From assembly GCF_002250115.1 (NCBI RefSeq), contig NZ_CP019985.1:2418001-2482000 (forward strand): a stretch of DNA of 64,000 nt, in the 5' to 3' direction. Both the position numbers and the translations under genes were made by a program. This DNA comes from Shouchella clausii. GTDB lineage: Bacteria; Bacillota; Bacilli; Bacillales; Bacillaceae_D. This document shows, in pieces, positions 1 through 64,000 of the stretch (positions within the stretch are counted from its first letter, which is position 1; each line of letters opens with the position of its first letter). The notes beneath the pieces are model-generated. The model did no database searches and was not told the DNA's origin. It saw only the letters and a program-made list of their open reading frames with translations.

Positions 1-1
1 A

Positions 2-826
2 ACAAGACAAGTTGAATCGTGGCCTATCACTGTTAGTGCTTATGTGTTTACGGGCGTGATTCTGCTGTTATCGATCGGCATTCCGTATTTCTCGATTGTC
101 GCCACTTCACTGCTCGATGTCCGCGGCGATGGGTTAAGTTGGTCAAACCTTACGTTTGGTCATTACGTAGAGCTGTTTTCATTCCAGTCATCTGGCTATC
201 ACGCTTTTATGAACAGCGTTGGGTTTGCGTTTGCTGCTGCATCAATTGCCTCGCTGCTTGGTTTCTTCACGGCGTTGTATGTTAAAAATGCTTCTTCTAA
301 GCGGCAGAAACTAATTGATTTGACAAGTTTGTTGCCAAATATTGTGCCAGGCATTGTCTTTGTTGTTGGCTTGATTTTATTTTGGAATGCAAGTTGGCTG
401 CCAGCCACTGTCTACAATACGAAATGGATGCCGATTCTCACGTACATTGTTTTGTTTTTGCCTTACTCGGTCCAGTACACAAAGGCAGCATTATCACAGC
501 TCGACCAATCGATTGACCATGCCAATTCCATTTATGGGCCGACGGCAGCGAGTATTCTTGTGCGAGTATGGCTCCCCCTTCTCGCACAAGGTGTTTTGGC
601 CGGATGGATCATGACGTTTATTATTTCGATGCGCGAGTTAGTTGGTTCGCTTTTAATTCTTCCACCATCTGTTCAAACAGGCGCTACGTTTATTTACAGC
701 CAATTTGAACAAGGAAACGTTTCCCTCGGGATGGCGATGGCTGTGGTGACCGTATTAATGACAGTCGTGTTTTTATATGTGGTCGAATGGCTGCAGCGAA
801 AGGCGCTCGTAAAGCAACATGGTTAA
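2..826 (+). CDS. ABC transporter permease, spermidine/iron/phosphonate type (5' partial)
   Basis: The frame is open from base 2, so the true start lies upstream of the window. The visible part has about six hydrophobic helices. An EAA-like loop covers roughly bases 525-600, with the ILVRVWLPLLAQG segment that docks onto an ATPase. It ends after a typical PotC/ThiP/PhnV-style C-terminal helix followed by a basic tail. It is therefore the membrane half of a binding-protein-dependent importer; the substrate cannot be read from the sequence. The stop overlaps the start of the next gene by 8 bases, so the metallo-beta-lactamase gene is translationally coupled to it. Confidence 0.85.
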   Translation, partial: TRQVESWPITVSAYVFTGVILLLSIGIPYFSIVATSLLDVRGDGLSWSNLTFGHYVELFSFQSSGYHAFMNSVGFAFAAASIASLLGFFTALYVKNASSKRQKLIDLTSLLPNIVPGIVFVVGLILFWNASWLPATVYNTKWMPILTYIVLFLPYSVQYTKAALSQLDQSIDHANSIYGPTAASILVRVWLPLLAQGVLAGWIMTFIISMRELVGSLLILPPSVQTGATFIYSQFEQGNVSLGMAMAVVTVLMTVVFLYVVEWLQRKALVKQHG

Positions 827-1922
827 AGTAACGGCGTTAGGGGGAGTCGGCGAATACGGTCGCAACTGTTTTTTGCTTAAAGAGGAAGCGACCAATCAAA
901 CGATTTTGCTTGACTGCGGCGTCAAAAATGGAAAACCAGAACAATTTCCTGCAATTACTGAGCAACTAGCTTCTACCATTGATGTTGTGTTTATTTCCCA
1001 TGTTCATAACGACCATGTCGGCGCTTTGCCATTGCTCGCAGCAAAAGGATTTACGAAAGAGATATGGCTGAGCGAGGCGAGCCTTGCCCAGATTGAACCG
1101 ATTAAAAGCGTCTGGCGCAAGAAAGCGGATGTTTCGCCGTATTCAAGCAGTGATGTTGACAAGCTCCGCTTCCAATCGTTCCCTAGCAATTCAAGAGGGA
1201 AGTGGACGAAACTATCCGATCACTTGTCTTTTACATGGGGGTATAGCGGCCATATGCTTGGTAGCGTTTGGTATGTATTACAAGTCGGAAAACACATGAT
1301 TTTCTTTTCCGGCGATATGTCACTTGAATCGCCGCTGCTTGTAACGGATTACCCTAGAAAAATGGGTTACGACGTCGCTTTGCTTGATACGGGCCATAGC
1401 GGCATCACGATGCCAAGGGAAAAGAGTATGGAAGCGATTCTTGCTTCCGTGCATGACCCTGCTAGACGTTATACGATTCCCGTTTCGATTTCAGGCAAAG
1501 CGTTTGACTTAATGTACTTGCTCTATACGAACCTACCAGACAGAATCTTTTTTATTGAAGCTTCTTTTGAAAAAAGCGCACATCTTTATTTGCAGTTTGG
1601 CGATAACATCAACAGTGCTCAGCAAGCTGCTTTTAAAAAAATGTTGCAAAGCGAACGGGTTCAGTTTGGTTTTGAGCCAGCAGACCAACGGCCAGGCATT
1701 TATATTTCTGAACAGCCTGTTGTTGGGTGTGTCCCGATTTCAACGAGCGATTTGGCTGCTCAATCTTTTTATAAATCCCATCCTGATCTAGCTGACACGC
1801 ATAATTTGCTTAAGTTTGTCAAAGCGAAGCAGTACCTTTTCTTTCACAGCAGGCAGAAAGACTTGCGCCATTTGCTTTCGCAGATTCCTCATTATCAATC
1901 AAAACATATTGGAGGCGTATGA
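819..1922 (+). CDS. MBL-fold hydrolase, beta-CASP/RNase J-like
   Basis: A 367-residue cytoplasmic protein with no signal peptide. It opens like RNase J/CPSF-type enzymes (ALGGVGEYGRN). It carries the metal motif HVHNDH near residues 61-66, a GHMLGS histidine near residue 145, FSGDMS with the bridging aspartate near residue 165, and a C-terminal FFHS motif resembling beta-CASP motif C. The fold predicts a two-zinc phosphodiesterase or nuclease. It is shorter than RNase J (about 550 residues) and lacks that enzyme's C-terminal domain. It lies between a transporter permease and a secreted CYTH-like protein and overlaps both, suggesting a shared pathway involving a phosphorylated compound; that is inference. 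Confidence 0.75.
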   Translation: MVKVTALGGVGEYGRNCFLLKEEATNQTILLDCGVKNGKPEQFPAITEQLASTIDVVFISHVHNDHVGALPLLAAKGFTKEIWLSEASLAQIEPIKSVWRKKADVSPYSSSDVDKLRFQSFPSNSRGKWTKLSDHLSFTWGYSGHMLGSVWYVLQVGKHMIFFSGDMSLESPLLVTDYPRKMGYDVALLDTGHSGITMPREKSMEAILASVHDPARRYTIPVSISGKAFDLMYLLYTNLPDRIFFIEASFEKSAHLYLQFGDNINSAQQAAFKKMLQSERVQFGFEPADQRPGIYISEQPVVGCVPISTSDLAAQSFYKSHPDLADTHNLLKFVKAKQYLFFHSRQKDLRHLLSQIPHYQSKHIGGV

Positions 1923-1924
1923 CA

Positions 1925-2719
1925 ATGAAAAAAACGATGGCTGTTGCCGCTCTTGCATTGGTTGCCGTGTTTGCTGCTGAAAGCAGCGCACAAGCCAATA
2001 GTCCGATTGTTCCAGGCTATGAAGTAAAGTTTAACCTCGACGTTGATCAATTTGACAATGAAGACGAGATCGTATCGGCTTTCCATGCTGTCCACGATGA
2101 AGACGTGAACGTTTATTATTTTGATACGCCCGAGCAACAGTTTCGCGAAAACGGCTACATTCACCGGTTGCGTGTGTATGGGAGCGATAAGAAAACCGAT
2201 CTAACTTATAAAAAAGTGTTTCCGAATAGGACGGTTGACGAGGCGATAAACGAAGCAACGTTGCGGGGGTTTCACGGCGATATGTCAAATTACAAGTTTG
2301 AAAATGATCGTAAACAAGGGAAAGACACGTTCTCCATTAGCAGAAAAGAAAAATTTAAAAAGACCGACGATATTCATTTTGAAGGGATTGACGAACAAAG
2401 CGTGATTGCCCTTTTCAGAAAAGAAGCACCGAAAAAATATGCAGGTTGGGATGACACGAGTTGGTATGACGCTACATTAAGCCGTTCCATTTCGTACGGG
2501 CCAGCATTGGTGAAGACCTATGAAGGCGAATATCTCGGAATCGATGCCGATCTGGAAATCTGGTCGTATCAAGGCGAGTTGCTGGCAGAACTATCCACGA
2601 AGACGCCAGATCCAGCAGAAGCGGACGCGATTGAAGCTGCCTGGCTCTATGGCTTAACAGAATCTGGCTGGTTAAGCGCCGACCAAACGTCAAAAACGAG
2701 TTTTGTGATGGATCGGTAA
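1925..2719 (+). CDS. Secreted CYTH-like (triphosphate tunnel) protein
   Basis: A 264-residue protein with a clear signal peptide (MKKTMAVAALALVAVFAAES followed by SAQA, a likely signal peptidase site). The mature part resembles the CYTH/triphosphate tunnel fold: YEVKFNLD for the first acidic/lysine strand, HRLRVYG followed by DLTYKKVFP for the basic RxR...TxK strands, and DADLEIW for a late acidic strand. CYTH enzymes hydrolyse or make triphosphates and polyphosphate, normally inside cells, so an exported one is unusual. The canonical ExExK motif is only partly kept. I chose ATG 1925 because GGAGG lies 9 bases upstream; ATG 1919, overlapping the previous stop, is the alternative. Confidence 0.6.
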   Translation: MKKTMAVAALALVAVFAAESSAQANSPIVPGYEVKFNLDVDQFDNEDEIVSAFHAVHDEDVNVYYFDTPEQQFRENGYIHRLRVYGSDKKTDLTYKKVFPNRTVDEAINEATLRGFHGDMSNYKFENDRKQGKDTFSISRKEKFKKTDDIHFEGIDEQSVIALFRKEAPKKYAGWDDTSWYDATLSRSISYGPALVKTYEGEYLGIDADLEIWSYQGELLAELSTKTPDPAEADAIEAAWLYGLTESGWLSADQTSKTSFVMDR

Positions 2720-2750
2720 AAGCGATCAGTGTGAATAAGAGAAGTACTTT

Positions 2751-2798
2751 AAACAGGCTCTTCCTATCTAACAATGGATAAGAAGAGCCTGTTTATTG
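2751..2798. terminator. Bidirectional terminator
   Basis: A 13-bp stem with arms AACAGGCTCTTC and GAAGAGCCTGTT is followed by T-rich sequence on both strands. It separates the secreted CYTH-like gene from the convergent hypothetical gene. Confidence 0.85.
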
Positions 2799-2799
2799 A

Positions 2800-3300
2800 T
2801 CAACTGTCCCATTCGAATACAGCGGCGGGAATATGTTTTATGAATTTATCTAGTTTGATAGGGAAATACGCTTCAATATCTCGCTTTAAGTCTTTCTCTA
2901 ATGTTAAAAACGCTTGAATCAAGTAGTCTAGGTCAAATACATGATAGAGCTCTTGTTCTGCCCAAATCGATTTCAGTCTAGCGCTATCGCCAAAAGGAAT
3001 GATCGAGAGAATCGCCCCGTCTTCGTATTCATCAAACTCCAACGTATAATAATGAAATTCCTGCGCTCTTTTAGACTGATCGATTGCCTTCTTCCAATTA
3101 TACAAGTATTTATAAAACTCGAGGATGGGGAACTCTTCTTGATCAAAGTAAAGGTCGTCGTTGATAAAAATTTTAAATCGGGCACTGACATCTAAAATCG
3201 CAGAAACGTCTTTTCTCTGTTTATCAGTAATCCCGTTTCTGTCACTAGTGAACTGATATTCCATTTTTATTTGAGTGGATTGGCTGTCCACAGCATTCAT
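2800..3300 (-). CDS. Conserved hypothetical protein, 166 aa
   Basis: A soluble acidic protein with no signal peptide or membrane helix. Aromatic-rich segments such as EFYKYLYNWKKAI and EFHYYTLEFDEYEDG alternate with charged stretches, typical of small alpha/beta proteins of unknown function in Bacillus. The C-terminus (FKHIPAAVFEWDS) abuts the shared terminator. It is a single gene with its own Shine-Dalgarno (GGTGG) in front of ATG 3300. I recognise no catalytic motif and assign no function. Confidence 0.65.
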   Translation of the reverse strand: MNAVDSQSTQIKMEYQFTSDRNGITDKQRKDVSAILDVSARFKIFINDDLYFDQEEFPILEFYKYLYNWKKAIDQSKRAQEFHYYTLEFDEYEDGAILSIIPFGDSARLKSIWAEQELYHVFDLDYLIQAFLTLEKDLKRDIEAYFPIKLDKFIKHIPAAVFEWDS

Positions 3301-3489
3301 AAATTTCCACCATTCCTTTAATAGATAGAATGATGATGCGAAAAGGAAGAAAACGAATAAGAATTATTATAATCGGATATTGAATGACTTGCATCCCTTT
3401 CTCATGCATGGAACCGCAGAAACTATCAGAAGAATCTCAACAACAAAGGCATGATATATATTTGTAGGAGTCAATTTGATCTACTTTGT

Positions 3490-4647
3490 TTACAGATTGC
3501 CTGTTAAACGTTTGTGCTTCCCTTCTGTCATCCGTTTTTCAACCGGTATAAACAAAGCGATGATGCCAATCGTGGCGAAAAGGATAAAGGCAAACGGATA
3601 GGAAGTGAGCTCGATTGTTTTTCCGGCGAAAAAAGAGCCGATCGATTGTCCAATGCCTAAAGCAAGAAACGATAAACTAACCCCAAGCGAGGGAAAGCTT
3701 TGGAAAATACGGGTTGCCAACACAATAAACCATCCAGTTAAAAAAATATAGGAGCTGCAAAACATACTGGCAGAAGCATAAATAGCGATCCGGCTCGGCA
3801 AGAGCAGGATGATGAGGGAGGCGAGCATAATCAGTAAGGCTAATCGGTAAGACCAAGTTAAACCGATTTTTTGAATAACCCCTCCAGCAATTCCCCCTAA
3901 AATGCCGGCACTTCCCATAAGCATCCAAAAGACAATACTCTCGTTTGCGGTTGTAAACGGGACCGATGTTAGGTAGCTTTTTGAAAAGGTCCAGTAAATC
4001 GAGGAACTTAAGCCAATGATGAAAGATGAAACTAGCAAATGCGTTGCACTAGAAAGTATAGAACGCCCATTTGAAATGTGCGTTGGGTGCTTCGTTTTGT
4101 TTTGGTCAGGGGAAATCGAACGGGCTGCCCATATTAAGACAATGATTCCAATAACCGTGAAGATAAGATACGATAATCGCCAATGTTCGGAAAACAATAA
4201 TACAACAGGCCCGGTTATGATGAGACCAATGCTTGTGCCACTATTGATCCAAGTGTTGGCTTGATCTAACTGGTTGGAAGGCAGTTTGGCATACGCCACT
4301 TGACTCAATACAGGGGAAGCGAGACCGCTTCCTAACCCAGCGATAAATACGGCGATGGCCAAAAAAGCGAAGCTTGGCGAAAAGGCAATGCCAAGCATGC
4401 CGACGATAGCGCTCATACCAGCAGCCAACATAATGTTGTATTGCCCGAAATAACGGATCAAACGAGAAGAAGCAACTAGCGCAAGTGTGTAGGAAGCAAA
4501 CGCAAGTGCGCCAATAAATCCGCCATTTGCTGCGCTTAGATCGAGAGAACCAGCAATGTCTGGCAAGAATAACCCGAAGCTGAAACGAGCCAGTGCATAC
4601 GTCACTGCAATTATCGCTAGACTTGGCAATACAATGGACCACATCAT
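3490..4647 (-). CDS. MFS transporter, YbfB/YjiJ-like
   Basis: A 385-residue integral membrane protein with about 12 helices. The N-terminus (ALARFSFGLFLPDI) and the segment INSGTSIGLIITGPV are typical of the YbfB/YjiJ branch of the major facilitator superfamily, which are putative exporters. ATG 4647 is chosen because AAAGGAG lies six bases upstream. The promoter region contains a palindrome identical in core to one upstream of the neighbouring TetR gene, so the exporter is probably repressed by that regulator. The substrate is unknown. Confidence 0.85.
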   Translation of the reverse strand: MMWSIVLPSLAIIAVTYALARFSFGLFLPDIAGSLDLSAANGGFIGALAFASYTLALVASSRLIRYFGQYNIMLAAGMSAIVGMLGIAFSPSFAFLAIAVFIAGLGSGLASPVLSQVAYAKLPSNQLDQANTWINSGTSIGLIITGPVVLLFSEHWRLSYLIFTVIGIIVLIWAARSISPDQNKTKHPTHISNGRSILSSATHLLVSSFIIGLSSSIYWTFSKSYLTSVPFTTANESIVFWMLMGSAGILGGIAGGVIQKIGLTWSYRLALLIMLASLIILLLPSRIAIYASASMFCSSYIFLTGWFIVLATRIFQSFPSLGVSLSFLALGIGQSIGSFFAGKTIELTSYPFAFILFATIGIIALFIPVEKRMTEGKHKRLTGNL

Positions 4648-4663
4648 GCTCAACTCCTTTTAG

Positions 4664-4681
4664 ATAGAACGATCATTATAT
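4664..4681. promoter_or_regulatory. TetR operator in front of the MFS gene
   Basis: ATAGAACGATCATTATAT is a near-palindrome 17 bases upstream of the MFS start. It shares 17 of 18 positions with a site upstream of the TetR gene at 5250. Paired copies at the regulator and its target are the classic arrangement for an autoregulated TetR repressor. Confidence 0.75.
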
Positions 4682-4704
4682 TTTTAGGCAAGTAAGCAAG
4701 CAGC

Positions 4705-5232
4705 TTACTTTTCAAACAAACGCTCGGCAGAATAATGAAGCTCTTGGGCAACGTCCTCCATATTTAGTACCTCTGCGAATGCGGTTGCTCCCTCAAACAG
4801 TAAGACAAGGCGTATTGCTTCTTGCTTTGTAAGTCCTTGCTCGACCATAAATGCCATTAACTGTCTTTTGTGTTTGTCGGCATAATCAATAATGTCCCTG
4901 TGATCAGGGTGCAATGAATACTCTTCCTTTGCCCGAAGAAACATACAGCCATTTGCATCATTGGCCCGCAACCAATCCATATGGGCGGTGGCCAAGGCAA
5001 CAGCAATGGAAGAGCTACTTTTCATATGTCTTTTTAACGAAGCCATATATCTTTCTTCCCGTCTTTTCAACACTTCAACAATTAAATGCTCTTTTGATTG
5101 AAAATGATTGTAGACAGTCATTAAAGCTACGCCTGCTTCTTCGATGATTTGTTTCATTCCGACAGCATGAAATCCATGTTTATCAAATAAACGCTCTGCT
5201 GTTTCTAAAATCGCTTTCTTCTTTTCGCTCAT
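4705..5232 (-). CDS. TetR/AcrR family transcriptional regulator
   Basis: 175 residues. The N-terminal helix-turn-helix spans roughly residues 20-45 (VGMKQIIEEAGVALMTVYNHFQSK), followed by an all-helical ligand-binding domain. Start ATG 5232 has GAGGTG five bases upstream. It lies directly upstream of the MFS gene on the same strand, but that gene has its own promoter gap and operator. The matching operator-like palindromes before both genes suggest that it represses both until an inducer binds. Confidence 0.9.
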   Translation of the reverse strand: MSEKKKAILETAERLFDKHGFHAVGMKQIIEEAGVALMTVYNHFQSKEHLIVEVLKRREERYMASLKRHMKSSSSIAVALATAHMDWLRANDANGCMFLRAKEEYSLHPDHRDIIDYADKHKRQLMAFMVEQGLTKQEAIRLVLLFEGATAFAEVLNMEDVAQELHYSAERLFEK

Positions 5233-5249
5233 TTTCACACCTCATTTAT

Positions 5250-5267
5250 ATAGAACGATCATTCTAT
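5250..5267. promoter_or_regulatory. TetR operator, autoregulatory copy
   Basis: ATAGAACGATCATTCTAT, an imperfect 18-bp palindrome 17 bases before the TetR start. It lies at the same distance from its gene as the copy before the MFS gene. Confidence 0.75.
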
Positions 5268-5413
5268 CTTTACCATATTATAAGCAATGATTCAAATGAT
5301 TTTGGGACATTTTTTTTTGAATCGATTAACAAGAGCCGATCTTTACTGTTCAACTACCCAAAATAAGAAATATTCTGTATGATATAGCTAAATGAAAGGG
5401 GGAGTTTATACAG

Positions 5414-6982
5414 ATGGGACAGGTGTTGCAAGCGCCGCAAAGTTATAACGTAGCAGCTATGCTTGAACGGGAAGCGATCAGGACGCAAAAAGCAATTATT
5501 TGGCAAAACGAGGCCGGTGACAAACTAGAATGGACGTATGGGGACTTAATTCAAAAGATGAACCAGCTCGCAAATGCCTTAAGCCGAAGCGGTCTTAAAA
5601 AAGGCGACCCGGTGTTGTTGCTTTTTCCCCGCGTGCCAGAGGCGTATGCAGCTTACCTTGCTTGTTTGAAAGGCGGCTTTGTCATCATTCCGTGTTCAGG
5701 GATGTTGCGAGCGAAAGATCTGGCTTACCGGCTTAGCCATTCGCAGGCGAAAGGCGTCCTTGCTTACAAAGGATTTACAGCCGAAATCGACAAAATTTCT
5801 GATGGCAGCACCGACGGCCTAATTGCAAAGTGGGTGTTTGGCGAAGCATCGAGCGGCTGGGAAAATGTGGATGATCGAATGAAAAATGAAAACGCTTCCT
5901 TTGAACGAGAAATGGATAAAGAGGAAATCGCGTTTTTGCCCTATACGTCTGGCACGACTGGAAACCCAAAAGCCGTTGTCCATACACAAGCTTGGGCCTT
6001 TGCCCATTTGCAAACCGCTGCAACCGAATGGCTCGGTGTGGAAACAGGAGACCTTGTTTGGGCTACTGCGGCCCCAGGCTGGCAAAAGTGGGTATGGAGT
6101 CCTTTTCTATCGATAGTCGGCAAGCAGGCGACCGCCTTTGTTTACGATGGCCCTTTTCAGGCAAAAACGTATCTGCAATTAATCGATGAATATGGCATTA
6201 ATGTTTTTTGCGCGACGCCGACTGAATACCGGATGTTGGCGAAAGAAGAGGCGCTTTCTTCTTTTAAACTTCACAGCATCAAGCATGCGGTTTCAGCAGG
6301 GGAACCCCTTAATCGAGCAGTGATTGCCACATTTCAAGAACAATTTGATATTACGGTGCGCGATGGCTACGGGCAAACCGAAAACACGTTGTTAATTGGC
6401 ACGATGATTGGCATGGAAGCGCGGCCTGGTTCAATGGGCAAACCAACGTCTGGAAACGGTGTTGTCATATTGAATGAAGCTGGAGAGGAGGCAGGCATTG
6501 GCGAGGTCGGCGATATTGCCGTCCATAAAGACGCGCCTGCATTGTTCCGCGAATACTACAAAGATCCAGAAAGAACGAAAGCCGCTTATCGCGGTTCATA
6601 TTATTTAACAGGCGACCGTGCTTATCGGGACGAAGAAGGCTATTTTTGGTTTGAAGGACGAAGCGACGATATTATTATTTCCTCAGGGTACACAATTGGG
6701 CCATTCGAAGTCGAAGATGCATTAACGAAACATCCAGCCGTGAAAGAATGTGCCGTTGTCGCCAGCCCAGACGAAATTCGCGGCCATATTGTCAAAGCGT
6801 TTGTCGTACTCAATCGGCCAACGGACGATCAAAGCAAGCTGACAAAAGAGCTGCAAGAATTTGTCAAACGTGAAACGGCCCCATACAAATACCCACGGGC
6901 AATTGAATATGTAGCCGGACTGCCAAAAACGATTTCTGGAAAGATAAGAAGGATCGAGCTCCGGCAATTAAGCGAATCTTAA
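5414..6982 (+). CDS. Acyl-CoA synthetase (AMP-forming), YtcI/AcsA-like
   Basis: 522 residues of the ANL superfamily. The AMP-binding loop YTSGTTGNPKAVVH is near residue 177, DGYGQTEN near 318, the hinge YLTGDRAYRDEEGYFWFEGR near 400, and the catalytic lysine region KTISGKIRR near 510. The family activates a carboxylic acid to acyl-AMP and then acyl-CoA. The sequence resembles medium-chain or acetyl-type synthetases such as B. subtilis YtcI. It is monocistronic, with GAAAGGGGGAG upstream of ATG 5414. Substrate preference cannot be read from the sequence. Confidence 0.9.
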   Translation: MGQVLQAPQSYNVAAMLEREAIRTQKAIIWQNEAGDKLEWTYGDLIQKMNQLANALSRSGLKKGDPVLLLFPRVPEAYAAYLACLKGGFVIIPCSGMLRAKDLAYRLSHSQAKGVLAYKGFTAEIDKISDGSTDGLIAKWVFGEASSGWENVDDRMKNENASFEREMDKEEIAFLPYTSGTTGNPKAVVHTQAWAFAHLQTAATEWLGVETGDLVWATAAPGWQKWVWSPFLSIVGKQATAFVYDGPFQAKTYLQLIDEYGINVFCATPTEYRMLAKEEALSSFKLHSIKHAVSAGEPLNRAVIATFQEQFDITVRDGYGQTENTLLIGTMIGMEARPGSMGKPTSGNGVVILNEAGEEAGIGEVGDIAVHKDAPALFREYYKDPERTKAAYRGSYYLTGDRAYRDEEGYFWFEGRSDDIIISSGYTIGPFEVEDALTKHPAVKECAVVASPDEIRGHIVKAFVVLNRPTDDQSKLTKELQEFVKRETAPYKYPRAIEYVAGLPKTISGKIRRIELRQLSES

Positions 6983-7359
6983 GTGGTTTTGCGTTTTGAT
7001 AACGGGAACAGACTTTTGGGCAAGAATGTGAGCGCCCTCGTTAAATAGATAATGAAAAGGTGACCAAGCGGCTTTATCCCTGTATTCTATTGGGGGAAGG
7101 CCGTTTTATCTTCTTGAATCGTTCGCCATGATAAAATAGATATAGTCATCAATGGCCTGCTTTAAGTCTCCTAAACGTTTTTGGACGTATGTAACTGCTA
7201 CTTTTTATATTTTGGTAAGCATTGAGGAGCGGTTAGGGAGTAGATCTATTCTTGGCTATTTCAACATCATATTGCTTACCTTGGTTTTCCAATGTAGAAT
7301 TAGTTGTTAATGAATTGTTAAAACAGTTTTAGAAATTTTATATTTAGAGAGAGGTTAGT
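6983..7359. other. 377-bp intergenic region with a possible gene remnant
   Basis: An imperfect stem (CGGCTTTATCCC / GGGGGAAGGCCG, around 7071-7104) followed by TTTTAT may be a weak terminator for the acyl-CoA synthetase gene. Beyond it, minus-strand bases 7106-7204 encode a 32-residue tail (ending YIYFIMANDSRR) that is closed upstream by a stop. That looks like a decayed C-terminus, but I do not recognise the family. Base composition becomes AT-rich from about 7180, marking entry into accessory DNA. Confidence 0.4.
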
Positions 7360-7965
7360 ATGGAGGAGCGGAGAGCAGGTTACACATTAATAGAGTGGTT
7401 GTTGATATTCGTAATAGTTTGTTATTTAATTGGCTTAATTGCTCTTGCATTGAGTCTATTATTTTCACCTTATGGAGATTTACTTCTCAACAATTTAGTA
7501 CATCAAGGTGATCCTAAAGCTTCGTTCTACATATTATCCTTTAGTGTTTTTGTTGCAGGTTTACTTGGGGGAGCTTTTTATGCTGCTAGAGGACTTTATA
7601 GAAGACTGACGTCAGATGGTACGCAACGGACTGTAGAATTTGAAGATAGATTTGATGTGAAAGTGTGGTTATTTTGGTATTTCTTTCGCCCCCTCCAAGG
7701 AGGGGTATTAGCTGTAATAATCCTTTCATTATTAAATGCTGGCTTTGTAGGTTTCTCTAACGTAAATGAACCTGATCCTCAATCACTTTACTTTCAAATA
7801 AGCTTAGGATTTCTTGTCGGATATGGAACTCATGACGTCCTGAAGAAAATAGATGAGATTATCAAAGTAACCTTTTCTACTTCCAAAAAAAATGATTCTA
7901 TGAACGTCATTAAAGAATCGAAAGATAAGATTCGCGAAAATAAGGATCAAGGTTTACACTTATAA
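7360..7965 (+). CDS. Four-helix membrane protein of unknown function
   Basis: 201 residues. Two hydrophobic helices near the N-terminus (about 12-35 and 58-78) are followed by a soluble loop (RRLTSDGTQRTVEFEDRFDVK). Then come two more helices, beginning with FRPLQGGVLAVIILSLLN and SLGFLVGYGTHDVL, and a charged tail. The pattern of an RPL-G-G helix followed by a GF/GY-containing helix resembles a loosely defined four-helix family often found in accessory DNA; I cannot name it. The DNA is clearly more AT-rich than the acyl-CoA synthetase gene next to it, consistent with horizontal transfer. Its closest neighbour is a broken lipoprotein gene. Confidence 0.65.
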   Translation: MEERRAGYTLIEWLLIFVIVCYLIGLIALALSLLFSPYGDLLLNNLVHQGDPKASFYILSFSVFVAGLLGGAFYAARGLYRRLTSDGTQRTVEFEDRFDVKVWLFWYFFRPLQGGVLAVIILSLLNAGFVGFSNVNEPDPQSLYFQISLGFLVGYGTHDVLKKIDEIIKVTFSTSKKNDSMNVIKESKDKIRENKDQGLHL

Positions 7966-8019
7966 AAATGTGTAGGAGTTTCTAAAGCTGTGAAATGGAG
8001 GATGGAGGGGGAGAGCACC

Positions 8020-8702
8020 TTGCGGATCGCTGTGTTTGCTTTGTTACTGCTTGTCGGTTGTGAGCAAAAACATTTCAATAGCTTTGCCGAAACAAGAGCG
8101 TATCTCAACGAGTTAGATGAGTTTCAAGAAGCGCAACTGCTTAAAAGTGAACAAATATCAGATAAGCAGGAGATGAGCGCTTATCGAAGAGGTCAGGGAT
8201 TTTGTTTGTTTCAATTAAAAAAGAAGAGGATGAGTATGTTTGGGAGAGCAGTGACAGCGATTGGGATTTTGCTGGTGATGGCGACTTCTTTTATGAGCTG
8301 CTTACTTTAGATGGGGTTCATGTATTGTTTGGAAAAGTGCTAAGCGAACACGAGATTGAGTCAATTTCGTTAGGTGGCGAACCGCTTCATTATGATCCGG
8401 ATTCCCAATTCTTTTTTGCCTTTAGTGAAGAACCTTTTGTGGTTGAAGAAGAAAATGTAGAATTAACCGTTTTCGCACCACGTAAGGACCCGAGCGAATT
8501 CACACGCACAAACGCGCCGTTTAAGCCAGAGTTCTCGGGCTATAAGTTCACCCAAAAAGAGATCCAAGATTTACGGGCTGGTGGCAAGGTTATGGTCACA
8601 GCGAAAAGTAAAAAAGGAAAGAGTTTCACCTGTAACGTGTCCCACGAATTAAAAGAATTTAAAGGAAAGAAGTTTTGGGGACTTGAAACCCATTTCGGTT
8701 GA
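8020..8702 (+). pseudogene. Frameshifted lipoprotein gene
   Basis: The reading frame starts at TTG 8020 behind GGAGGGGGAG with a lipoprotein signal (LRIAVFALLLLVGC, lipobox LVGC). It runs to about residue 60 and then loses sense. From about 8195 to 8702 the coding sense continues in another frame, beginning FVSIKKEEDEYVW and ending WGLETHFG. The switch falls around the GGGATTTTG run near 8195-8205. Together the halves would give a lipoprotein of about 226 residues with an extracellular domain I do not recognise. Either the gene is inactivated or there is a single-base sequencing error; programmed frameshifting is less likely because no slippery stem-loop is evident. Confidence 0.65.
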
Positions 8703-8724
8703 TCGTGTAATCTTCATTACAAAT

Positions 8725-8756
8725 AAAACCGCCAAGAGTTGTCTTTGCGGTTTTTG
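8725..8756 (+). terminator. Intrinsic terminator after the lipoprotein gene
   Basis: Stem AAAACCGC / GCGGTTTT with a 14-base loop and a T run. Confidence 0.8.
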
Positions 8757-8819
8757 CTTGCTTGTATGTTTAATTAATGCCGGGATTAAGAAGCGGCAAG
8801 GGGTAAGGATTCTATGTAG

Positions 8820-9152
8820 TTATAAGAAGGTGTGAATTTTATCAAAGCATTCTTGCATGACGTGTTCGGGTGCTCGATCTTTCACCTTTAAATTTCTGGT
8901 CTTCCAATCCAAACTTTTGAGTTGATCAGTTAAAACATATCCTTCAATCGCTAAATCTTTCGGTAATTCTACTTCAAAAGGCCAATCGTGACTTCTAGTT
9001 CGAATAGGGCAAACAACTGCTAACCCTGTTGCCTGATTAAATGAAGAAGGTGTTAAAACAAGACAGGGTCGATGCCCTGCTTGTTCAACACCCGATTGTG
9101 GATTGAAATCTAAAAACGCAAGGTCGCCTTTTTCTGGGATACGCGATGTCAT
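8820..9152 (-). CDS. MazF/PemK-family toxin (endoribonuclease)
   Basis: 110 residues. It shows the hallmarks of the PemK/MazF fold: a G-D-L-A-F-LDFNPQSGVEQAGHRPCLVLT start, VCPIRTRSHDWPFEVELP in the middle, and LTDQLKSLDWKTRNLK near the end. MazF enzymes cut single-stranded mRNA at short sequences. It looks like the E. coli MazF/ChpB branch, not the B. subtilis EndoA (NdoA) type. The ATG overlaps the antitoxin stop as ATGA, so the two are translationally coupled, antitoxin first. Confidence 0.9.
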   Translation of the reverse strand: MTSRIPEKGDLAFLDFNPQSGVEQAGHRPCLVLTPSSFNQATGLAVVCPIRTRSHDWPFEVELPKDLAIEGYVLTDQLKSLDWKTRNLKVKDRAPEHVMQECFDKIHTFL

Positions 9153-9418
9153 AGTAACTCACGGCCTTCTGGCCGCCCGAAGTCAACTTCCGAAGGGGGC
9201 GTTTTTCCTTTTGTTTGTGCCAGTAGGTCTTCTAGCGTCAGTTTCTTCTTTTTTGGTCGTAACAGAATGCCTTCTTCTGTATCGACAATTTCAACAACTG
9301 ATCCATTTGTGACGCCATGGGATATTGCTGTTTTTTGCGGTATGCGAACACCTAAACTATTTCCCCACATTTGTACTGTAGCCAACTTAGACACCTCTCT
9401 TTTTTCGCTTTTGTCCAT
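9149..9418 (-). CDS. MazE-like antitoxin, AbrB/SpoVT domain
   Basis: 89 residues from ATG 9418, which has GAGGTGG just upstream; a longer frame from 9460 lacks a ribosome site. The swapped-hairpin DNA-binding domain is clear (VQMWGNSLGVRIPQ, then VEIVDTEEGILLRPK), followed by an acidic C-terminal tail (LEDLLAQTKGKTPPSEVDF) that would neutralise the toxin. These proteins repress their own operon. It forms a complete type II pair with the downstream gene. Confidence 0.9.
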   Translation of the reverse strand: MDKSEKREVSKLATVQMWGNSLGVRIPQKTAISHGVTNGSVVEIVDTEEGILLRPKKKKLTLEDLLAQTKGKTPPSEVDFGRPEGRELL

Positions 9419-9516
9419 TATACCACCTCGTTTAAACACTGTATATACTATTGTATTCATTCCCCTTAACGAGATGAATTATTCTTTTTTAATGAAAACG
9501 AGGTGGCTTTGGATGG

Positions 9517-9721
9517 CCTTTTCTTTTTATTCTTGTTGTCTATTGGATGACTATGCCCTTGGAATCGTTTTTACATCCCTAGTCAAGGATAAGAACACTT
9601 AATGGCAAATGCCAAAATTGAAAAACAGGGAAAAACGTTAATTCACGCAGAATGTTCGATTTATAACGATAAACAAGAAATGGTAGCTAAATCGAAAGCG
9701 ATATTATTTCGTACAAACTAA
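9517..9721 (+). pseudogene. PaaI-family hotdog thioesterase, remnant
   Basis: Two pieces of one family are visible. The plus-strand reading ending at 9602 contains LLDDYALGIVFTSLVKDKNT, which matches the start of the hotdog fold (family pattern LxDxAxGxAxxS). After a stop, and with the middle of the fold missing, frame 9602-9721 encodes ANAKIEKQGKTLIHAECSIY followed by a short tail, which matches the end of the fold. An internal deletion of perhaps 30 codons plus a frameshift explains this. The gene is certainly not functional as it stands. Confidence 0.6.
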
Positions 9722-9867
9722 AAATAACCCCACAATAAGCCTAGATTGATGAATATATTACCAACTATGAAATTAATTAGGTGAATAGTTCTAAATAGTA
9801 CTGTAGCTCCAATCCACAAGGGCTTATCTTCCCTACAAAGATGTTTTATACTAGAGGGGCGATACAT
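9718..9867 (-). pseudogene. Small membrane protein or fragment
   Basis: Minus-strand frame from ATG 9867 to 9718 encodes 49 residues, with a hydrophobic segment (LWIGATVLFRTIHLINFIVG followed by NIFINLGLLWGYF). It has no convincing ribosome site and lies in decayed DNA beside a broken thioesterase gene, so a truncated remnant is more likely than a functional peptide. Confidence 0.3.
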
Positions 9868-9895
9868 AACATCAAGGCGGAAAAGGGGAAAATGT

Positions 9896-10858
9896 ATGGA
9901 ACATGCCAAATCGGAACCGATTTTTTTAGAGCCTGTTTTGCAAGAACGGATTTGGGGCGGGCAAAAACTAGCGGCGTACGGGTATGATTTGCCCTATGAG
10001 CGGACTGGGGAATGTTGGGGAATTTCCGCCCACCCTCATGGGCAAAGCAAAGTGGCAAAAGGTCCGCTAAAAGGTAAGACGTTGGCGGAGCTATGGGATC
10101 AGCATGGCGACTTGTTTGGCGGCAAAACGAGTGAAACGTTTCCGTTGCTCGTAAAACTATTGGATGCAAGAGAAGATTTATCTGTACAAGTCCATCCAAA
10201 TGACGAGCAAGCGAAGCGATTGGAGGATCATGAAGCATACGGAAAGACTGAGTGCTGGTATGTAGTCGAAGCGGAACAAGGGGCGGAATTGATTTTAGGC
10301 CATACGGCAAAATCAAAAGCGGAGTTTGCAGAAATGGTTGAAGCGGGAAGATGGGACGAGCTCCTCCGCCGCATTCCTATTCAAACAGGCGACTTTTTCC
10401 ACGTACCAAGTGGAACGATCCATGCCCTCGGCGCTGGAAGTGTGATTTTGGAAACACAGCAAAGTTCAGATACGACTTACCGCGTATATGACTTTGACCG
10501 GATAGGGGCAGATGGGAAAAAGCGGGAGCTGCATTTAGACAAGGCGCAGGAAGTCGCGATGATTCCACACGCGCCATACCAAGCAAACACTGAAACGCTT
10601 GAAAAAAGCATTAGCCACACACTCACTCGCCTCGTCGCAACAGAATTCTTTACAGTGTATAAAGCAGTTGTGCAGGAAAAATGGGAGGCGGCGTTTCAAG
10701 CCCCTTATGTACTCGTAAGCGTCATCAGTGGCGAGGGAGAGCTAGTAGTTGGCGGAAAACCGTATGCGCTTGGCAAAGGCGACCATTTCATTTTGCCTGT
10801 ACAAGCGATATCATTTGAAATCAACGGTCACATTGAGGCGATTTTAAGCCACACGTAA
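9896..10858 (+). CDS. manA: Mannose-6-phosphate isomerase, class I
   Basis: 320 residues, the usual length of the Bacillus ManA/Pmi type. Recognisable features are IFLEPVLQERIWGG at the start, the zinc-binding QVHPND near residue 100, and FFHVPSGTIHALG near residue 165. The enzyme interconverts mannose 6-phosphate and fructose 6-phosphate in the cytoplasm, feeding mannose into glycolysis or supplying GDP-mannose precursors. It stands alone, without a mannose PTS in the window. Its start has AAAAGGGGAAA upstream and it is followed by a strong terminator. Confidence 0.95.
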   Translation: MEHAKSEPIFLEPVLQERIWGGQKLAAYGYDLPYERTGECWGISAHPHGQSKVAKGPLKGKTLAELWDQHGDLFGGKTSETFPLLVKLLDAREDLSVQVHPNDEQAKRLEDHEAYGKTECWYVVEAEQGAELILGHTAKSKAEFAEMVEAGRWDELLRRIPIQTGDFFHVPSGTIHALGAGSVILETQQSSDTTYRVYDFDRIGADGKKRELHLDKAQEVAMIPHAPYQANTETLEKSISHTLTRLVATEFFTVYKAVVQEKWEAAFQAPYVLVSVISGEGELVVGGKPYALGKGDHFILPVQAISFEINGHIEAILSHT

Positions 10859-10917
10859 AAAAACGAGGACTTTTCATGAGTTTGTTAACAGTGTATAAAG
10901 CCTGCTAACTGAATACG

Positions 10918-10944
10918 ACTGGCCATGCTTGGCCAGTTTTTTTG
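10918..10944 (+). terminator. Terminator after manA
   Basis: ACTGGCCA / TGGCCAGT stem with a 4-base loop and seven Ts. Confidence 0.9.
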
Positions 10945-11054
10945 TTGGGAAAATCGCAGAAAAGGTTTCTTTTTTTTAGGGCCACAAGAGACTAAGCACA
11001 GACAACGTTAAAGTCAGTAGGCGTGCTCTGTTCCTAGTGAATCGACTTTCGGCA

Positions 11055-11088
11055 AAGCAAGCGAATGCCTAAACGCATTCGCTTGCTT
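11055..11088 (-). terminator. Terminator after uppP
   Basis: A perfect 14-bp stem (AAGCAAGCGAATGC and its complement, 6-base loop) 7 bases beyond the uppP stop. The U tract is weak, only TTT on the minus strand. Confidence 0.7.
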
Positions 11089-11095
11089 ACGATTT

Positions 11096-11923
11096 CTATG
11101 AAAACAAAAACAACAGCAGCAATCCCAGGGCAATCCGGTACAGCGCGAACGGGACAAGCTTGATTTTGTTAATCAGCTTTAAAAAGAACCGGACTACAAC
11201 AAGTGAAACGAGAAAGGCGCTAATAAAGCCGGTTGCGTAAAAGGGCAGCAAGCTTATCTCAAGGGCGTCCCAGTTTTTGATCAGTGACAACGCACTAGCG
11301 CCAACCATAATCGGGATCGCCATAATAAAGGTGAAGTTTGCTGCTGCTCGGTGTGTTAAGCCAAGCATGACGCCGCCTGATATCGTTGAGCCAGAACGGG
11401 AAAAGCCTGGCCAAAGGGCAAGGCATTGGAATAGCCCAATCGCCAGTGCTTGTTTGTAAGAAATATCGTCTACTTGCTGTTTCTTTTTATTGTTCCGTTT
11501 GTTTATAAAATCGGCGGCAATCATTAGAAAAGCACCGGCAATTAAAGCAAATGCGACAGTGCGGACATGGAAAATCGACTCCATTTTGTCCTCAAATAAT
11601 AAACCAAGCACTGCAGCTGGCAACAAGCCGACGATCACTTTGCCTAACGTTAAACCACGTCCTTCGCTGGCGGTGGTTGCTTGTTTTTTAAAGCCCGCCA
11701 GTTGCAATAGGCGTTCCTTGAATAAAAGCGCGACCGCCAAGATCGATCCTAGCTGGATCACAATTTTAAACACATAGGCATTTTGTGACCCGACCAACTC
11801 GCTTGATTTAAGCCATAAGTCATCAACAATGATCATATGTCCTGTGGATGACACAGGCGCATATTCCGTCAATCCTTCGACTAGGCCAAGGATAGCGGCA
11901 ACAACCCATTCCCAAACGTCCAT
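11096..11923 (-). CDS. uppP: Undecaprenyl-diphosphatase (BacA type)
   Basis: 275 residues with about eight membrane helices. The two signature regions are present: GLVEGLTEYAPVSSTGH near residue 18 and PGFSRSGSTISGG near residue 172. The enzyme dephosphorylates undecaprenyl pyrophosphate at the membrane, recycling the lipid carrier for peptidoglycan and teichoic acids. In Bacillus it also gives basal bacitracin resistance, which makes the BceRSAB module further along functionally related although not linked. Monocistronic. Confidence 0.95.
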   Translation of the reverse strand: MDVWEWVVAAILGLVEGLTEYAPVSSTGHMIIVDDLWLKSSELVGSQNAYVFKIVIQLGSILAVALLFKERLLQLAGFKKQATTASEGRGLTLGKVIVGLLPAAVLGLLFEDKMESIFHVRTVAFALIAGAFLMIAADFINKRNNKKKQQVDDISYKQALAIGLFQCLALWPGFSRSGSTISGGVMLGLTHRAAANFTFIMAIPIMVGASALSLIKNWDALEISLLPFYATGFISAFLVSLVVVRFFLKLINKIKLVPFALYRIALGLLLLFLFS

Positions 11924-12047
11924 CGCAAGTCTCCATTCTATCGATTCTTTTCAAGCTAAATCATACACGTTTTATAAGAAGAAGGCGTGTTTATTCTTGT
12001 CGATTTCTGATGGGAGATTGTCAAATTGCTTCATCTTTTAAACGTTG

Positions 12048-13325
12048 TTAACTAGCGTATGAATGGCGCTGTTCGTCTTTCGGTTCAGGCACTTTTGCTA
12101 GCAAAGCAAAGCCGATTAAAAACAATACGATCAGGCTAAAGACACCTGCATTGGTGTTGCCTGTCAATTGCGTCGTGAGCCCGAGCAAGAGTGGGCCCAT
12201 CACGGCGGCGAATTTGCCGAATACGTTATAAAAGCCAAAAAACTCATTTGCTTTCTGTTTAGGAACGAGTTTTGCAAAATAGGAACGGCTTAATGCTTGA
12301 ATGCCTCCTTGTGAAGTGGCAACTAGCATCGCCAAAATCCAAAAATCAAGCGTGGTCCGTAAGAAAAACGCATACACGCAAACAACGATATAGACGCAAA
12401 TGCCGGCATAAAGCATTTTCTTGCCTGTAAAACGCTGTGACAGCCTGCCGTAAAGGATTGAACAGGGCGCGGCTACGATTTGCGTGGCAAATAAGACAAT
12501 TAATAAATCGGTTGCGCTAATTCCGACATCACTGCCGTAAGCAGTAGACATGCGAATAATCGTGCCTACGCCGTCAATGTAAAAGAAATAGGCTAACAAA
12601 AATAAAAACAACGGTTTGTATTGGCGCACTTCGGCGAATGTTTGGCCAAGCTGTTTAAAACTATTGGCAATCGGTTTTGCTTCCCGTTTTTTATAATAAC
12701 GTTGCGTCACATGCTTAAGCATCGGAATCGTGAAAGCAGCCCACCACAAGGCGGTAATTAAGAAAGCGATTTTGCTTGCGGCATAAAAAGAGAGTGGAAT
12801 GATTTCCAACTGTGCCAATACAATCAAAGCAATGCTGACGAGAAAGGGGATGCAGCTGCCGATATAGCCGAGCCCATAGCCCCGCGCAGAGATATCATGC
12901 ATTCGTTTTTCTTCGGTTACATCGACTAAAAAAGCGTCGTAGAATACATTGGCGCCAGCAAAGCCAACTGCCGTCACTGTATAAAGGATAAGGAGAATAA
13001 GCCAGTTATCGCCAGGCACAAACGCAAGCAAAGCGGTAGAACCAGCGCCTAGTGAAAAAAAGAATACAAAAAAGCGTTTTTTCAAGCCTTGGTAGTCAGC
13101 AATCGTCCCTAAAATCGGACTTAGCATCGCCAAAATGAATGTGGCAATCGCAATCGTGTAGCCAAGATACGCCGTTGACGTAGCGTCACTCAGGCCTGAG
13201 TCAGTTGCAACCGCTTTAAAAAAGAGTGGAAACACTGCTGTCGTAACGATAATCGAATAGGCCGAGTTCGCCCAATCATAAAGCATCCAGCTTTTTTCTT
13301 GTTTACTAAACCGTATTGTTTTCAT
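12048..13325 (-). CDS. MFS transporter, UMF1/Atg22-like (YxiO-like)
   Basis: 425 residues, 12 predicted helices. The N-terminus SWMLYDWANSAYSIIVTTAVFP and the later ARGYGLGYIGSCIPF are diagnostic of the Atg22-like/UMF1 group, to which B. subtilis YxiO belongs. Members of this group in yeast export amino acids from the vacuole; the role in bacteria is not settled. GGAGGATAATC precedes ATG 13325. It is divergent from the CdaR-type regulator gene. Confidence 0.85.
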   Translation of the reverse strand: MKTIRFSKQEKSWMLYDWANSAYSIIVTTAVFPLFFKAVATDSGLSDATSTAYLGYTIAIATFILAMLSPILGTIADYQGLKKRFFVFFFSLGAGSTALLAFVPGDNWLILLILYTVTAVGFAGANVFYDAFLVDVTEEKRMHDISARGYGLGYIGSCIPFLVSIALIVLAQLEIIPLSFYAASKIAFLITALWWAAFTIPMLKHVTQRYYKKREAKPIANSFKQLGQTFAEVRQYKPLFLFLLAYFFYIDGVGTIIRMSTAYGSDVGISATDLLIVLFATQIVAAPCSILYGRLSQRFTGKKMLYAGICVYIVVCVYAFFLRTTLDFWILAMLVATSQGGIQALSRSYFAKLVPKQKANEFFGFYNVFGKFAAVMGPLLLGLTTQLTGNTNAGVFSLIVLFLIGFALLAKVPEPKDEQRHSYAS

Positions 13326-13549
13326 TGATTATCCTCCAGGCATAGTTGTTTATCGTTAAGCTGTGGCTGCATAGAAAAGAATATGTTTTTCGTACATGCT
13401 ATAAGTATATACAGTGATTGTAAAGACATGTTTGACTTCTATTAAAATGTTTGCCTAAGCAGATAGGCTGTAGCGTTTGCAAAATAGGCCAAACACAGTT
13501 GGGCATGATAAACTGTAAGGACAACGATGACAAAAGGGGGCGGCGATTT

Positions 13550-14665
13550 TTGCTGACTGATGTGCTTGCACAAAAAATTATAGCCGAAGCGTCGCAATTG
13601 ATAAAAGAAGATCTCATCATTGTCAATAGAGACGGCTACATTATTGCCAGCACCGACCCGAACCGAGTCGGCACTTTTCATGAAGGCGCCTGCCTATGCA
13701 TGGCCGAACGGCGTAAACGTCTTATTACAGCCAAAGACGCAAACCATTTAAAAGGAGTCAAGCCAGGGCTTAATTTGCCAATTGTTGTGTTTCAGCAAGT
13801 AGCAGGCGTGATTGGCATAACTGGAGAACCTGAGCAAATGGAGCCGTACGGCGAATTGTTGCGGCGGATGACAGAATTGCTCATTCAGGAAGCACATATG
13901 ATGGAACAAATGCAATGGCAAACTCGTGCTCTGCAAGGGTTTGTGCAAGAGTGGCTTGAAGCAGGGGCGCTGACTGAGCCTTTAAAACGGCAAGCAGCGG
14001 CCCATTCCCTTGATGTGCAAACCGAAAAACAAATTGTCCTGATTGAGACAGGGTTGGATGAAACGATCCACTGGCGCGGTTTGGCGCAGTGGCGTGAACA
14101 GAGAAAAGGAATGATTGCCATCCCGTGGGAAAGAAATAAGGTTCTGCTTGTATGCTCGCCGCAGACAGAAACTGCGCTTAAAGCGACTGTCCATACATTG
14201 GTGGAAACGCTCGACATTGGCGGGAGCTGGTGGGGAGGCGCCGGCAGGGCGTTGCCGCCTGATGAGATTAAGAAGAGTTACGCGGAAGCGCAAGCGGCCT
14301 TAGCGGCAGCAAGAAAAACAAACCGTTTCGTGTTTGAACATGAGTTGAAGTTGGAACTGTGTGTAGAGGCAATTCCTGCTGATACAAAAGCACGCTTTGT
14401 TGAACGGGTTTTAAAAAAAGTCGGCGATGAACAAGAGCTTTTAGGGACATTGGCTGCTTTTTTAGAGAACGACCAATCGTTGAAACGGACAGCAGAAGCC
14501 CTTCATGTTCATATCAACACACTCCATTACCGTTTTCACAAGCTTAAACAGCATACAGGTTTAGATGTACGAAAGAGCGAGGATTTTGTTCTGTTTTATT
14601 TGGCCCATTTGTTTTTGGAGGATTCTACAAAGAAAGCCGATTCGAACGGCGATAATTTTGCATGA
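13550..14665 (+). CDS. CdaR-family regulator of glycolate/diacid utilisation
   Basis: 371 residues from TTG 13550, which has AAAGGGGG nine bases upstream; a longer open frame reaches 13451 but lacks a ribosome site. The N-terminal putative sugar-diacid-binding domain (LLTDVLAQKIIAEASQLI) covers about the first 130 residues. The C-terminal PucR-type helix-turn-helix is at about residues 320-350 (TAEALHVHINTLHYRFHKL). The order regulator-glcD-glcF matches B. subtilis ysfB-ysfC-ysfD, so it probably activates the two downstream genes in response to glycolate or a related acid. Confidence 0.85.
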   Translation: MLTDVLAQKIIAEASQLIKEDLIIVNRDGYIIASTDPNRVGTFHEGACLCMAERRKRLITAKDANHLKGVKPGLNLPIVVFQQVAGVIGITGEPEQMEPYGELLRRMTELLIQEAHMMEQMQWQTRALQGFVQEWLEAGALTEPLKRQAAAHSLDVQTEKQIVLIETGLDETIHWRGLAQWREQRKGMIAIPWERNKVLLVCSPQTETALKATVHTLVETLDIGGSWWGGAGRALPPDEIKKSYAEAQAALAAARKTNRFVFEHELKLELCVEAIPADTKARFVERVLKKVGDEQELLGTLAAFLENDQSLKRTAEALHVHINTLHYRFHKLKQHTGLDVRKSEDFVLFYLAHLFLEDSTKKADSNGDNFA

Positions 14666-14739
14666 GCTCCTATAGAAAAGCGATTTCCGATTTTGTAAGC
14701 TTAAGAGATTAAGAACAAAAGAGGAAGAGGGATGAGAGC

Positions 14740-16152
14740 ATGCTGTCTCAAGCAATAACAGAAGAATTGGAGAAGATTGTCGGCAATGGCAATGTGCAAA
14801 CGTCTCAGGCGAGCCGCCTTGTCTATTCCTATGATGCCACCCCGAATTTTCAAGCCCTTCCTGACGCCGTAGTCGCGCCGCGCTCGACCGAGGAAGTTGC
14901 TGAGGTGGTCAAAGTGTGCAACCGGGAAAAGATCCCGATTGTGCCAAGGGGGTCAGGTACGAATTTATGCGCAGGGACTGTGCCGACAGAAGGCGGCATT
15001 GTTCTGCTGTTCAAACATATGAACAAAATCATTGAAATTGATGAGGATAATTTAACAGTAACCGTACAACCAGGTGTCATTACATTAGATATGATTGAGG
15101 CTGTTGAAAAAAAGCAGCTTTTCTACCCGCCTGACCCAAGTTCGATGAAAATTTCTACAATTGGCGGCAACATTAATGAAAACTCTGGTGGTTTGCGTGG
15201 GTTAAAATACGGCGTGACCCGCGATTATGTGCTGGCGCTTGAAGCGGTGTTGCCAAATGGTGATATTATCCGGACCGGCGGGAAATTGGCGAAGGACGTT
15301 GCCGGCTACGACTTAACGCGCTTGCTTGTTGGAGCGGAAGGAACGCTTGGCGTTATTACAGAAGCGACATTAAAACTTGTGCCGATGCCGGAGACGAAAC
15401 AGACGATGCTTGCTTTGTTTTCTGATATGGAAGCAGCAGCACGGTCCGTTTCTTCCATTATTGCCAACCGCATTATTCCCGTTACGCTTGAGTTTCTGGA
15501 CCAGCCAACATTAAAAGCGGTGGAAGATTTTGCGAAAATCGGGCTCCCGACTGATGCTGAAGCCGTATTGCTCATTGAACAAGATGGAGCAAAAGAAGTG
15601 GTCGAACGGGACATTCAGCATATAGCTGAGATTTGTTTGAATGAAGGAGCGCTTTCGGCTGAAGTCGCATCGTCAAAAGAAGAAGCGCTCGAACTGACGG
15701 CAGCCCGCCGTGCAGCATTGTCTGCGCTGGCAAGGCTCCGGCCGACAACGATTTTAGAGGACGCAACGGTGCCCCGCTCAGAAGTGGCGAATATGGTCCG
15801 GGCAATTAACGAGATTGCCAAAGAATACAATGTGACGATTTGCACGTTTGGGCATGCTGGAGATGGCAACTTGCACCCGACGTGCTTAACGGATGTCCGC
15901 GATGAAGAGGAGATGCACCGAGTCGAGGAAGCATTTGCTGCTATTTTTGCAAAGGCGATCGAACTTGGCGGCACGATTACAGGCGAGCATGGCGTCGGCA
16001 TGATGAAAGCCCCTTATTTGGAATGGAAGCTAGGAGAGGAAGGGATTGCGTTAATGCGCGCGATCAAACAAGCGATTGATCCAAACCATATTATGAACCC
16101 GGCAAAACTGTTTGCGAAGGAAACAAGAAAACGGGTGGTGGTGAGCCAATGA
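14740..16152 (+). CDS. glcD: Glycolate oxidase subunit GlcD (FAD-linked)
   Basis: 470 residues. The N-terminal FAD-binding domain shows PRGSGTNLCAG near residue 68, NINENSGGLRGLKYG near 145 and LLVGAEGTLGVITE near 195. The C-terminal FAD-oxidase domain shows GHAGDGNLHPT near 370 and GEHGVGMMKAPYLEWK near 412. It oxidises glycolate (or D-lactate-type 2-hydroxy acids) to glyoxylate, passing electrons to the GlcF iron-sulfur subunit. Its stop overlaps the start of glcF. Confidence 0.92.
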   Translation: MLSQAITEELEKIVGNGNVQTSQASRLVYSYDATPNFQALPDAVVAPRSTEEVAEVVKVCNREKIPIVPRGSGTNLCAGTVPTEGGIVLLFKHMNKIIEIDEDNLTVTVQPGVITLDMIEAVEKKQLFYPPDPSSMKISTIGGNINENSGGLRGLKYGVTRDYVLALEAVLPNGDIIRTGGKLAKDVAGYDLTRLLVGAEGTLGVITEATLKLVPMPETKQTMLALFSDMEAAARSVSSIIANRIIPVTLEFLDQPTLKAVEDFAKIGLPTDAEAVLLIEQDGAKEVVERDIQHIAEICLNEGALSAEVASSKEEALELTAARRAALSALARLRPTTILEDATVPRSEVANMVRAINEIAKEYNVTICTFGHAGDGNLHPTCLTDVRDEEEMHRVEEAFAAIFAKAIELGGTITGEHGVGMMKAPYLEWKLGEEGIALMRAIKQAIDPNHIMNPAKLFAKETRKRVVVSQ

Positions 16153-17480
16153 GCCAAGTGGAAATGACGGCACGGGAGCAGGCGATTCAAGCTGATTTTG
16201 CAAAACGGATGGACGAAACGGAGCTCCTTAACTGCATGCAATGCGGGTTTTGTTTGCCACACTGCCCAACTTATTTGGAGACAGGTTATCAAGAAGCACA
16301 TTCGCCTCGGGGCCGCATTGCCCTGATGAAAGCGGTCCATGACGGTTTGATCGCCCCAGATGAGGAAGTCAAACGCTCCTTAGACTTATGCCTGGGCTGT
16401 CGCGCTTGCGAACCTGTTTGTCCTGCAGGCGTAAACTATGGCCATATGCTTGAAGAAGCCCGTGACATTTTTGAAGACCATTCGATTCACTCTGCTGGTG
16501 TCAAAACGGTGCGCAAAACTGTGTTTGAAGGGTTGTTTCCCCACCAAAACCGAATGGAAAAAGCGATGAGCCTTGTTGGCTTTTACCAGCGTAGCGGACT
16601 GCAACACATTACCCGGAAAATAGGGTTTATGAAGTTGTTTCCAGAGAGCATGCAGGCAATGGAAAGGGCGATGCCAAACGTCCTTCCTCAAAAAGAGCGG
16701 AAGGCACACAAACGTGTATATGAAGCAGAGCAAGCGCCTGTTGCTACAGTTGCTTTTTTCAAAGGCTGTTTAATGGATACGATGTTTTATGAAACCAACA
16801 AAAACACGATTATGTTATTGCAAAAGGCTGGTTGCCGTATTGTCGTCCCAGATAGCCAAGGATGCTGCGGCGCCCTCCATGGCCATAGCGGCGAGAAGGC
16901 AAAGGCGCAAGAAATGGCGCGCAAAAACATTGATGCCTTTGAGGATAGCGGCGCCGATTTCATTATTTCAAATGCCGGCGGTTGTGGCGCTTTTCTCCAA
17001 GACTATAGTCATTTGCTTAGCAAAGACCGTGATTATGCTGAGCGTGCCGCTGATTTTACAGCCAAGATGAAAGACATCTCGCAAATTTTAGTAGAAGTCG
17101 GCTTTCATGAGCGCGTGCCGCTGAAATTGGCCTCCCAGCGGATCACTTACCAAGACTCGTGCCATTTACGCAATGTCATGAAAACAGCCTCTGCTCCCCG
17201 GCAGTTGCTCCAGGCAATTGAAGGGGTCGAATTGATCGAAATGGAAAAAGCCGATAGTTGTTGCGGGTCAGCAGGTATTTACAACATCATTGAGTCGGAA
17301 ATGTCGATGCAAATTCTTGACCGGAAAATGGAACATACAAAAGCGACGGAAGCAACGACAGTTGTCACAGCGAACCCTGGCTGCCTTTTGCAAATGAAGC
17401 TTGGCATTGAACGCGAAGGCTTACAACAAAAAATGGAGGCTGTCCATATCGTCGATTTACTTGCAGAAGCGGTTCAATAA
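16149..17480 (+). CDS. glcF: Glycolate oxidase iron-sulfur subunit GlcF
   Basis: 443 residues. Two 4Fe-4S motifs appear: CMQCGFCLPHCP near residue 26 and CLGCRACEPVCP near residue 81. They are followed by two cysteine-rich CCG domains (DSQGCCGALHGH near 236 and KADSCCGSAGIYN near 370). It conveys electrons from GlcD towards the quinone pool at the membrane. A separate GlcE subunit is absent, as in other Bacilli. The start overlaps glcD, giving translational coupling. The transcript ends in a repeat element followed by a strong hairpin. Confidence 0.93.
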   Translation: MSQVEMTAREQAIQADFAKRMDETELLNCMQCGFCLPHCPTYLETGYQEAHSPRGRIALMKAVHDGLIAPDEEVKRSLDLCLGCRACEPVCPAGVNYGHMLEEARDIFEDHSIHSAGVKTVRKTVFEGLFPHQNRMEKAMSLVGFYQRSGLQHITRKIGFMKLFPESMQAMERAMPNVLPQKERKAHKRVYEAEQAPVATVAFFKGCLMDTMFYETNKNTIMLLQKAGCRIVVPDSQGCCGALHGHSGEKAKAQEMARKNIDAFEDSGADFIISNAGGCGAFLQDYSHLLSKDRDYAERAADFTAKMKDISQILVEVGFHERVPLKLASQRITYQDSCHLRNVMKTASAPRQLLQAIEGVELIEMEKADSCCGSAGIYNIIESEMSMQILDRKMEHTKATEATTVVTANPGCLLQMKLGIEREGLQQKMEAVHIVDLLAEAVQ

Positions 17481-17486
17481 CCTCGC

Positions 17487-17611
17487 TCAGACTGATAGAA
17501 AACGCTTGTCAGACGAGGAGTGAAGGCGAGGGAAGATGCGAATAGAACGGGGGTTCATGAGCATATGACCGAGACAAACGACGAAGTATGCGAGCGTTTG
17601 TCTACAGTCTG
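17487..17611. mobile_element. Repeat element copy 1 (MITE core) behind glcF
   Basis: The 126 bases 17487-17612 match 60750-60875 with only six differences. The core starts TCAGACTGATAGAAAACGCT and ends AGCGTTTGTCTACAGTCTGA, an imperfect terminal inverted repeat of about 19 bp (one bulge on each arm). It begins seven bases after the glcF stop and runs directly into a terminator hairpin. The outer left end present in copy 2 is missing here, so this copy may be truncated. It encodes no transposase and was probably moved in trans. Confidence 0.8.
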
Positions 17612-17645
17612 AAGCCTTGCTAGGATGTCCTAGCAAGGCTTGTTT
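17612..17645 (+). terminator. Terminator hairpin after glcF and repeat copy 1
   Basis: A perfect 14-bp stem, AAGCCTTGCTAGGA with its complement and a 2-base loop, then TGTTT. It touches the right end of the repeat element. Confidence 0.85.
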
Positions 17646-17767
17646 GCGTTTACGGCGATGATTAAGGGAATGAAACCGTTGACGGTGAAAGCTCGCTCCA
17701 TTAAAATGAATAAATGTTACTATCCTTATTAATAATCTTGGTTTTATAGGTTAAAAGGAGGATCGCA

Positions 17768-18610
17768 ATGCAAGTGAAAATTAGCCATGTGGAAAAGACA
17801 TTTGCCAAAGGCAAAAACGATACACTCCACGTTTTAAATGATATTGACATGACGATTAACGAAGGCGACTTCGTTTCGCTTCTCGGCCCTTCAGGCTGCG
17901 GAAAATCGACGATTCTCAACTTAATTGCTGGGCTTGACTCGCCGACGAGCGGCGACGTGTTCGTCAATGGGAAGCAAGTAAACAAACCTGGCAACGACCG
18001 TGTTGTTGTTTTCCAAGAAGCAGGTTTGTTTCCATGGATGAATGTGCTTGAAAATGTTGCGTATGGACTAAAATTAAAAGGCTTTTCCAATCAAGAAAGT
18101 GCAGAAAAGGCACGTGAAGGTTTGAAAATGGTGCATCTTGGCAACTTTTCCACTGCTTATCCCCATGAGCTATCTGGAGGAATGAAGCAACGTGTCGCGA
18201 TTGCACGGGCGCTTGTGATGGATCCTGATATTTTGCTCATGGATGAACCTTTTGCCGCTCTTGATGAGCAAACGAGAATGGTCCTCCATAAAGAACTGTT
18301 GGAAATATGGGCAGAGACAGGCAAAACGATTTTATTCATTACTCATAATATCCGCGAAGCGGTCATGCTTTCCAATCGAATTGTGTTAATGGGAACAAGA
18401 CCTGGGCGAATAAAAAAAGAGTTTACCGTTCAAGCGGCGTTGCCTCGTGACCCAGCAGATAGTTACCTAGTGGATTTGGAAAGAAGGATCATGAAAGAAC
18501 TTGAAGACGAGATGGAAAAAGTGTTGAAGGAGGAGTTTGGAGATGGTTACAGCTATAAGACGGACCGTATTCGTCGCGGCGATCATAGCTATATGGGAGA
18601 TCATATCTAA
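17768..18610 (+). CDS. ABC transporter ATPase, nitrate/sulfonate/taurine type
   Basis: 280 residues. Walker A GPSGCGKST lies near residue 41, the signature [15 protein letters not shown] near 135, and Walker B ILLMDEPFAALDEQ near 155. FITHNIREAV contains the H-loop. The sequence is of the SsuB/TauB/NrtD class. It is the first gene of a three-gene importer operon (ATPase, permease, binding protein), with AAAGGAGG before ATG 17768. Its 3' end overlaps the permease gene by 68 bases, an unusually long overlap for two real genes, but both readings are well supported. Confidence 0.92.
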   Translation: MQVKISHVEKTFAKGKNDTLHVLNDIDMTINEGDFVSLLGPSGCGKSTILNLIAGLDSPTSGDVFVNGKQVNKPGNDRVVVFQEAGLFPWMNVLENVAYGLKLKGFSNQESAEKAREGLKMVHLGNFSTAYPHELSGGMKQRVAIARALVMDPDILLMDEPFAALDEQTRMVLHKELLEIWAETGKTILFITHNIREAVMLSNRIVLMGTRPGRIKKEFTVQAALPRDPADSYLVDLERRIMKELEDEMEKVLKEEFGDGYSYKTDRIRRGDHSYMGDHI

Positions 18611-19328
18611 AAGCGGCTTCTTTCCAACCTTCCTTTTTCCTCCGTTGATTTTGCCGAATGATCCAGGCGGCGTTACCGTAGTTGGAACGCTTATCAATGG
18701 CATTGCGGACGGACGCATGTTAACAGCAACGGGCCTCACGCTCGGACGGCTGTTGATCGGTTTTGCAATAGCGATTTCTCTTGGCCTTTTGTTCGGTTAT
18801 TTGATTGCCCGCTACAAATGGGTAGACGACACACTCGGCTTTTTGGTGACGGCGTTGCAGTCGATTCCAAGCATTGTTTGGTTTCCGCTAGCGATTGTTT
18901 GGTTTGGCTTAGGCAATGCATCGATTTTGTTTATTGTTACAATCGGAGCTACTTGGACAATGACAGTAAGCGCCAGCACCGGCTTTAAAAACGTGCCCAG
19001 CTTGTATTTGAATGTAGCACGGACGCTTGGCTCATCAGGGGCTCATCTCGTACGGACTGTTGTGTTGCCCGCTTCTGTCCCGCACTTGATTTCCGGTTTG
19101 CGGATGGCCTGGGCTTTCGCTTGGCGGGCAATTATGGCTGGTGAGCTGCTAGGTGGTTCAGGCGGGTTAGGGTATTTGCTTAATATGGGGCGCTCGCTCC
19201 AGCAAATGGATCTCGTCTTGTCGGTCATGATCATCATCGGTATCATTGGCACGTTAATGGATAATCTCGTGTTTTTACGCGCTGAACGATCTGTTCAGAA
19301 AAAGTGGGGCTTGAAGCCAAGTCTATAA
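18543..19328 (+). CDS. ABC transporter permease, SsuC/TauC-like
   Basis: 261 residues with about six helices. The EAA loop is ARTLGSSGAHLVRTVVLPAS near residue 160, followed by GLRMAWAFAWRAIMAGELLG, the signature of nitrate/sulfonate/taurine permeases. I chose ATG 18543 because AAGGAGGAG is seven bases upstream. It sits between its ATPase and its binding protein and overlaps the former. Confidence 0.9.
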   Translation: MVTAIRRTVFVAAIIAIWEIISKSGFFPTFLFPPLILPNDPGGVTVVGTLINGIADGRMLTATGLTLGRLLIGFAIAISLGLLFGYLIARYKWVDDTLGFLVTALQSIPSIVWFPLAIVWFGLGNASILFIVTIGATWTMTVSASTGFKNVPSLYLNVARTLGSSGAHLVRTVVLPASVPHLISGLRMAWAFAWRAIMAGELLGGSGGLGYLLNMGRSLQQMDLVLSVMIIIGIIGTLMDNLVFLRAERSVQKKWGLKPSL

Positions 19329-19360
19329 ACCAAGTACCTGATAAAGAAGGGGAGAGTCGA

Positions 19361-20329
19361 ATGAAAGGAATCATAAAAGCAGGCGCGTTTGCCTGCGTGG
19401 CAGCGCTTGCCTTAGCAGGATGCGGCCAAGGCGCAACAGAAGGGGAAGTTCGGATTGGTTATTTTCCGAATCTCACCCACATTGCTACCATTATTGCGTT
19501 GGAAAATGGCTATTTTGATGAAGAATTTGGCGAGGAGACGACGATTCAAACGATGACTGTTCCAGACGGCAGCGCTTTTATGGAGGCAATGTCGACAAAT
19601 GAGATTGACATCGGCACAGTCGGGCCAGGGCCAGCAATGAATACGTATACGTCCAATCCCGCCCATTCGATTATTGCTGGTGCAGTCAATGGCGGAGCTG
19701 TGTTAATGGTCCGTGAAGATGCTGGTGTGGAGACAGTCGCTGATTTAGCTGGGGAACGGGTAGCAGTGCCGACACTTGGTTCGACGCAGGATGTCATGCT
19801 CCGTAAAGCATTAGCGGATGCAGGGGTTGATGCCGAGGAGGTAGAACTCATTCCACAAGCGCCGGCGGATACGTCGACGTTGTTTAACCAAGGGGACGTG
19901 GCAGCGGCAGCGACCCAGGAACCGTGGGGCAGCTATTTGGAGGAACAAACAGGGGCTCGCTTTTTGTTGGACGCTGATGCGTTTGCGTGGGGAGAGGAAT
20001 CTACCAACACGGTTGTTGTAGCGACGCATGATTTTCTCGATGTCAATGAGGAGTTAGCACGGGCCTATTTGCGCGCGCACAAAAAAGCGGTTGAGTTTGT
20101 CCAAGAGCAACCTCAAGAAGCAGCCGGCATTTTTGTCAGCCATATCAAGGAAGAAACGGGGAACGAGCTGAACATAGCAGAAATAGAGCAATCAATGGAG
20201 CGGTTGTTCCCAACCGTTGACGTTAATGAACAAGTTTTGCAAGAGATGGCCGAAATTGCCCATGAGGCAGGCAATATGAGTTCAACTGATATTGACGGAT
20301 TGGTTGATTTAAGCTATCTAGAAAAGTAA
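19361..20329 (+). CDS. ABC transporter substrate-binding lipoprotein, NMT1/SsuA-like
   Basis: 322 residues. The lipoprotein signal peptide ends in the lipobox LALAGC near residue 20. The mature part has the NMT1/THI5-like fold: IGYFPNLTHIATIIALENGYF, then NEIDIGTVGPGPAMNTY and the NQGDVAAAATQEPWGSYLEE ligand-site region. It captures the substrate outside the membrane for the permease encoded just upstream. Aliphatic sulfonate, taurine or nitrate is likely, but the sequence alone does not choose, and no desulfonating enzyme is encoded nearby. ATG 19361 follows GGGGAGAG. Confidence 0.88.
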   Translation: MKGIIKAGAFACVAALALAGCGQGATEGEVRIGYFPNLTHIATIIALENGYFDEEFGEETTIQTMTVPDGSAFMEAMSTNEIDIGTVGPGPAMNTYTSNPAHSIIAGAVNGGAVLMVREDAGVETVADLAGERVAVPTLGSTQDVMLRKALADAGVDAEEVELIPQAPADTSTLFNQGDVAAAATQEPWGSYLEEQTGARFLLDADAFAWGEESTNTVVVATHDFLDVNEELARAYLRAHKKAVEFVQEQPQEAAGIFVSHIKEETGNELNIAEIEQSMERLFPTVDVNEQVLQEMAEIAHEAGNMSSTDIDGLVDLSYLEK

Positions 20330-20376
20330 AAACAATTGCTGGAAAGGAAAGTTTTCTAATTTGAGGTAGCCAAGCG

Positions 20377-20426
20377 AAACGGACTGAATCGTAAAATCTA
20401 TTTTTTTTAGGATTCAGTCCGTTTTG
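20377..20426 (+). terminator. Terminator after the sulfonate-type ABC operon
   Basis: A perfect 14-bp stem, AAACGGACTGAATC and its complement, with a 20-base T-rich loop and a TTTT tail. The following 240 bases, up to the acetyltransferase gene, show nothing I can assign. Confidence 0.8.
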
Positions 20427-20663
20427 AAACAGCGACCATAATAGAGCGAGAGAGCACTTGACGCCTGCATTTAGCCACGTATTTTCCATACATGGTTTGT
20501 CCAACTGCAAGCATTTGCTCGTTTCTTCCATTGTTGATTCAAACGTGTAAATGACAATATTTATTTTATGTTACTAGAAGAGCAGTGACGTACTGATCTC
20601 ATTAGAAGCTATCTTTTTCAATACAATTGTCTCATGCTTAGGGGGGATCGATCACAAGGCCAT

Positions 20664-21661
<998 letters not shown>

Positions 21662-21684
21662 TATTAAAACTCCTTATATATTAT

Positions 21685-21749
21685 TTTGTTGTAAATGCAA
21701 CAAAAATGATGTATTCATTTTACTCGAATTTTATTGTATTTGCAATAAA
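21685..21749. promoter_or_regulatory. Paired MarR operator-like palindromes
   Basis: TTTGTTGTAAATGCAACAAA at 21685-21704 and TTTATTGTATTTGCAATAAA at 21730-21749 are imperfect 20-bp palindromes of the same design (TTnTTG...TGCAAnAA), centred 45 bases apart upstream of the MarR gene. Confidence 0.65.
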
Positions 21750-21963
21750 AAATGATTATAAAGTCGTCATCGATAGCAAAGCTTCCGAGCCACACATAGG
21801 CTTTAAGTTAAGTGAATCTCTAAAAACAAAATGAACATCATTAGACAGTTTCCCGATATTTTTCACGCCATTGCCTCGTGATTTTAAGCTATAATGGAGC
21901 AACGACATTAGATCGGTTTGCATAGAGAGAAAGGCACGTACAGCAAACGGGAAAGGAGAGGCC

Positions 21964-22527
21964 ATGTCGCGTTTTGTTAAAATTGCTGTTGTTGTTTTGC
22001 TGCTAGCCGCAGCTATTGGCATTATTGCGTATTCAAGCTCCACACCATACGCCAACCAAGACATGAGGGGCATCCTTAGCAGGCTGCCGCTATCGTGGCT
22101 GGAACAGACATTTATCGGCCAGATTTCTTTTGTCTATGGCGGAAGGCCAGTTGGCATTGCTTATACAGGCGTAGAAGCGTTTGTTGAATTTTTCTTGCGC
22201 AAAGGGGCCCATTTTGTTTCTTTCTTTGTGATTGGCGCTTTGGCTTGCCGGTTGTTTGCGTACATCTTCCGCCTGCGCTTTGCAAGTTTTTTCGCCCTTA
22301 TATTCGTTATTGGTTATGCTTCCTTCGATGAGTACAGGCAATCGCTTGTACCAGATCGCACGCCATTAGTGGAAGATGTTTTATTGGATACAGTAGGTGG
22401 AATAACAGGCATTCTCCTTGTTGTTGTATGGGTGTCTGTTCGAAAAATGAGGCAAAGCCGAACGCTTCCTCCAGTAAGCCAGGAGCCGCGGACGAGAATG
22501 GAACGCAGGCAACGGCAACGCGCTTAG
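21964..22527 (+). CDS. VanZ-family membrane protein
   Basis: 187 residues with four hydrophobic segments. VanZ hallmarks are FFLRKGAHFVSFFVIGALA near residue 78, ASFDEYRQSLVPDRTPLVED near 118 and DTVGGITGILL. VanZ homologues are linked to teicoplanin resistance in enterococci but are common in Firmicutes with unknown housekeeping roles. The basic C-terminus (ERRQRQRA) is cytoplasmic. AAAGGAGAG precedes ATG 21964, and TATAAT at 21892-21897 is a possible -10 without a good -35. Confidence 0.85.
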   Translation: MSRFVKIAVVVLLLAAAIGIIAYSSSTPYANQDMRGILSRLPLSWLEQTFIGQISFVYGGRPVGIAYTGVEAFVEFFLRKGAHFVSFFVIGALACRLFAYIFRLRFASFFALIFVIGYASFDEYRQSLVPDRTPLVEDVLLDTVGGITGILLVVVWVSVRKMRQSRTLPPVSQEPRTRMERRQRQRA

Positions 22528-22542
22528 CAAAGACGCAGAAAG

Positions 22543-22582
22543 AAGCGGCAGCCCAGCGATATCGCAGGCTGCCGCTTTGTTG
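22543..22582 (+). terminator. Terminator after vanZ
   Basis: Stem AAGCGGCAGCC / GGCTGCCGCTT, 13-base loop, then TGTTGTT. Confidence 0.75.
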
Positions 22583-22665
22583 TTATTGTGCGTTGGATTT
22601 GCTGATTTGTTCTGTACGCTGCCGTGTAAAGATGTTCATGTGACAGCATGATTGCTGTCTTTTAA

Positions 22666-23370
22666 TCAATGGTTGTTTTTCAGGTTTTGCACAAGTGCAG
22701 CCGTTTTTTTGTGCTTTTCAAAGTGGAGCGCTTTTTCAAAAGCACGGTATGCTTTTTTCTCGCCATGAAACCGGAACATCGCGTATTGATGGAGTTCAAA
22801 TGTCTTTTCTATTTCAAATAGGTTGATTGCTTCTTTAAGGTTGTCTGCCCGCTGGTGAAGGAAATACATTTTAAATTTTTGGATAGCATAGGGCTTTAAA
22901 TAGTAAGGTGGAATATCGGTTTCGGAAACAAGCTGTTGAAATGTTTCTCTGGAAGCTGCTTTTGCCGAATCTAACCGTTGCTTTGCGTGTTCTAGTTTCT
23001 GCTTATACAAGCGGCTGTGTTTAATGAGTCGGTTGATACCATACATTCCTGCAAAGTAAAAGAAAAGAGGCGTTAAAATGAATAGGGCTAAAAACAACAA
23101 CGCCTTGTATAAAAAGAAAGGCAAAGAAAGGAGTTGGAATACAGCGATCAGCCTATTGCCAAATAACGTGTGAAAGGAAAAAAGGAATAGAATGATTGCA
23201 CAAGCAAACCATGTGTTCAGATAGCGTGGGAGAAAAAAGTGACGCAGCGGCCCGCTTGTCAGTTGCTGAAACTGTTCCAGGCATTGCCTCTCTTCTCCTT
23301 GTGCTTGTTCGTTTTGTTCAACGAGCACTTCCAGAGACTGAATATGGGCAAGCCATTGCTTTTGGTTCAT
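22666..23370 (-). CDS. Hypothetical membrane protein with coiled-coil segments
   Basis: 234 residues from ATG 23370 behind GGAAAGGCGGG; the frame extends further upstream but through sequence antisense to the next gene. Two hydrophobic stretches lie at about residues 55-75 and 88-115. They are followed by a long charged helical region (LYKQKLEHAKQRLDSAKAA) and a C-terminal helical tail rich in F, H and K. The tail looks like tandem helical hairpins, but I do not recognise the family. It is divergent from the Crh-like gene. Confidence 0.6.
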   Translation of the reverse strand: MNQKQWLAHIQSLEVLVEQNEQAQGEERQCLEQFQQLTSGPLRHFFLPRYLNTWFACAIILFLFSFHTLFGNRLIAVFQLLSLPFFLYKALLFLALFILTPLFFYFAGMYGINRLIKHSRLYKQKLEHAKQRLDSAKAASRETFQQLVSETDIPPYYLKPYAIQKFKMYFLHQRADNLKEAINLFEIEKTFELHQYAMFRFHGEKKAYRAFEKALHFEKHKKTAALVQNLKNNH

Positions 23371-23521
23371 ACTATCCCGCCTTTCCTTGTTCTTGTCCAG
23401 TTGTTTTATTTTTATGATGTCCGTTTGGCAACAATGACTGTTTTCGCAAGAAGTTCTTGTTCCTCGGTATTTTCGAGTGAAGGCTGCATATAGATGATTC
23501 GAGACGAAAGGAGAGGAAAAG

Positions 23522-23773
23522 ATGGAAAAAACGGTTACGGTCGGACTCGAACATGGGCTCCATGCGAACGCGGCTTCGGCATTTGTCCATGAAGCAGGGC
23601 AGTACAAAGCGGATGTCTACCTTAAGAAAGGATCTTCAACGATTAACGCAAAAAGCATTCTTGGCTTAATGAGCATCGTTGTTCAAAAAGGAGATGACGT
23701 GTTGTTGACAGCAGAAGGTGCAGATGAGGAAGCCGCGATTGAACGATTAAGCACATTTTTGGAAGGAAAATAA
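23522..23773 (+). CDS. HPr-family protein, Crh-like
   Basis: 83 residues, single HPr fold. The regulatory serine is conserved in NAKSILGLMS (Ser45), the site used by HPr kinase to make P-Ser-HPr/Crh, the CcpA corepressor. The active-site loop reads GLHANAAS: the histidine (His14) is present but the arginine and proline that normally follow (HARP) are Asn and Ala. Segments FVHEAGQYKADVYLKK and AKSILGLMS are closer to B. subtilis Crh than to PTS HPr. Crh normally has Gln in place of His, so this is an intermediate form. Probably a catabolite-repression cofactor and a poor phosphotransferase. Confidence 0.85.
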   Translation: MEKTVTVGLEHGLHANAASAFVHEAGQYKADVYLKKGSSTINAKSILGLMSIVVQKGDDVLLTAEGADEEAAIERLSTFLEGK

Positions 23774-23774
23774 C

Positions 23775-23808
23775 GAAAAAACCGGTGCCACGTGCATCGG
23801 TTTTTTTA
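23775..23808 (+). terminator. Terminator after the Crh-like gene
   Basis: AAAACCGGTGC / GCATCGGTTTT stem with one G-T pair, then seven Ts. Confidence 0.85.
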
Positions 23809-23920
23809 TTTAACAAACGATTACCATCCTTGTAGTAAGCAAAGGTCTAACCGACTTTGTGGTAGCCACTTTGCCATAGCTGGAGAAAAGGGCATCATTG
23901 TCCTTTTTGTGAAAAAAGAT

Positions 23921-23949
23921 TTGACAACGCTTTCTCAAGAGACTACAAT
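23921..23949 (+). promoter_or_regulatory. Sigma-A promoter with overlapping cre box, sorbitol-type operon
   Basis: TTGACA at 23921-23926 and TACAAT at 23944-23949 are separated by 17 bases. TTGACAACGCTTTCT at 23921-23935 fits the catabolite response element with one mismatch and covers the -35. CcpA binding there would block transcription when glucose is present. Confidence 0.75.
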
Positions 23950-23962
23950 AACCAATAAGTTC

Positions 23963-24034
23963 ATATCATATGATATAACTTGTAACATATGTTACCGAAT
24001 TTAAACTAATAATATGAAGTGTAACATATGTAAA
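23963..24034. promoter_or_regulatory. Palindromic operators in the leader of the sorbitol-type operon
   Basis: A perfect 14-bp palindrome ATATCATATGATAT (23963-23976), a perfect one GTAACATATGTTAC (23982-23995) and a related site GTAACATATGTAAA (24021-24034) lie between the promoter and the first gene. The spacings of their centres are 19 and 39 bases. They are the natural candidates for binding by the SorC-type regulator encoded at the end of the operon. Confidence 0.6.
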
Positions 24035-24068
24035 AGATCATTCGTTCAAAAAACGAGGAGGAAGATGT

Positions 24069-25325
24069 ATGTCCATTTATCGGGAATTACAAGAGCGTGA
24101 TAAACAACAACAGCCAATTAAAGTGGGAGTAATCGGTGCCGGTCAAATGGGATTCGGTTTAATTTCTCAAATCTCTCGGATCCCAGGAATGGTCGTTGGT
24201 GGGATTTGCGATGTCCATATTGAAAATGCAGAAAAAGCCCGTGATTTTTACCGTTCTCAAGAAAATAGAAAAGTGGAGACTGTTGTTTCTTCTGATTACC
24301 GGGCAGTTATCCAATCAAATACAGTAGAGGTGGTCGTCGATGCAACGGGCGTCCCAGAAGTCGGTGCCAATATTGCCTTGGAGGCGCTTCGTTCAAGAAA
24401 GCATCTTGTGCTGCTAAATGTTGAAGTAGACATTACGATCGGATCATATATGCATAGCATGTTCGATGCGGCTGGCCTTGTCTATTCTGGTTCAGCAGGG
24501 GACGAGCCGGCAGCGATTGTAGAACTTTATGAATTCGCGAAAACAATGGGGTTAGAAGTAGTCGTAGCAGGAAAAGGTAAAAACAACCCACTTAAGCCAA
24601 CAGCCAATCCTGATACATGTGCAGAGGAAGCCAAACAGAAACATATGAGCGCACATATGCTGGCAGCATTCCAGGATGGCACGAAGACAATGGCTGAGAT
24701 GAATTTATTGAGCAATGCGATTGGGCTTGTGCCAGATAAAGTCGGGATGCATGGAGTCGACGCCAACTTAGATAATGTCGCTAAGAAGCTAGATTTGAAA
24801 GAAAACGGTGGCGTCCTTGATTCACTTGGTGTTGTAGAATATGTAAACGGTTTAGCACCTGGGGTGTTTGTCATTGTCAAAAGTGAATTGGAACCTGTAG
24901 ATGAGGAACTGCGCTACTTGTTAAAAGTCAACGCTAACCATGGCCCGCATTACACGTTATACCGTCCGTACCATCTGGCAAGCCTAGAAACACCAATTAC
25001 GATTGCTAAGGCAGTGCTTCATCATGATACGTCGATTCATCCCCTTGGCGCACCGGTTTCTGAAACCGTAGCAGTTGCCAAACGTGCGATTCAGCCAGGT
25101 GAGAGACTGGATGGAATTGGCGGTTATAGTGTAAGAGGCATGTTGGAAACACATCAGGATATGAAGCGGAATGGCCATATTCCGATTGGCCTGATCAGTG
25201 GCAATGTCGTCGCCAAACGAGCCATTGAAGAAGGACAGTTTTTAACGATGGATGATGTCGAACTCGACACAATGACTACTGTTTGGAAGCTGCGTGCATT
25301 GCAAGACCATTTATTTGCTGAATAA
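24069..25325 (+). CDS. NAD(P)-dependent oxidoreductase with SAF domain
   Basis: 418 residues. The N-terminal Rossmann fold starts IKVGVIGAGQMGFGLISQIS near residue 17, followed by a homoserine-dehydrogenase-like NAD-binding region. A C-terminal SAF domain (about residues 340-400: AKRAIQPGERLDGIGGYSV, ISGNVVAKRAIEEGQFLTMDD) follows. It heads the PTS operon in place of a classical sorbitol-6-phosphate dehydrogenase, which is not in the window. It may oxidise or isomerise the imported polyol phosphate, but its reaction cannot be named from sequence. GAGGAGGAAG precedes ATG 24069. Confidence 0.75.
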   Translation: MSIYRELQERDKQQQPIKVGVIGAGQMGFGLISQISRIPGMVVGGICDVHIENAEKARDFYRSQENRKVETVVSSDYRAVIQSNTVEVVVDATGVPEVGANIALEALRSRKHLVLLNVEVDITIGSYMHSMFDAAGLVYSGSAGDEPAAIVELYEFAKTMGLEVVVAGKGKNNPLKPTANPDTCAEEAKQKHMSAHMLAAFQDGTKTMAEMNLLSNAIGLVPDKVGMHGVDANLDNVAKKLDLKENGGVLDSLGVVEYVNGLAPGVFVIVKSELEPVDEELRYLLKVNANHGPHYTLYRPYHLASLETPITIAKAVLHHDTSIHPLGAPVSETVAVAKRAIQPGERLDGIGGYSVRGMLETHQDMKRNGHIPIGLISGNVVAKRAIEEGQFLTMDDVELDTMTTVWKLRALQDHLFAE

Positions 25326-25341
25326 CAAGGAGAAGGTGGAT

Positions 25342-25761
25342 ATGAAGCTTGTACTAATTGCTTGCTGTCTGTTGCTTATTCAATCAGCGTTGACTGCAAT
25401 CCAAGTTCGCTATTACCAAAAATTGATGAAAGCACTAGTTGGAAAATATAGAGGGGAAAAGGGGTACCACCTTTTCTCAGGACAATCCCGCCGTCGAATC
25501 GGGCCTGGTTCTATCGTTCTCTTAGTAGTAGATGAGTCTTACATCATCCAAGAGTGCCAGTGTATGCGAGGGGTAAGTATTCTGTCTACTTTTAAAGAGA
25601 TGGAAGAATACGAAGGAATGCACTTGGGCGAGCTGTTGGACAGGCTTCACACTTCAGAAAAAAAACGTAAGTCTCCTGCATTGCAAACGGCCTTACAGGC
25701 TGCTGGCGAGCAAGCACTAACGGCGATTTCAAAGATGAGGAGAACGACCTCGATTTCTTAA
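25342..25761 (+). CDS. gutM: Glucitol operon activator GutM
   Basis: 139 residues from ATG 25342 (AAGGAGAAGG upstream). An N-terminal hydrophobic segment (LVLIACCLLLIQSALTAIQV) is followed by the GutM pattern YYQKLMKALVGKYRGEKGY and GSIVLLVVDE. GutM is a small activator of sorbitol (glucitol) PTS operons in enterobacteria and Firmicutes; how it works is poorly known. Its position between the oxidoreductase and IIC is normal for gut/srl operons. Confidence 0.85.
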   Translation: MKLVLIACCLLLIQSALTAIQVRYYQKLMKALVGKYRGEKGYHLFSGQSRRRIGPGSIVLLVVDESYIIQECQCMRGVSILSTFKEMEEYEGMHLGELLDRLHTSEKKRKSPALQTALQAAGEQALTAISKMRRTTSIS

Positions 25762-25776
25762 AAAGGAGTGAAAGAG

Positions 25777-26292
25777 ATGGACTGGATTGAATGGTTCGGC
25801 GAGCATTTTATCGGCATGTTTAATGCAGGTGGAGAACAATTCATGAATCTCCTTACTGGCATTGTCCCAACGCTAGTCGTTTTACTAACCTTCACTTACG
25901 CACTAATTAAATTTATCGGGGAGGAACGGGTCACGAAAGCGATCCGTTTCACTTCAAAATATGCACTGCTACGTTACACCGTTATGCCAATCCTATCGAT
26001 TCTACTACTTACGAATCCAATGGCTTACACATTTGGGCGCTTTGTCGAGGAGCGCCAAAAACCTGCTTTCTTTGATTCGCTCGTGTCATTTTTGCATCCG
26101 GTTACAGCCTTATTTCCATACGCAAACGCTGGGGAGCTGTTTGTCTATCTCGGCATAGCAAATGGATTGACACAAGCAGGTTACTCGACGTCGGAGTTAG
26201 CAGTGCGGTTTTTCCTGGTCGGTATTCTGGTTATGCTGATCAGAGGGTTACTGACGGAGCAAATCACAAAATACCTGATGAAGAGAATGTGA
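25777..26292 (+). CDS. srlA: PTS glucitol/sorbitol transporter subunit IIC
   Basis: 171 residues, several membrane helices, with the family motifs [20 protein letters not shown] and [15 protein letters not shown]. With the IIBC protein it forms the membrane channel of the glucitol-family PTS permease. ATG 25777 is preferred over GTG 25768, which directly abuts AAAAGGAG. Confidence 0.92.
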
Positions 26293-26308
26293 CAGGAGGG
26301 AAACCGGC

Positions 26309-27322
26309 ATGGCATATAAAGCAGTATTTATCAGCAAAGGTTCAGGCGGGTGGGGGACTGGCCTCCGCATTGAACCGAAAGGGAAAAAGACGAAAGTCGT
26401 GTCGATCACAGGCGGGGGAATTCACCCTGTCGCCCAACGCATTGCTGAATTGACTGGGGCAGAAGCAGTCGATGGCTTCAAACATTCAGTCCCAGAAGAT
26501 GAAATGATGTGTGTCGTGATTGACTGCGGCGGAACGGCTAGAATTGGACTATACCCAATGAAACGAATTCCTACAGTTGATATTCTCGCTTCTTCTCCAT
26601 CAGGCCCATTGGCAAAACATATCAAAGAAGACATTTTCGTCTCTGGTGTTACACCGAAAGAAGTGTCCTTGGCAGAAGCAACAGAGGAGAAGCACGATTC
26701 AGCCCCTGCAGAGGAAGAAAGTCGTTTCAACCCAGCAAATAAAGAAGAATTTAAGGAAGAGTACGAAAAAGTCAAAAATGAGCATCGTTCCCAAAATGAT
26801 AACTGGCTCATGCGATTTTCAAAAGGAATCGGAAAAGTCACTGGTGTATTTTATCAGGCCGGACGTGATTCAATTGAAATGCTTATTAAAAATATCATCC
26901 CGTTCATGGCTTTTGTAAGCATGTTGATTGGCATTATCAATTACACGGGAATCGGCGATTTGATTGCCAATACGATGTCACCGCTTGCTAGCTCGATTTG
27001 GGGCTTAATCATCATTGTTATGATCTGCACACTGCCATTTTTATCGCCAGTGCTAGGTCCAGGGGCGGTCATTGCCCAGGTAATCGGTGTCTTGATCGGT
27101 AGCCAAATTGCGCTTGGGAATATTCCGCCGCAATTTGCGTTACCAGCATTATTTGCGATTAACGGTCAAGTGGGAGCCGATTTCGTACCAGTTGGGTTAT
27201 CATTAGGAGAAGCGAAGCCAGAAACAGTACAGTATGGCGTGCCTGCCGTTCTGTATAGCCGCTTGATTACAGGCGTGTTGGCTGTTGTCATTGCCTACGT
27301 GGCTAGTTTTGGCATGTATTAA
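26309..27322 (+). CDS. srlE: PTS glucitol/sorbitol transporter subunit IIBC
   Basis: 337 residues. The N-terminal IIB domain contains [13 protein letters not shown] and the [12 protein letters not shown] segment, whose cysteine near residue 74 is the likely phosphorylation site. A linker rich in E and K follows. The C-terminal membrane domain (from about residue 190) carries [21 protein letters not shown] and [18 protein letters not shown]. It phosphorylates the polyol during transport. GGAGGG precedes ATG 26309. Confidence 0.93.
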
Positions 27323-27334
27323 GGAGGAAAAAGA

Positions 27335-27691
27335 ATGTATCAAACAATTGTAAAAGAAATTGGACAGATGGCCCCATCTTTTGCAGACGACAAAATCGTG
27401 ATTCTTTTTGGGATGGAAGCGCCAGCAGAACTTAGGGAAATTTCATTCCTCCATCAAGTAGATGGGGAATTTGAAGACAATCCCATTAAAGAAGGCGGTA
27501 CACTTGTTATTGATGAACAGGAATTTGTAATCGAAAAAGTCGGTTCGGCTGCAAATGAAAATTTACGGACATTGGGTCACATCTCGATTTACTTTACTGA
27601 ACCGCAAGAAGAGGTTTTGCCTGGTGCCGTGTTTGCCAGTCCACATACATTTCCTGTTATAGAAAAGGGTAGCAAAATCACATTTAAGTAG
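27335..27691 (+). CDS. srlB: PTS glucitol/sorbitol transporter subunit IIA
   Basis: 118 residues, soluble. The family pattern is intact: KIVILFGMEAPAELREISFL near residue 20, and VGSAANENLRTLGHISIYF near residue 75, where the family's conserved late histidine is kept. It passes phosphate from HPr to the IIB domain. It is the fifth gene of the operon, 12 bases behind IIBC with AAGGAGGAAAAAG upstream. Confidence 0.92.
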   Translation: MYQTIVKEIGQMAPSFADDKIVILFGMEAPAELREISFLHQVDGEFEDNPIKEGGTLVIDEQEFVIEKVGSAANENLRTLGHISIYFTEPQEEVLPGAVFASPHTFPVIEKGSKITFK

Positions 27692-27744
27692 TACAATAAT
27701 AGTTGGAAATCTTGTAATGTAAAACCACAGGATAGGGTGGTCAA

Positions 27745-28683
27745 ATGTCACTTTTGGGAGATCGAAGACTTTTAGTAAAAATCGCCCAAATGTATTACGA
27801 GGAAGGGGCGACACAATCGGAAATTGCCCAGGCCATTGGTGTAAGTCGGCCGCTTATTTCAAAGTATTTAGCGAAAGCAAGGGAGTTGGGTGTGGTAGAG
27901 ATTATCATTCATGATCACGACACACATCCATTTACCGGATTGGAATCGAAAGTAGAGAAACGCTATGGATTACGGGAAGTTGTTTGTGTAGAATCCAACG
28001 AAAATGATGCTTCTAAAGCGCGGATGGGACAAGCGGCAAGCACTTATTTGTTGCGGATGATTCGCGATGGCCAGACAATTGGCATGAGCTCTGGGACGAC
28101 TTTGCATGAAGTAGCGATGGCATTGTCATCTAGCCAGCACTTTCCAAACTTGCAATTCATCCCTCTCGTCGGTGGAATGGGGCATGAAAGAGTCGACATT
28201 CATGCCAACCAAATTGTTGCCAAGCTGGCTGATGTCCTTAAAGCGAAGTGCAAGTTGTTGCATGCTCCTGTACTAGTTGATTCAAAAGAAGCAAAGGAGA
28301 TCATTGTCAATCAGTCTTCGATTAGAGAGATTTTTGAGATTGGCGCAAAAGCGGATATTGCCATGGTCGGCATAGGGGGGACACCAGAGCACTCGACAAT
28401 GGTGAAGTCTTATCTCCAGCAGACAAAAGGCGTAATCGAGTATGAGAACATCGTAGGCGACATTTGCTACAATTTTATTGGAGAAGATGGTTGTACGATT
28501 GATAATGATTGGAATGCCAGAGTCATTTCGATGGATTTAGATCATGTAAAACAAATTCCTCTTGTGATTGGTGTAGCAAGTGGGAAGGAAAAGGTTAAAG
28601 CGATTAAAGCAGCACTTGTTGCAAAGTTGATACACGTGCTTATAACGGATGATCTGACTGCGAGAATGCTATTGGATAGTTAG
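27745..28683 (+). CDS. SorC/DeoR-family sugar-binding regulator
   Basis: 312 residues. The N-terminal HTH (YYEEGATQSEIAQAIGVSRP, residues about 14-40) is joined to the SorC sugar-phosphate-binding domain (GMSSGTTLHEVAMAL, ADIAMVGIGGTPEHSTMVKS, VASGKEKVKAIKAAL). It lies 53 bases behind IIA in the same orientation. It is probably the operon regulator acting at the palindromes before the first gene, with polyol phosphate as effector. Its terminator is the insertion site of the group II intron. Confidence 0.92.
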   Translation: MSLLGDRRLLVKIAQMYYEEGATQSEIAQAIGVSRPLISKYLAKARELGVVEIIIHDHDTHPFTGLESKVEKRYGLREVVCVESNENDASKARMGQAASTYLLRMIRDGQTIGMSSGTTLHEVAMALSSSQHFPNLQFIPLVGGMGHERVDIHANQIVAKLADVLKAKCKLLHAPVLVDSKEAKEIIVNQSSIREIFEIGAKADIAMVGIGGTPEHSTMVKSYLQQTKGVIEYENIVGDICYNFIGEDGCTIDNDWNARVISMDLDHVKQIPLVIGVASGKEKVKAIKAALVAKLIHVLITDDLTARMLLDS

Positions 28684-28691
28684 AACGGATG

Positions 28692-28729
28692 AAGGCTGTT
28701 GAGAAAACGAATCTCAACAGCCTTTTTCG
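28692..28729 (+). terminator. Terminator of the sorbitol-type operon, target of the intron
   Basis: Stem AAGGCTGTTGAGA with TCTCAACAGCCTT and a 7-base loop, then TTTTTC. The intron begins within a few bases of the T tract, and the T run resumes after the intron as TTTTTT. Confidence 0.9.
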
Positions 28730-28730
28730 T

Positions 28731-30613
28731 GTGTGCCCGGCATGCGCATGGGCTATAGGGTTGAAGTCCCGAACAGTGAAGGTCACTGTAACTGTTAGCC
28801 GACGACAAGGGTGTCTGGGGCGACTCAGAATCTGAAGGAAGTCCGAGGCAAACCTCCGCTCCGAGGAACACGAATCTCATCAGGCGCTTATTCTTGGATG
28901 AGGCTGCACGACAAGTCGAAGTCCTAGTGACCAAAGGGGATAGGCGTAAATGAGGCGGAGACATGGAGGGGAAGGACATGCGCTTACCCGGGGAGATCTA
29001 GTGATCGTGCGGAACACGTTCCGTAACCACTTGTGTGAACAGGTGCTGAGACATTAGAAGTCAGCAGAAGTCATAGTACATGTCTGATCTAGACAGACAT
29101 GGAAGGACGGAATCAGGAAAGGAATAAGAGGACTTGGCGAACGTTGTACGTGTTGAAGCAGAAACATCTACGGAACCTACTCTCCCGCAAGAAGCGGTGA
29201 ATCCCGCAGGGGGCTGGAGAGAGGGCGGAGCGTACAGCCACACAAGAAGACCCCTCTTATACGAAGGAGTAGAAATACATGTTGGATCAGATTCTATCAA
29301 GAGACAATCTCCTCCAAGCGCTCAAGCGCGTGGAGTCCAATAAAGGAAGTCCTGGTGTCGATGGGATGACGACAAAATCCGTCCGATCTTATCTCATGGA
29401 AAACTGGGACTCCTTGAGAAGGGCAATCATGGAAGGAACCTACTCTCCTCAGCCAGTAAGACGGGTCGAAATCCCGAAACCGTCTGGAGGCGTAAGGGCA
29501 TTAGGCATTCCAACGGTGATTGACCGTCTGATCCAACAAGCCATCGCTCAAGTGTTGTCAAAGAAGATGGACCCAAGCTTTTCCGAAAATAGCTACGGGT
29601 TTCGTCCAGGAAAACGGGGACATGACGCGGTCAAAAAGGCGAAGACGTATATCCAAGAAGGGTACGGATGGGTCGTGGACATTGACCTCTCGAAGTTCTT
29701 CGATCGCGTCCATCATGACCGCTTAATGAGACGTCTGAGCCAGATCATTCAAGATCGACAAGTGTTGCGTCTGATTAGACGCTACCTTCAAGCAGGGATT
29801 ATGGAAAACGGACTGGTTCAGCCGAGTACAGAAGGAACGCCGCAAGGCGGACCGCTCAGTCCGCTTCTTTCCAACATTGTGTTAGATGAGTGGGATCAGG
29901 AACTAGAGAAACGAGGCTACCGATTCGTTCGTTACGCGGATGACTGCCAGATTTACGTCAAGTCACGACGGGCGGCAAAACAAACGCTAACAAAGATGAC
30001 GACGTTCCTAGAGGATCGTCTCCGTCTTCAAGTGAATCGGGAAAAGAGCGCATGGGGGCGCCCGTGGGAGCGGAGCTTCCTGGGGTTCACCTTCACGCGC
30101 AACCGACAAGACCCAAAGATACGAATCGCACCCGCAAGCCTTAAACGATGTAAAGATCGCATTCGCGAACTCACCTCACGTCGCCACTCGATTGAGATGG
30201 AAGAACGAATTCGCAGACTGAATCAGTTTCTTATAGGATGGATAGGCTACTTTCAGTTAGTCGAAACGCCATCTTTCCTACAGAAATTAGACGCATGGGT
30301 GAAGAGACGCCTCCGAATGATCCGCTGGAAAGAATGGAAGAAACCGAAAACGAGACAGCGGAAGCTCGTCTCACTTGGCGCCAGGATAGGAAAAGCGTGG
30401 GAATGGGCCAATACGCGAAAAGCCTATTGGCGAATCGCGAAAAGTCCGATCTTACACAAAACCCTCGACTCTGCTTATTGGAAGAGTCAAGGGCTCAAGA
30501 GCTTAATGGAACGTTATGATACACTTCGTCAAACTTAACTGAAACCGCCGTATACGGAACCGTACGTGCGGTGGTGTGAGAGGTCGGGGGTTAGTCGCCC
30601 CCTCCTACTCTAT
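28731..30613 (+). mobile_element. Group IIC intron, full length
   Basis: The 5' boundary GTGTGCCCGGCATG fits the GUGYG rule, followed by several hundred bases of ribozyme domains I-III. The reverse transcriptase frame lies in domain IV. Domain V is visible at about 30543-30576 (ACCGCCGTATAC, a GGAACC loop and GTACGTGCGGTGG), and domain VI with the 3' end CTACTCTAT follows. At about 1.88 kb, without an endonuclease domain and placed just after a terminator stem, it is class C. It appears intact and may be mobile. The exact ends are good to a few bases. Confidence 0.9.
29279..30538 (+). CDS. ltrA: Group II intron reverse transcriptase/maturase
   Basis: 419 residues. RT motifs in order are GSPGVDGMT, YSPQPVRRVEIPKPSGGVRA, SYGFRPGKRGHDAV, GWVVDIDLSKFFDRVHHDRL, TPQGGPLSPLLSNI and RYADDCQIYV (the YADD catalytic site near residue 221). 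A GIIM maturase domain (IRRLNQFLIGWIGYFQL) follows. No HNH endonuclease is present, as expected for class C, which primes from nicks or replication forks. It binds and helps splice its host intron and copies it into DNA. AAGGAG precedes ATG 29279. Confidence 0.97.
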   Translation: MLDQILSRDNLLQALKRVESNKGSPGVDGMTTKSVRSYLMENWDSLRRAIMEGTYSPQPVRRVEIPKPSGGVRALGIPTVIDRLIQQAIAQVLSKKMDPSFSENSYGFRPGKRGHDAVKKAKTYIQEGYGWVVDIDLSKFFDRVHHDRLMRRLSQIIQDRQVLRLIRRYLQAGIMENGLVQPSTEGTPQGGPLSPLLSNIVLDEWDQELEKRGYRFVRYADDCQIYVKSRRAAKQTLTKMTTFLEDRLRLQVNREKSAWGRPWERSFLGFTFTRNRQDPKIRIAPASLKRCKDRIRELTSRRHSIEMEERIRRLNQFLIGWIGYFQLVETPSFLQKLDAWVKRRLRMIRWKEWKKPKTRQRKLVSLGARIGKAWEWANTRKAYWRIAKSPILHKTLDSAYWKSQGLKSLMERYDTLRQT

Positions 30614-30679
30614 TTTTTGTCGATGTTCAGCTAGCTACTGTGAGAAGAAACAGAAACATGTCTGCTTTGTACACCAGAC

Positions 30680-31570
30680 TTAGCGAGAAACGCCGTGCGC
30701 AAACGATTGGTCAATCGTTTTACGCGTACAAAAGTAAAGGACGAGGTTGATGCTCCCTAGAACGATAAAGCCAGCAACACCGGTAATCCCGTTGATTAGT
30801 TCGGGGTTTCCGCCTGCGACAAGAATGAGTCCAATTCCAGCTGTCGCATTCATGACACCATGAAAGAAAGCGGCGGGGTAGATCGTTTTTGCTTTTATCG
30901 TTATAAAGCATAAAAGCGGCGACAACAGCATGCAAAAAACCGTCATCATCAAAATACCGAATAAAGGCGTACTTGGGTAATTATGTCCTGCCAACGTTAG
31001 TGGAGCATGCCATGGTCCCCACAGCAAGCCGATCAGAAAAGACGCTTTCCAGAAGCCAAGGCTTTTTAATTCAGTCAATAACAAGCCGCGCCAAGCTGCT
31101 TCTTCACCAAAAGCAAAGGCCGCATTGAGCGTGACACCGGCAAGCAAGGCGTTGATTGCCATCATCCATAGTGGATGAAAAGGCAACGCTTCAAAAGCAG
31201 CTTCCGTGGCATTCCTCGTGTTCTCATCCATTGCGGAATAATAGGCTTCCATCGTTAAGGAAAGGCTCGTTCCTGGGAAAACTAATGCGACTAAAACTGT
31301 TGCCGAAACGAGGAAGAATGGCAAAAAGGCGGCGAGAACCCACCAAAAAGAGAAGCGCCCTTTTAATAGCAAAGCAGGTGCGAGCGGCTGTTTGAAAACG
31401 ACTTTTTGCGTTAACACAGCGCTGATAAACGGGAAGAGCATATACACCATCGCAAATAATTGAAAGATTAGAGGGTTTTTGTAGGCGCCGCTCAGCAAAA
31501 ATACCGCTCCTGTGCCAAAGCTGATTCCAAAAAGAATACAAACAAACACAATGAGCTTCTTTTTATCCAT
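30680..31570 (-). CDS. CPBP-family intramembrane protease (CAAX/Abi)
   Basis: 296 residues with about eight helices. The catalytic motifs are present: EEAAWRG near residue 156, WGPWHAPL near 188 and FFHGVMNAT near 240. CPBP members are glutamic intramembrane endopeptidases. In bacteria many serve in bacteriocin self-immunity or peptide processing, but no partner peptide gene is seen here. Monocistronic, its 3' end lying just downstream of the intron's 3' end. Confidence 0.85.
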   Translation of the reverse strand: MDKKKLIVFVCILFGISFGTGAVFLLSGAYKNPLIFQLFAMVYMLFPFISAVLTQKVVFKQPLAPALLLKGRFSFWWVLAAFLPFFLVSATVLVALVFPGTSLSLTMEAYYSAMDENTRNATEAAFEALPFHPLWMMAINALLAGVTLNAAFAFGEEAAWRGLLLTELKSLGFWKASFLIGLLWGPWHAPLTLAGHNYPSTPLFGILMMTVFCMLLSPLLCFITIKAKTIYPAAFFHGVMNATAGIGLILVAGGNPELINGITGVAGFIVLGSINLVLYFCTRKTIDQSFAHGVSR

Positions 31571-31633
31571 GGGCTTTCACGTCCTCGTTTTTTCTATATG
31601 TACGTAGAGAAGATAGAAAGGATTCATTTCTCT

Positions 31634-31662
31634 TGATATACCCCTATAGGGTATGTTATGGT
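31634..31662 (+). promoter_or_regulatory. copA promoter with CsoR-type operator
   Basis: TTGATA (31634) and TATGGT (31657) are 17 bases apart. The spacer holds TATACCCCTATAGGGTATG, which fits the pseudo-palindromic CsoR operator (TAnCCnnnnnGGGTA). Copper would relieve CsoR repression. No csoR gene is in the window. Confidence 0.8.
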
Positions 31663-31701
31663 TTAAGCAGATACTTCATTTTAGCCGAGAAGGTGAAATA
31701 G

Positions 31702-34131
31702 ATGAGTGAGAAAAAAGCAGCGCTCTCGATTACCGGAATGACGTGTGCGGCCTGTGCAACGAGAATTGAAAAAGGGCTTAACAAGATCGAAGGCGTCTCA
31801 CAGGCGACGGTTAATTTAGCGAATGAGAAAGCAACCATTACCTATGACAGCAACAAAACCGAGCCGAACGTTTTTGCTGAGAAAATCGACAAGCTTGGCT
31901 ATGGCGTTCGTCTTGAAAAAGCGATCTTTAATGTAAAAGGAATGACTTGTGCTGCTTGTGCAACGAGAATCGAAAAACGACTCAAAAAAATGCCTGGTGT
32001 CACAGAAGCAAACGTAAATTTAGCGATAGAGCGGGCAACGGTTGTCTACAATGAGGCAGAAACAAACGAACAGGAAATGATTCGCGTTGTTGACAAGCTT
32101 GGCTACCAGCTTGAACACGAAGCGGCTAGTAACGGGAACGCCAAAGAAGAAGAAAGCCAGAAGCGTTTCGGATTGTTTCTTTTTTCAGCCATCTTGTCAC
32201 TGCCACTTCTTTGGACGATGGTGACCCATTTTGAATTTACATCGTTTTTGTATGTACCTGATATGTTCATGAATCCATGGGTGCAGTTAGCGCTGGCGAC
32301 ACCCGTTCAACTGATTGTCGGCGCGCCCTTCTATAAAGGAGCCTACAAAGCATTGGCAAACAAAAGCGCCAATATGGACGTCCTTGTTGCCCTGGGGACG
32401 ACAGTCGCCTACGTTTACAGCATTTTTCTTGGTTGGGAATGGTACCAGAATGGCCAAGTGGGCATGCCTGAATTGTACTTTGAAGCGGCCGCTGTCATTC
32501 TTACGTTAATTGTGCTAGGCAAATGGTTTGAAGCGAGAGCCAAAGGAAGAACAAGCAAAGCGATTTCTACTTTATTAGGATTGCAGGCGAAAACGGCACG
32601 AGTAATCCGTAACGGCAGTGAAGTCGAGTTGCCGATTGAAGAAGTAAAGGCAGGCGATGAACTTGTCATTCGCCCGGGAGAAAAAATTCCCGTCGACGGC
32701 TACGTAAAAAGCGGTGCCTCTTCCGTCGATGAATCGATGATTACAGGAGAAGCGCTCCCAGTCAGCAAGGAAGCAGACGATCTGCTGATCGGAGCAACGC
32801 TAAACAAGCAAGGGTCGCTGCGAATGATTGCCACAAAAGTCGGCAAAGATACAGCACTTGCGCAAATTGTCAAAGTGGTTGAAGAGGCGCAAGGGTCGAA
32901 AGCGGATATTCAACGTATTGCTGATAGAGTGTCTGGCGTTTTTGTCCCTGTTGTCGTTCTCCTAGCGGCAGCCACTTTTCTGGTTTGGTACACACTCATT
33001 GATCCAGGCAACATTCGCGCAGCGATTGTTCCTTTTATCACGATTTTAGTCATTGCCTGCCCGTGTGCGCTAGGTTTGGCGACACCGACGTCAATTATGG
33101 CTGGTTCCGGTCGAGCGGCTGAACTAGGGCTGTTGTTTAGAGGAGGCGAGCATTTGGAAAATACACGATCAATTACAACGGTTGTCCTCGACAAAACGGG
33201 CACGGTGACGAAAGGGACGCCGCAATTAACGGACATTGTGCCTGCAGAAGGAATAGACGAGAATGAGCTACTTGCTATAGTGGCAAGTGCTGAATTTGAA
33301 TCGGAACATCCATTAGCGAATGCCATTGTGCAAGGTGCTGCTGACCGTGCCATTTCCTTAAGGAAGGCTGAGGCGTTTGAAGCATTAACGGGCTATGGCA
33401 TTCGCGCTAAAGTGGACGGTGTTGTTATTCATATTGGTACACGAAAGCTGATGGAACAGGCAACAATCGACTACGCTGTGTTAGAAGAGCGGATGGAAAA
33501 ACTGGAGCAGCAAGGGAAAACAGCGATGCTAGTAAGCAGCGGTACAGACATTGCTGGTTTGGTTGCTGTGGCTGATACAGTGAAGGAAACGTCTAAGGAA
33601 GCGGTGGAACGCCTCCACGAACTTGGGCTTGAAGTGATTATGCTCACTGGCGATAATGAGCGAACAGCAAAAGCGATTGCAGCGGAAGTTGGGATCAACC
33701 ATGTGATAGCGGGTGTGTTGCCAGAGGAAAAAAGCGATGAAGTGAAGCGTCTTCAAGCAGAAGGCAAACGAGTAGCAATGGTAGGCGACGGCATTAACGA
33801 TGCCCCTGCTCTTGCGGTAGCAGATGTGGGAATGGCGATGGGAACGGGCGCCGATGTGGCGATTGAAACAGCCGATGTCACGCTTATGCGTGGCGATGTA
33901 AACAGCGTCGCTGATGCGTTTCTCATGAGCAAAAAAACGATGCGCAACATTAAACAAAATTTGTTTTTCGCCTTTTTTTACAATTCGGCGGCAATACCAA
34001 TTGCGGCGGCTGGACTCCTCGCCCCATGGGTAGCAGGAGCAGCGATGGCCTTTTCGTCTGTATCCGTTGTCGCAAATGCCCTGCGGTTACAACGAATCCG
34101 TATGCCCCAGAGAGGAGCTGCTAGTCAATGA
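31702..34131 (+). CDS. copA: Copper-exporting P1B-type ATPase
   Basis: 809 residues. Two N-terminal heavy-metal domains ([13 protein letters not shown] near residues 12 and 82) are followed by the eight-helix core. The metal-site CPC in [15 protein letters not shown] is near residue 453, DKTGTVTKG with the phosphorylated aspartate near 498, an HP motif in SEHPLA, and [11 protein letters not shown] near 700. It pumps Cu(I) out of the cytoplasm. It is followed immediately by a tiny membrane protein whose ATG overlaps its stop. The usual partners copZ and csoR are not adjacent. Confidence 0.95.
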
Positions 34132-34256
34132 CGATTAAACGCTGGATACTAGCGGCTGTATGCTACTTGATCCTTGTAGTTGCAGGCTACGGTTTGCTAA
34201 CTGGAACCAATCCGTTCGAAAGCACGGACGTTCATGAAAGTGAGCCTCACGAGTGA
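34128..34256 (+). CDS. Small single-helix membrane protein coupled to copA
   Basis: 42 residues starting at ATG 34128, which overlaps the copA stop (ATGA), with AGAGGAG 13-18 bases upstream. One membrane helix ([19 protein letters not shown]) is followed by a short acidic, histidine-containing tail ([12 protein letters not shown]) that would face outward if the basic start stays inside. The histidines and acidic residues suggest metal contact. Position and coupling suggest an accessory role in copper export. It is too short to place in a family. Confidence 0.6.
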
Positions 34257-34277
34257 GACAACTTCAATAGAAAAGCT

Positions 34278-34306
34278 CAAGCCCCTGGCGAATGGCCAGG
34301 GGCTTG
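34278..34306. terminator. Bidirectional terminator between copA and bceB-like gene
   Basis: CAAGCCCCTGGC / a matching arm ending GGGGCTTG with a 4-base loop; weak T runs on either side. Confidence 0.75.
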
Positions 34307-34317
34307 TTGTGCAAGTT

Positions 34318-36219
34318 TTAGTTGAGAGCGGCACGGAAGTAAAGCAGTCTCGTGATCAAAAAGTAAATCAATTGCAAGGCAGCATAAATGGAAATGACCA
34401 AGATCGCGTTTAATACAAGGTTGACATCGAGCATGTTGCTGAGCATCACGTAGGCAAAGCTGGCATGGACACTGCCGACAAGCACAGGTACAAAGAAAAG
34501 GAAACCCATTTGTTTATCCAATATCCGGCGCTTTTCTTTGTCTGTTAAGCCAATCCGGCTTAAAGCAAACAATTGTTTTTTCGTATCGGCCAAATCGGTA
34601 AACAATTTCAAATAGAGCATGCTTCCTTGGACAATGAAGAATAGCAAGCTGACAAACAAGCCAATAAACAGTACTAAGGAATACATTTGCATCAACATAT
34701 GGTATTGATACGGCTTAGCTTGCAATACATAACCGTGTTCCCCTGTTGCTTCCATAATCGCCTCGGATACTTCCGTCTCATTTTGCCAATCGTCAAGTTC
34801 ATAGGCAATGAAACGTTCGGTATGAACAGCAGGGGCCTGCTCCGCTTTGGCAAACGCTTCATCTGAAAGGATAAAGGTACTATTACTACTAAACAGAACC
34901 TCATTGTGTACTTCAAGATCCGTAAAGGTTTGCTCGGACTCGCCAAACGTAATCGTCAGTTCATCAAATTGAGCGGGGGAAAATAGATCTTCTCGACTAA
35001 AAGCTATAATTTCATTGCCTGCTAATGAAACAGGTTCTAAACCGATGTCTTCGCTGAGCCGGTTAAACGTGCTCTCCGAAATGACTGAACCAGACAATAC
35101 CGTCTGTTCGTTCAAATAGGTTGGCGTGCCTAAAAACTCAACGTCAAGCATCTGTTCATCAATTTTAAACAGAACCTCAGAGTCGTATTCTGCTAGCAAT
35201 GATTCAACCTTTTCGGTCGTAATTATATCGGCCTCATCGTCCGTTTCTTCAACCGTCCAGAAAATCGAGTACGGCATATTCCCCATTCCTTCAGTGAGAA
35301 TCGCATTAAAAAACATATAAACGGTTCCCGAAGCTGTCAGGACGACAGCGCTAATGACAGATGTCAAAAACAGCATGCGTGCGTAATCTTTTAAGCGAAA
35401 CAAAATGTTTGTCCGCGTAATTAAAGTCGTGCCTGAGTATAAGGAGCGTTTGTTACTGTAGAGGCGCTTGTAAAGCGCTACCGTGCCCTGGGTAAATAGA
35501 AAATAAGTGCCGACTACCACAAGCCCTAATACTGGGAACATGGTTAGCATGACGGTCATCATGTTGGTTGTGACAGCTAGCCCATAGCCAGCTCCAAGGC
35601 AAACCACCGTAAGCACGGTGAGCCAAACGGATGTCTTTGGCATCATCTTTGGCTTGCTTGCTTCTTTCAGCATTTGAATCACTTCTTGGTTGCGAAGTTT
35701 CCAAAATGAAAGCAGCGAGAGAACCTGGAATAATAAGAAAAAGCCAACGCCTGTTACAAGATAAGCAGCAGGCACAAATTTGAACGTAATCGGCGCGTCG
35801 ACAGCAAGCAACATCGTCATAAACATCAAAAACAATTTCGAGAAAAGCGTGCCAAGCAGTAGCCCGCAGACGATAGCGACAATCGAGATAATCGTTTGCT
35901 CATAATAAACAAGGGAGCGTAACTGGCGTCTGTTCATGCCAAAAAGGGTTAAAAGGCCGAATTCCTGTGAGCGCACTTGCAAAAAGACATTGTTCGAATA
36001 GGCGATAAAAAAGATCGAAAATAAGACAATGATTACTTGTGCTGCCACCATGCCGTTTTTGACGACCTGGTGTATGCTTTCCTCGGCGATATCTGGGTGA
36101 AAAATAAACTGAGCATAGATAAAAAAGATCATGACGGTGAACACGCAACTTAGAAAATAAGCAGCATAGCGTTGGGCGTGGCCAGTGATGTTTCTACGGG
36201 CGAGTGTGCGCAGATTCAT
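34318..36219 (-). CDS. Bce-type ABC transporter permease (FtsX-like)
   Basis: 633 residues. The architecture is that of BceB: about ten helices, with a large extracellular domain of about 200 residues (roughly residues 310-515) between helices seven and eight. The cytoplasmic FtsX-like loops are at LQVRSQEFGLLTLFGMNRRQ near residue 75 and ADTKKQLFALSRIGLT near 555. In this family the permease both removes cell-wall-targeting peptide antibiotics such as bacitracin from their lipid target and serves as the sensor for the histidine kinase. It overlaps the ATPase gene by 26 bases. Confidence 0.9.
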   Translation of the reverse strand: MNLRTLARRNITGHAQRYAAYFLSCVFTVMIFFIYAQFIFHPDIAEESIHQVVKNGMVAAQVIIVLFSIFFIAYSNNVFLQVRSQEFGLLTLFGMNRRQLRSLVYYEQTIISIVAIVCGLLLGTLFSKLFLMFMTMLLAVDAPITFKFVPAAYLVTGVGFFLLFQVLSLLSFWKLRNQEVIQMLKEASKPKMMPKTSVWLTVLTVVCLGAGYGLAVTTNMMTVMLTMFPVLGLVVVGTYFLFTQGTVALYKRLYSNKRSLYSGTTLITRTNILFRLKDYARMLFLTSVISAVVLTASGTVYMFFNAILTEGMGNMPYSIFWTVEETDDEADIITTEKVESLLAEYDSEVLFKIDEQMLDVEFLGTPTYLNEQTVLSGSVISESTFNRLSEDIGLEPVSLAGNEIIAFSREDLFSPAQFDELTITFGESEQTFTDLEVHNEVLFSSNSTFILSDEAFAKAEQAPAVHTERFIAYELDDWQNETEVSEAIMEATGEHGYVLQAKPYQYHMLMQMYSLVLFIGLFVSLLFFIVQGSMLYLKLFTDLADTKKQLFALSRIGLTDKEKRRILDKQMGFLFFVPVLVGSVHASFAYVMLSNMLDVNLVLNAILVISIYAALQLIYFLITRLLYFRAALN

Positions 36220-36973
36220 GGAAATCGCCCCCTAAAACGCTAAGCGTGTCTAAAATGTTTTGGTAAAACGTTTGTTGGCGGTCGCCTTTGCGGATCTCGG
36301 AGAAAAAGGCGCCGTCTTTGATAAAAACGATTCGGTCGCAATAGCTGGCTGCGGTAGGGTCGTGTGTAACCATTAAAATGGTCGCGTCCCGTTCTTTATT
36401 CATGGCCGTAAGCGTATCAAGCACTTGTCTTGCTGCTTTTGAATCGAGGTTTCCTGTTGGCTCGTCGGCTAACACCATTGCTGGTTGGTGGATAAAGGCC
36501 CGTGCGCATGCCGTACGTTGTTGCTGGCCTCCTGAAATTTCAGAAGTACGCTTATCCAAAATGGAAGTAATGCTAAGCAATTCAGCAATATTGGCAAGGC
36601 GTTTTTCCATTTCTTTGTATGGCACTTTGTCCAATGCCAATGGGAGCAAAATATTTTCACGGACGGTTAAAGTGTCGAGCAAGTTAAAATCCTGGAACAC
36701 AAAGCCGAGTTCTTTGCGGCGAAAAAGTGCTAATTTATTGTTTGACAGCGTTGCCGGATTGGTGCCGTTAATGATGATTTCGCCTGCTGTCGGTTTGTCA
36801 ATCGTTGCTAACATATTGAGCAAAGTCGTTTTTCCGCTGCCAGACGGACCCATGACACCAACAAATTCGCCTTTATCTACTTGAAGTTGGAAAGGCAGCA
36901 ATGCCTTATAGGCAAGCCCTTCCTTTTTCGGATAATAGGTTTTCGTTAAATTTTTGACTTGAAGAATGGACAT
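36194..36973 (-). CDS. Bce-type ABC transporter ATPase
   Basis: 259 residues. Walker A GPSGSGKTTLLNM lies near residue 41. The Q-loop is FVFQDFNLLDTLTVRENILL, the signature EISGGQQQRTACARA near 143 and Walker B MVLADEPTGNLDS near 162. It powers the FtsX-like permease encoded just downstream. A BceR-type box precedes it, so the two-component system encoded directly upstream should induce this transporter. Confidence 0.93.
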   Translation of the reverse strand: MSILQVKNLTKTYYPKKEGLAYKALLPFQLQVDKGEFVGVMGPSGSGKTTLLNMLATIDKPTAGEIIINGTNPATLSNNKLALFRRKELGFVFQDFNLLDTLTVRENILLPLALDKVPYKEMEKRLANIAELLSITSILDKRTSEISGGQQQRTACARAFIHQPAMVLADEPTGNLDSKAARQVLDTLTAMNKERDATILMVTHDPTAASYCDRIVFIKDGAFFSEIRKGDRQQTFYQNILDTLSVLGGDFHESAHTRP

Positions 36974-37067
36974 CGTGCGTTCCTCCTATAACAACGTTTG
37001 TGTAATCAGTATAGAAAAGAACGCCTGCGTTTCCCATTGAATCAGCTTTCAAATTTCTATGTTTAGC

Positions 37068-37081
37068 TTACATTTTTGTCA
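37068..37081 (-). promoter_or_regulatory. BceR-type binding box before the bceAB-like genes
   Basis: Read on the minus strand, TGACAAAAATGTAA matches the BceR consensus TnACA-N4-TGTAA exactly. It overlaps the kinase stop codon and lies about 95 bases before the ATPase start. TATACT further downstream (minus strand, near 37014) is a candidate -10. Confidence 0.75.
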
Positions 37082-38131
37082 TGTTTGATGAAGTGTCTTT
37101 GAAGAAAAAACAAGTGTAGCCGTCGTACCTTTGCCAGGCTCAGAATGTAAGTAGAGCCTGTGGCCGAGTTCACGGGCGATCGTTTGCGCTAAATAGAGCC
37201 CCATTCCTGTAGACTCTTGGTAGCGCCTGCCATTTTCACCAGTGAAAAACGGATCAAATACACGGGGCAAATCTTTTGCTGGGATGCCTACACCTGAATC
37301 GGCTATTGAAAATTCAAGTTGATGGTGCTGTTTTTTAAATGAAAAACGGATGCGTGCTTGTTGCTTTTGCGGCGAATATTTTAAGGCATTATGCAAAAGC
37401 TGTGCGATGATGACGCGCAGCCACTTGCTGTCGCTAGCGACCGGTTCAGCTTCCTCAGCATCAAGTTCTGGAAAAATGCCCCGACGGATGAACTGGCGCT
37501 TTTCCTCATTAATGAGCTCCCGAGCAATTGCTGCAGGATCGACGAGCTCCGCCTTTAAGTCGAGAGAAAAGTGGTCAAGCCGAGCAAGGTGAAGCATCAG
37601 TTCAAGGCCATGGCGGAAGCGGTCGTTTTCGGCACTTATGTCGTCAAGCCATTCTTTATCGGTTAGTGTTTGTTTTCCCTCTTGGACGAGCAGGGAAATA
37701 ACGGAAACAGGCGTTTTCATATGGTGAACCCACTGATTAATAAACATTTGGTGCTGCTTTTGCGCTTGTTCAAGCCTCTCGACTTCTCGTTGAATGTCTT
37801 CCTGTGCCCGCTTATGAAGGCGAAGCCATGCTTGCGCTTCACGAGATGGAGGATTGGCAGCCTCCAATTCATAGCTTGAGTCAAGAGAGACCGTTTTTTG
37901 ATGAGCGAGCCGATGCAATTTCTTTAAATACGTTTTTTGGTGGAGGTAATCGACCGCCAGCCATACAATTAAGAAAAAACTAGTTAACAGCAACAAATAA
38001 AAGGCGATCGGGGCGTTGATATTTTCATTGCTTATATGCATATACAACGATGCCGTTAAGATGAGCAACCCTGTGTTCATGTAAAAAAATAAAATCACCG
38101 CTAGACGGTCTTTTAAAAACGTACGAATCAT
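37079..38131 (-). CDS. Intramembrane-sensing histidine kinase, BceS-like
   Basis: 350 residues from ATG 38131, which overlaps the response-regulator stop (ATGA). Two helices joined by only about a dozen residues (MHISNENINAP) leave no extracellular sensor domain, the mark of BceS-type kinases that listen to their cognate transporter. The phosphorylated histidine is in WVHHMKTPVSVI near residue 137. The ATP-binding domain has QLLHNALKYSP, DSGVGIPAKDLPRVFDPFF and STGMGLYLA. Confidence 0.92.
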   Translation of the reverse strand: MIRTFLKDRLAVILFFYMNTGLLILTASLYMHISNENINAPIAFYLLLLTSFFLIVWLAVDYLHQKTYLKKLHRLAHQKTVSLDSSYELEAANPPSREAQAWLRLHKRAQEDIQREVERLEQAQKQHQMFINQWVHHMKTPVSVISLLVQEGKQTLTDKEWLDDISAENDRFRHGLELMLHLARLDHFSLDLKAELVDPAAIARELINEEKRQFIRRGIFPELDAEEAEPVASDSKWLRVIIAQLLHNALKYSPQKQQARIRFSFKKQHHQLEFSIADSGVGIPAKDLPRVFDPFFTGENGRRYQESTGMGLYLAQTIARELGHRLYLHSEPGKGTTATLVFSSKTLHQT

Positions 38132-38838
38132 GATGAGTGCCCACCCCAATTGACGTCTAGTCTATATCCTTGCCCGCGGATCGTTTGGATCGCATCAGTG
38201 ATGCCCAGTTCTTGCAGGCGCTTTCGCAGTCGTGTCACATTTACAGATAATGTATTGTCATCGACAAAATCAACTTCATCCCACAGCGTTTCCAAAAGCT
38301 CGTCCCGACTAACAATCGTATTTGGCGATTCCGCTAAACGTTGGAACAATAAAAACTCTTTCTTCGTTAATTCCAATTTGGCATCGTTATAGACGAGTTC
38401 ATTTCGGTCAGGGTAAAAATAAAGGTTGTCCAGTTCCCTTACCGTTTGCTGGATGTCACGGGCATGGGCGTACTCGCCGTAGGATCGGCGTAAGGCGCTT
38501 TTTACTTTAGCCAGTAGCACTTCTAAATGAAATGGTTTCGTAATGTAATCATCGCCGCCATTCTCAATCGCCATCACTTGGTTCATGTCGTCTGTCCGGG
38601 CAGAGATAAACAACACCGGCGCATTGGAAACAGTACGGATTTGCCTACACCAATAAAAGCCATCATAAAGAGGCAAATTTATATCGAGTAAGACAAGATC
38701 AGGCTGAATCGCAACAAATTCCTGTTTGATCGTTTCGAAATTCTCCGCCAATGTAACTCGATAGCCGTACCGTTCTAAATGGTCAGCCATAATCCGGCGA
38801 ATTTGCTGGTCATCTTCCACTATATAAATATGGTACAT
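38128..38838 (-). CDS. Response regulator, OmpR/PhoB type, BceR-like
   Basis: 236 residues. The receiver domain has VEDDQQIRR, the phosphorylated aspartate in LVLLDINLPLYDG near residue 53, and KPFH near residue 104. The C-terminal winged helix (ELTKKEFLLFQRLAESPNTI, VDDNTLSVNVTRLRKRLQ) is typical of BceR. It is first in the module BceR-BceS-BceA-BceB on the minus strand and presumably activates the ATPase/permease genes through the box at 37068. Confidence 0.93.
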   Translation of the reverse strand: MYHIYIVEDDQQIRRIMADHLERYGYRVTLAENFETIKQEFVAIQPDLVLLDINLPLYDGFYWCRQIRTVSNAPVLFISARTDDMNQVMAIENGGDDYITKPFHLEVLLAKVKSALRRSYGEYAHARDIQQTVRELDNLYFYPDRNELVYNDAKLELTKKEFLLFQRLAESPNTIVSRDELLETLWDEVDFVDDNTLSVNVTRLRKRLQELGITDAIQTIRGQGYRLDVNWGGHSS

Positions 38839-39212
38839 ATATAAACCATCCTTTTTTTACACTTTTCACTCTCTAGCATAGCATGTCCATCTGCAAAAGG
38901 GGACAATCATCGCTATGTGTTTAATATCTAAGCAAACGAGAATCATATAGTGGAACGAATTAGGGTAATATTTCCTTTCGTTTATATCTATTTGCCTGTT
39001 AGTAGTATAAATGGAACAGGTAATAAGGCTCAAAAGTGCTACGCATCGATTGGGTGAAACAGGTTATTTTTTCATCGTATTAAGTCTATTTATCTAGTTT
39101 TGGCGATATTTTTATAGGTTATAAGAGTCAATTTTAGAAATGTTTGGTATATAGGGAGGGATTTTCTTTCGGGCCGCGAATTTTATATAGCATAACAGAG
39201 GAGGCCTTAGAT
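38839..39212. other. 374-bp intergenic region, divergent promoters
   Basis: AT-rich DNA between the BceR-type regulator and the CpsB-like gene. It must hold promoters for both. I see several TATAAT-like strings but no pair with a convincing -35 at 17 bases, and no riboswitch, small gene or strong hairpin. Confidence 0.4.
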
Positions 39213-39959
39213 ATGTATGACATAATTAATGAATTACTTCCAGCCTCTGAAAGAATTTCACGTACCAATTCTCGCATGCTGGAACAAATGAAAAGACTAC
39301 ACGAATCAGGCATTCAATCGCTATGCTATGCTCCGTATTTTGACGCGATGGAGCCTGATACCTATGGAAAAGCGATTCGCGCTGCTATAAAGGCGCATCA
39401 AGATCAAGGTATATTGCCACTTTTGCCAGGCCATACATTGCGCCTTTCCTATGATCTTCCAGAAGCATTACGCTCTGGCCGTGCGCTTTCCCTAAATGAT
39501 ACGATGTACGTACTTATCGACATAGAGAATAAGCCAATTACTGAAATCGACTTACAATTATATGAGTTAGAGCTTGCCGGATATATACCGGTTATCCTTC
39601 ATCCAGAAAAACAAACTTGCTTTCAAAATGACACAGACAAACTGTACCGCCTTATAAAAAACGGCGCCCTTGCGCAAATTCAAGCTGCAAGCCTGCTTGG
39701 GGAGAATGGAAAAAAAGCGAAAAAGCTTGCTCAACAGTTCGTTAAGCATAAGCTAGCCCATGCGATTGCTAGTTTTGAATGGCCAAAAGATGGCAGTGAT
39801 TGCCCGCTTTTGAAAGCGGTCCCCCTTGTAGAACGAATTGAACATCCATATGGTGGTGAAGTCGCGAAAAACGTGATGAGGATTCTTAACGGTGAGCAAA
39901 TAGCCATGGATGAACCCATCCGTGTGGAAAGAAGTCGTTTGTCCTCCTTTTTGAATTGA
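39213..39959 (+). CDS. CpsB/YwqE-like PHP protein, catalytically degenerate
   Basis: 248 residues from ATG 39213 (AGAGGAGG upstream). The overall pattern is that of CpsB/CapC/YwqE manganese-dependent tyrosine phosphatases, but the metal ligands are lost. The opening MIDIHxHILP is here MYDIINELLP, TPHH is APYF (residue 40), GQEIRI is GHTLRL (residue 73) and the late SDAH is ASFE (about 187). Only the histidine in VILHPEK (about 130) remains. It may keep a binding or regulatory role in capsule or exopolysaccharide control. No tyrosine kinase or polysaccharide genes lie nearby. Confidence 0.7.
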   Translation: MYDIINELLPASERISRTNSRMLEQMKRLHESGIQSLCYAPYFDAMEPDTYGKAIRAAIKAHQDQGILPLLPGHTLRLSYDLPEALRSGRALSLNDTMYVLIDIENKPITEIDLQLYELELAGYIPVILHPEKQTCFQNDTDKLYRLIKNGALAQIQAASLLGENGKKAKKLAQQFVKHKLAHAIASFEWPKDGSDCPLLKAVPLVERIEHPYGGEVAKNVMRILNGEQIAMDEPIRVERSRLSSFLN

Positions 39960-39996
39960 CGTGTGGCTGGTACACTGGTAATTGGAGGTAGGATAA

Positions 39997-40299
39997 ATGA
40001 TAAACTCAGTTGCAGAAACACTCATTAGCCAGATCCAAGCACAGGGGAAGGAATTTATTAGCGAGTGGCAGTTTGAAGGCTACATTCCGATGGATGAGGG
40101 TGTGCTTTTGTATGTAAAAACCCGTCAAGGCCAGCCGGTTGTCATTAGCCTTAAACAAGAGAGTGAAGACCGCTATCATGTGGAAATGGTGCGAAATAAT
40201 GATAAGTTTGACCGCATCGTTCTTGGTGGCGACTACGACGTTCCGGAATCTGAGTTGGCTATGCGCATTGATATGTTGCTTGGCGCTGCGAAACATTAA
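39997..40299 (+). CDS. Conserved hypothetical protein, 100 aa
   Basis: A small soluble acidic protein (start MINSVAETLISQIQAQGKEF, then GYIPMDEGVLLYVKTRQG, ending MRIDMLLGAAKH). It has no signal, membrane segment or known motif. The start has GGAGG upstream and the stop is embedded in a terminator hairpin. It lies 37 bases behind the CpsB-like gene and may share its transcript. Function unknown. Confidence 0.65.
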   Translation: MINSVAETLISQIQAQGKEFISEWQFEGYIPMDEGVLLYVKTRQGQPVVISLKQESEDRYHVEMVRNNDKFDRIVLGGDYDVPESELAMRIDMLLGAAKH

Positions 40300-40316
40300 G
40301 AGCAGCGCCTTTTTTG
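40282..40316 (+). terminator. Terminator overlapping the stop of the 100-aa gene
   Basis: GGCGCTGC / GCAGCGCC stem with a 12-base loop that contains the stop codon, then six Ts. Confidence 0.8.
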
Positions 40317-40472
40317 CTTCTCTCGTATCGATTGGTTAGCATCAGTTCGTTTCACATGTATCTTTCGTTGGGGAAAGCACTGTTTGTTTTTCTGGGATGC
40401 AATCTTTTCACTGCGAGTCTGGCAAGGGAATGGTATACTAACAGAAAAAGCTCTAGTGCAGGGGGAACGAAA

Positions 40473-41366
40473 GTGGAACAAGTACGATATGGTGGTTTAG
40501 AAGCAGGGGGAACAAAAATGGTTTGTGGCGTCGCCAACGAAAAAGGCGAGTGGTTGGCGAAGCTGACGATTCCTACCAAACATCCACAAGAAACAATGCC
40601 AGAGATTATCGCGTTTTTTGAAGAACAACAAATTGATAGTTTGGGGATTGGCAGTTTTGGGCCACTTGATCTTGTAAAAGGATCTTCTACATACGGCTCA
40701 CTGGCAAGTACGCCTAAAAAAGGATGGCAAGGCTATTCGCTCCTTGGCGCCTTTGCCCATTTAAACATTCCTATCTCGATTACAACAGATGTGAATGGAG
40801 CTGCGCTTGCTGAAGCTGCTGTTGGTGCTGCCAAGGGGCTTGACAGTTGCGTTTATATTACAGTCGGTACTGGCATTGGCGCTGGCGCAGTCGTAAACGG
40901 GACGATTTTGGAAGGGCTTAGCCATCCAGAAATGGGGCATATCCCTGTTGTACGCCATAAAAATGACCGCTATGAGGGCAATTGCCCATACCATGGTGAT
41001 TGTCTTGAGGGGCTTGCTGCTGGTCCCGCTATTCAAGGGCGATGGGGCAAAGCAGGTGTAGAGCTTGCCGAAGTTAGCGAAGTATGGGAAATGGAAGCAT
41101 ACTATCTAGCCCAAGCAATCGCTACTTACACATACGTGCTGTCGCCAAAGCGAGTTATTTTAGGAGGCGGTGTCATGAAACAACGCCACTTGTATCCGCT
41201 TATTCGCAAAGCGTTGGCTACGCAAATCAATGGCTATGTGGAGATGGGCGATCTTGAGGAATATGTTGTGCCTCCAGGACTCGGCGATGACGCGGGTCTT
41301 ACAGGAGCCGTTTTACTTGCTAAGCAAGCATTTGCCCAAAAGGGGCTTAAGTCGGCAAACCTATAG
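40473..41366 (+). CDS. ROK-family fructokinase
   Basis: 297 residues from GTG 40473, with GGGGG ten bases upstream; the frame continues upstream without a ribosome site. It begins YGGLEAGGTKMVCGV, the ROK phosphate loop. The catalytic region is TTDVNGAALAEAA near residue 105 and VYITVGTGIGAGAVVNG. The zinc-binding GNCPYHGDCLEGLAAGPAI near residue 170 is typical of Bacillus fructokinases (GmuE/ScrK type). It phosphorylates fructose to fructose 6-phosphate, which ManA, encoded elsewhere in this window, can interconvert. Confidence 0.88.
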   Translation: MEQVRYGGLEAGGTKMVCGVANEKGEWLAKLTIPTKHPQETMPEIIAFFEEQQIDSLGIGSFGPLDLVKGSSTYGSLASTPKKGWQGYSLLGAFAHLNIPISITTDVNGAALAEAAVGAAKGLDSCVYITVGTGIGAGAVVNGTILEGLSHPEMGHIPVVRHKNDRYEGNCPYHGDCLEGLAAGPAIQGRWGKAGVELAEVSEVWEMEAYYLAQAIATYTYVLSPKRVILGGGVMKQRHLYPLIRKALATQINGYVEMGDLEEYVVPPGLGDDAGLTGAVLLAKQAFAQKGLKSANL

Positions 41367-41391
41367 CCAAATAAAAAGGCAAAGTAACAGA

Positions 41392-41428
41392 GAAAAACGC
41401 TTAGCGGAAAGCCGCTTTGCGTTTTTTC
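41392..41428 (+). terminator. Terminator after the fructokinase gene
   Basis: AAACGC and AGCGG pair with CCGCT and GCGTTT around a short loop, followed by TTTTTT. Confidence 0.8.
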
Positions 41429-41454
41429 TACAAACCAAAATAGAGGAAGCGGGG

Positions 41455-43116
41455 ATGGCGATGTCAGAACGGTACCCACATGCAAAGCGTGTCTATCAAT
41501 TGACGCTGGAGCTAATGAAGCAGCCAAGCATTTCTGGAACGACACAAGAACGGGAAATGGCTGACCGCATTGTTGCGGTGCTAGAGCGGATTCCTTATTA
41601 CCAAGCCTATCCGCAGCACATCAAACGCGTCCCTTTAAAAGGCGACTCTCTCGGACGGGAAGCGGTTGTCGCGCTTTTGGCGAAAGCGCCTACGACAAAA
41701 AAAGCGACGATGTTGTTAAGCCATTTTGATGTTGTTGGCGTCGATGATTTTGGAATGTATAAAGAGGATGCGTTTACTCCTGATTTGTTAAAAGAAAAGC
41801 TTTTGGCCGAGCAAGAGGGCTATCTTGACAAGGACGCACGTCATGAGTTGGAATCTAACCATTATTTGTTTGGACGTGGCAGTATGGACATGAAGGCCGG
41901 ACTTGCGATGCAGTTGTCTGTTTTGCAAGACATCGCTGATGATAAAGACGCTAAAGCCAATGTATGTCTGGTCGCCGTGCCCGACGAAGAAAAGCTGTCA
42001 ATGGGAATGTTTGCCGCTATCCATGAATTGAAAGCGATGCAGGAAGATGGCTGGAACTTCCAAGCATGCATTTGTTCGGAGCCGAATTTTTCTGCTTATC
42101 CGAATGATTGGAACAAATACATTTATACGGGCTCAACAGGGAAGCTGCTCCCGTTCATTTACTGTATCGGCAAGGAAACGCATGTTGGCCAACCGTTGGA
42201 AGGCATTAATGCTGCTGTTATGGCTGCCCAACTCGCCGTGGAAATGGAATGGTCAGAGCGGTTTTCGAATAAAGTCGATGGTGAAGTTTCTCCGTCGCCA
42301 ACATGTTTGCGCATTCGAGACTTAAAGGAAACGTACGATGTGCAAACGCCAAATGAATCTTATTTATTTTATAATGTGTTAACGCTAGACTCAGGACCCC
42401 AGGAAGTTATGGAGCGTGTAAAAGAGGCTTGCAACCAGGCAAGCACGCTCATTTATGAGCGCCTTCTCCGCCATCGCCAAGCATTTGGCAATGAATCACT
42501 GACAGCACTAGTGAAACAGCCAAAAGTCTATACGTTAACTGATCTTTACAAGCTCGGAGTTCACAAGTATGGAAAGCATGCATTTAAGGACGTTTACGAA
42601 GAAGCATTATCCGAAAGTGTAGCGGAAACGGCTGATTACACGACGCAAACACTTGCATTTGCACGGCGAGTGTCAGCCCATTTTTTAGACAGGGCACCTT
42701 TTTATTTGCTGTTGCTTGCTCCGCCCTATTATCCACATGTGCGTCTTGACCAGAAACAAGATCAAAGTTTGTTGGCGCTTGTAGAGGAGCTCAAGCAAGT
42801 TTGTGCCGATCAATTTGGCGAACGACTTGTGCAAAAAACCTTTTTTCCAGGTCTCTCGGATGTGAGTTATTGCCGGGTAACGAGAGAGGCTGCTGCTCCA
42901 GATGTGGCATTGAAAGAGCATATGCCATTATACGAACGAAGTTATCACATTCCCTTAAGGGAAATCGCTGCGCTTAACATTCCGACAATAAACTTAGGGC
43001 CTTTTGGCAAAGACGCCCATAAGCGGACTGAACGTTTAGAATTGACATACTCCACGGAAGTGGCCCCAGCGTTACTACTTCATGCTGTGAAGCGGCTAGC
43101 GGAGCAAACAGATTAG
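41455..43116 (+). CDS. rocB: M20-family peptidase, arginine utilisation protein RocB
   Basis: 553 residues from ATG 41455 (GAGGAAG upstream). It shows M20 metallopeptidase motifs: MLLSHFDVVGVDDFG near residue 85, YLFGRGSMDMKAGLAMQL near 138 and VPDEEKLSMGM near 177. The long insert after the second motif and the total length are those of RocB, a little-understood protein of arginine catabolism operons. No other roc gene is nearby. Two metal-binding sites appear intact, so hydrolase activity is likely. Confidence 0.88.
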   Translation: MAMSERYPHAKRVYQLTLELMKQPSISGTTQEREMADRIVAVLERIPYYQAYPQHIKRVPLKGDSLGREAVVALLAKAPTTKKATMLLSHFDVVGVDDFGMYKEDAFTPDLLKEKLLAEQEGYLDKDARHELESNHYLFGRGSMDMKAGLAMQLSVLQDIADDKDAKANVCLVAVPDEEKLSMGMFAAIHELKAMQEDGWNFQACICSEPNFSAYPNDWNKYIYTGSTGKLLPFIYCIGKETHVGQPLEGINAAVMAAQLAVEMEWSERFSNKVDGEVSPSPTCLRIRDLKETYDVQTPNESYLFYNVLTLDSGPQEVMERVKEACNQASTLIYERLLRHRQAFGNESLTALVKQPKVYTLTDLYKLGVHKYGKHAFKDVYEEALSESVAETADYTTQTLAFARRVSAHFLDRAPFYLLLLAPPYYPHVRLDQKQDQSLLALVEELKQVCADQFGERLVQKTFFPGLSDVSYCRVTREAAAPDVALKEHMPLYERSYHIPLREIAALNIPTINLGPFGKDAHKRTERLELTYSTEVAPALLLHAVKRLAEQTD

Positions 43117-43155
43117 CAAAAAAGAGCGATGTCTTCTGTTAAAGAGGGACACGAG

Positions 43156-43186
43156 AGGGCGCCACTTATTCAGGCGCCTTTTTACA
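43156..43186 (+). terminator. Terminator after rocB
   Basis: GGCGCC / GGCGCC stem with a 9-base loop and five Ts. Confidence 0.75.
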
Positions 43187-43281
43187 GGCTGTTGCGAGGC
43201 GCAGTAGAAGAACTTGGCTATTTGTCGTAAACTGTAATAAGCTATGTGTGGCGTACTGGTTTTATTGAGGAGATTATACAT

Positions 43282-44799
43282 ATGAAGAAAACAAATTCCA
43301 CTTCCTTCGTAACAGCGGGTTTGCTGCTAGGCATTTTTATGGCCGCCATCGACAATACGATTGTAGCGACAGCAATGGGCACCATTGTTGGCGACCTCGG
43401 TCATTATGAGCAATTTGTATGGGTAACGGCTGGATATATGGTCGCGATGATGGCCGGTATGCCTATATACGGGAAATTATCTGACATGTATGGCCGGAAA
43501 CGTTTTTTCGTATTTGGCTTGCTCATGTTTTTGCTTGGCTCTGTCTTATGTGGCCTGTCGCAAACGATGAATCAATTAATAGCGTTTCGCATCATTCAAG
43601 GGATCGGCGGCGGAGCCCTGATGCCTATAGCCTTTACGATTATTTTCGACCTCTTCCCGCCAGAGAAACGAGGAAAGATGACTGGGCTTATTGGCGCTGT
43701 GTTTGGCCTTTCCAGTGTCCTTGGACCTCTATTAGGTGCATTTATAACGGAAGCGCTAAGCTGGCATTGGATTTTTTATATCAATGTGCCAATCGGTGCG
43801 GTGGCGCTGTTTTTAATTGTCCGTTATTACAAAGAAACGATGGAGGCATCGAAACAAAAAATAGACTGGCTTGGCGCTGGATCCCTTGTTCTTGCAGTTA
43901 GTTGCTTAATGTTTGCCCTTGAACTTGGGGGCGGTACGTACAGTTGGGGTTCTCCAACGATCCTTTTGCTGTTTGCCGCTGCGGCGGTTCTGTTTACCGT
44001 GTTTGCGTTCGCCGAACGGAAAGCAGAGGAGCCGATCATTTCGTTTTGGATGTTTAAAAAACGTCTATTTGCCACGTCGCAGCTAATTGCCTTTGCTTAC
44101 GGCGGCACATTTGTGCTTTTGGCTGTGTTTATTCCAATCTTTGTCCAGGCCGTATTCGGCGGTACGGCATCTGACGCTGGGACAACGTTAATGCCAATGA
44201 TGCTTGGCTCGGTAGTTGGAAGCATGATTGGCGGAGCGCTGCAGACGAAAATCTCGTTTCGGGCAATGATGGTATTTTCAGGCGTCTGCTTTTTTACAGG
44301 CATGGCACTGCTAGCAACAATGGGTACAGATGTCACAAGAATAGCATTGGCGCTTTATATCGCTTTAGCTGGGCTAGGCGTAGGCTTTTCGTTTTCGCTT
44401 TTGCCTGCTGCTTCCATTAATCAATTATCGCCGCGATTCCGTGGTTCAGCCAACTCAACCAACTCGTTTTTGCGCTCATTTGGCATGACGGTCGGTCTCG
44501 CTGTTTTCGGTACTGTCCAAACGCTTTCCTTTTCCAACCGATTAAACGGAGCATTCAAGGAAGCACCAATTCAAGTGGAAAGCCAAAACTTACAAGAATT
44601 GTTTACGCCAGAAGGCAGAGCGCAAATACCGCCTGATGTGCTTAGCACAATTACGGAAGCGATGTCCGATTCAATTACATTTATCTTCTCCCTTGCGCTC
44701 ATTCCGATTGCGGTTGCACTAGTAGCGGCGTTTTTTATGGGCAATGACAAGGTTGAGACAAGCAAAAGCATGAAACGGAACCCGTCGTCGGAAGTATAG
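43282..44799 (+). CDS. MFS multidrug exporter, DHA2 family (14 helices)
   Basis: 505 residues from ATG 43282. Motif A is GKLSDMYGRKRFFV near residue 60 and motif C-like GLSSVLGPLLGAFITEALSWHWIFYINVP near residue 145, which places it in the drug:H+ antiporter-2 group. It exports toxic compounds using the proton gradient. It is monocistronic with a terminator. The next gene is a methyltransferase with a leader hairpin, so the two could form a resistance pair, although that is speculation. Confidence 0.92.
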   Translation: MKKTNSTSFVTAGLLLGIFMAAIDNTIVATAMGTIVGDLGHYEQFVWVTAGYMVAMMAGMPIYGKLSDMYGRKRFFVFGLLMFLLGSVLCGLSQTMNQLIAFRIIQGIGGGALMPIAFTIIFDLFPPEKRGKMTGLIGAVFGLSSVLGPLLGAFITEALSWHWIFYINVPIGAVALFLIVRYYKETMEASKQKIDWLGAGSLVLAVSCLMFALELGGGTYSWGSPTILLLFAAAAVLFTVFAFAERKAEEPIISFWMFKKRLFATSQLIAFAYGGTFVLLAVFIPIFVQAVFGGTASDAGTTLMPMMLGSVVGSMIGGALQTKISFRAMMVFSGVCFFTGMALLATMGTDVTRIALALYIALAGLGVGFSFSLLPAASINQLSPRFRGSANSTNSFLRSFGMTVGLAVFGTVQTLSFSNRLNGAFKEAPIQVESQNLQELFTPEGRAQIPPDVLSTITEAMSDSITFIFSLALIPIAVALVAAFFMGNDKVETSKSMKRNPSSEV

Positions 44800-44814
44800 C
44801 ATAGGGAGAATGAA

Positions 44815-44862
44815 GCAAGGAGACTGCACGAATGTATGGTGTTGTCTCCTTGTTTGTTTATT
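44815..44862 (+). terminator. Terminator after the DHA2 exporter gene
   Basis: CAAGGAGAC / GTCTCCTTG stem with a 19-base loop, then TTTG. Confidence 0.75.
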
Positions 44863-44913
44863 AGGGAAGTCATTACTAGCTGTAAGCACCTTGGCAAATC
44901 CAGAAGTTATAAC

Positions 44914-44942
44914 TTGACAAAAAAATTTATTTATGCTATAAT
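44914..44942 (+). promoter_or_regulatory. Strong sigma-A promoter of the methyltransferase gene
   Basis: TTGACA (44914-44919), 17 bases, TATAAT (44937-44942): both hexamers are consensus. Transcription should start near 44949. Confidence 0.9.
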
Positions 44943-44968
44943 TGAATATTATTGTTTTTATTGTATAA

Positions 44969-45003
44969 TAGGATTCTCCTGGCCAGGGGAATCCTATTTT
45001 TTT
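44969..45003 (+). terminator. Leader terminator (possible attenuator)
   Basis: TAGGATTCTCCTGG pairs with CCAGGGGAATCCTA with one G-U pair, leaving almost no loop, followed by seven Ts. It starts about 20 bases after the predicted transcription start and ends 23 bases before the methyltransferase start codon. Unless something prevents its folding, most transcripts would stop at about 55 nucleotides. Confidence 0.8.
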
Positions 45004-45026
45004 GAAGATGAAGGAGCGTGTATGGC

Positions 45027-45941
45027 TTGCAAAAGGGGAGTCCTAGTTTAACTTCTATTATTTCTGCATTTGGAAGAGCATACCATAGTCAGTTTGATCA
45101 ACCGAAGATTTTTGATGATTATTTAGCGGACCGTTTGCTCTCCGAAGACGAATATGAGGAGATCAAGGCCAACATGATTCAGGGGATTGGTTTTTTTAAC
45201 GAAGAAATTGCCCAAAAATGGAAAGGCCATTCGGAACAGATATTAAAGTGGATTACCCAAGTACAACTTTCTCCAACGCCTTTAGCGCGTGCCTCCTATT
45301 GTGAAGGCGTGCTTCTGAATGAAGTGCGGCTAGGGGCCAAACAGTACGTCATCCTTGGTGCAGGTTTGGACACATTTTGTTTTAGGCATCCAGAGCTGCA
45401 GGATACATTAGACATTTTTGAGGTTGATTCTCCGATGACGCAGGAATTTAAGAAGAAAAAGTTAGAGCAGGCTGGTTTTGAGATTCCAAGCCACCTTCAT
45501 TTCGTTCCTATGGACTTCAGCAAGACGTTTTCTGGGCAACCATTAATCGAGGCAGGGTTTGCTGGCAAGAAGACGTTCTTTAGCCTTTTAGGTGTTTCCT
45601 ACTATTTGACGAAGGAAGAGCTTTCAAGCTTAATTGCCCATTTGTTTGCCCTTGTGCCAACGGGAAGTTCGATTGTGTTTGATTATGCAGATGAGACGCT
45701 TTTTGAAGAAAAAGGGGTTTCAAATCGAGTCGAAAACATGGTGAAAATGGCAGCCGCAAGTGGAGAGCCGATGAAGTCCTGTTATTCTTATAGTGAAATG
45801 GAATGGCTATTGGAACAATGCGGTTTGCTTATCTATGAGACGCTTACGCCTGAGAAAATCAATGAACGGTACTTTTCTAACAGGCAAGATCATTTGTCAG
45901 CATTTGAAACCATTCATTATGTTCATGCAGTCAAAAAATAA
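45027..45941 (+). CDS. SAM-dependent methyltransferase, LCMT/PPM-like
   Basis: 304 residues from TTG 45027, with AAGGAG ten bases upstream; GTG 45018 is almost on top of that site. The SAM-binding stretch is YVILGAGLDTFCFRHPE near residue 107, followed by DIFEVDSPMTQEFKK near 130 and FFSLLGVSYYLTKEEL near 185, the pattern of the leucine carboxyl methyltransferase-like family that acts on small molecules. Substrate unknown. It is expressed from a consensus promoter but behind a leader terminator. Its original 3' terminator is the one split by the IS element. Confidence 0.85.
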   Translation: MQKGSPSLTSIISAFGRAYHSQFDQPKIFDDYLADRLLSEDEYEEIKANMIQGIGFFNEEIAQKWKGHSEQILKWITQVQLSPTPLARASYCEGVLLNEVRLGAKQYVILGAGLDTFCFRHPELQDTLDIFEVDSPMTQEFKKKKLEQAGFEIPSHLHFVPMDFSKTFSGQPLIEAGFAGKKTFFSLLGVSYYLTKEELSSLIAHLFALVPTGSSIVFDYADETLFEEKGVSNRVENMVKMAAASGEPMKSCYSYSEMEWLLEQCGLLIYETLTPEKINERYFSNRQDHLSAFETIHYVHAVKK

Positions 45942-45977
45942 AAGTGGCTGGTTCATGAAAGTAGAGAATGAGAGGAA

Positions 45978-46005
45978 AACACATGGCGGCAATCGCCATG
46001 TGTTT
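45978..46005. repeat. Left copy of the duplicated terminator hairpin (IS target site)
   Basis: A 28-base sequence, AACACATGGCG + GCAAT + CGCCATGTGTTT, identical to 47542-47569. It is an 11-bp palindromic stem. The right copy continues into TTTTTT, so the ancestral sequence was the terminator between the methyltransferase and galT. Confidence 0.9.
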
Positions 46006-47541
46006 CAGCCTGTCGACAAAGTCTCGGTTTTACCGAGACAGTCGACAGGCTTTTTTGTACAATAAAAGAAAGAAAAAAGGGTACAGGGTGAGGAAAAATG
46101 TTGTCCAAACAATTGGAAGATAAGCGGATGCAGATGGAGATGGTCTGGATTGAAAAGCTGGTGCCAGAGGATCATCTCGTTCGGAAGCTCGATGCAGTGA
46201 TTAATTTTGATTTCATTTATGACCTTGTCGAAGATCTTTACTCAAAAGACAAGGGTCGTCCGAGTGTGGATCCCGTGGTGTTGGTCAAAATGGTGTTCAT
46301 TCAATACATCTTTGGCATTCGTTCGATGCGTCAAACGATCAAAGAAATCGAAACCAACGTGGCCTACCGTTGGTTTTTAGGATTTGGCTTTGAGGACAAG
46401 ATCCCCCACTTTTCTACGTTTGGGAAGAACTACGTTCGTCGTTTCCGGGACAGTGACGTGTTTGAACAAATTTTTTATCGCATTCTGAAACAAGCAATGG
46501 ATAAAGGGTTTGTGAATCCAGACGTAGCTTTTATCGACTCGACCCCGATTAAAGCGAACGCCAATAAACGAAAGCATCGGAAAAAGGTCGTCCGTGCTGA
46601 GACGCGGGCCTATCAAGCCCAGTTGGAGGAGGAAATCAATGGGGAACGGGTGAAAAATGGAAAAAAGCCCTTACCTCCCTCGAAAAAAGATCCTGCGAGG
46701 GAGGTCAAGGAGAGTACCACGGATCCTGAGAGCGGCTACTATGCCAAAAGCGAGCGGGAAAAGATGTTTGCCTACAGTTTCCATACCGCTTGTGATGCCA
46801 ATGGATTTGTTCTGGGAACCATGGTGAAACCGGCGAATGTCCACGACAGCCAAGTATTCTACGAACTGTTTGACCAATTGAAAGACAAGGTGTGCCGACC
46901 AAAGGTTGTCGCTGTGGATGCGGGCTATAAAACGCCTGCCATTGCCAAAAAACTTCAAGAAGAAGGCGTTCATCCTGTTATGCCTTATAAACGCCCGATG
47001 ACCCCTAAAGGCTATATCCGAAAAAACGAGTTTGTCTATGATGAATACTACGATTGTTTTCTTTGCCCACAAAACCAGGTGCTTTCTTACCGAACGACGA
47101 ATCGAGAGGGGTACCGGGAATATGTCTCCGACCCTCGGATTTGTGAGACGTGCCCGCTGCTCGCTCAATGTACAAAGAGCCAAAACCACCAAAAGCTCGT
47201 TCTTCGCCATATTTGGCAAGATGCCCTGGATGAGGCAGAACATCTGAGGCATACGGCAAAGAACCGAGACATCTACGCCAAGCGCAAAGAAACGATTGAG
47301 CGTGTCTTTGCCGATCTGAAACAGAAGCATGGTCTGCGTTGGACCAACCTGAAAGGGTTGGAAAAAAATGCAATGCAGGCGATGCTTGTTTTTGCTGCGA
47401 TGAACTTGAAAAAATTAGCCACCTGGAGTTGGAGGAGGAACACCCCTCCAACTTCAAAGTCTCCAAAGTCCACCCACCTTTTTATCATCAACAAAACGCC
47501 TTTGAGAATCATTTTCTCAAAGGCGTTTTGTCTACGCTCTG
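46006..47541 (+). mobile_element. IS1182-family insertion sequence, 1536 bp
   Basis: Bounded by the two 28-base direct repeats. The left end reads CAGCCTGTCGACAAAGTC and the right end, read inward, CAGAGCGTAGACAAAACGCC, giving an imperfect inverted repeat (CAG...GT.GACAAA). One transposase gene fills the element. A strong hairpin with six Ts lies inside the left end (46008-46056) and would block outside transcription from reaching the transposase. Another hairpin (47491-47531) lies inside the right end. The element looks recent, because the target duplication is exact. Confidence 0.88.
46008..46056 (+). terminator. Shielding terminator inside the IS left end
   Basis: GCCTGTCGAC and GTCTCGG pair with CCGAGAC and GTCGACAGGC around TTTTA, followed by TTTTTT. 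The left terminal repeat is one arm of the stem. Confidence 0.85.
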
Positions 47542-47585
47542 AACACATGGCGGCAATCGCCATGTGTTTTTTATATCAAATCTGA
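46098..47585 (+). CDS. IS1182-family transposase (DDE)
   Basis: 495 residues. The N-terminal DUF772-type domain (EDHLVRKLDAVINFDFIYDL, GRPSVDPVVLVKMVFIQY) is followed by the DDE core: FIDSTPIKANANKRKHRK near residue 150, VVAVDAGYKTPAIAKKL near 270 and the final ERVFADLKQKHGLRW near 395. A CPLLAQCTKS cysteine cluster precedes the end. The frame does not stop inside the element. It runs through the right end and the duplicated hairpin and stops at 47585 in host DNA, so the last 15 or so residues are encoded by the insertion site. Confidence 0.93.
   Translation: MLSKQLEDKRMQMEMVWIEKLVPEDHLVRKLDAVINFDFIYDLVEDLYSKDKGRPSVDPVVLVKMVFIQYIFGIRSMRQTIKEIETNVAYRWFLGFGFEDKIPHFSTFGKNYVRRFRDSDVFEQIFYRILKQAMDKGFVNPDVAFIDSTPIKANANKRKHRKKVVRAETRAYQAQLEEEINGERVKNGKKPLPPSKKDPAREVKESTTDPESGYYAKSEREKMFAYSFHTACDANGFVLGTMVKPANVHDSQVFYELFDQLKDKVCRPKVVAVDAGYKTPAIAKKLQEEGVHPVMPYKRPMTPKGYIRKNEFVYDEYYDCFLCPQNQVLSYRTTNREGYREYVSDPRICETCPLLAQCTKSQNHQKLVLRHIWQDALDEAEHLRHTAKNRDIYAKRKETIERVFADLKQKHGLRWTNLKGLEKNAMQAMLVFAAMNLKKLATWSWRRNTPPTSKSPKSTHLFIINKTPLRIIFSKAFCLRSEHMAAIAMCFLYQI
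47542..47577. terminator. Right copy of the duplicated hairpin; terminator for galT side
   Basis: The same 28 bases as 45978-46005, here followed by TTTATAT. The galT stop codon (47571-47573, minus strand) lies in the T-rich flank. Confidence 0.85.
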
Positions 47586-49097
47586 TTTTTTGAGAAAACG
47601 GATGAAACCAGCCTCTCCTGAGTCGGTATCTTTAAAGACGCCAGCATGGGAGAGGACAGTCGCAAACAACCGACCAACTTCTTGCTTAAGGAGCGCTTCC
47701 ACATTCGCTGTTATAAGGTTCGGCTTTTGCTCTTTTAGCGAAAGCGCCCACTCTTTGTGTTTTGCAATTGTTTCATTTTGCTCAATTTGTTCTGCTGCGT
47801 TAGCGCTCGGTAGGACAGTCGCTAGCTCAGCTAGTTCTTGTTTTAAGCGCCCAGGCAATACGGCTAAGCCCATTACTTCAATCAAGCCAATGTTCTCTTT
47901 TTTGATAGCGTGCACGTCCGCATGTGGATGAAATAACCCAAGCGGATGGGTTTTTGTCGTCCGGTTATTGCGAAGGACGAGGTCGAGTTCAAACATGCCG
48001 CCCTTGTTGCGGGCAATCGGTGTAATCGTATTATGAGGAGTTCCGTCACTATTTGCATAAATGTCGAGCGATGGGTCGCTGTACGTTTTCCAAGCCGAAA
48101 GGATAGCAGTAGCCGCTGCTTGCAATGATGCTGGGTCTGCGCTAGCGAGACGAATGACAGACATAGGCCACTTGACAATGCCAGCTTTTATGGTTGGATC
48201 TCCTTTTAGAGTAAAAGCCTTTTTCAACGGCGCTTTCGCCATTGGAAATGTATGCGCTCCAGCTTGGTAATGGTCGTGGCTTAAAATCGAACCGCCGACT
48301 ATTGGCAAATCGGCATTGGAGCCAATAAAATAATGCGTGTATTGTTGGACAAATTCGAGCAACCTTGTAAACGTGTCGGCGGTAATCTGCATAGGCCGCT
48401 GTTTTTCGAAAAGCACAATGGCGTGTTCTTCATAATAGACGTAAGGAGAAAACTGCATATACCACTGTTCGTTGCCAAGTGTTACTGGGATTAAGCGCAA
48501 GTTTTGCCGGGCCGGATGGGTAGCTCGACCGGCAAAGCCAACATTTTCTTTGGCAAGAAGCCCTTTAGGATAGTGGGACGGGGCTACCTTTTTGGCAGCA
48601 GCAATGGCAACAGGGTCTTTTTCCGGCTTGGATAGATTGATCGTGATTTCGAGCTCGCCATAAGGGGTAGGGGCAAGCCAACTTTCATTTAAGGCGATCC
48701 TGTCTGTGCGAATGTAATGGGCATCTTTGCAAAACTGATAAAACGCAGCAGTAGCCGCTTGTGGGCCTTGTTGTTCGCAAATACGAAAAAAATGATCAAT
48801 GACCGTACTTGGACGCGGCAAAATCGCATCGATCAATTTTGTGTCAAATAAGTCCCGGTATGTGACCGTATTTGCTTCAAGGAGACCATTGTCTGCAGCC
48901 CAATCAAGAATCGGGGCAAGGATGTCGTGAATGGGCTCATTGGTCTCAGGGAGCGTTTCCCCGATCATCGGCGCATCGAGGCCAAGACGGTCCAGTAGCT
49001 GGTTTCGGCTATAGTCGACGTCAGCAAGAGGGAGCAGCTTTTTTTGAACGCCGTAAGCAAGCAATTTTTCAATTTGTGTGTAAATCTGTTTTTCCAT
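47571..49097 (-). CDS. galT: UDP-glucose-hexose-1-phosphate uridylyltransferase, type 2
   Basis: 508 residues, the length of the Firmicute-type GalT, which is distinct from the E. coli HIT-type enzyme. Characteristic stretches are FVGSNADLPIVGGS-like YFIGSNADLPIVGGSILSHD near residue 255 (with HDHYQAG following) and PHADVHAIKKENIGLIEVMG near 390. It swaps UMP between UDP-glucose and galactose 1-phosphate in the Leloir pathway. It lies 10 bases behind galK and is certainly co-transcribed. galE is not in the window. Confidence 0.94.
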   Translation of the reverse strand: MEKQIYTQIEKLLAYGVQKKLLPLADVDYSRNQLLDRLGLDAPMIGETLPETNEPIHDILAPILDWAADNGLLEANTVTYRDLFDTKLIDAILPRPSTVIDHFFRICEQQGPQAATAAFYQFCKDAHYIRTDRIALNESWLAPTPYGELEITINLSKPEKDPVAIAAAKKVAPSHYPKGLLAKENVGFAGRATHPARQNLRLIPVTLGNEQWYMQFSPYVYYEEHAIVLFEKQRPMQITADTFTRLLEFVQQYTHYFIGSNADLPIVGGSILSHDHYQAGAHTFPMAKAPLKKAFTLKGDPTIKAGIVKWPMSVIRLASADPASLQAAATAILSAWKTYSDPSLDIYANSDGTPHNTITPIARNKGGMFELDLVLRNNRTTKTHPLGLFHPHADVHAIKKENIGLIEVMGLAVLPGRLKQELAELATVLPSANAAEQIEQNETIAKHKEWALSLKEQKPNLITANVEALLKQEVGRLFATVLSHAGVFKDTDSGEAGFIRFLKKSDLI

Positions 49098-49107
49098 CTG
49101 GTTGCCC

Positions 49108-50286
49108 TCAATCTGCCGCAGCGGCCAAAGGCAGTTCGGTTACGCCATCACCGGCGCGGCTAATATAGAAGCTTGGTTGAAAGCCAAATTCGCTTTCGTA
49201 GCCTTTTTTAACGTGTGCTTGAAACGCTTCAATTTTGTCTGTTTGTACAAGGCTGACAGTACAGCCGCCAAATCCTGCTCCAGTCATACGTGTGCCGATG
49301 CAGCCAGGGGCTCGGTGTTGCAACTGATATAAAGCATCAAGCTCTAAGCCCGTTACTTCGTAATCGTTTGCCAGCGATTGATGGGACTCATTCATTAGTT
49401 GCCCGAAGTCATGAAGGTTTCCTGCTTTTAGCGCCGTTACGGCTTCGAGCACACGTTGGTTTTCGCTGACAACATGGCTAGCTCGTTTGGCAACTGTCGC
49501 CGTTGAAAAAGCGTGGCGGTGTTTTGCGAGCAACGCCGGTGTGACATCACTTAATGTACGAATGCCAAGACCAGTTGCTTGAAGGTCAGCGAGCGCTTGT
49601 TCACACTCGGCCCGTCGTTCATTGTATTTAGAATCAGCTAGCCCTCTGCGTTTATTTGAATTGGTAATCACGATATCGTGATTGCCCAATGTTAATGGCA
49701 CAAGTTCGTACTGCAACGAGTCCGTTTGCAAAAATAGCGCATGGTCCGCTTTGCCCATGCCAACAGCAAATTGGTCCATAATGCCGCTGTTCACGCCGAT
49801 AAAGTTGTTTTCAACATGCTGGCATGCTTTTACAAGGTCGAGGCGATCCCAATTGGCGCCTGTAAGGGAAGAGATCATATAGGCTGTCACCATCTCAATC
49901 GAGGCTGAAGAAGACAATCCTGCCCCATTAGGAATGTTTCCAAAAAAATAAAGGTCGGCCCCGCCTAAGTCAAAACCATGATGTTGAAAATAAGCGATGA
50001 CGCCTTTAGGATAATTGCCCCAATCATCTTCTTTATTGTACGAAAGTTCTTTGTTTGGGAAAGCAACCCGTTGGCTAAAATTTTTGCTCGCTAAACGAAA
50101 TTCATTCGTGTTTGTGCGGCGGACTGCTAAGTAAGTTCCCATTGTTAAAGCGGCGGGAAAGACAAAACCACCATTATAATCGGTATGTTCCCCAATTAAG
50201 TTCACACGGCCTGGCGCGAAAAAAAGCTGGTCTGGCAAGGAGCCAAAAAGCGTTTCAAATTCAGCAGCAATCTCATTCGTGTTCAT
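49108..50286 (-). CDS. galK: Galactokinase
   Basis: 392 residues of the GHMP kinase family. The galactokinase signature GRVNLIGEHTDYNGGFVFPA lies near residue 26, the ATP loop PNGAGLSSSASIEMVTAYM near 115, and MTGAGFGGCTVSLVQ near 340. It phosphorylates galactose to galactose 1-phosphate in the cytoplasm. It is first in the galKT operon and divergent from a DeoR-type regulator gene, with a cre-like box in the shared promoter region, which suggests catabolite control. Confidence 0.96.
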   Translation of the reverse strand: MNTNEIAAEFETLFGSLPDQLFFAPGRVNLIGEHTDYNGGFVFPAALTMGTYLAVRRTNTNEFRLASKNFSQRVAFPNKELSYNKEDDWGNYPKGVIAYFQHHGFDLGGADLYFFGNIPNGAGLSSSASIEMVTAYMISSLTGANWDRLDLVKACQHVENNFIGVNSGIMDQFAVGMGKADHALFLQTDSLQYELVPLTLGNHDIVITNSNKRRGLADSKYNERRAECEQALADLQATGLGIRTLSDVTPALLAKHRHAFSTATVAKRASHVVSENQRVLEAVTALKAGNLHDFGQLMNESHQSLANDYEVTGLELDALYQLQHRAPGCIGTRMTGAGFGGCTVSLVQTDKIEAFQAHVKKGYESEFGFQPSFYISRAGDGVTELPLAAAAD

Positions 50287-50331
50287 AGAGTCACTCCTTT
50301 TAGCGTAAAAAGACAGATAAGCAAGTGCTAT

Positions 50332-50346
50332 TTGACAGCGGTTGCA
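50332..50346. promoter_or_regulatory. cre-like box between galK and the DeoR-type gene
   Basis: TTGACAGCGGTTGCA fits the catabolite response element except for one position. It is 46 bases before galK and 72 before the regulator. Confidence 0.55.
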
Positions 50347-50417
50347 AAACTTTCTATGATTATATCAACAAAAACGAACAATAACAAACACTTTTTAACA
50401 TAATAGAGGTGCAAGCA

Positions 50418-51176
50418 ATGTTAAAAGAAGAAAGACTGCAACGGATATTAAAGATGCTCGAACAGAGTGACATAATTAAAGTGGCAGATGTAATGAAAGA
50501 GCTACAAGTGGCAGATATGACGGTGCGCCGCGATTTGCAGGCGCTTGAAGAAGCAGGATTGCTTGTCCGTTTACATGGCGGAGCGACAAAAGCAGGCTAC
50601 AAAGAGCTATCTAATACAGAAAAGCAGAGTTTAAACCAAAAAGAAAAAAAGGCGATTGCGAAACAAGCAGCTTCACTCATTCATGACCATGACACGGTCT
50701 TTCTCGGGCCTGGCACAACAAATGAATCGATGCATGCGTACATTCAGGCTAGCGACGTGAAGATTGTGACGACTTCATTGCCGATTTTTATGGAATTTAA
50801 AGGCGATTCTCGGTTTGAGCTATTGTTGGCAGGAGGAGAATACCGTGAACGGACTGGTTCATTCATCGGAGCTCTAACAAGGCAGTTGTTAGGGACACTG
50901 CGGTTCAATAAAGCATTTATCGGCACGAATGGCATTCACGGGAGCGAAGTAACGGCGGCTAATGAAGAAGAAGGGGAAGGCCATCGGATCGTCTGCAAGC
51001 GGACTGAACAGTTATATATTACAGCAGACCACAGCAAATTTGGAGTAAGCGCATTTTATACATTTTGCCGTTTGCAAGAGGCGACGGCGGTTATCACCGA
51101 TAGCCTGCTTGATAAAAACACGTTGAACGAGCTGAAAAATCACACACAAGTGTTTAGTGCTCAAATGCCAGAGTAA
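50418..51176 (+). CDS. DeoR/GlpR-family transcriptional regulator
   Basis: 252 residues from ATG 50418. The N-terminal HTH (RILKMLEQSDIIKVADVMKE, VADMTVRRDLQALEEAGL) contains the DeoR signature, followed by the sugar-phosphate-binding domain (HDTVFLGPGTTNESMHAYIQ, ADHSKFGVSAFY). Divergent from galKT, it is the natural candidate for their repressor, released by a phosphorylated sugar of galactose or lactose metabolism. The shared spacer contains a short A/C-rich repeat (AACAAAAACGAACAATAACA, about 50367-50386) that could be the operator. Confidence 0.88.
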   Translation: MLKEERLQRILKMLEQSDIIKVADVMKELQVADMTVRRDLQALEEAGLLVRLHGGATKAGYKELSNTEKQSLNQKEKKAIAKQAASLIHDHDTVFLGPGTTNESMHAYIQASDVKIVTTSLPIFMEFKGDSRFELLLAGGEYRERTGSFIGALTRQLLGTLRFNKAFIGTNGIHGSEVTAANEEEGEGHRIVCKRTEQLYITADHSKFGVSAFYTFCRLQEATAVITDSLLDKNTLNELKNHTQVFSAQMPE

Positions 51177-51305
51177 GCAAAAAAGGATGTGGACAAGGAT
51201 TTTGGCAATCTTACACAATGCTTTAAAAAGTGGCTAAACCCCTTTGTTAACCGCTTTAAAGATAATAGGTGCTGTTACCTGTATCCAATTTATTTCCAAT
51301 TTTCA

Positions 51306-51334
51306 TTGCTAGAAAACGATTTTCCGAATATAAT
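51306..51334 (+). promoter_or_regulatory. Sigma-A promoter of ltaS
   Basis: TTGCTA (51306) and TATAAT (51329) are 17 bases apart, about 70 bases before the start codon. Confidence 0.65.
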
Positions 51335-51401
51335 AGTTGACTAGTTATGGGTATTTTATGCGATGGAATAAGGAAATTCTATTGGAAAGAAGAGATGTCC
51401 A

Positions 51402-53345
51402 ATGTCAAATTTAAAAAGGTTGGCTTCTAAGAAGTTGATGTTTTTTTGGCTTGCTCTATTTTTATATTGGCTCAAAACATATGTGACGTATAAAACAGAA
51501 TTTAATTTAGGGGTCAAAGGGCCGTACCAGGAATTATTGCTTGCCTTGAACCCATTAAGCATGGGTGTTTTATTGTTTGGGTTGGCCTTGTTTGCGAAAG
51601 GACGACGTTCCAACGTATGGATTATTATTTTTGCTTCCTTGCTTGGCGCCATTCTTTATGCAAATGTGCTGTTTTACCGCTTTTTCGATGACTTTATTAC
51701 GCTGCCTAACGTGATGCAGGCTTCCAATTTAAGCACGATGTCTGGAAATGTGTTTGCTGCCATGCGTTGGTATGATCTATGGTTCTTTTTCGATGTAGCG
51801 GTTTTAATGATCCTCTATTTTTGGAAAAGGGAAGTTCCTGAGATACGCTTTCGCAAAAGCGTAGCCACAACTGCGGTTGTTACAGCGGTTGCTCTATTCG
51901 TCGCCAATTTGACTATGGCAGAAATCGATCGTCCACAGTTGCTTGCACGGACGTTTGACCGCAACTATATTGTGAAGTATTTAGGTTTGTATAATTACAC
52001 CATTTACGATGGGATACAGACCGTGCAAGCGGAATCGCAACGTGCATATGCAAGCAGCGATGATTTAACGGAAATTGAAAATTACACGGTTTCCCGTTTC
52101 GCCAAGCCAAATGAGGACTACTTTGGCATAGCTGAGGGAAAAAATATCATTAAGATCCATTTAGAGAGCTTCCAGTCGTTTCTAATTGATTATGAGCTGA
52201 ATGGCGAGGAAGTTACGCCATTTTTGAATTCATTAGCCGCCGGGGCTGAGGATATGACGTATTTTGATAACTTTTTCCATCAAACGGGGCAAGGGAAGAC
52301 AGCGGATGCGGAGCTGATGCTAGATACTGGTTTATTTGGTTTGCCGCAAGGTTCAGCCTTTGTGACGAAAGCGCAAAATACGTACCAGTCGCTTCCTGCC
52401 ATTTTAAACCAGGAGCACGGCCACGAGAGTGCGGTTTTGCACGGTGACTACAAATCATTTTGGAATCGCGATACGATGTATAAACAGCTTGGTATCGATC
52501 AATTTTTTGATGCAAGCTATTATGATATGAGCGAAGAAAATACCGTCAACTTAGGCTTAAAAGACAAGCCATTTTTCGAAGAATCGATTCCGATGCTTGA
52601 GTCATTGGAAACGCCGTTTTACGCCCATTTGATTTCGCTCACGAACCACTATCCGTTTAACTTGGATCCAGAAGATGCAACAATTGAACGGGCCACTACC
52701 GGAGACAATACAGTCGATAACTATTTTCAGACGGCCCGTTATTTGGATGAAGCACTAGAGCAATTTTTTGCTGACTTAAAAGCGTCAGGCTTGTACGAGG
52801 ACTCAGTCATCATGATTTACGGAGATCATAACGGCATTTCCGAAAACCATAACCGGGCGATGGCTGAAATTCTAGGCACAGAAATCACTCCTCACCAAAA
52901 TGCTCAAAACCAACGAGTGCCGTTATTGATTCGTGTTCCTGGCATGGAAGGCGGCATGAACCACACATATGGTGGGGAAATTGATGTAATGGCGACGCTC
53001 CTCCATTTACAAGGCATTAGTGCCAAACCATATGTGCAATTTGGGACGGACTTGTTTTCTGAAGAACATGATGAAATCGTTTCGTTTCGCAGTGGCGACT
53101 ATATAACGCCAGCGTTTACGTCAGTTAATGGCGTTCTTTACGATACAGAGACAGGCGAAATTCTGGAACCGACAGAAGAAACAACTGAAATTCAGGAAAA
53201 AGTCGACCAGCAGTTAGATTACTCAGACCGCGTGCTTTATGAAGACTTGCTTCGTTTCCATGCGATCGATGGCTTTGAGCCAATTGAACCGACTGATTAT
53301 TATTATGGCAATCCAAATAAAGAACCGGCAAACGAAGATGAATAA
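51402..53345 (+). CDS. ltaS: Lipoteichoic acid synthase
   Basis: 647 residues. Five N-terminal helices are followed by an extracellular sulfatase-fold domain. The catalytic threonine is in TGQGKTADAEL near residue 301, the metal ligand is in IKIHLESFQSF near 253, and IYGDHNG near 475 supplies further ligands. RAYASSD (residues 214-220) is a likely signal-peptidase site that would release the catalytic domain, at the same place (after residue 217) as reported for S. aureus LtaS. The enzyme polymerises glycerol phosphate from phosphatidylglycerol on the outer face of the membrane. Confidence 0.95.
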   Translation: MSNLKRLASKKLMFFWLALFLYWLKTYVTYKTEFNLGVKGPYQELLLALNPLSMGVLLFGLALFAKGRRSNVWIIIFASLLGAILYANVLFYRFFDDFITLPNVMQASNLSTMSGNVFAAMRWYDLWFFFDVAVLMILYFWKREVPEIRFRKSVATTAVVTAVALFVANLTMAEIDRPQLLARTFDRNYIVKYLGLYNYTIYDGIQTVQAESQRAYASSDDLTEIENYTVSRFAKPNEDYFGIAEGKNIIKIHLESFQSFLIDYELNGEEVTPFLNSLAAGAEDMTYFDNFFHQTGQGKTADAELMLDTGLFGLPQGSAFVTKAQNTYQSLPAILNQEHGHESAVLHGDYKSFWNRDTMYKQLGIDQFFDASYYDMSEENTVNLGLKDKPFFEESIPMLESLETPFYAHLISLTNHYPFNLDPEDATIERATTGDNTVDNYFQTARYLDEALEQFFADLKASGLYEDSVIMIYGDHNGISENHNRAMAEILGTEITPHQNAQNQRVPLLIRVPGMEGGMNHTYGGEIDVMATLLHLQGISAKPYVQFGTDLFSEEHDEIVSFRSGDYITPAFTSVNGVLYDTETGEILEPTEETTEIQEKVDQQLDYSDRVLYEDLLRFHAIDGFEPIEPTDYYYGNPNKEPANEDE

Positions 53346-53372
53346 AAGAACCAGCGGGAGCTGGTTCTTTTA
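53344..53372 (+). terminator. Terminator after ltaS
   Basis: AAAAGAACCAGC / GCTGGTTCTTTT, 4-base loop, T tail. Confidence 0.9.
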
Positions 53373-53459
53373 TTGTTCGTAAAGAAGAACGGCAGGCCTG
53401 CTCTTTTTTAGAACAACAGCGGTAAACAATAAAATGAGCGTTTTCTGTCTAAATAAACT

Positions 53460-53488
53460 TTGACAACGGTTCCGCGATCATGTATATT
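53460..53488 (+). promoter_or_regulatory. Sigma-A promoter of guaC
   Basis: TTGACA (53460) and TATATT (53483) with 17-base spacing. Downstream CGAATG (53500) and CATTCG (53528) form an inverted pair that could be a regulator site; no purine riboswitch fold is evident. Confidence 0.75.
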
Positions 53489-53548
53489 ACCCTATGGGCG
53501 AATGATTTTTGTTCTTTTATTCTATAACATTCGTTTTTAGGGGTGTGA

Positions 53549-54535
53549 ATGATGGAAAACGTTTTTGACTATGAAGATATTCAACTCATTCCAGCAAAAT
53601 GCATTGTAGGAAGTCGTGCTGAATGCGATACAAGTGTAGAACTTGGAGGCCGTACGTTCAAGCTTCCAGTTGTTCCAGCAAATATGCAAACGATTATTGA
53701 TGAAAACATTGCTCGTTATCTTGCCGAAAATGATTATTTTTATATTATGCACCGGTTCCAGCCAGAAACACGCCTTGCTTTTGTCAAAGACATGCATGAA
53801 CGGGGATTGTATGCATCCATTAGCGTTGGCGTAAAAGAAGAAGAATACACATTTGTGGAACAATTGGCTGACCAACACGTAGTGCCAGAATATGTGACGA
53901 TTGATATAGCTCATGGCCATTCCGAAGCGGTTATCAACATGATCCGCCATATTAAAACGCACTTGCCGGAAAGTTTCGTTATTGCTGGCAATGTCGGCAC
54001 GCCAGAAGCAGTGCGGGAACTTGAACATGCTGGTGCAGACGCGACGAAAGTCGGTATCGGGCCTGGAAAGGTGTGCATCACTAAAATCAAAACAGGCTTC
54101 GGCACTGGAGGCTGGCAGCTTGCAGCGCTGCGCTGGTGTGCGAAGGCTGCAAGCAAACCGATTATTGCCGACGGCGGCATTCGCACCCACGGCGATATAG
54201 CCAAGTCTGTCCGTTTTGGCGCCACAATGGTGATGATTGGTTCTTTGTTCGCGGGACATGAAGAATCTCCTGGCGAGACGATCGAAAAGGACGGCAAGCT
54301 TTATAAAGAGTATTTTGGTTCTGCATCAGAATACCAAAAAGGCGAACGAAAAAATGTCGAAGGCAAGAAAATGTATGTCGAGCACAAAGGTTCGCTCTCC
54401 GAAACGCTACAAGAAATGGAACAAGACCTCCAGTCTTCAATTTCCTATGCAGGAGGCAAAAAACTAGACGCAATCCGCAATGTGGACTATGTCGTTGTGA
54501 AAAATTCCATTTTTAATGGCGACAAAATTTACTAG
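53549..54535 (+). CDS. guaC: GMP reductase, type 2
   Basis: 328 residues of the IMPDH/GMPR family without CBS domains. The active-site loop [20 protein letters not shown] holds the catalytic cysteine near residue 176. [12 protein letters not shown] near residue 35 and [20 protein letters not shown] near 210 bind the nucleotide. It reduces GMP to IMP with NADPH, moving guanine nucleotides back to the adenine branch. Adenine deaminase further along performs a related salvage step. Two ATGs are adjacent (53549, 53552), and either may be used. Confidence 0.95.
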
Positions 54536-54681
54536 AGCTAAACTTAAATTCATATTGGTTATAGAGGATGGAGCTGTTTTGATCAGGCTCCATCTTTTTA
54601 TTTTAAACTGCTAGCAATAAAGTGAAACCATAAACAAGGAATCAAAAGATTGGAATAGTGCAGAATTGGACTATTTTTCAC

Positions 54682-54710
54682 TTGACAAGAAAAACGATCG
54701 TTGGAATAAT
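54682..54710 (+). promoter_or_regulatory. Sigma-A promoter of the sugar ABC operon
   Basis: TTGACA (54682) and AATAAT (54705), 17 bases apart. Confidence 0.8.
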
Positions 54711-54715
54711 GAATT

Positions 54716-54730
54716 CTGAAAGCGCTTTCT
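54716..54730 (+). promoter_or_regulatory. cre box just downstream of the promoter
   Basis: CTGAAAGCGCTTTCT matches the cre consensus at all invariant positions. It starts a few bases after the -10, so CcpA would act as a roadblock. This supports a carbohydrate role for the operon. Confidence 0.85.
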
Positions 54731-54825
54731 TTTGTAGGTTGGCTATCACTCGGACAGGGAACGATTTGCCAACTTAGTTTATTTCATAAACAAACAAAGT
54801 TCATGACATGATTGGAGGGTGAAGT

Positions 54826-56079
54826 ATGAGAAAAAAAGTAGGGACTTTGGCAGCTGTTTTAAGTATCTGTTTAATCGGATGCAGCCCGGAAGAAGATGAT
54901 AACGAGATTACGATTTGGAGCTTTACAGATGAAGGGGAGTACGCCGTTGCCGCATTCTCGGAAAAGTATCCAGACGTAAAAGTCAATTTTCAGTTTATTC
55001 CTTCAAGTCAATATGAAACAAAGCTCCGCTCTGCTTTGTCAACAGGAATACGGGCCCCTGATGTATTTGCACTAGAAGCCCAATATGTGCGAAAGTTCAT
55101 TGACCATCCGTCACTAGAATCGTTATCTGAAGCTCCGTATGACGCTGAGGCATTGATTGACAGCCATTACGAGTATATTCAAGGCATGGAAAGGGATTCA
55201 AATGGGGATGTTCGCACAGTTGGTTATCAAGGCACGACAGGTGGATTTTATTTTCGCAGAGATTTGGCGGAAGAATATTTAGGAACAGATGATCCAAAAG
55301 AGGTTAGCGAGATGATCGAAACATGGGATGAGGTGTTTTCGATTAGCAAGCGCGTTTATGAAGAAAGCGGTGGGACAGTCCATGGGTTGCCAAATTGGAA
55401 TTCAATTGGGCAAGTGCAGGACGCACTCGTTAACCAAGCATGGGTCGTTGATGATAAATTAATCATCGACCAAGCAAAGAGGGACGTGCTGGATTTAGTT
55501 GATCAAGCGATTGAAGCGGACGCATTGGCAATGTTGGATGATTGGTCTCCTGGATGGACTGCTTCTATGCAACAAGGCTCCGTCTTGTTTTATCCAGGGC
55601 CATCTTGGTATTTGCAATATGTCTTGCAAGCAAATGCTCCTGATACAAGTGGGTTATGGGGACTTGCGAGTGGCCCTGCTGCTTTTAGTGGAGGCGGGAC
55701 GTTTTATTCCGTTTATTCTGGCAGTGATAACAAAGACTTGGCTTGGGAATTTGTGAAGTTTTACGGGTTTGATGTTGACTTCTTACAGAACTTAGCTGTA
55801 GATGAACAGTATTATACAAGTCATCGCGGAGCAAATGAAGGCGTAGCGGATGAGATTACGAGCGATTTCCTAGCGGGCCAAAATTATTTTGAATTTTTTA
55901 ATGAGGAGTCAGAAAATGTGCAGGCAGTCGTCCGCTCATCATTTGACGGCGATATTAATGACATTTTTAATGAGCTGATGGATTCATACGCCCGGGGAAA
56001 CTTTCATTCACAGGAAGAATTTTGGCAGCGGTTCAAACGTGATGTGCAAACGTATTTTCCAGAACTTACGATTGAATAA
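54826..56079 (+). CDS. ABC sugar-binding lipoprotein (family 1)
   Basis: 417 residues. The lipoprotein signal ends with the lipobox CLIGC near residue 22. The mature part opens NEITIWSFTDEGEYAVAAFS, a family-1 extracellular solute-binding start, with aromatic-rich later segments (GPSWYLQYVLQ, KDLAWEFVKFYGF) common in oligosaccharide binders. It delivers the sugar to the two permeases encoded next. GGAGGGTG precedes ATG 54826. The substrate is unknown, and no glycosidase is linked. Confidence 0.9.
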   Translation: MRKKVGTLAAVLSICLIGCSPEEDDNEITIWSFTDEGEYAVAAFSEKYPDVKVNFQFIPSSQYETKLRSALSTGIRAPDVFALEAQYVRKFIDHPSLESLSEAPYDAEALIDSHYEYIQGMERDSNGDVRTVGYQGTTGGFYFRRDLAEEYLGTDDPKEVSEMIETWDEVFSISKRVYEESGGTVHGLPNWNSIGQVQDALVNQAWVVDDKLIIDQAKRDVLDLVDQAIEADALAMLDDWSPGWTASMQQGSVLFYPGPSWYLQYVLQANAPDTSGLWGLASGPAAFSGGGTFYSVYSGSDNKDLAWEFVKFYGFDVDFLQNLAVDEQYYTSHRGANEGVADEITSDFLAGQNYFEFFNEESENVQAVVRSSFDGDINDIFNELMDSYARGNFHSQEEFWQRFKRDVQTYFPELTIE

Positions 56080-56119
56080 CTTTACTGGCTCCTAAAGCTA
56101 TAATCCGAGGAGGGCTAAC

Positions 56120-57013
56120 ATGTTCATTAACCGCATTAATAAGGGAAATTGCGGATACTTTTTTATTGCCCCGTTTTTTATCGTATTCTTATTGTTTGGG
56201 CTATATCCGATCCTTTACTCTTTCTATTTAAGCTTAACCAATTGGGATGGGCTCAACGATCCAGAATTTATCGGCCTTGCGAACTACACCCGGGCGATAA
56301 TCGATCCGTTGTTTCTTCAATCACTGTTTAATACATTTTTTATTTGGATTGTATCAGTGGTACCTCAACTTACTGTCAGTCTAGTGCTTGCAGTCATTTT
56401 GACGAACACATTCTTAATAGGCAAAGATTTTTTTAGAGCGGTGTATTTCTTTCCAAACATTGTGACGGCTGCTTCCCTCGGTTTGCTCGTCAGTCTCATG
56501 TTTGACTGGCAAACGGGCAGTGTCAATCAGTTGCTAATGTCGATTGGTTTCTTGGACCAGGCGATTGATTGGAAAAACAACGCCTTGTTTATGCAAATGC
56601 TTGTGTCGGCCATTCTGTTTTTCCAGTACTTTGGCTACTCAATGCTTATCTATATCGCGGGCTTGCAAGGAATTTCGCCAGAATATGCCGAAGCTGCCAA
56701 AGTAGATGGAGCGTCGAAAATCCAGATCTTCTTTAAAATAACTGTTCCGCTATTAAAGCCGATTATAATTTTCCAAGTGATTACTTCATTAATTGGCGGA
56801 GTGCAAATCTTTGATCAGCCATACATGTTAACGGAAGGATCTGGTTCGCCTAACCATGCGACGTTGACGAGTGTCATGTATTTGTATCGGACTGCTTTTG
56901 AACAAGGCAGATTTGGATATGGTGCAACGATTGCGTTTTGTTTATTTGTTGTCATTGTCAGCTTATCTGTCATTTCCTATTTGGTTTCAAGGAATAGAAG
57001 CAAAATCGCTTAA
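56120..57013 (+). CDS. Sugar ABC transporter permease, MsmF/UgpA-like
   Basis: 297 residues, six helices. The start FFIAPFFIVFLLFGLYPILY is typical, as is the EAA loop EYAEAAKVDGASKIQIFFKI near residue 193, followed by TVPLLKP. It pairs with the next permease to form the channel. GAGGAGG precedes ATG 56120. Confidence 0.93.
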   Translation: MFINRINKGNCGYFFIAPFFIVFLLFGLYPILYSFYLSLTNWDGLNDPEFIGLANYTRAIIDPLFLQSLFNTFFIWIVSVVPQLTVSLVLAVILTNTFLIGKDFFRAVYFFPNIVTAASLGLLVSLMFDWQTGSVNQLLMSIGFLDQAIDWKNNALFMQMLVSAILFFQYFGYSMLIYIAGLQGISPEYAEAAKVDGASKIQIFFKITVPLLKPIIIFQVITSLIGGVQIFDQPYMLTEGSGSPNHATLTSVMYLYRTAFEQGRFGYGATIAFCLFVVIVSLSVISYLVSRNRSKIA

Positions 57014-57026
57014 AGGGGGAGTTAGC

Positions 57027-57899
57027 GTGAGCAAAGGGGCATTGCCTGTAAACGATGGAAAACTGTCTATGGAAGGACGTAGAAAAAAGCGGGCTCATCT
57101 CTCTCTTTATACAGGATTGATTGGGCTTGCCATCCTCTGTTTGTTTCCGTTTTACTTAATGATCATGTATTCGACTCATGCAAACGCGGATATTGCCTCA
57201 ACGTTTTTGTTTTTCCCGGGCGGAGAATTGGTTAACAATTTTACGCGCATGGTTGAAAATGTCGATATTTTCCGTGGGTTTATGAATAGTTTCATCATTG
57301 CCGGCGGTTCAACTCTATTAACGCTCTATTTCGGCGGCATGACGGCTTACGGGTTTTCAAAATTCAAGTTTCGATTTAATACGATCTTGTTTTTGCTTAT
57401 GCTGGCGACAATGATGATTCCCGCTCAGCTTGCATTAATTGGAAGCTATCGCTGGCTTGGTATGATTGGCTTGCTTGATTCCCATGCAGCTATTATTCTT
57501 CCAGCTGCGGCCAACACATTTGCCGTCTTTTTTATTAAACAATTTCTAGACGGCAGCATTCCCGATGATGTGCTGGAATCCGCTCGAATTGACGGGGCGG
57601 GAGAGTTGAAAATTTTCCACCGGATTATTTTGCCGATGATCGTCCCTGCTCTTGCTGCGATTGGCATCTTTACCTTTATAGGAGCTTGGAACAATTTCAT
57701 TGGCCCACTCGTCTTATTGTTTTCCGAAGAGAAATACCCATTGCCAGTCATGGTGGCATTGATACAAGGTTACTACAATACCGATTACGGCTTAATGTAT
57801 TTAGGCGTAGCCATGTCCGTTTTACCGATTATTATCGTGTTTTCGTTATTCTCAAAACGGATTATGGGCAGTGTGGCAATTGGCGCTGTGAAAGGGTAA
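57027..57899 (+). CDS. Sugar ABC transporter permease, MsmG/UgpE-like
   Basis: 290 residues from GTG 57027 with AAAGGGGGAG upstream; a longer frame runs back into the previous gene and is not credible. The EAA loop is LESARIDGAGELKIFHRIIL near residue 188, followed by PMIVPALAAIGIF. The operon ends here without an ATPase gene, so energy must come from a shared ATPase such as MsmX, as in other Bacillus CUT1 systems. Confidence 0.93.
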   Translation: MSKGALPVNDGKLSMEGRRKKRAHLSLYTGLIGLAILCLFPFYLMIMYSTHANADIASTFLFFPGGELVNNFTRMVENVDIFRGFMNSFIIAGGSTLLTLYFGGMTAYGFSKFKFRFNTILFLLMLATMMIPAQLALIGSYRWLGMIGLLDSHAAIILPAAANTFAVFFIKQFLDGSIPDDVLESARIDGAGELKIFHRIILPMIVPALAAIGIFTFIGAWNNFIGPLVLLFSEEKYPLPVMVALIQGYYNTDYGLMYLGVAMSVLPIIIVFSLFSKRIMGSVAIGAVKG

Positions 57900-58039
57900 G
57901 CGGTCTTTTTCCTTGCTTTTCTTTATGCTCCTTTGGCTGCTTTCCATTTGTTTGCGTGTAGTAAAATCATGGCAGAACCATTTGACGAACCGTTTTCATT
58001 CTGGTGAAATAAAGACATGCCAATGATCAAAAGCGTGTG

Positions 58040-58420
58040 ATGAAAGGAAAAAAGGGGAAAGAGAGTGGTCCGACAGTGGTTAACTATGACGGTAAGCAAT
58101 TTGTGGCAAAGGAAAACAGTGAAAATGGCGAAGTTTCTTCAGCTACAGTCTTCCAATACAAACAGGAAGGCCGGATTTTGACTGGAACGTATAGCGGGGG
58201 CGAGATCCTCACAGGCACTTTAATAGGTTTAGTTGATGATCAAGGCCATTTGCGATTTCGCTATAACCATGTAAACGTCGATTATGAAATACGCGGTGGG
58301 GAATGCTACTCTATACCAGAACAATTGGCAGATGGACGAATCCGTTTGCACGAAAAATGGAAGTGGAATGACGATAGCAAAAGCGAAGGGACATCAATTG
58401 TAGAAGAGATTTTACGTTGA
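58040..58420 (+). CDS. Conserved hypothetical protein of a short beta-rich family
   Basis: 126 residues. The pattern [20 protein letters not shown], then [20 protein letters not shown] and [13 protein letters not shown], occurs in a widespread Bacillus family often labelled n-acetylglutamate synthase without support. I see no acetyltransferase fold; the repeated strands suggest a small beta-sheet protein. The start is uncertain: ATG 58040 lacks a Shine-Dalgarno, and GTG 58076 fits the family start better. Confidence 0.6.
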
Positions 58421-58442
58421 TCGATGTTAAAGCGCCAAAAGG

Positions 58443-58475
58443 AACGCCTTGGGCAACAGCCCAAAGCGTTTTTTG
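58443..58475. terminator. Bidirectional terminator
   Basis: AACGC and TTGGGC pair with GCCCAA and GCGTT, with a short loop and TTTTTT. It separates the small hypothetical gene from the convergent coat-protein gene. Confidence 0.8.
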
Positions 58476-58480
58476 ACACT

Positions 58481-58813
58481 TTAAATCCAACTCCAGCCGC
58501 GGCGCCGGCCTTCATAATAGCCTCCGCCGTTGTTTCCATTGCCATTCTCGACAACTGACTCGTATTCTGTCCGCTCTTCGACTGACTCGGTTTGCGGAAA
58601 ACTGTACTCGCGGCGTACGACTTGGTTATTGACATAAGTCGTATGGGTCGGATACACTTCTGGGATAATGACGACTTCCGTTTGTTCTACAACGCGGTGC
58701 TTTGTAGGGTGAATGATCGGATCACATTTTTTCACCTTTGTCGGAAGTGTTTCGTAGCAAGGGCGCTCAGGCTTTTTACAGTCGCATGAGCATTTCTTAT
58801 GGTCGCGGCTCAT
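58481..58813 (-). CDS. CotD-family spore coat protein
   Basis: 110 residues. The core IIHPTKHRVVEQTEVVIIPE followed by VYPTHTTYVNNQVV corresponds to the CotD pattern HPTH...VPHIHPQHTTNVNHQ. A cysteine- and lysine-rich start (KKCSCDCKKPERPC) and a Gly/Asn-rich tail (NGNGNNGGGYYEGRRRGW) are typical of cross-linked coat proteins. It would be made in the mother cell late in sporulation, which fits the sigma-K-like promoter upstream. Confidence 0.85.
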   Translation of the reverse strand: MSRDHKKCSCDCKKPERPCYETLPTKVKKCDPIIHPTKHRVVEQTEVVIIPEVYPTHTTYVNNQVVRREYSFPQTESVEERTEYESVVENGNGNNGGGYYEGRRRGWSWI

Positions 58814-58859
58814 TCCTTACCTCCATGAAGAATTATTTAAAGCGTGGAGCTTTATAAGA

Positions 58860-58888
58860 TAACGTATGTTAAGAGCTGAATGCTCGTA
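58860..58888 (-). promoter_or_regulatory. Sigma-K-like promoter of the cotD-like gene
   Basis: On the minus strand, CATACGTTA matches the sigma-K -10 consensus CATAnnnTA. AC lies 17 bases upstream, as expected for the short -35 element. It is about 50 bases before the start codon. Confidence 0.65.
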
Positions 58889-59078
58889 CTGGTTGGCTTT
58901 CCCATTTACGGAAAAATGGCTAAAACGTGGATCAGCGAATAGGAAGCTTCTGAAGAATTGTAAAGAAACGACTATGTGTTTCGAAATTTTCGTAAAGTTC
59001 TCTCTTTTTCGGTCGGTGTATGTTTGCCATTTGTTATACTAATCGTGAAGCAGTTCATTTCTTATTAGGAGGGCCAGT

Positions 59079-60701
59079 ATGAAAAGAGTGACTCAAAAAA
59101 GGGCAATTCAGTCGGTTATCATTTTTGCTAGTTTTACAATAGGCATTCCGGCATTGGCAGAAAGCATAAGCGATCCTCCACCTGTATTGGAACCAAGTGA
59201 CCCGAATGGAAAACGCGTATTGTTTGATAACAGCCATGGGCAAACAGCCGGGCAATCCGATTGGGTCATAGACGGAGCTTTTTCGGACTTTGCCGATGCG
59301 CTAGTGGAAAACGGGTACTATGTCAAGGAACACCGTAGTGCAGAACCGCTAACTAGCGCCGATTTAGACGGGTACGATGTGTTTATTATTCCTGAAGCGC
59401 AAATTCCATTTAAGGCGATTGAGCAAGAGGCGATTGCCTCGTTTGCAGAAGAAGGGGGCGGCGTGTTTTTTATTGCTGACCATTACAATGCCGACCGCAA
59501 TTTTAACCGGCTTGATTCAAATGAAATTATGAACGGGTGGCGCCGAGGGGCTTATGATGACATAACAAAAGGGATGAGCAATGAAGAAAAAGAAGCACTC
59601 GAAGGTGTTGTAAGTTCAGATTGGCTTGCTGAAGAATTTGGCGTTCGTTTCCGTTACAATGCCATTGACCATACAGTAGCAGATACGATTGTCAGCCCTG
59701 AAGAGGCGTTCGGGATTACAGAAAACATTAGCGCTCTCTCCATTCATGCTGGATCAACGCTTGCAATTATTGACCCAAACGTCGCTAAAGGCGTTGCTTA
59801 CTTGCCTGATGGCCTGACGCCGGAAGCGAATAAATGGAACAACGCAGTTGACCAAGGTGTTTATCATGGCGGCGGAATGGAGGAAGGGCCTTATGCGGCT
59901 ATCGGAAAAAAGGGATTAGGCAAAGCAGCCTTTATTGGTGATTCATCTCCGGTCGAGGATGCGACCCCAAAATACCGCAACGAAGAACATGGCGGGACGA
60001 AGCGGACGTATGATGGATTTATCGATCAAGACAATGGTGTTTTCCTCGTGCAGGTAGTCGACTGGCTTGCTGAACAAGAATCCTATACCAACTTTGCTGA
60101 AGCAGGAATTCCTTTAGACGAACCGTCCCCACTTTTGGAAATGGAACTGCCTGAAAAGACAACAGAACCACAGGCTGAGCCATGGCGACAACCGCAAGGG
60201 GATTATCGGTGGTATGACCGTTCTACTTTTGCGGCCGGATCGTTTGGCAGTGGACAGGAGGCACCGCTAGAAGTGGAATATGATTTGGAAACGCCAGAGG
60301 CGCTCCCACTAGGAGGGCAGACGTTTTCTGTGACCGTGGAGCTCCGTCATTTGGAGCCGAACCAAACGGTCAACAGCCTTGACATGCAAGTATACTTACC
60401 AGGAGGACGTTCGATCTCGCAAATTCAAGGGGAGGATGGAAGTTGGCCTAGCTCTTACGGCTACCACCAAATCGGCACGTTGACCGCTGATGCTACAGGG
60501 ACAGCAACGAAAACGGTCACGATGCGTTTGAACCCGTCGGTGGAGGCCGATTCGGCAATGATTCGCTTGCGCAATGACCGCCAAAATGTCGTGACGCAAA
60601 CAGTTGCTCTTACTGCCGCCAGCGAAAAGGTGACGAAACACCCGACGATTCAAAAGAGCTTAAAACGAAAAAGTGTACCAGTGGCAATAGCAGGAAGCTA
60701 G
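59079..60701 (+). CDS. Large secreted protein with GATase-like N-terminal domain
   Basis: 540 residues. A signal peptide ends at PALAES near residue 28. Residues about 45-310 resemble the class-I glutamine-amidotransferase-like (DUF4350/GldG-type) fold: KRVLFDNSHGQTAGQSDWVI, YDVFIIPEAQIPF, EGGGVFFIADHYNADRNFNR and AAFIGDSSPVEDAT. The second half is a beta-sandwich-like domain (about 400-515) ending in a basic tail. Similar modules occur beside secreted nucleases and phosphodiesterases in Bacillus. The catalytic cysteine of true amidotransferases is absent. Probably a binding or structural exoprotein; no function assigned. Confidence 0.6.
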   Translation: MKRVTQKRAIQSVIIFASFTIGIPALAESISDPPPVLEPSDPNGKRVLFDNSHGQTAGQSDWVIDGAFSDFADALVENGYYVKEHRSAEPLTSADLDGYDVFIIPEAQIPFKAIEQEAIASFAEEGGGVFFIADHYNADRNFNRLDSNEIMNGWRRGAYDDITKGMSNEEKEALEGVVSSDWLAEEFGVRFRYNAIDHTVADTIVSPEEAFGITENISALSIHAGSTLAIIDPNVAKGVAYLPDGLTPEANKWNNAVDQGVYHGGGMEEGPYAAIGKKGLGKAAFIGDSSPVEDATPKYRNEEHGGTKRTYDGFIDQDNGVFLVQVVDWLAEQESYTNFAEAGIPLDEPSPLLEMELPEKTTEPQAEPWRQPQGDYRWYDRSTFAAGSFGSGQEAPLEVEYDLETPEALPLGGQTFSVTVELRHLEPNQTVNSLDMQVYLPGGRSISQIQGEDGSWPSSYGYHQIGTLTADATGTATKTVTMRLNPSVEADSAMIRLRNDRQNVVTQTVALTAASEKVTKHPTIQKSLKRKSVPVAIAGS

Positions 60702-60720
60702 GGGGTTTTTCCCCTAGCTT
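60695..60720. terminator. Terminator hairpin, left copy flanking the MITE
   Basis: AAGCTAGGGG, a 6-base GTTTTT loop and CCCCTAGCTT. It overlaps the stop codon of the secreted protein gene. A near-identical copy lies at 60875-60899. Confidence 0.85.
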
Positions 60721-60874
60721 GAGGTTGTCGACAAAGTCGATAACCGCACTCAGACTGATAGAAAACGCTTGTCAGACGAGGAGTGTAGCCGAGGGAAGAT
60801 GCGAATAGAACGTGGGTTCATGAGCATATGAGTGAGGCAAACGACGAAGTATGCGAGCGTTTGTCTACAGTCTG
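60721..60874. mobile_element. 154-bp MITE, IS1182-related ends (repeat element copy 2)
   Basis: Bounded by near-identical 26/25-base hairpin copies. The left end GAGGTTGTCGACAAAGTC resembles the IS left end (CAGCCTGTCGACAAAGTC, 14 of 18). The right end read inward, CAGACTGTAGACAAACG, resembles the IS right end (CAGAGCGTAGACAAAACG). It has no coding capacity for a transposase. Bases 60750-60874 are shared with copy 1 behind glcF. Best explained as a miniature element mobilised in trans by an IS1182-family transposase. Confidence 0.8.
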
Positions 60875-60902
60875 AAGCTAGGGGATTTTCCCCTAGCTTT
60901 CC
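60875..60902 (-). terminator. Terminator hairpin, right copy flanking the MITE
   Basis: AAGCTAGGGG, ATTTT, CCCCTAGCTT. It contains the adenine deaminase stop codon and serves as that gene's terminator. Confidence 0.85.
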
Positions 60903-62614
60903 TCGTTTACAAACAATGGAACGACTTTGCCGTTATTAACATCAATTAACCCGAAATCAGTAATTTTCAGGGCAGGGCTAACTGGCAAAGATAACGTCGA
61001 CAGTGACATAATCGGATTGTAATGCTTATAACCTAATGCCGTTAGCGCTTTAACGAACGATTCGACCTTTGGCGCAAGCTCGGTTAGGGGCGCTTCAGAA
61101 AGAATACCGCCAACTGGCAGTTCAAGCATCGCTTTCACTTCCCCGTTCTCTACTGCCGCACAGCCTCCTTGTGCTTGGATGACTGCGTTTGCTGCACAAA
61201 CCATGTCTCTGACGTTTGCGCCGATAACGAGCAAGTTATGGTTGTCGTGAGAATACGTTGTGGCCACTGCTCCACGCTGTATAATGTCTCCGGCGATCAG
61301 GCCGTGGGCACGCCCGCCCGTTTTACCGTAGCGTTCAAATGTGGCAATAAGACGAAAGTCGCTGTCTTGCCATTGAAGGAGGCCGTTTGCAACAGGCACC
61401 CTTTCCTGAGTTTCCTTTGTAAAGGTTGAGCCATCTGCGACATTCATCACCCGGCAAACATGGATGCCGTCTTGGCGGTCGGCAACCACGTGAAAATCCT
61501 CATCCTGTAGAGGAGCAAGCTTGACGCTTTCGTAAAAATGGGGTGGAAACTGCCTTGGCTTTGGCGTTTGTTTGTACGGGCTTGCTGCATCAAAGGCGAG
61601 CATTCCATCTTTATAAACAGCGGAAAAAACAAATTGGCCGTCTTCTGCAAGAAGACTGAAGTCAGCGATTTTTCCAGGAGCAATCGCGCCCCGGTCATCA
61701 AGTTTCATCCGCTTGGCAGGTGCCATTGTACAAGCATAAATGACGTCCTCAAACTTCATTCCTGCTGCGAGCGCTTTGTTTGCAAGAACATTTAAGTGGC
61801 CACGTTTATAAAGAGAATCAGCCATGACATCATCAGTAACAAAGCAAAAATGTTCTCGGACGTCGTTTTCAATCAAATAGGAAAGCACGTCGTCGGTCAT
61901 CGATTTTTCTTGGATTTCTAAAAACATGCCAGCTTTAATGCGTGCTTCCATTCCTTCTCTCGTTTGGTGTGTATGGTCAGACCCAATTCCGGCAGCAACA
62001 ATTTGATGAAGGTCGAGCCCTGTCAGCTTAGGCACATGCCCTTCGATAGGAAGAGCAGGATAGGAACGCCGGAAATGCTTGAGGATTTGGTTTGTTTTTG
62101 ACTCAGGCTTTGAAATGACATCGACATAGTTCATGATTTCTCCTAAGCATTGGATGTCCTCTGTGTCCATTAATTCAACCATTTCTGCGATTCCGATGGC
62201 GCCGCCAGTCGTTTCCAAGCTAGTAGCGGGAACAGAACTAGGGATCGCATATTTCATATCAACCGTACAGGCTGCGCTTGCCTCAATCATGGCTTTAATG
62301 CCTTCGATTCCAAACACATTGGCCATTTCATGAGGCTCTGCAACGATCGTTGTCACGCCATTTCGTAATAGTGCCCACGAAAAAGTTTCTGGTGTGACCA
62401 TCGAGCTCTCGATATGCAAATGGATATCGATTAAGCCAGGAATCATTTGCCGGCCTTGGCCATCAATAGTTGCCTTGGCTTGAATCGATTCAAGTTCGTC
62501 GCTGTGACCGATTGCCACAAATCGGCCTTCGTTAATCGCGACGTCACTGGCGATAAATTGCTGTATATAGGCGTTATAGACGCGTACGTTTTTCACTAAA
62601 GTATTTACATGCAT
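60893..62614 (-). CDS. adeC: Adenine deaminase
   Basis: 573 residues from ATG 62614 (GGAGGA seven bases upstream). Amidohydrolase features are MIPGLIDIHLHIESSMVTPE near residue 53, TIVAEPHEMANVFG near 88, the later DHTHQTREGMEARIKAG and FVTDDVMADSLYKRGH near 270. It converts adenine to hypoxanthine in purine salvage and nitrogen use. It lies 72 bases behind an ABC ATPase gene on the same strand, which suggests co-transcription with that transporter. Its 3' end falls in a duplicated terminator hairpin. Confidence 0.95.
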   Translation of the reverse strand: MHVNTLVKNVRVYNAYIQQFIASDVAINEGRFVAIGHSDELESIQAKATIDGQGRQMIPGLIDIHLHIESSMVTPETFSWALLRNGVTTIVAEPHEMANVFGIEGIKAMIEASAACTVDMKYAIPSSVPATSLETTGGAIGIAEMVELMDTEDIQCLGEIMNYVDVISKPESKTNQILKHFRRSYPALPIEGHVPKLTGLDLHQIVAAGIGSDHTHQTREGMEARIKAGMFLEIQEKSMTDDVLSYLIENDVREHFCFVTDDVMADSLYKRGHLNVLANKALAAGMKFEDVIYACTMAPAKRMKLDDRGAIAPGKIADFSLLAEDGQFVFSAVYKDGMLAFDAASPYKQTPKPRQFPPHFYESVKLAPLQDEDFHVVADRQDGIHVCRVMNVADGSTFTKETQERVPVANGLLQWQDSDFRLIATFERYGKTGGRAHGLIAGDIIQRGAVATTYSHDNHNLLVIGANVRDMVCAANAVIQAQGGCAAVENGEVKAMLELPVGGILSEAPLTELAPKVESFVKALTALGYKHYNPIMSLSTLSLPVSPALKITDFGLIDVNNGKVVPLFVNEES

Positions 62615-62686
62615 AATAAGTCCTCCAACTTCCGCAATGGACAATGGTTGTATTTCACTTTCGTATAGGGCCTAACGCAGGAAGCA

Positions 62687-63742
62687 TTATTGGGTAATAA
62701 CGATTTTATTGCTTGGAAAATGGAGGACGACAGGCGTGCCAATGTCAAGAGGCGTCGCCATGTCCGTATGGACGGTAAACGTGCCGGCTGCCGTTTCTAC
62801 GATACATTGGTAACTTCGGCCGAGAAAGGTGCAGACAAGCACTTTTCCAGCTATGTGGTTGGCAGCGTCCCCTTGGTTTAAATCGAGAACAAGCTCAATG
62901 TCGTCAGGGCGGATTGCTCCTGTCATCCCTAAGTCGGAACCGGCATGTTTAGCGACTGAAAAGCGTTGTGCTCCAGAGGCAAATGCCCAATAAGCCCCTT
63001 TGTCTTCCCTGTCTGAGAATGGCAAGAAGTTTTTAAAGCCGATAAATTCAGCGACAAAGCGCGTTTTTGGATAGCTGTAAATATGGGATGGGGCATCAAG
63101 CTGTTCAATGACCCCTTTATTCATAATCGCGACATTGTCGGAAATGGAAAAGCATTCCTCCTGGTCATGAGAGACGTATACAGCTGTGATGCCGAGCTCT
63201 TGTTGAATGCGGCGAATCTCCACGCGCATTGTTTCACGCAAGTTTGCGTCCAAGTTGCTTAACGGTTCATCAAACAACAACAGGTCAGGTTCAATTACTA
63301 ATGCCCGGGCGATAGCGACACGCTGCCGTTGCCCGCCAGAAAGTTCTTTTGGAAAACGATTTTCAAACCCCGTTAAATTAACGACATCGAGGACATAGGC
63401 AATCCGTTTTTTCATTTCGCTTTGCGTTTGTTTGCGCATTTTTAAGCCAAAGGCAATGTTGTTATACACAGACAAATGGGGAAAAAGCGCATAGTTTTGG
63501 AAAACAAAGCCAAAGTTCCGTTTCGAAACGGGGACGCGTGTGTAATCTTTGTCGTTAAATAAGAAGCGGCCAGATTTCGATTCGAGAAAACCAGCAATGA
63601 GGCGCAATGTCGTCGTCTTTCCACAGCCACTTGGTCCTAGTAAGGAAAGGAGCTCGCCTTTCTCGATTTTTAAATCAAACTGTTTTAAAATGTCTTGTTT
63701 TTGGTAAGCGACCGTCACTTGGTCTAATGTTAGTAAAGCCAT
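62687..63742 (-). CDS. ABC transporter ATPase, spermidine/iron/phosphonate type
   Basis: 351 residues from ATG 63742 (GGAGGT upstream). Walker [14 protein letters not shown] lies near residue 36, the signature [15 protein letters not shown] near 135 and Walker [18 protein letters not shown] near 155. A C-terminal TOBE domain ([31 protein letters not shown]) is typical of the PotA/FbpC class. It follows a permease gene by 63 bases and precedes adenine deaminase. The substrate is unknown; the linkage hints at a purine-related compound. Confidence 0.9.
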
Positions 63743-63805
63743 GAGAGACCTCCATTCTTTTACAAAAGTTGCTATCAAGCATAGGGGAAACGGGAATCCG
63801 TTTCG

Positions 63806-64000
63806 TTATCGTTTCGTAAAATACGACAAGCCGACTAACCTTTCAATCGCAAACATCAATATAGCTGTCAACGCCATTAACATCACCGAAATAGCCGCAA
63901 CCGTTGGGTCAAAATAATGTTCAACGTACGTCAGCATTTGGATAGGCAGCGTCGAAAGCCCTGGTCCGGTAAGAAAGACGGAAATATCAACGTTATTGAA
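63806..64000 (-). CDS. ABC transporter permease, PotC/PhnV-like (partial)
   Basis: Only the last 64 residues are in the window; the gene continues beyond base 64000. They encode NVDISVFLTGPGLSTLPIQM, a loop (LTYVEHYFDPTVAA) and a final helix (ISVMLMALTAILMFAIERLV), the usual end of the second permease of spermidine, iron or phosphonate importers. It is upstream of the ATPase and adenine deaminase genes in one apparent operon. Confidence 0.85.
   Translation of the reverse strand, partial: FNNVDISVFLTGPGLSTLPIQMLTYVEHYFDPTVAAISVMLMALTAILMFAIERLVGLSYFTKR

What the first reader, a model, noticed from the sequence alone, without database searches (positions are those of the whole stretch)
60695..60899. 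A 154-bp non-coding MITE with IS1182-like ends, flanked by duplicated terminator hairpins
The element's left end shares GTCGACAAAGTC with the IS left end, and its right end shares GTAGACAAA (read inward) with the IS right end. Both elements end in CTG next to a hairpin that begins AA and ends TT, and both are bracketed by hairpin copies (25/26 bp here). This links a small repeat to an autonomous transposase in the same window and implies a terminator-seeking MITE family that appears not to be described.
Basis: partly seen in the sequence, partly recalled or inferred. Interest (0 to 1): 0.75.

Follow-up and report, generated by a model that had tools for sequence, protein, structure and literature searches.

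The report
Mobile element that duplicates terminator hairpins
A 154-base non-coding mobile element, present in at least 40 places in this Bacillus-type genome, inserts at hairpins that mostly look like the ends of genes and duplicates the whole hairpin, in the same way as an IS1182-type insertion sequence in the same window, so it can probably spread with little harm to the genes beside it.

Summary
Confirmed and extended. Window 60721-60874 is a 154-bp MITE with at least 40 loci in this genome (capped). Full-length copies lie between two copies of a hairpin that differs at each locus: left and right flanks match at 28 of 29 copies, against 0 of 812 cross-locus pairs. Three related species keep an empty site with one hairpin, for this MITE, a second copy and the window's IS1182 element. 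So the hairpin is a target duplication. IS and MITE share both ends (15/18 and 13/15); IS1182 elements in five other species make the same duplication.

The family is wide: 52 of 299 sampled genomes of the order, including Gottfriedia, Peribacillus, Litchfieldia and Domibacillus. Its ~125-nt core is a covarying fold-back without an Rfam match.

One prediction fails: 17 of 52 carrier genomes show no IS1182 transposase. Precedents limit novelty: IS1272 (IS1182 family) targets terminator hairpins but deletes them; IS1630 (IS30-type) is titled as duplicating inverted repeats. In the papers searched I found no description of this MITE family, nor a case of whole-hairpin duplication by an IS1182 element; ISfinder was not available.

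The parts
60695..60720 (.). left copy of the duplicated target hairpin (26 bp, 10-bp stem); the stop codon of the + strand ORF 59079-60701 lies inside it
60721..60874 (+). 154-bp MITE, one of at least 40 loci in this genome
   Evidence: alignments
60721..60745 (+). left end; predicted to fold as a small hairpin (10-bp stem, 3-nt loop, at 60723-60745)
60751..60874 (+). conserved ~124-nt fold-back core, outer stem CAGACTG...CAGTCTG, conserved in structure across genera
60875..60899 (.). right copy of the duplicated target hairpin (25 bp, 11-bp stem); the - strand ORF 60893-62644 ends inside it
45978..46005 (.). left 28-bp hairpin duplicate of the IS
   Evidence: single copy in three relatives
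46006..47541 (+). IS1182-type insertion sequence (1536 bp), ends CAGCCTGTCGACAAAGTC and CAGAGCGTAGACAAA
46098..47585 (+). ORF of the IS1182 transposase (495 aa); the frame runs past the IS right end to a stop beyond the right hairpin
47542..47569 (.). right 28-bp hairpin duplicate of the IS
17474..17611 (+). second MITE copy in the window, left end lost (matches element positions 17-154)
17612..17641 (.). 30-bp hairpin directly after the right end of the truncated copy

Best explanation
It is a non-autonomous transposable element moved in trans by IS1182-type DDE transposases. The transposase recognises ends resembling CAG..TGT.GACAAA (the left end of the G000 element begins GAG) and uses a DNA hairpin, usually an intrinsic terminator, as target by its shape. 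It joins the element's 3' ends to the 5' feet of the hairpin on the two strands, so the stagger equals the hairpin; gap repair then duplicates the whole hairpin. Each neighbouring gene keeps a hairpin, so insertions are nearly neutral and accumulate. Shown: hairpin-sized, locus-specific duplications; single-hairpin empty sites; the same behaviour and similar ends in the IS. Inferred: transposase in trans, chemistry of joining, recognition by shape, neutrality.
For: At least 40 loci in G000; hairpins at 36/40 right and 26/29 left edges against 8/800 controls; flank match 28/29 against 0/812 cross-locus; 29 different hairpins at 29 loci, exact repeats of 20-26 bp at 16 of 29. Empty sites in G004, G009 and G011 at all three loci examined: the overlap of the two flanks is the single hairpin itself, 25-26 bp for this MITE, 25 bp for a second MITE copy, 25-28 bp for the IS (first seen). 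IS1182 elements: exact hairpin repeats in 13 of 20 fetched loci plus the window copy. End match. Terminator signs: T-rich edge at 23 of 36 right hairpins in G000 against 60 of 1000 controls; outside Shouchella 26 of 49 assessed loci lie between convergent ORFs and 0 between divergent ORFs.
Against: No transposition was observed. 17 of 52 carrier genomes have no detected IS1182 transposase, and carriage is not significantly tied to it (p = 0.17). In five such carriers an exact scan for the left-end motif gave 26 hits (none in one of the five), and by reading the flanks I saw none at the edge of a transposase-sized element. Several genomes are drafts in which repeated IS copies can be lost. Seven of the 20 IS1182 loci fetched show no hairpin repeat. 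The published IS1182 case, IS1272, deletes its hairpin. Not all sites look like terminators: 13 of 36 right hairpins in G000 lack the T-rich edge, and 5 of 40 G000 loci lie between divergent ORFs by a mechanical ORF call. Full-length copies in G000 are biased in orientation (12 to 2 among co-directional neighbours), loci of other genera are not (13 to 10); unexplained.
Confidence: 0.82

Rival explanations
1. The same kind of element, but moved by another transposase (for example an IS30-type enzyme like IS1630), with the IS1182 likeness due to convergent or shared ends.
For: Carriers without a detected IS1182 transposase: 17 of 52; Litchfieldia salsa (G053) has eight further copies 90-99% like its reference copy (nine examined) but no hit with NF033551, PF13751 or the window protein. 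IS1630 (IS30-type) is titled as targeting and duplicating inverted repeats.
Against: Both ends match the resident IS1182 element above the rest of the window, and IS1182 elements in six species, this one included, make the same duplication. No IS30 search was made.
Confidence: 0.12
2. The hairpins belong to the element and travel with it (a longer repeat unit of about 205 bp).
For: Hairpins abut most copies.
Against: 29 of 29 hairpins differ between loci; left matches right within a locus but in 0 of 812 cross-locus pairs; relatives without the element keep one hairpin of the same or nearly the same sequence at the three loci examined.
Confidence: 0.01
3. A structured non-coding RNA gene in 3' untranslated regions, duplicated by recombination rather than transposition.
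For: Covarying fold-back core and G.U pairs favouring the + strand.
Against: Precise insertions with a target duplication, at unrelated loci, present or absent between close species.
Confidence: 0.04

Closest known systems
IS1272 and TnSha1 (IS1182 family, Staphylococcus); PMC5678879 (abstract and passages) and PMC4923244 (passages, parts of the abstract among them)
   Same: IS1182 family; target chosen as an inverted repeat or terminator hairpin without a sequence consensus
   Different: There the hairpin is deleted or replaced and no target duplication is made; here the whole hairpin is duplicated, which PMC5678879 drew as hypothetical pathway b. Those are transposase-bearing elements, this is a 154-bp non-coding one.
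IS1630 of Mycoplasma fermentans (IS30-type; Calcutt 1999, title seen in the reference list of PMC3317919, paper itself not read)
   Same: [quoted passage not shown] PMC3317919 (passages read) reports 16-, 23-, 25- and 26-bp duplications at four of seven complete copies
   Different: IS30-type transposase and a complete IS; no MITE mentioned in the passages read
Class C group II introns at terminators (recalled, no call)
   Same: Insert at intrinsic terminators (recalled)
   Different: Retroelements with ribozyme and reverse transcriptase and no target duplication (recalled); this element is too short for either and has no Rfam match
Bacterial MITEs in general (review PMC10969869, seen in search listings only)
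   Same: Short, non-coding, ends shared with an IS, target duplication, many copies
   Different: Target is a hairpin duplicated whole; fold-back core conserved by compensatory change across genera

Membership tests
MITE | Short, multicopy, without a transposase gene | tested here: met
   154 bp, room for at most 51 codons; at least 40 loci in G000
MITE | Ends shared with an autonomous IS | tested here: met
   15/18 left and 13/15 right against the window IS
MITE | Target site duplication, empty site in relatives | tested here: met
MITE of the IS1182 group | Present only with an IS1182 transposase | tested here: not met
   17 of 52 carriers without a match at E <= 1e-10; 35/52 against 139/247, p = 0.17; draft assemblies and past loss not excluded
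MITE of the IS1182 group | Moved in trans by an IS1182 transposase | not testable with these tools
   Needs a transposition assay; end match and shared duplication are indirect
IS1182 family (the window IS) | IS1182 transposase | tested here: met
   NF033551, 484 bits, cut-off 270
IS1272-type stem-loop replacement | Hairpin lost on insertion, no target duplication | tested here: not met
   Hairpin duplicated in MITE and window IS
IS30/IS1630 | IS30-type transposase | not tested
   The MITE encodes none; no IS30 search was made
REP/RAYT or IS200/IS605 element | No target duplication (recalled) | tested here: not met
   Hairpin-sized duplication
Known Rfam RNA family | Covariance-model match | tested here: not met
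   No match at E <= 1 overlapping the element in the window or in six loci (its three weak hits, E 0.11-0.2, lie outside the element)

The most novel reading that the evidence does not exclude
The conserved ~125-nt core is a functional folded strand, RNA read from the upstream gene or single-stranded DNA, that takes part in its own movement or acts on its hosts' 3' ends. The family would then be a mobile structured RNA that uses terminators as landing sites, spread through much of the order and able to persist or expand where no IS1182 transposase is resident.
Probability: 0.25. Interest if true: 0.85.

Novelty: new variant of a known kind. Interest (0 to 1): 0.62.

Why it matters
It supplies natural cases of the hairpin-duplicating outcome that the IS1272 authors drew as a possibility, so one transposase family appears able either to delete or to duplicate its hairpin target. 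It shows how a mobile element can fill a genome with probably little harm by landing on terminators. It also gives a widespread, structurally conserved repeat that I found under no name, which annotation could mark and bench work can test directly.

Tried and rejected
Rejected: hairpins as part of the element (empty sites); 5' truncation as in target-primed retroelements. The 11 copies in G000 that lack the left end show no left hairpin where the match begins (read by eye; L027 has a weak inverted repeat there), and one (L022) has an orthologous-looking complete copy in G011 (L060), so they look like later deletions. The idea that the ~125-nt forms are a separate short element was dropped when copies in G053 and G056 proved to have their own left end and left hairpin. 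An alignment with wrongly oriented copies (A1) was discarded. A one-orientation rule was dropped: the bias is seen in G000 (12 to 2 full-length, p = 0.013; 16 to 3 with truncated copies, p = 0.004) and G011 (8 to 1), not in loci of other genera (13 to 10, p = 0.68). Left-end motif scan in five carriers without IS1182: 26 exact hits, judged by reading the printed flanks, at most 1.5 kb on each side; none looked like a transposase-sized element with this end. The ORFs there were not annotated. Paper searches that gave nothing used here; two searches gave only the review named under Closest known systems and PMC4923244 (in the list).

Limits: one search scored 40 of 161 first-look candidates and one search scored 40 per genome, so copy numbers are lower bounds. 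Of the copies matched I read with flanks 40 in G000, 34 in G011, 26 in G009, 10 in G004, 9 in G006, 9 in G053, 7 in G056 and 1 in G010. Control positions mix coding and non-coding DNA. Six G045 IS copies were fetched of the ten full-length ones listed, and one to two in each other genome. One search scored 9 candidates a genome. The carrier table was tallied by hand, assuming the same 299 genomes in both. ORF directions are mechanical calls and no genome-wide baseline was computed.

Full report
What was checked. The genome in which the window lies (G000, unnamed) gave 42 matches, which I treat as 40 loci because one locus has three pieces; the search scored only 40 of 161 candidates, so this is a lower bound. 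I read all 40 with flanks. Twenty-nine keep the left end; 11 have lost it.

Hairpins and duplication. In G000 a stem scoring at least 6 within 3 nt of the element is found at 36 of 40 right edges and 26 of 29 left edges, against 8 of 800 control positions in the same loci. Left and right flanks match in at least 15 of 18 bases at 28 of 29 loci and in 0 of 812 cross-locus pairs. Among the copies read in other genomes the counts are 12/14 in G009 (cross-locus 0/182), 22/26 in G011 (0/650), 10/10 in G004 (0/90), 7/9 in G006 (0/72), 9/9 in G053 (0/72) and 7/7 in G056 (0/42). All 29 right hairpins in G000 differ from each other, and 16 of 29 loci have exact repeats of 20-26 bp. The hairpin belongs to the locus, not to the element.

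Empty sites. At three loci (this MITE, a second MITE copy L004, and the window's IS) G009, G011 and G004 match both flanks with an overlap on the target. Read out, the overlap is the single hairpin: 25-26 bp for the window MITE, 25 bp for L004, 25-28 bp for the IS.

The IS. The window IS has an IS1182 transposase and an exact 28-bp hairpin repeat. Of 20 IS1182 loci fetched, 13 have exact hairpin repeats: 3 of 4 further copies of this IS in G000, 5 of 6 in G045, 2 of 2 in G029, and one each in G043, G056 and G022. Seven do not: one G000 copy of this IS, one truncated G045 copy, four G000 loci of other IS1182 relatives (two of them identical copies) and one at a contig end. IS and MITE ends agree at 15 of 18 and 13 of 15 bases, above the rest of the window (13 and 12).

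Terminators. Right hairpins have a T-rich edge at 23 of 36 copies in G000 against 60 of 1000 controls, and similarly in G009, G006, G053 and G056; 13 of 36 do not. At the window locus itself the tail is weak and a consensus scan does not call it; relatives keep a T-rich stretch at the empty site. At 49 assessed matches outside Shouchella and Bacillus sp. JCM 19041, among the 80 loci listed, 26 lie between convergent ORFs, 23 between co-directional ORFs and none between divergent ORFs; in G000 5 of 40 are called divergent. The 49 were not screened for chance hits such as the planctomycete one named below.

Spread. A pattern scan of named genomes stopped at 120 stretches; the 80 listed are in Shouchella, Bacillus, Gottfriedia, Peribacillus, Cytobacillus, Litchfieldia, Domibacillus, Sporosarcina and others; one hit in a planctomycete looks like chance. 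A covariance model built from 32 elements finds the family in 52 of 299 genomes of the order, 28 of 116 genera.

Structure. The core folds into one long irregular fold-back in most of the 32 elements. On these, 92.2% of cells pair against 84.9% after shuffling, 77 cells change on both sides against 25.7 +- 3.8, and the covariation score is 0.234 against 0.124; no shuffle of 500 reaches any of the three. The number of pairs with a double change is less striking (13 against 9.9; 13 of 500 shuffles reach it), and further pair types are not raised (220 of 500). The structure was derived from the same alignment, and the sequences are related. G.U cells on the + strand number 102 against 24 A.C cells; without two near-constant G.U columns and one A.C column that I judge misaligned in Shouchella this is 49 against 15 (subtracted by hand). 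This leans to a folded + strand, RNA or single-stranded DNA.

Link to the transposase. 35 of 52 carriers and 139 of 247 non-carriers have an IS1182-profile match at E <= 1e-10, fragments included, Fisher p = 0.17. G010 and G053 show none, and G004 and G011 only short fragments.

Reading. Joining the element's 3' ends to the 5' feet of a hairpin duplicates it whole. This is pathway b of the model in PMC5678879 (passages read), drawn there as a possibility beside the replacement that IS1272 shows. PMC4923244 (passages read) reports terminator hairpins as targets of IS1272 and TnSha1, with deletion and no duplication. Both papers cite Siguier and colleagues that some IS1182 members target palindromes; I did not read that review (the 2014 review I asked for was not held, and may not be the one cited). 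That I found no name for the family rests on the searches and on Rfam; ISfinder was not available.

Noticed in passing
window 17474-17641: Second copy of the MITE, left end lost, with a 30-bp hairpin directly after its right end.
   Followed up: yes
window 46006-46070 and 47480-47541: Both ends of the IS contain an inverted repeat; the left one is followed by a T-run, so the IS may carry its own terminator against read-through (read by eye).
   Followed up: no
L105, L106 (G000:C1:1920600-1923600 and 4243800-4246800): Two identical copies (1841 bp) of another IS1182-type element for which no exact flanking repeat was found; the left flank of L106 looks like a remnant of the MITE core, as if the fold-back itself had been a target.
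   Followed up: no
L171 (G011:C28:46681-48048) and L032 (G000:C1:1194341-1197586): Tandem partial copies of the MITE core.
   Followed up: no
L029 (G000) and L177 (G011): 191-bp versions of the MITE, 37 bases longer than the window copy.
   Followed up: no
L213, L248, L278, L295, L298, L323 (genome contigs): Longer versions (197-259 bp) whose left end is a near-palindrome, for example CAGAGTGTAGACAAAGTC...GACTTTGTCTACA.
   Followed up: no
G000 loci: Full-length copies lie with the left end towards the upstream gene in 12 of 14 co-directional cases, a bias not seen in loci of other genera (13 of 23).
   Followed up: partly
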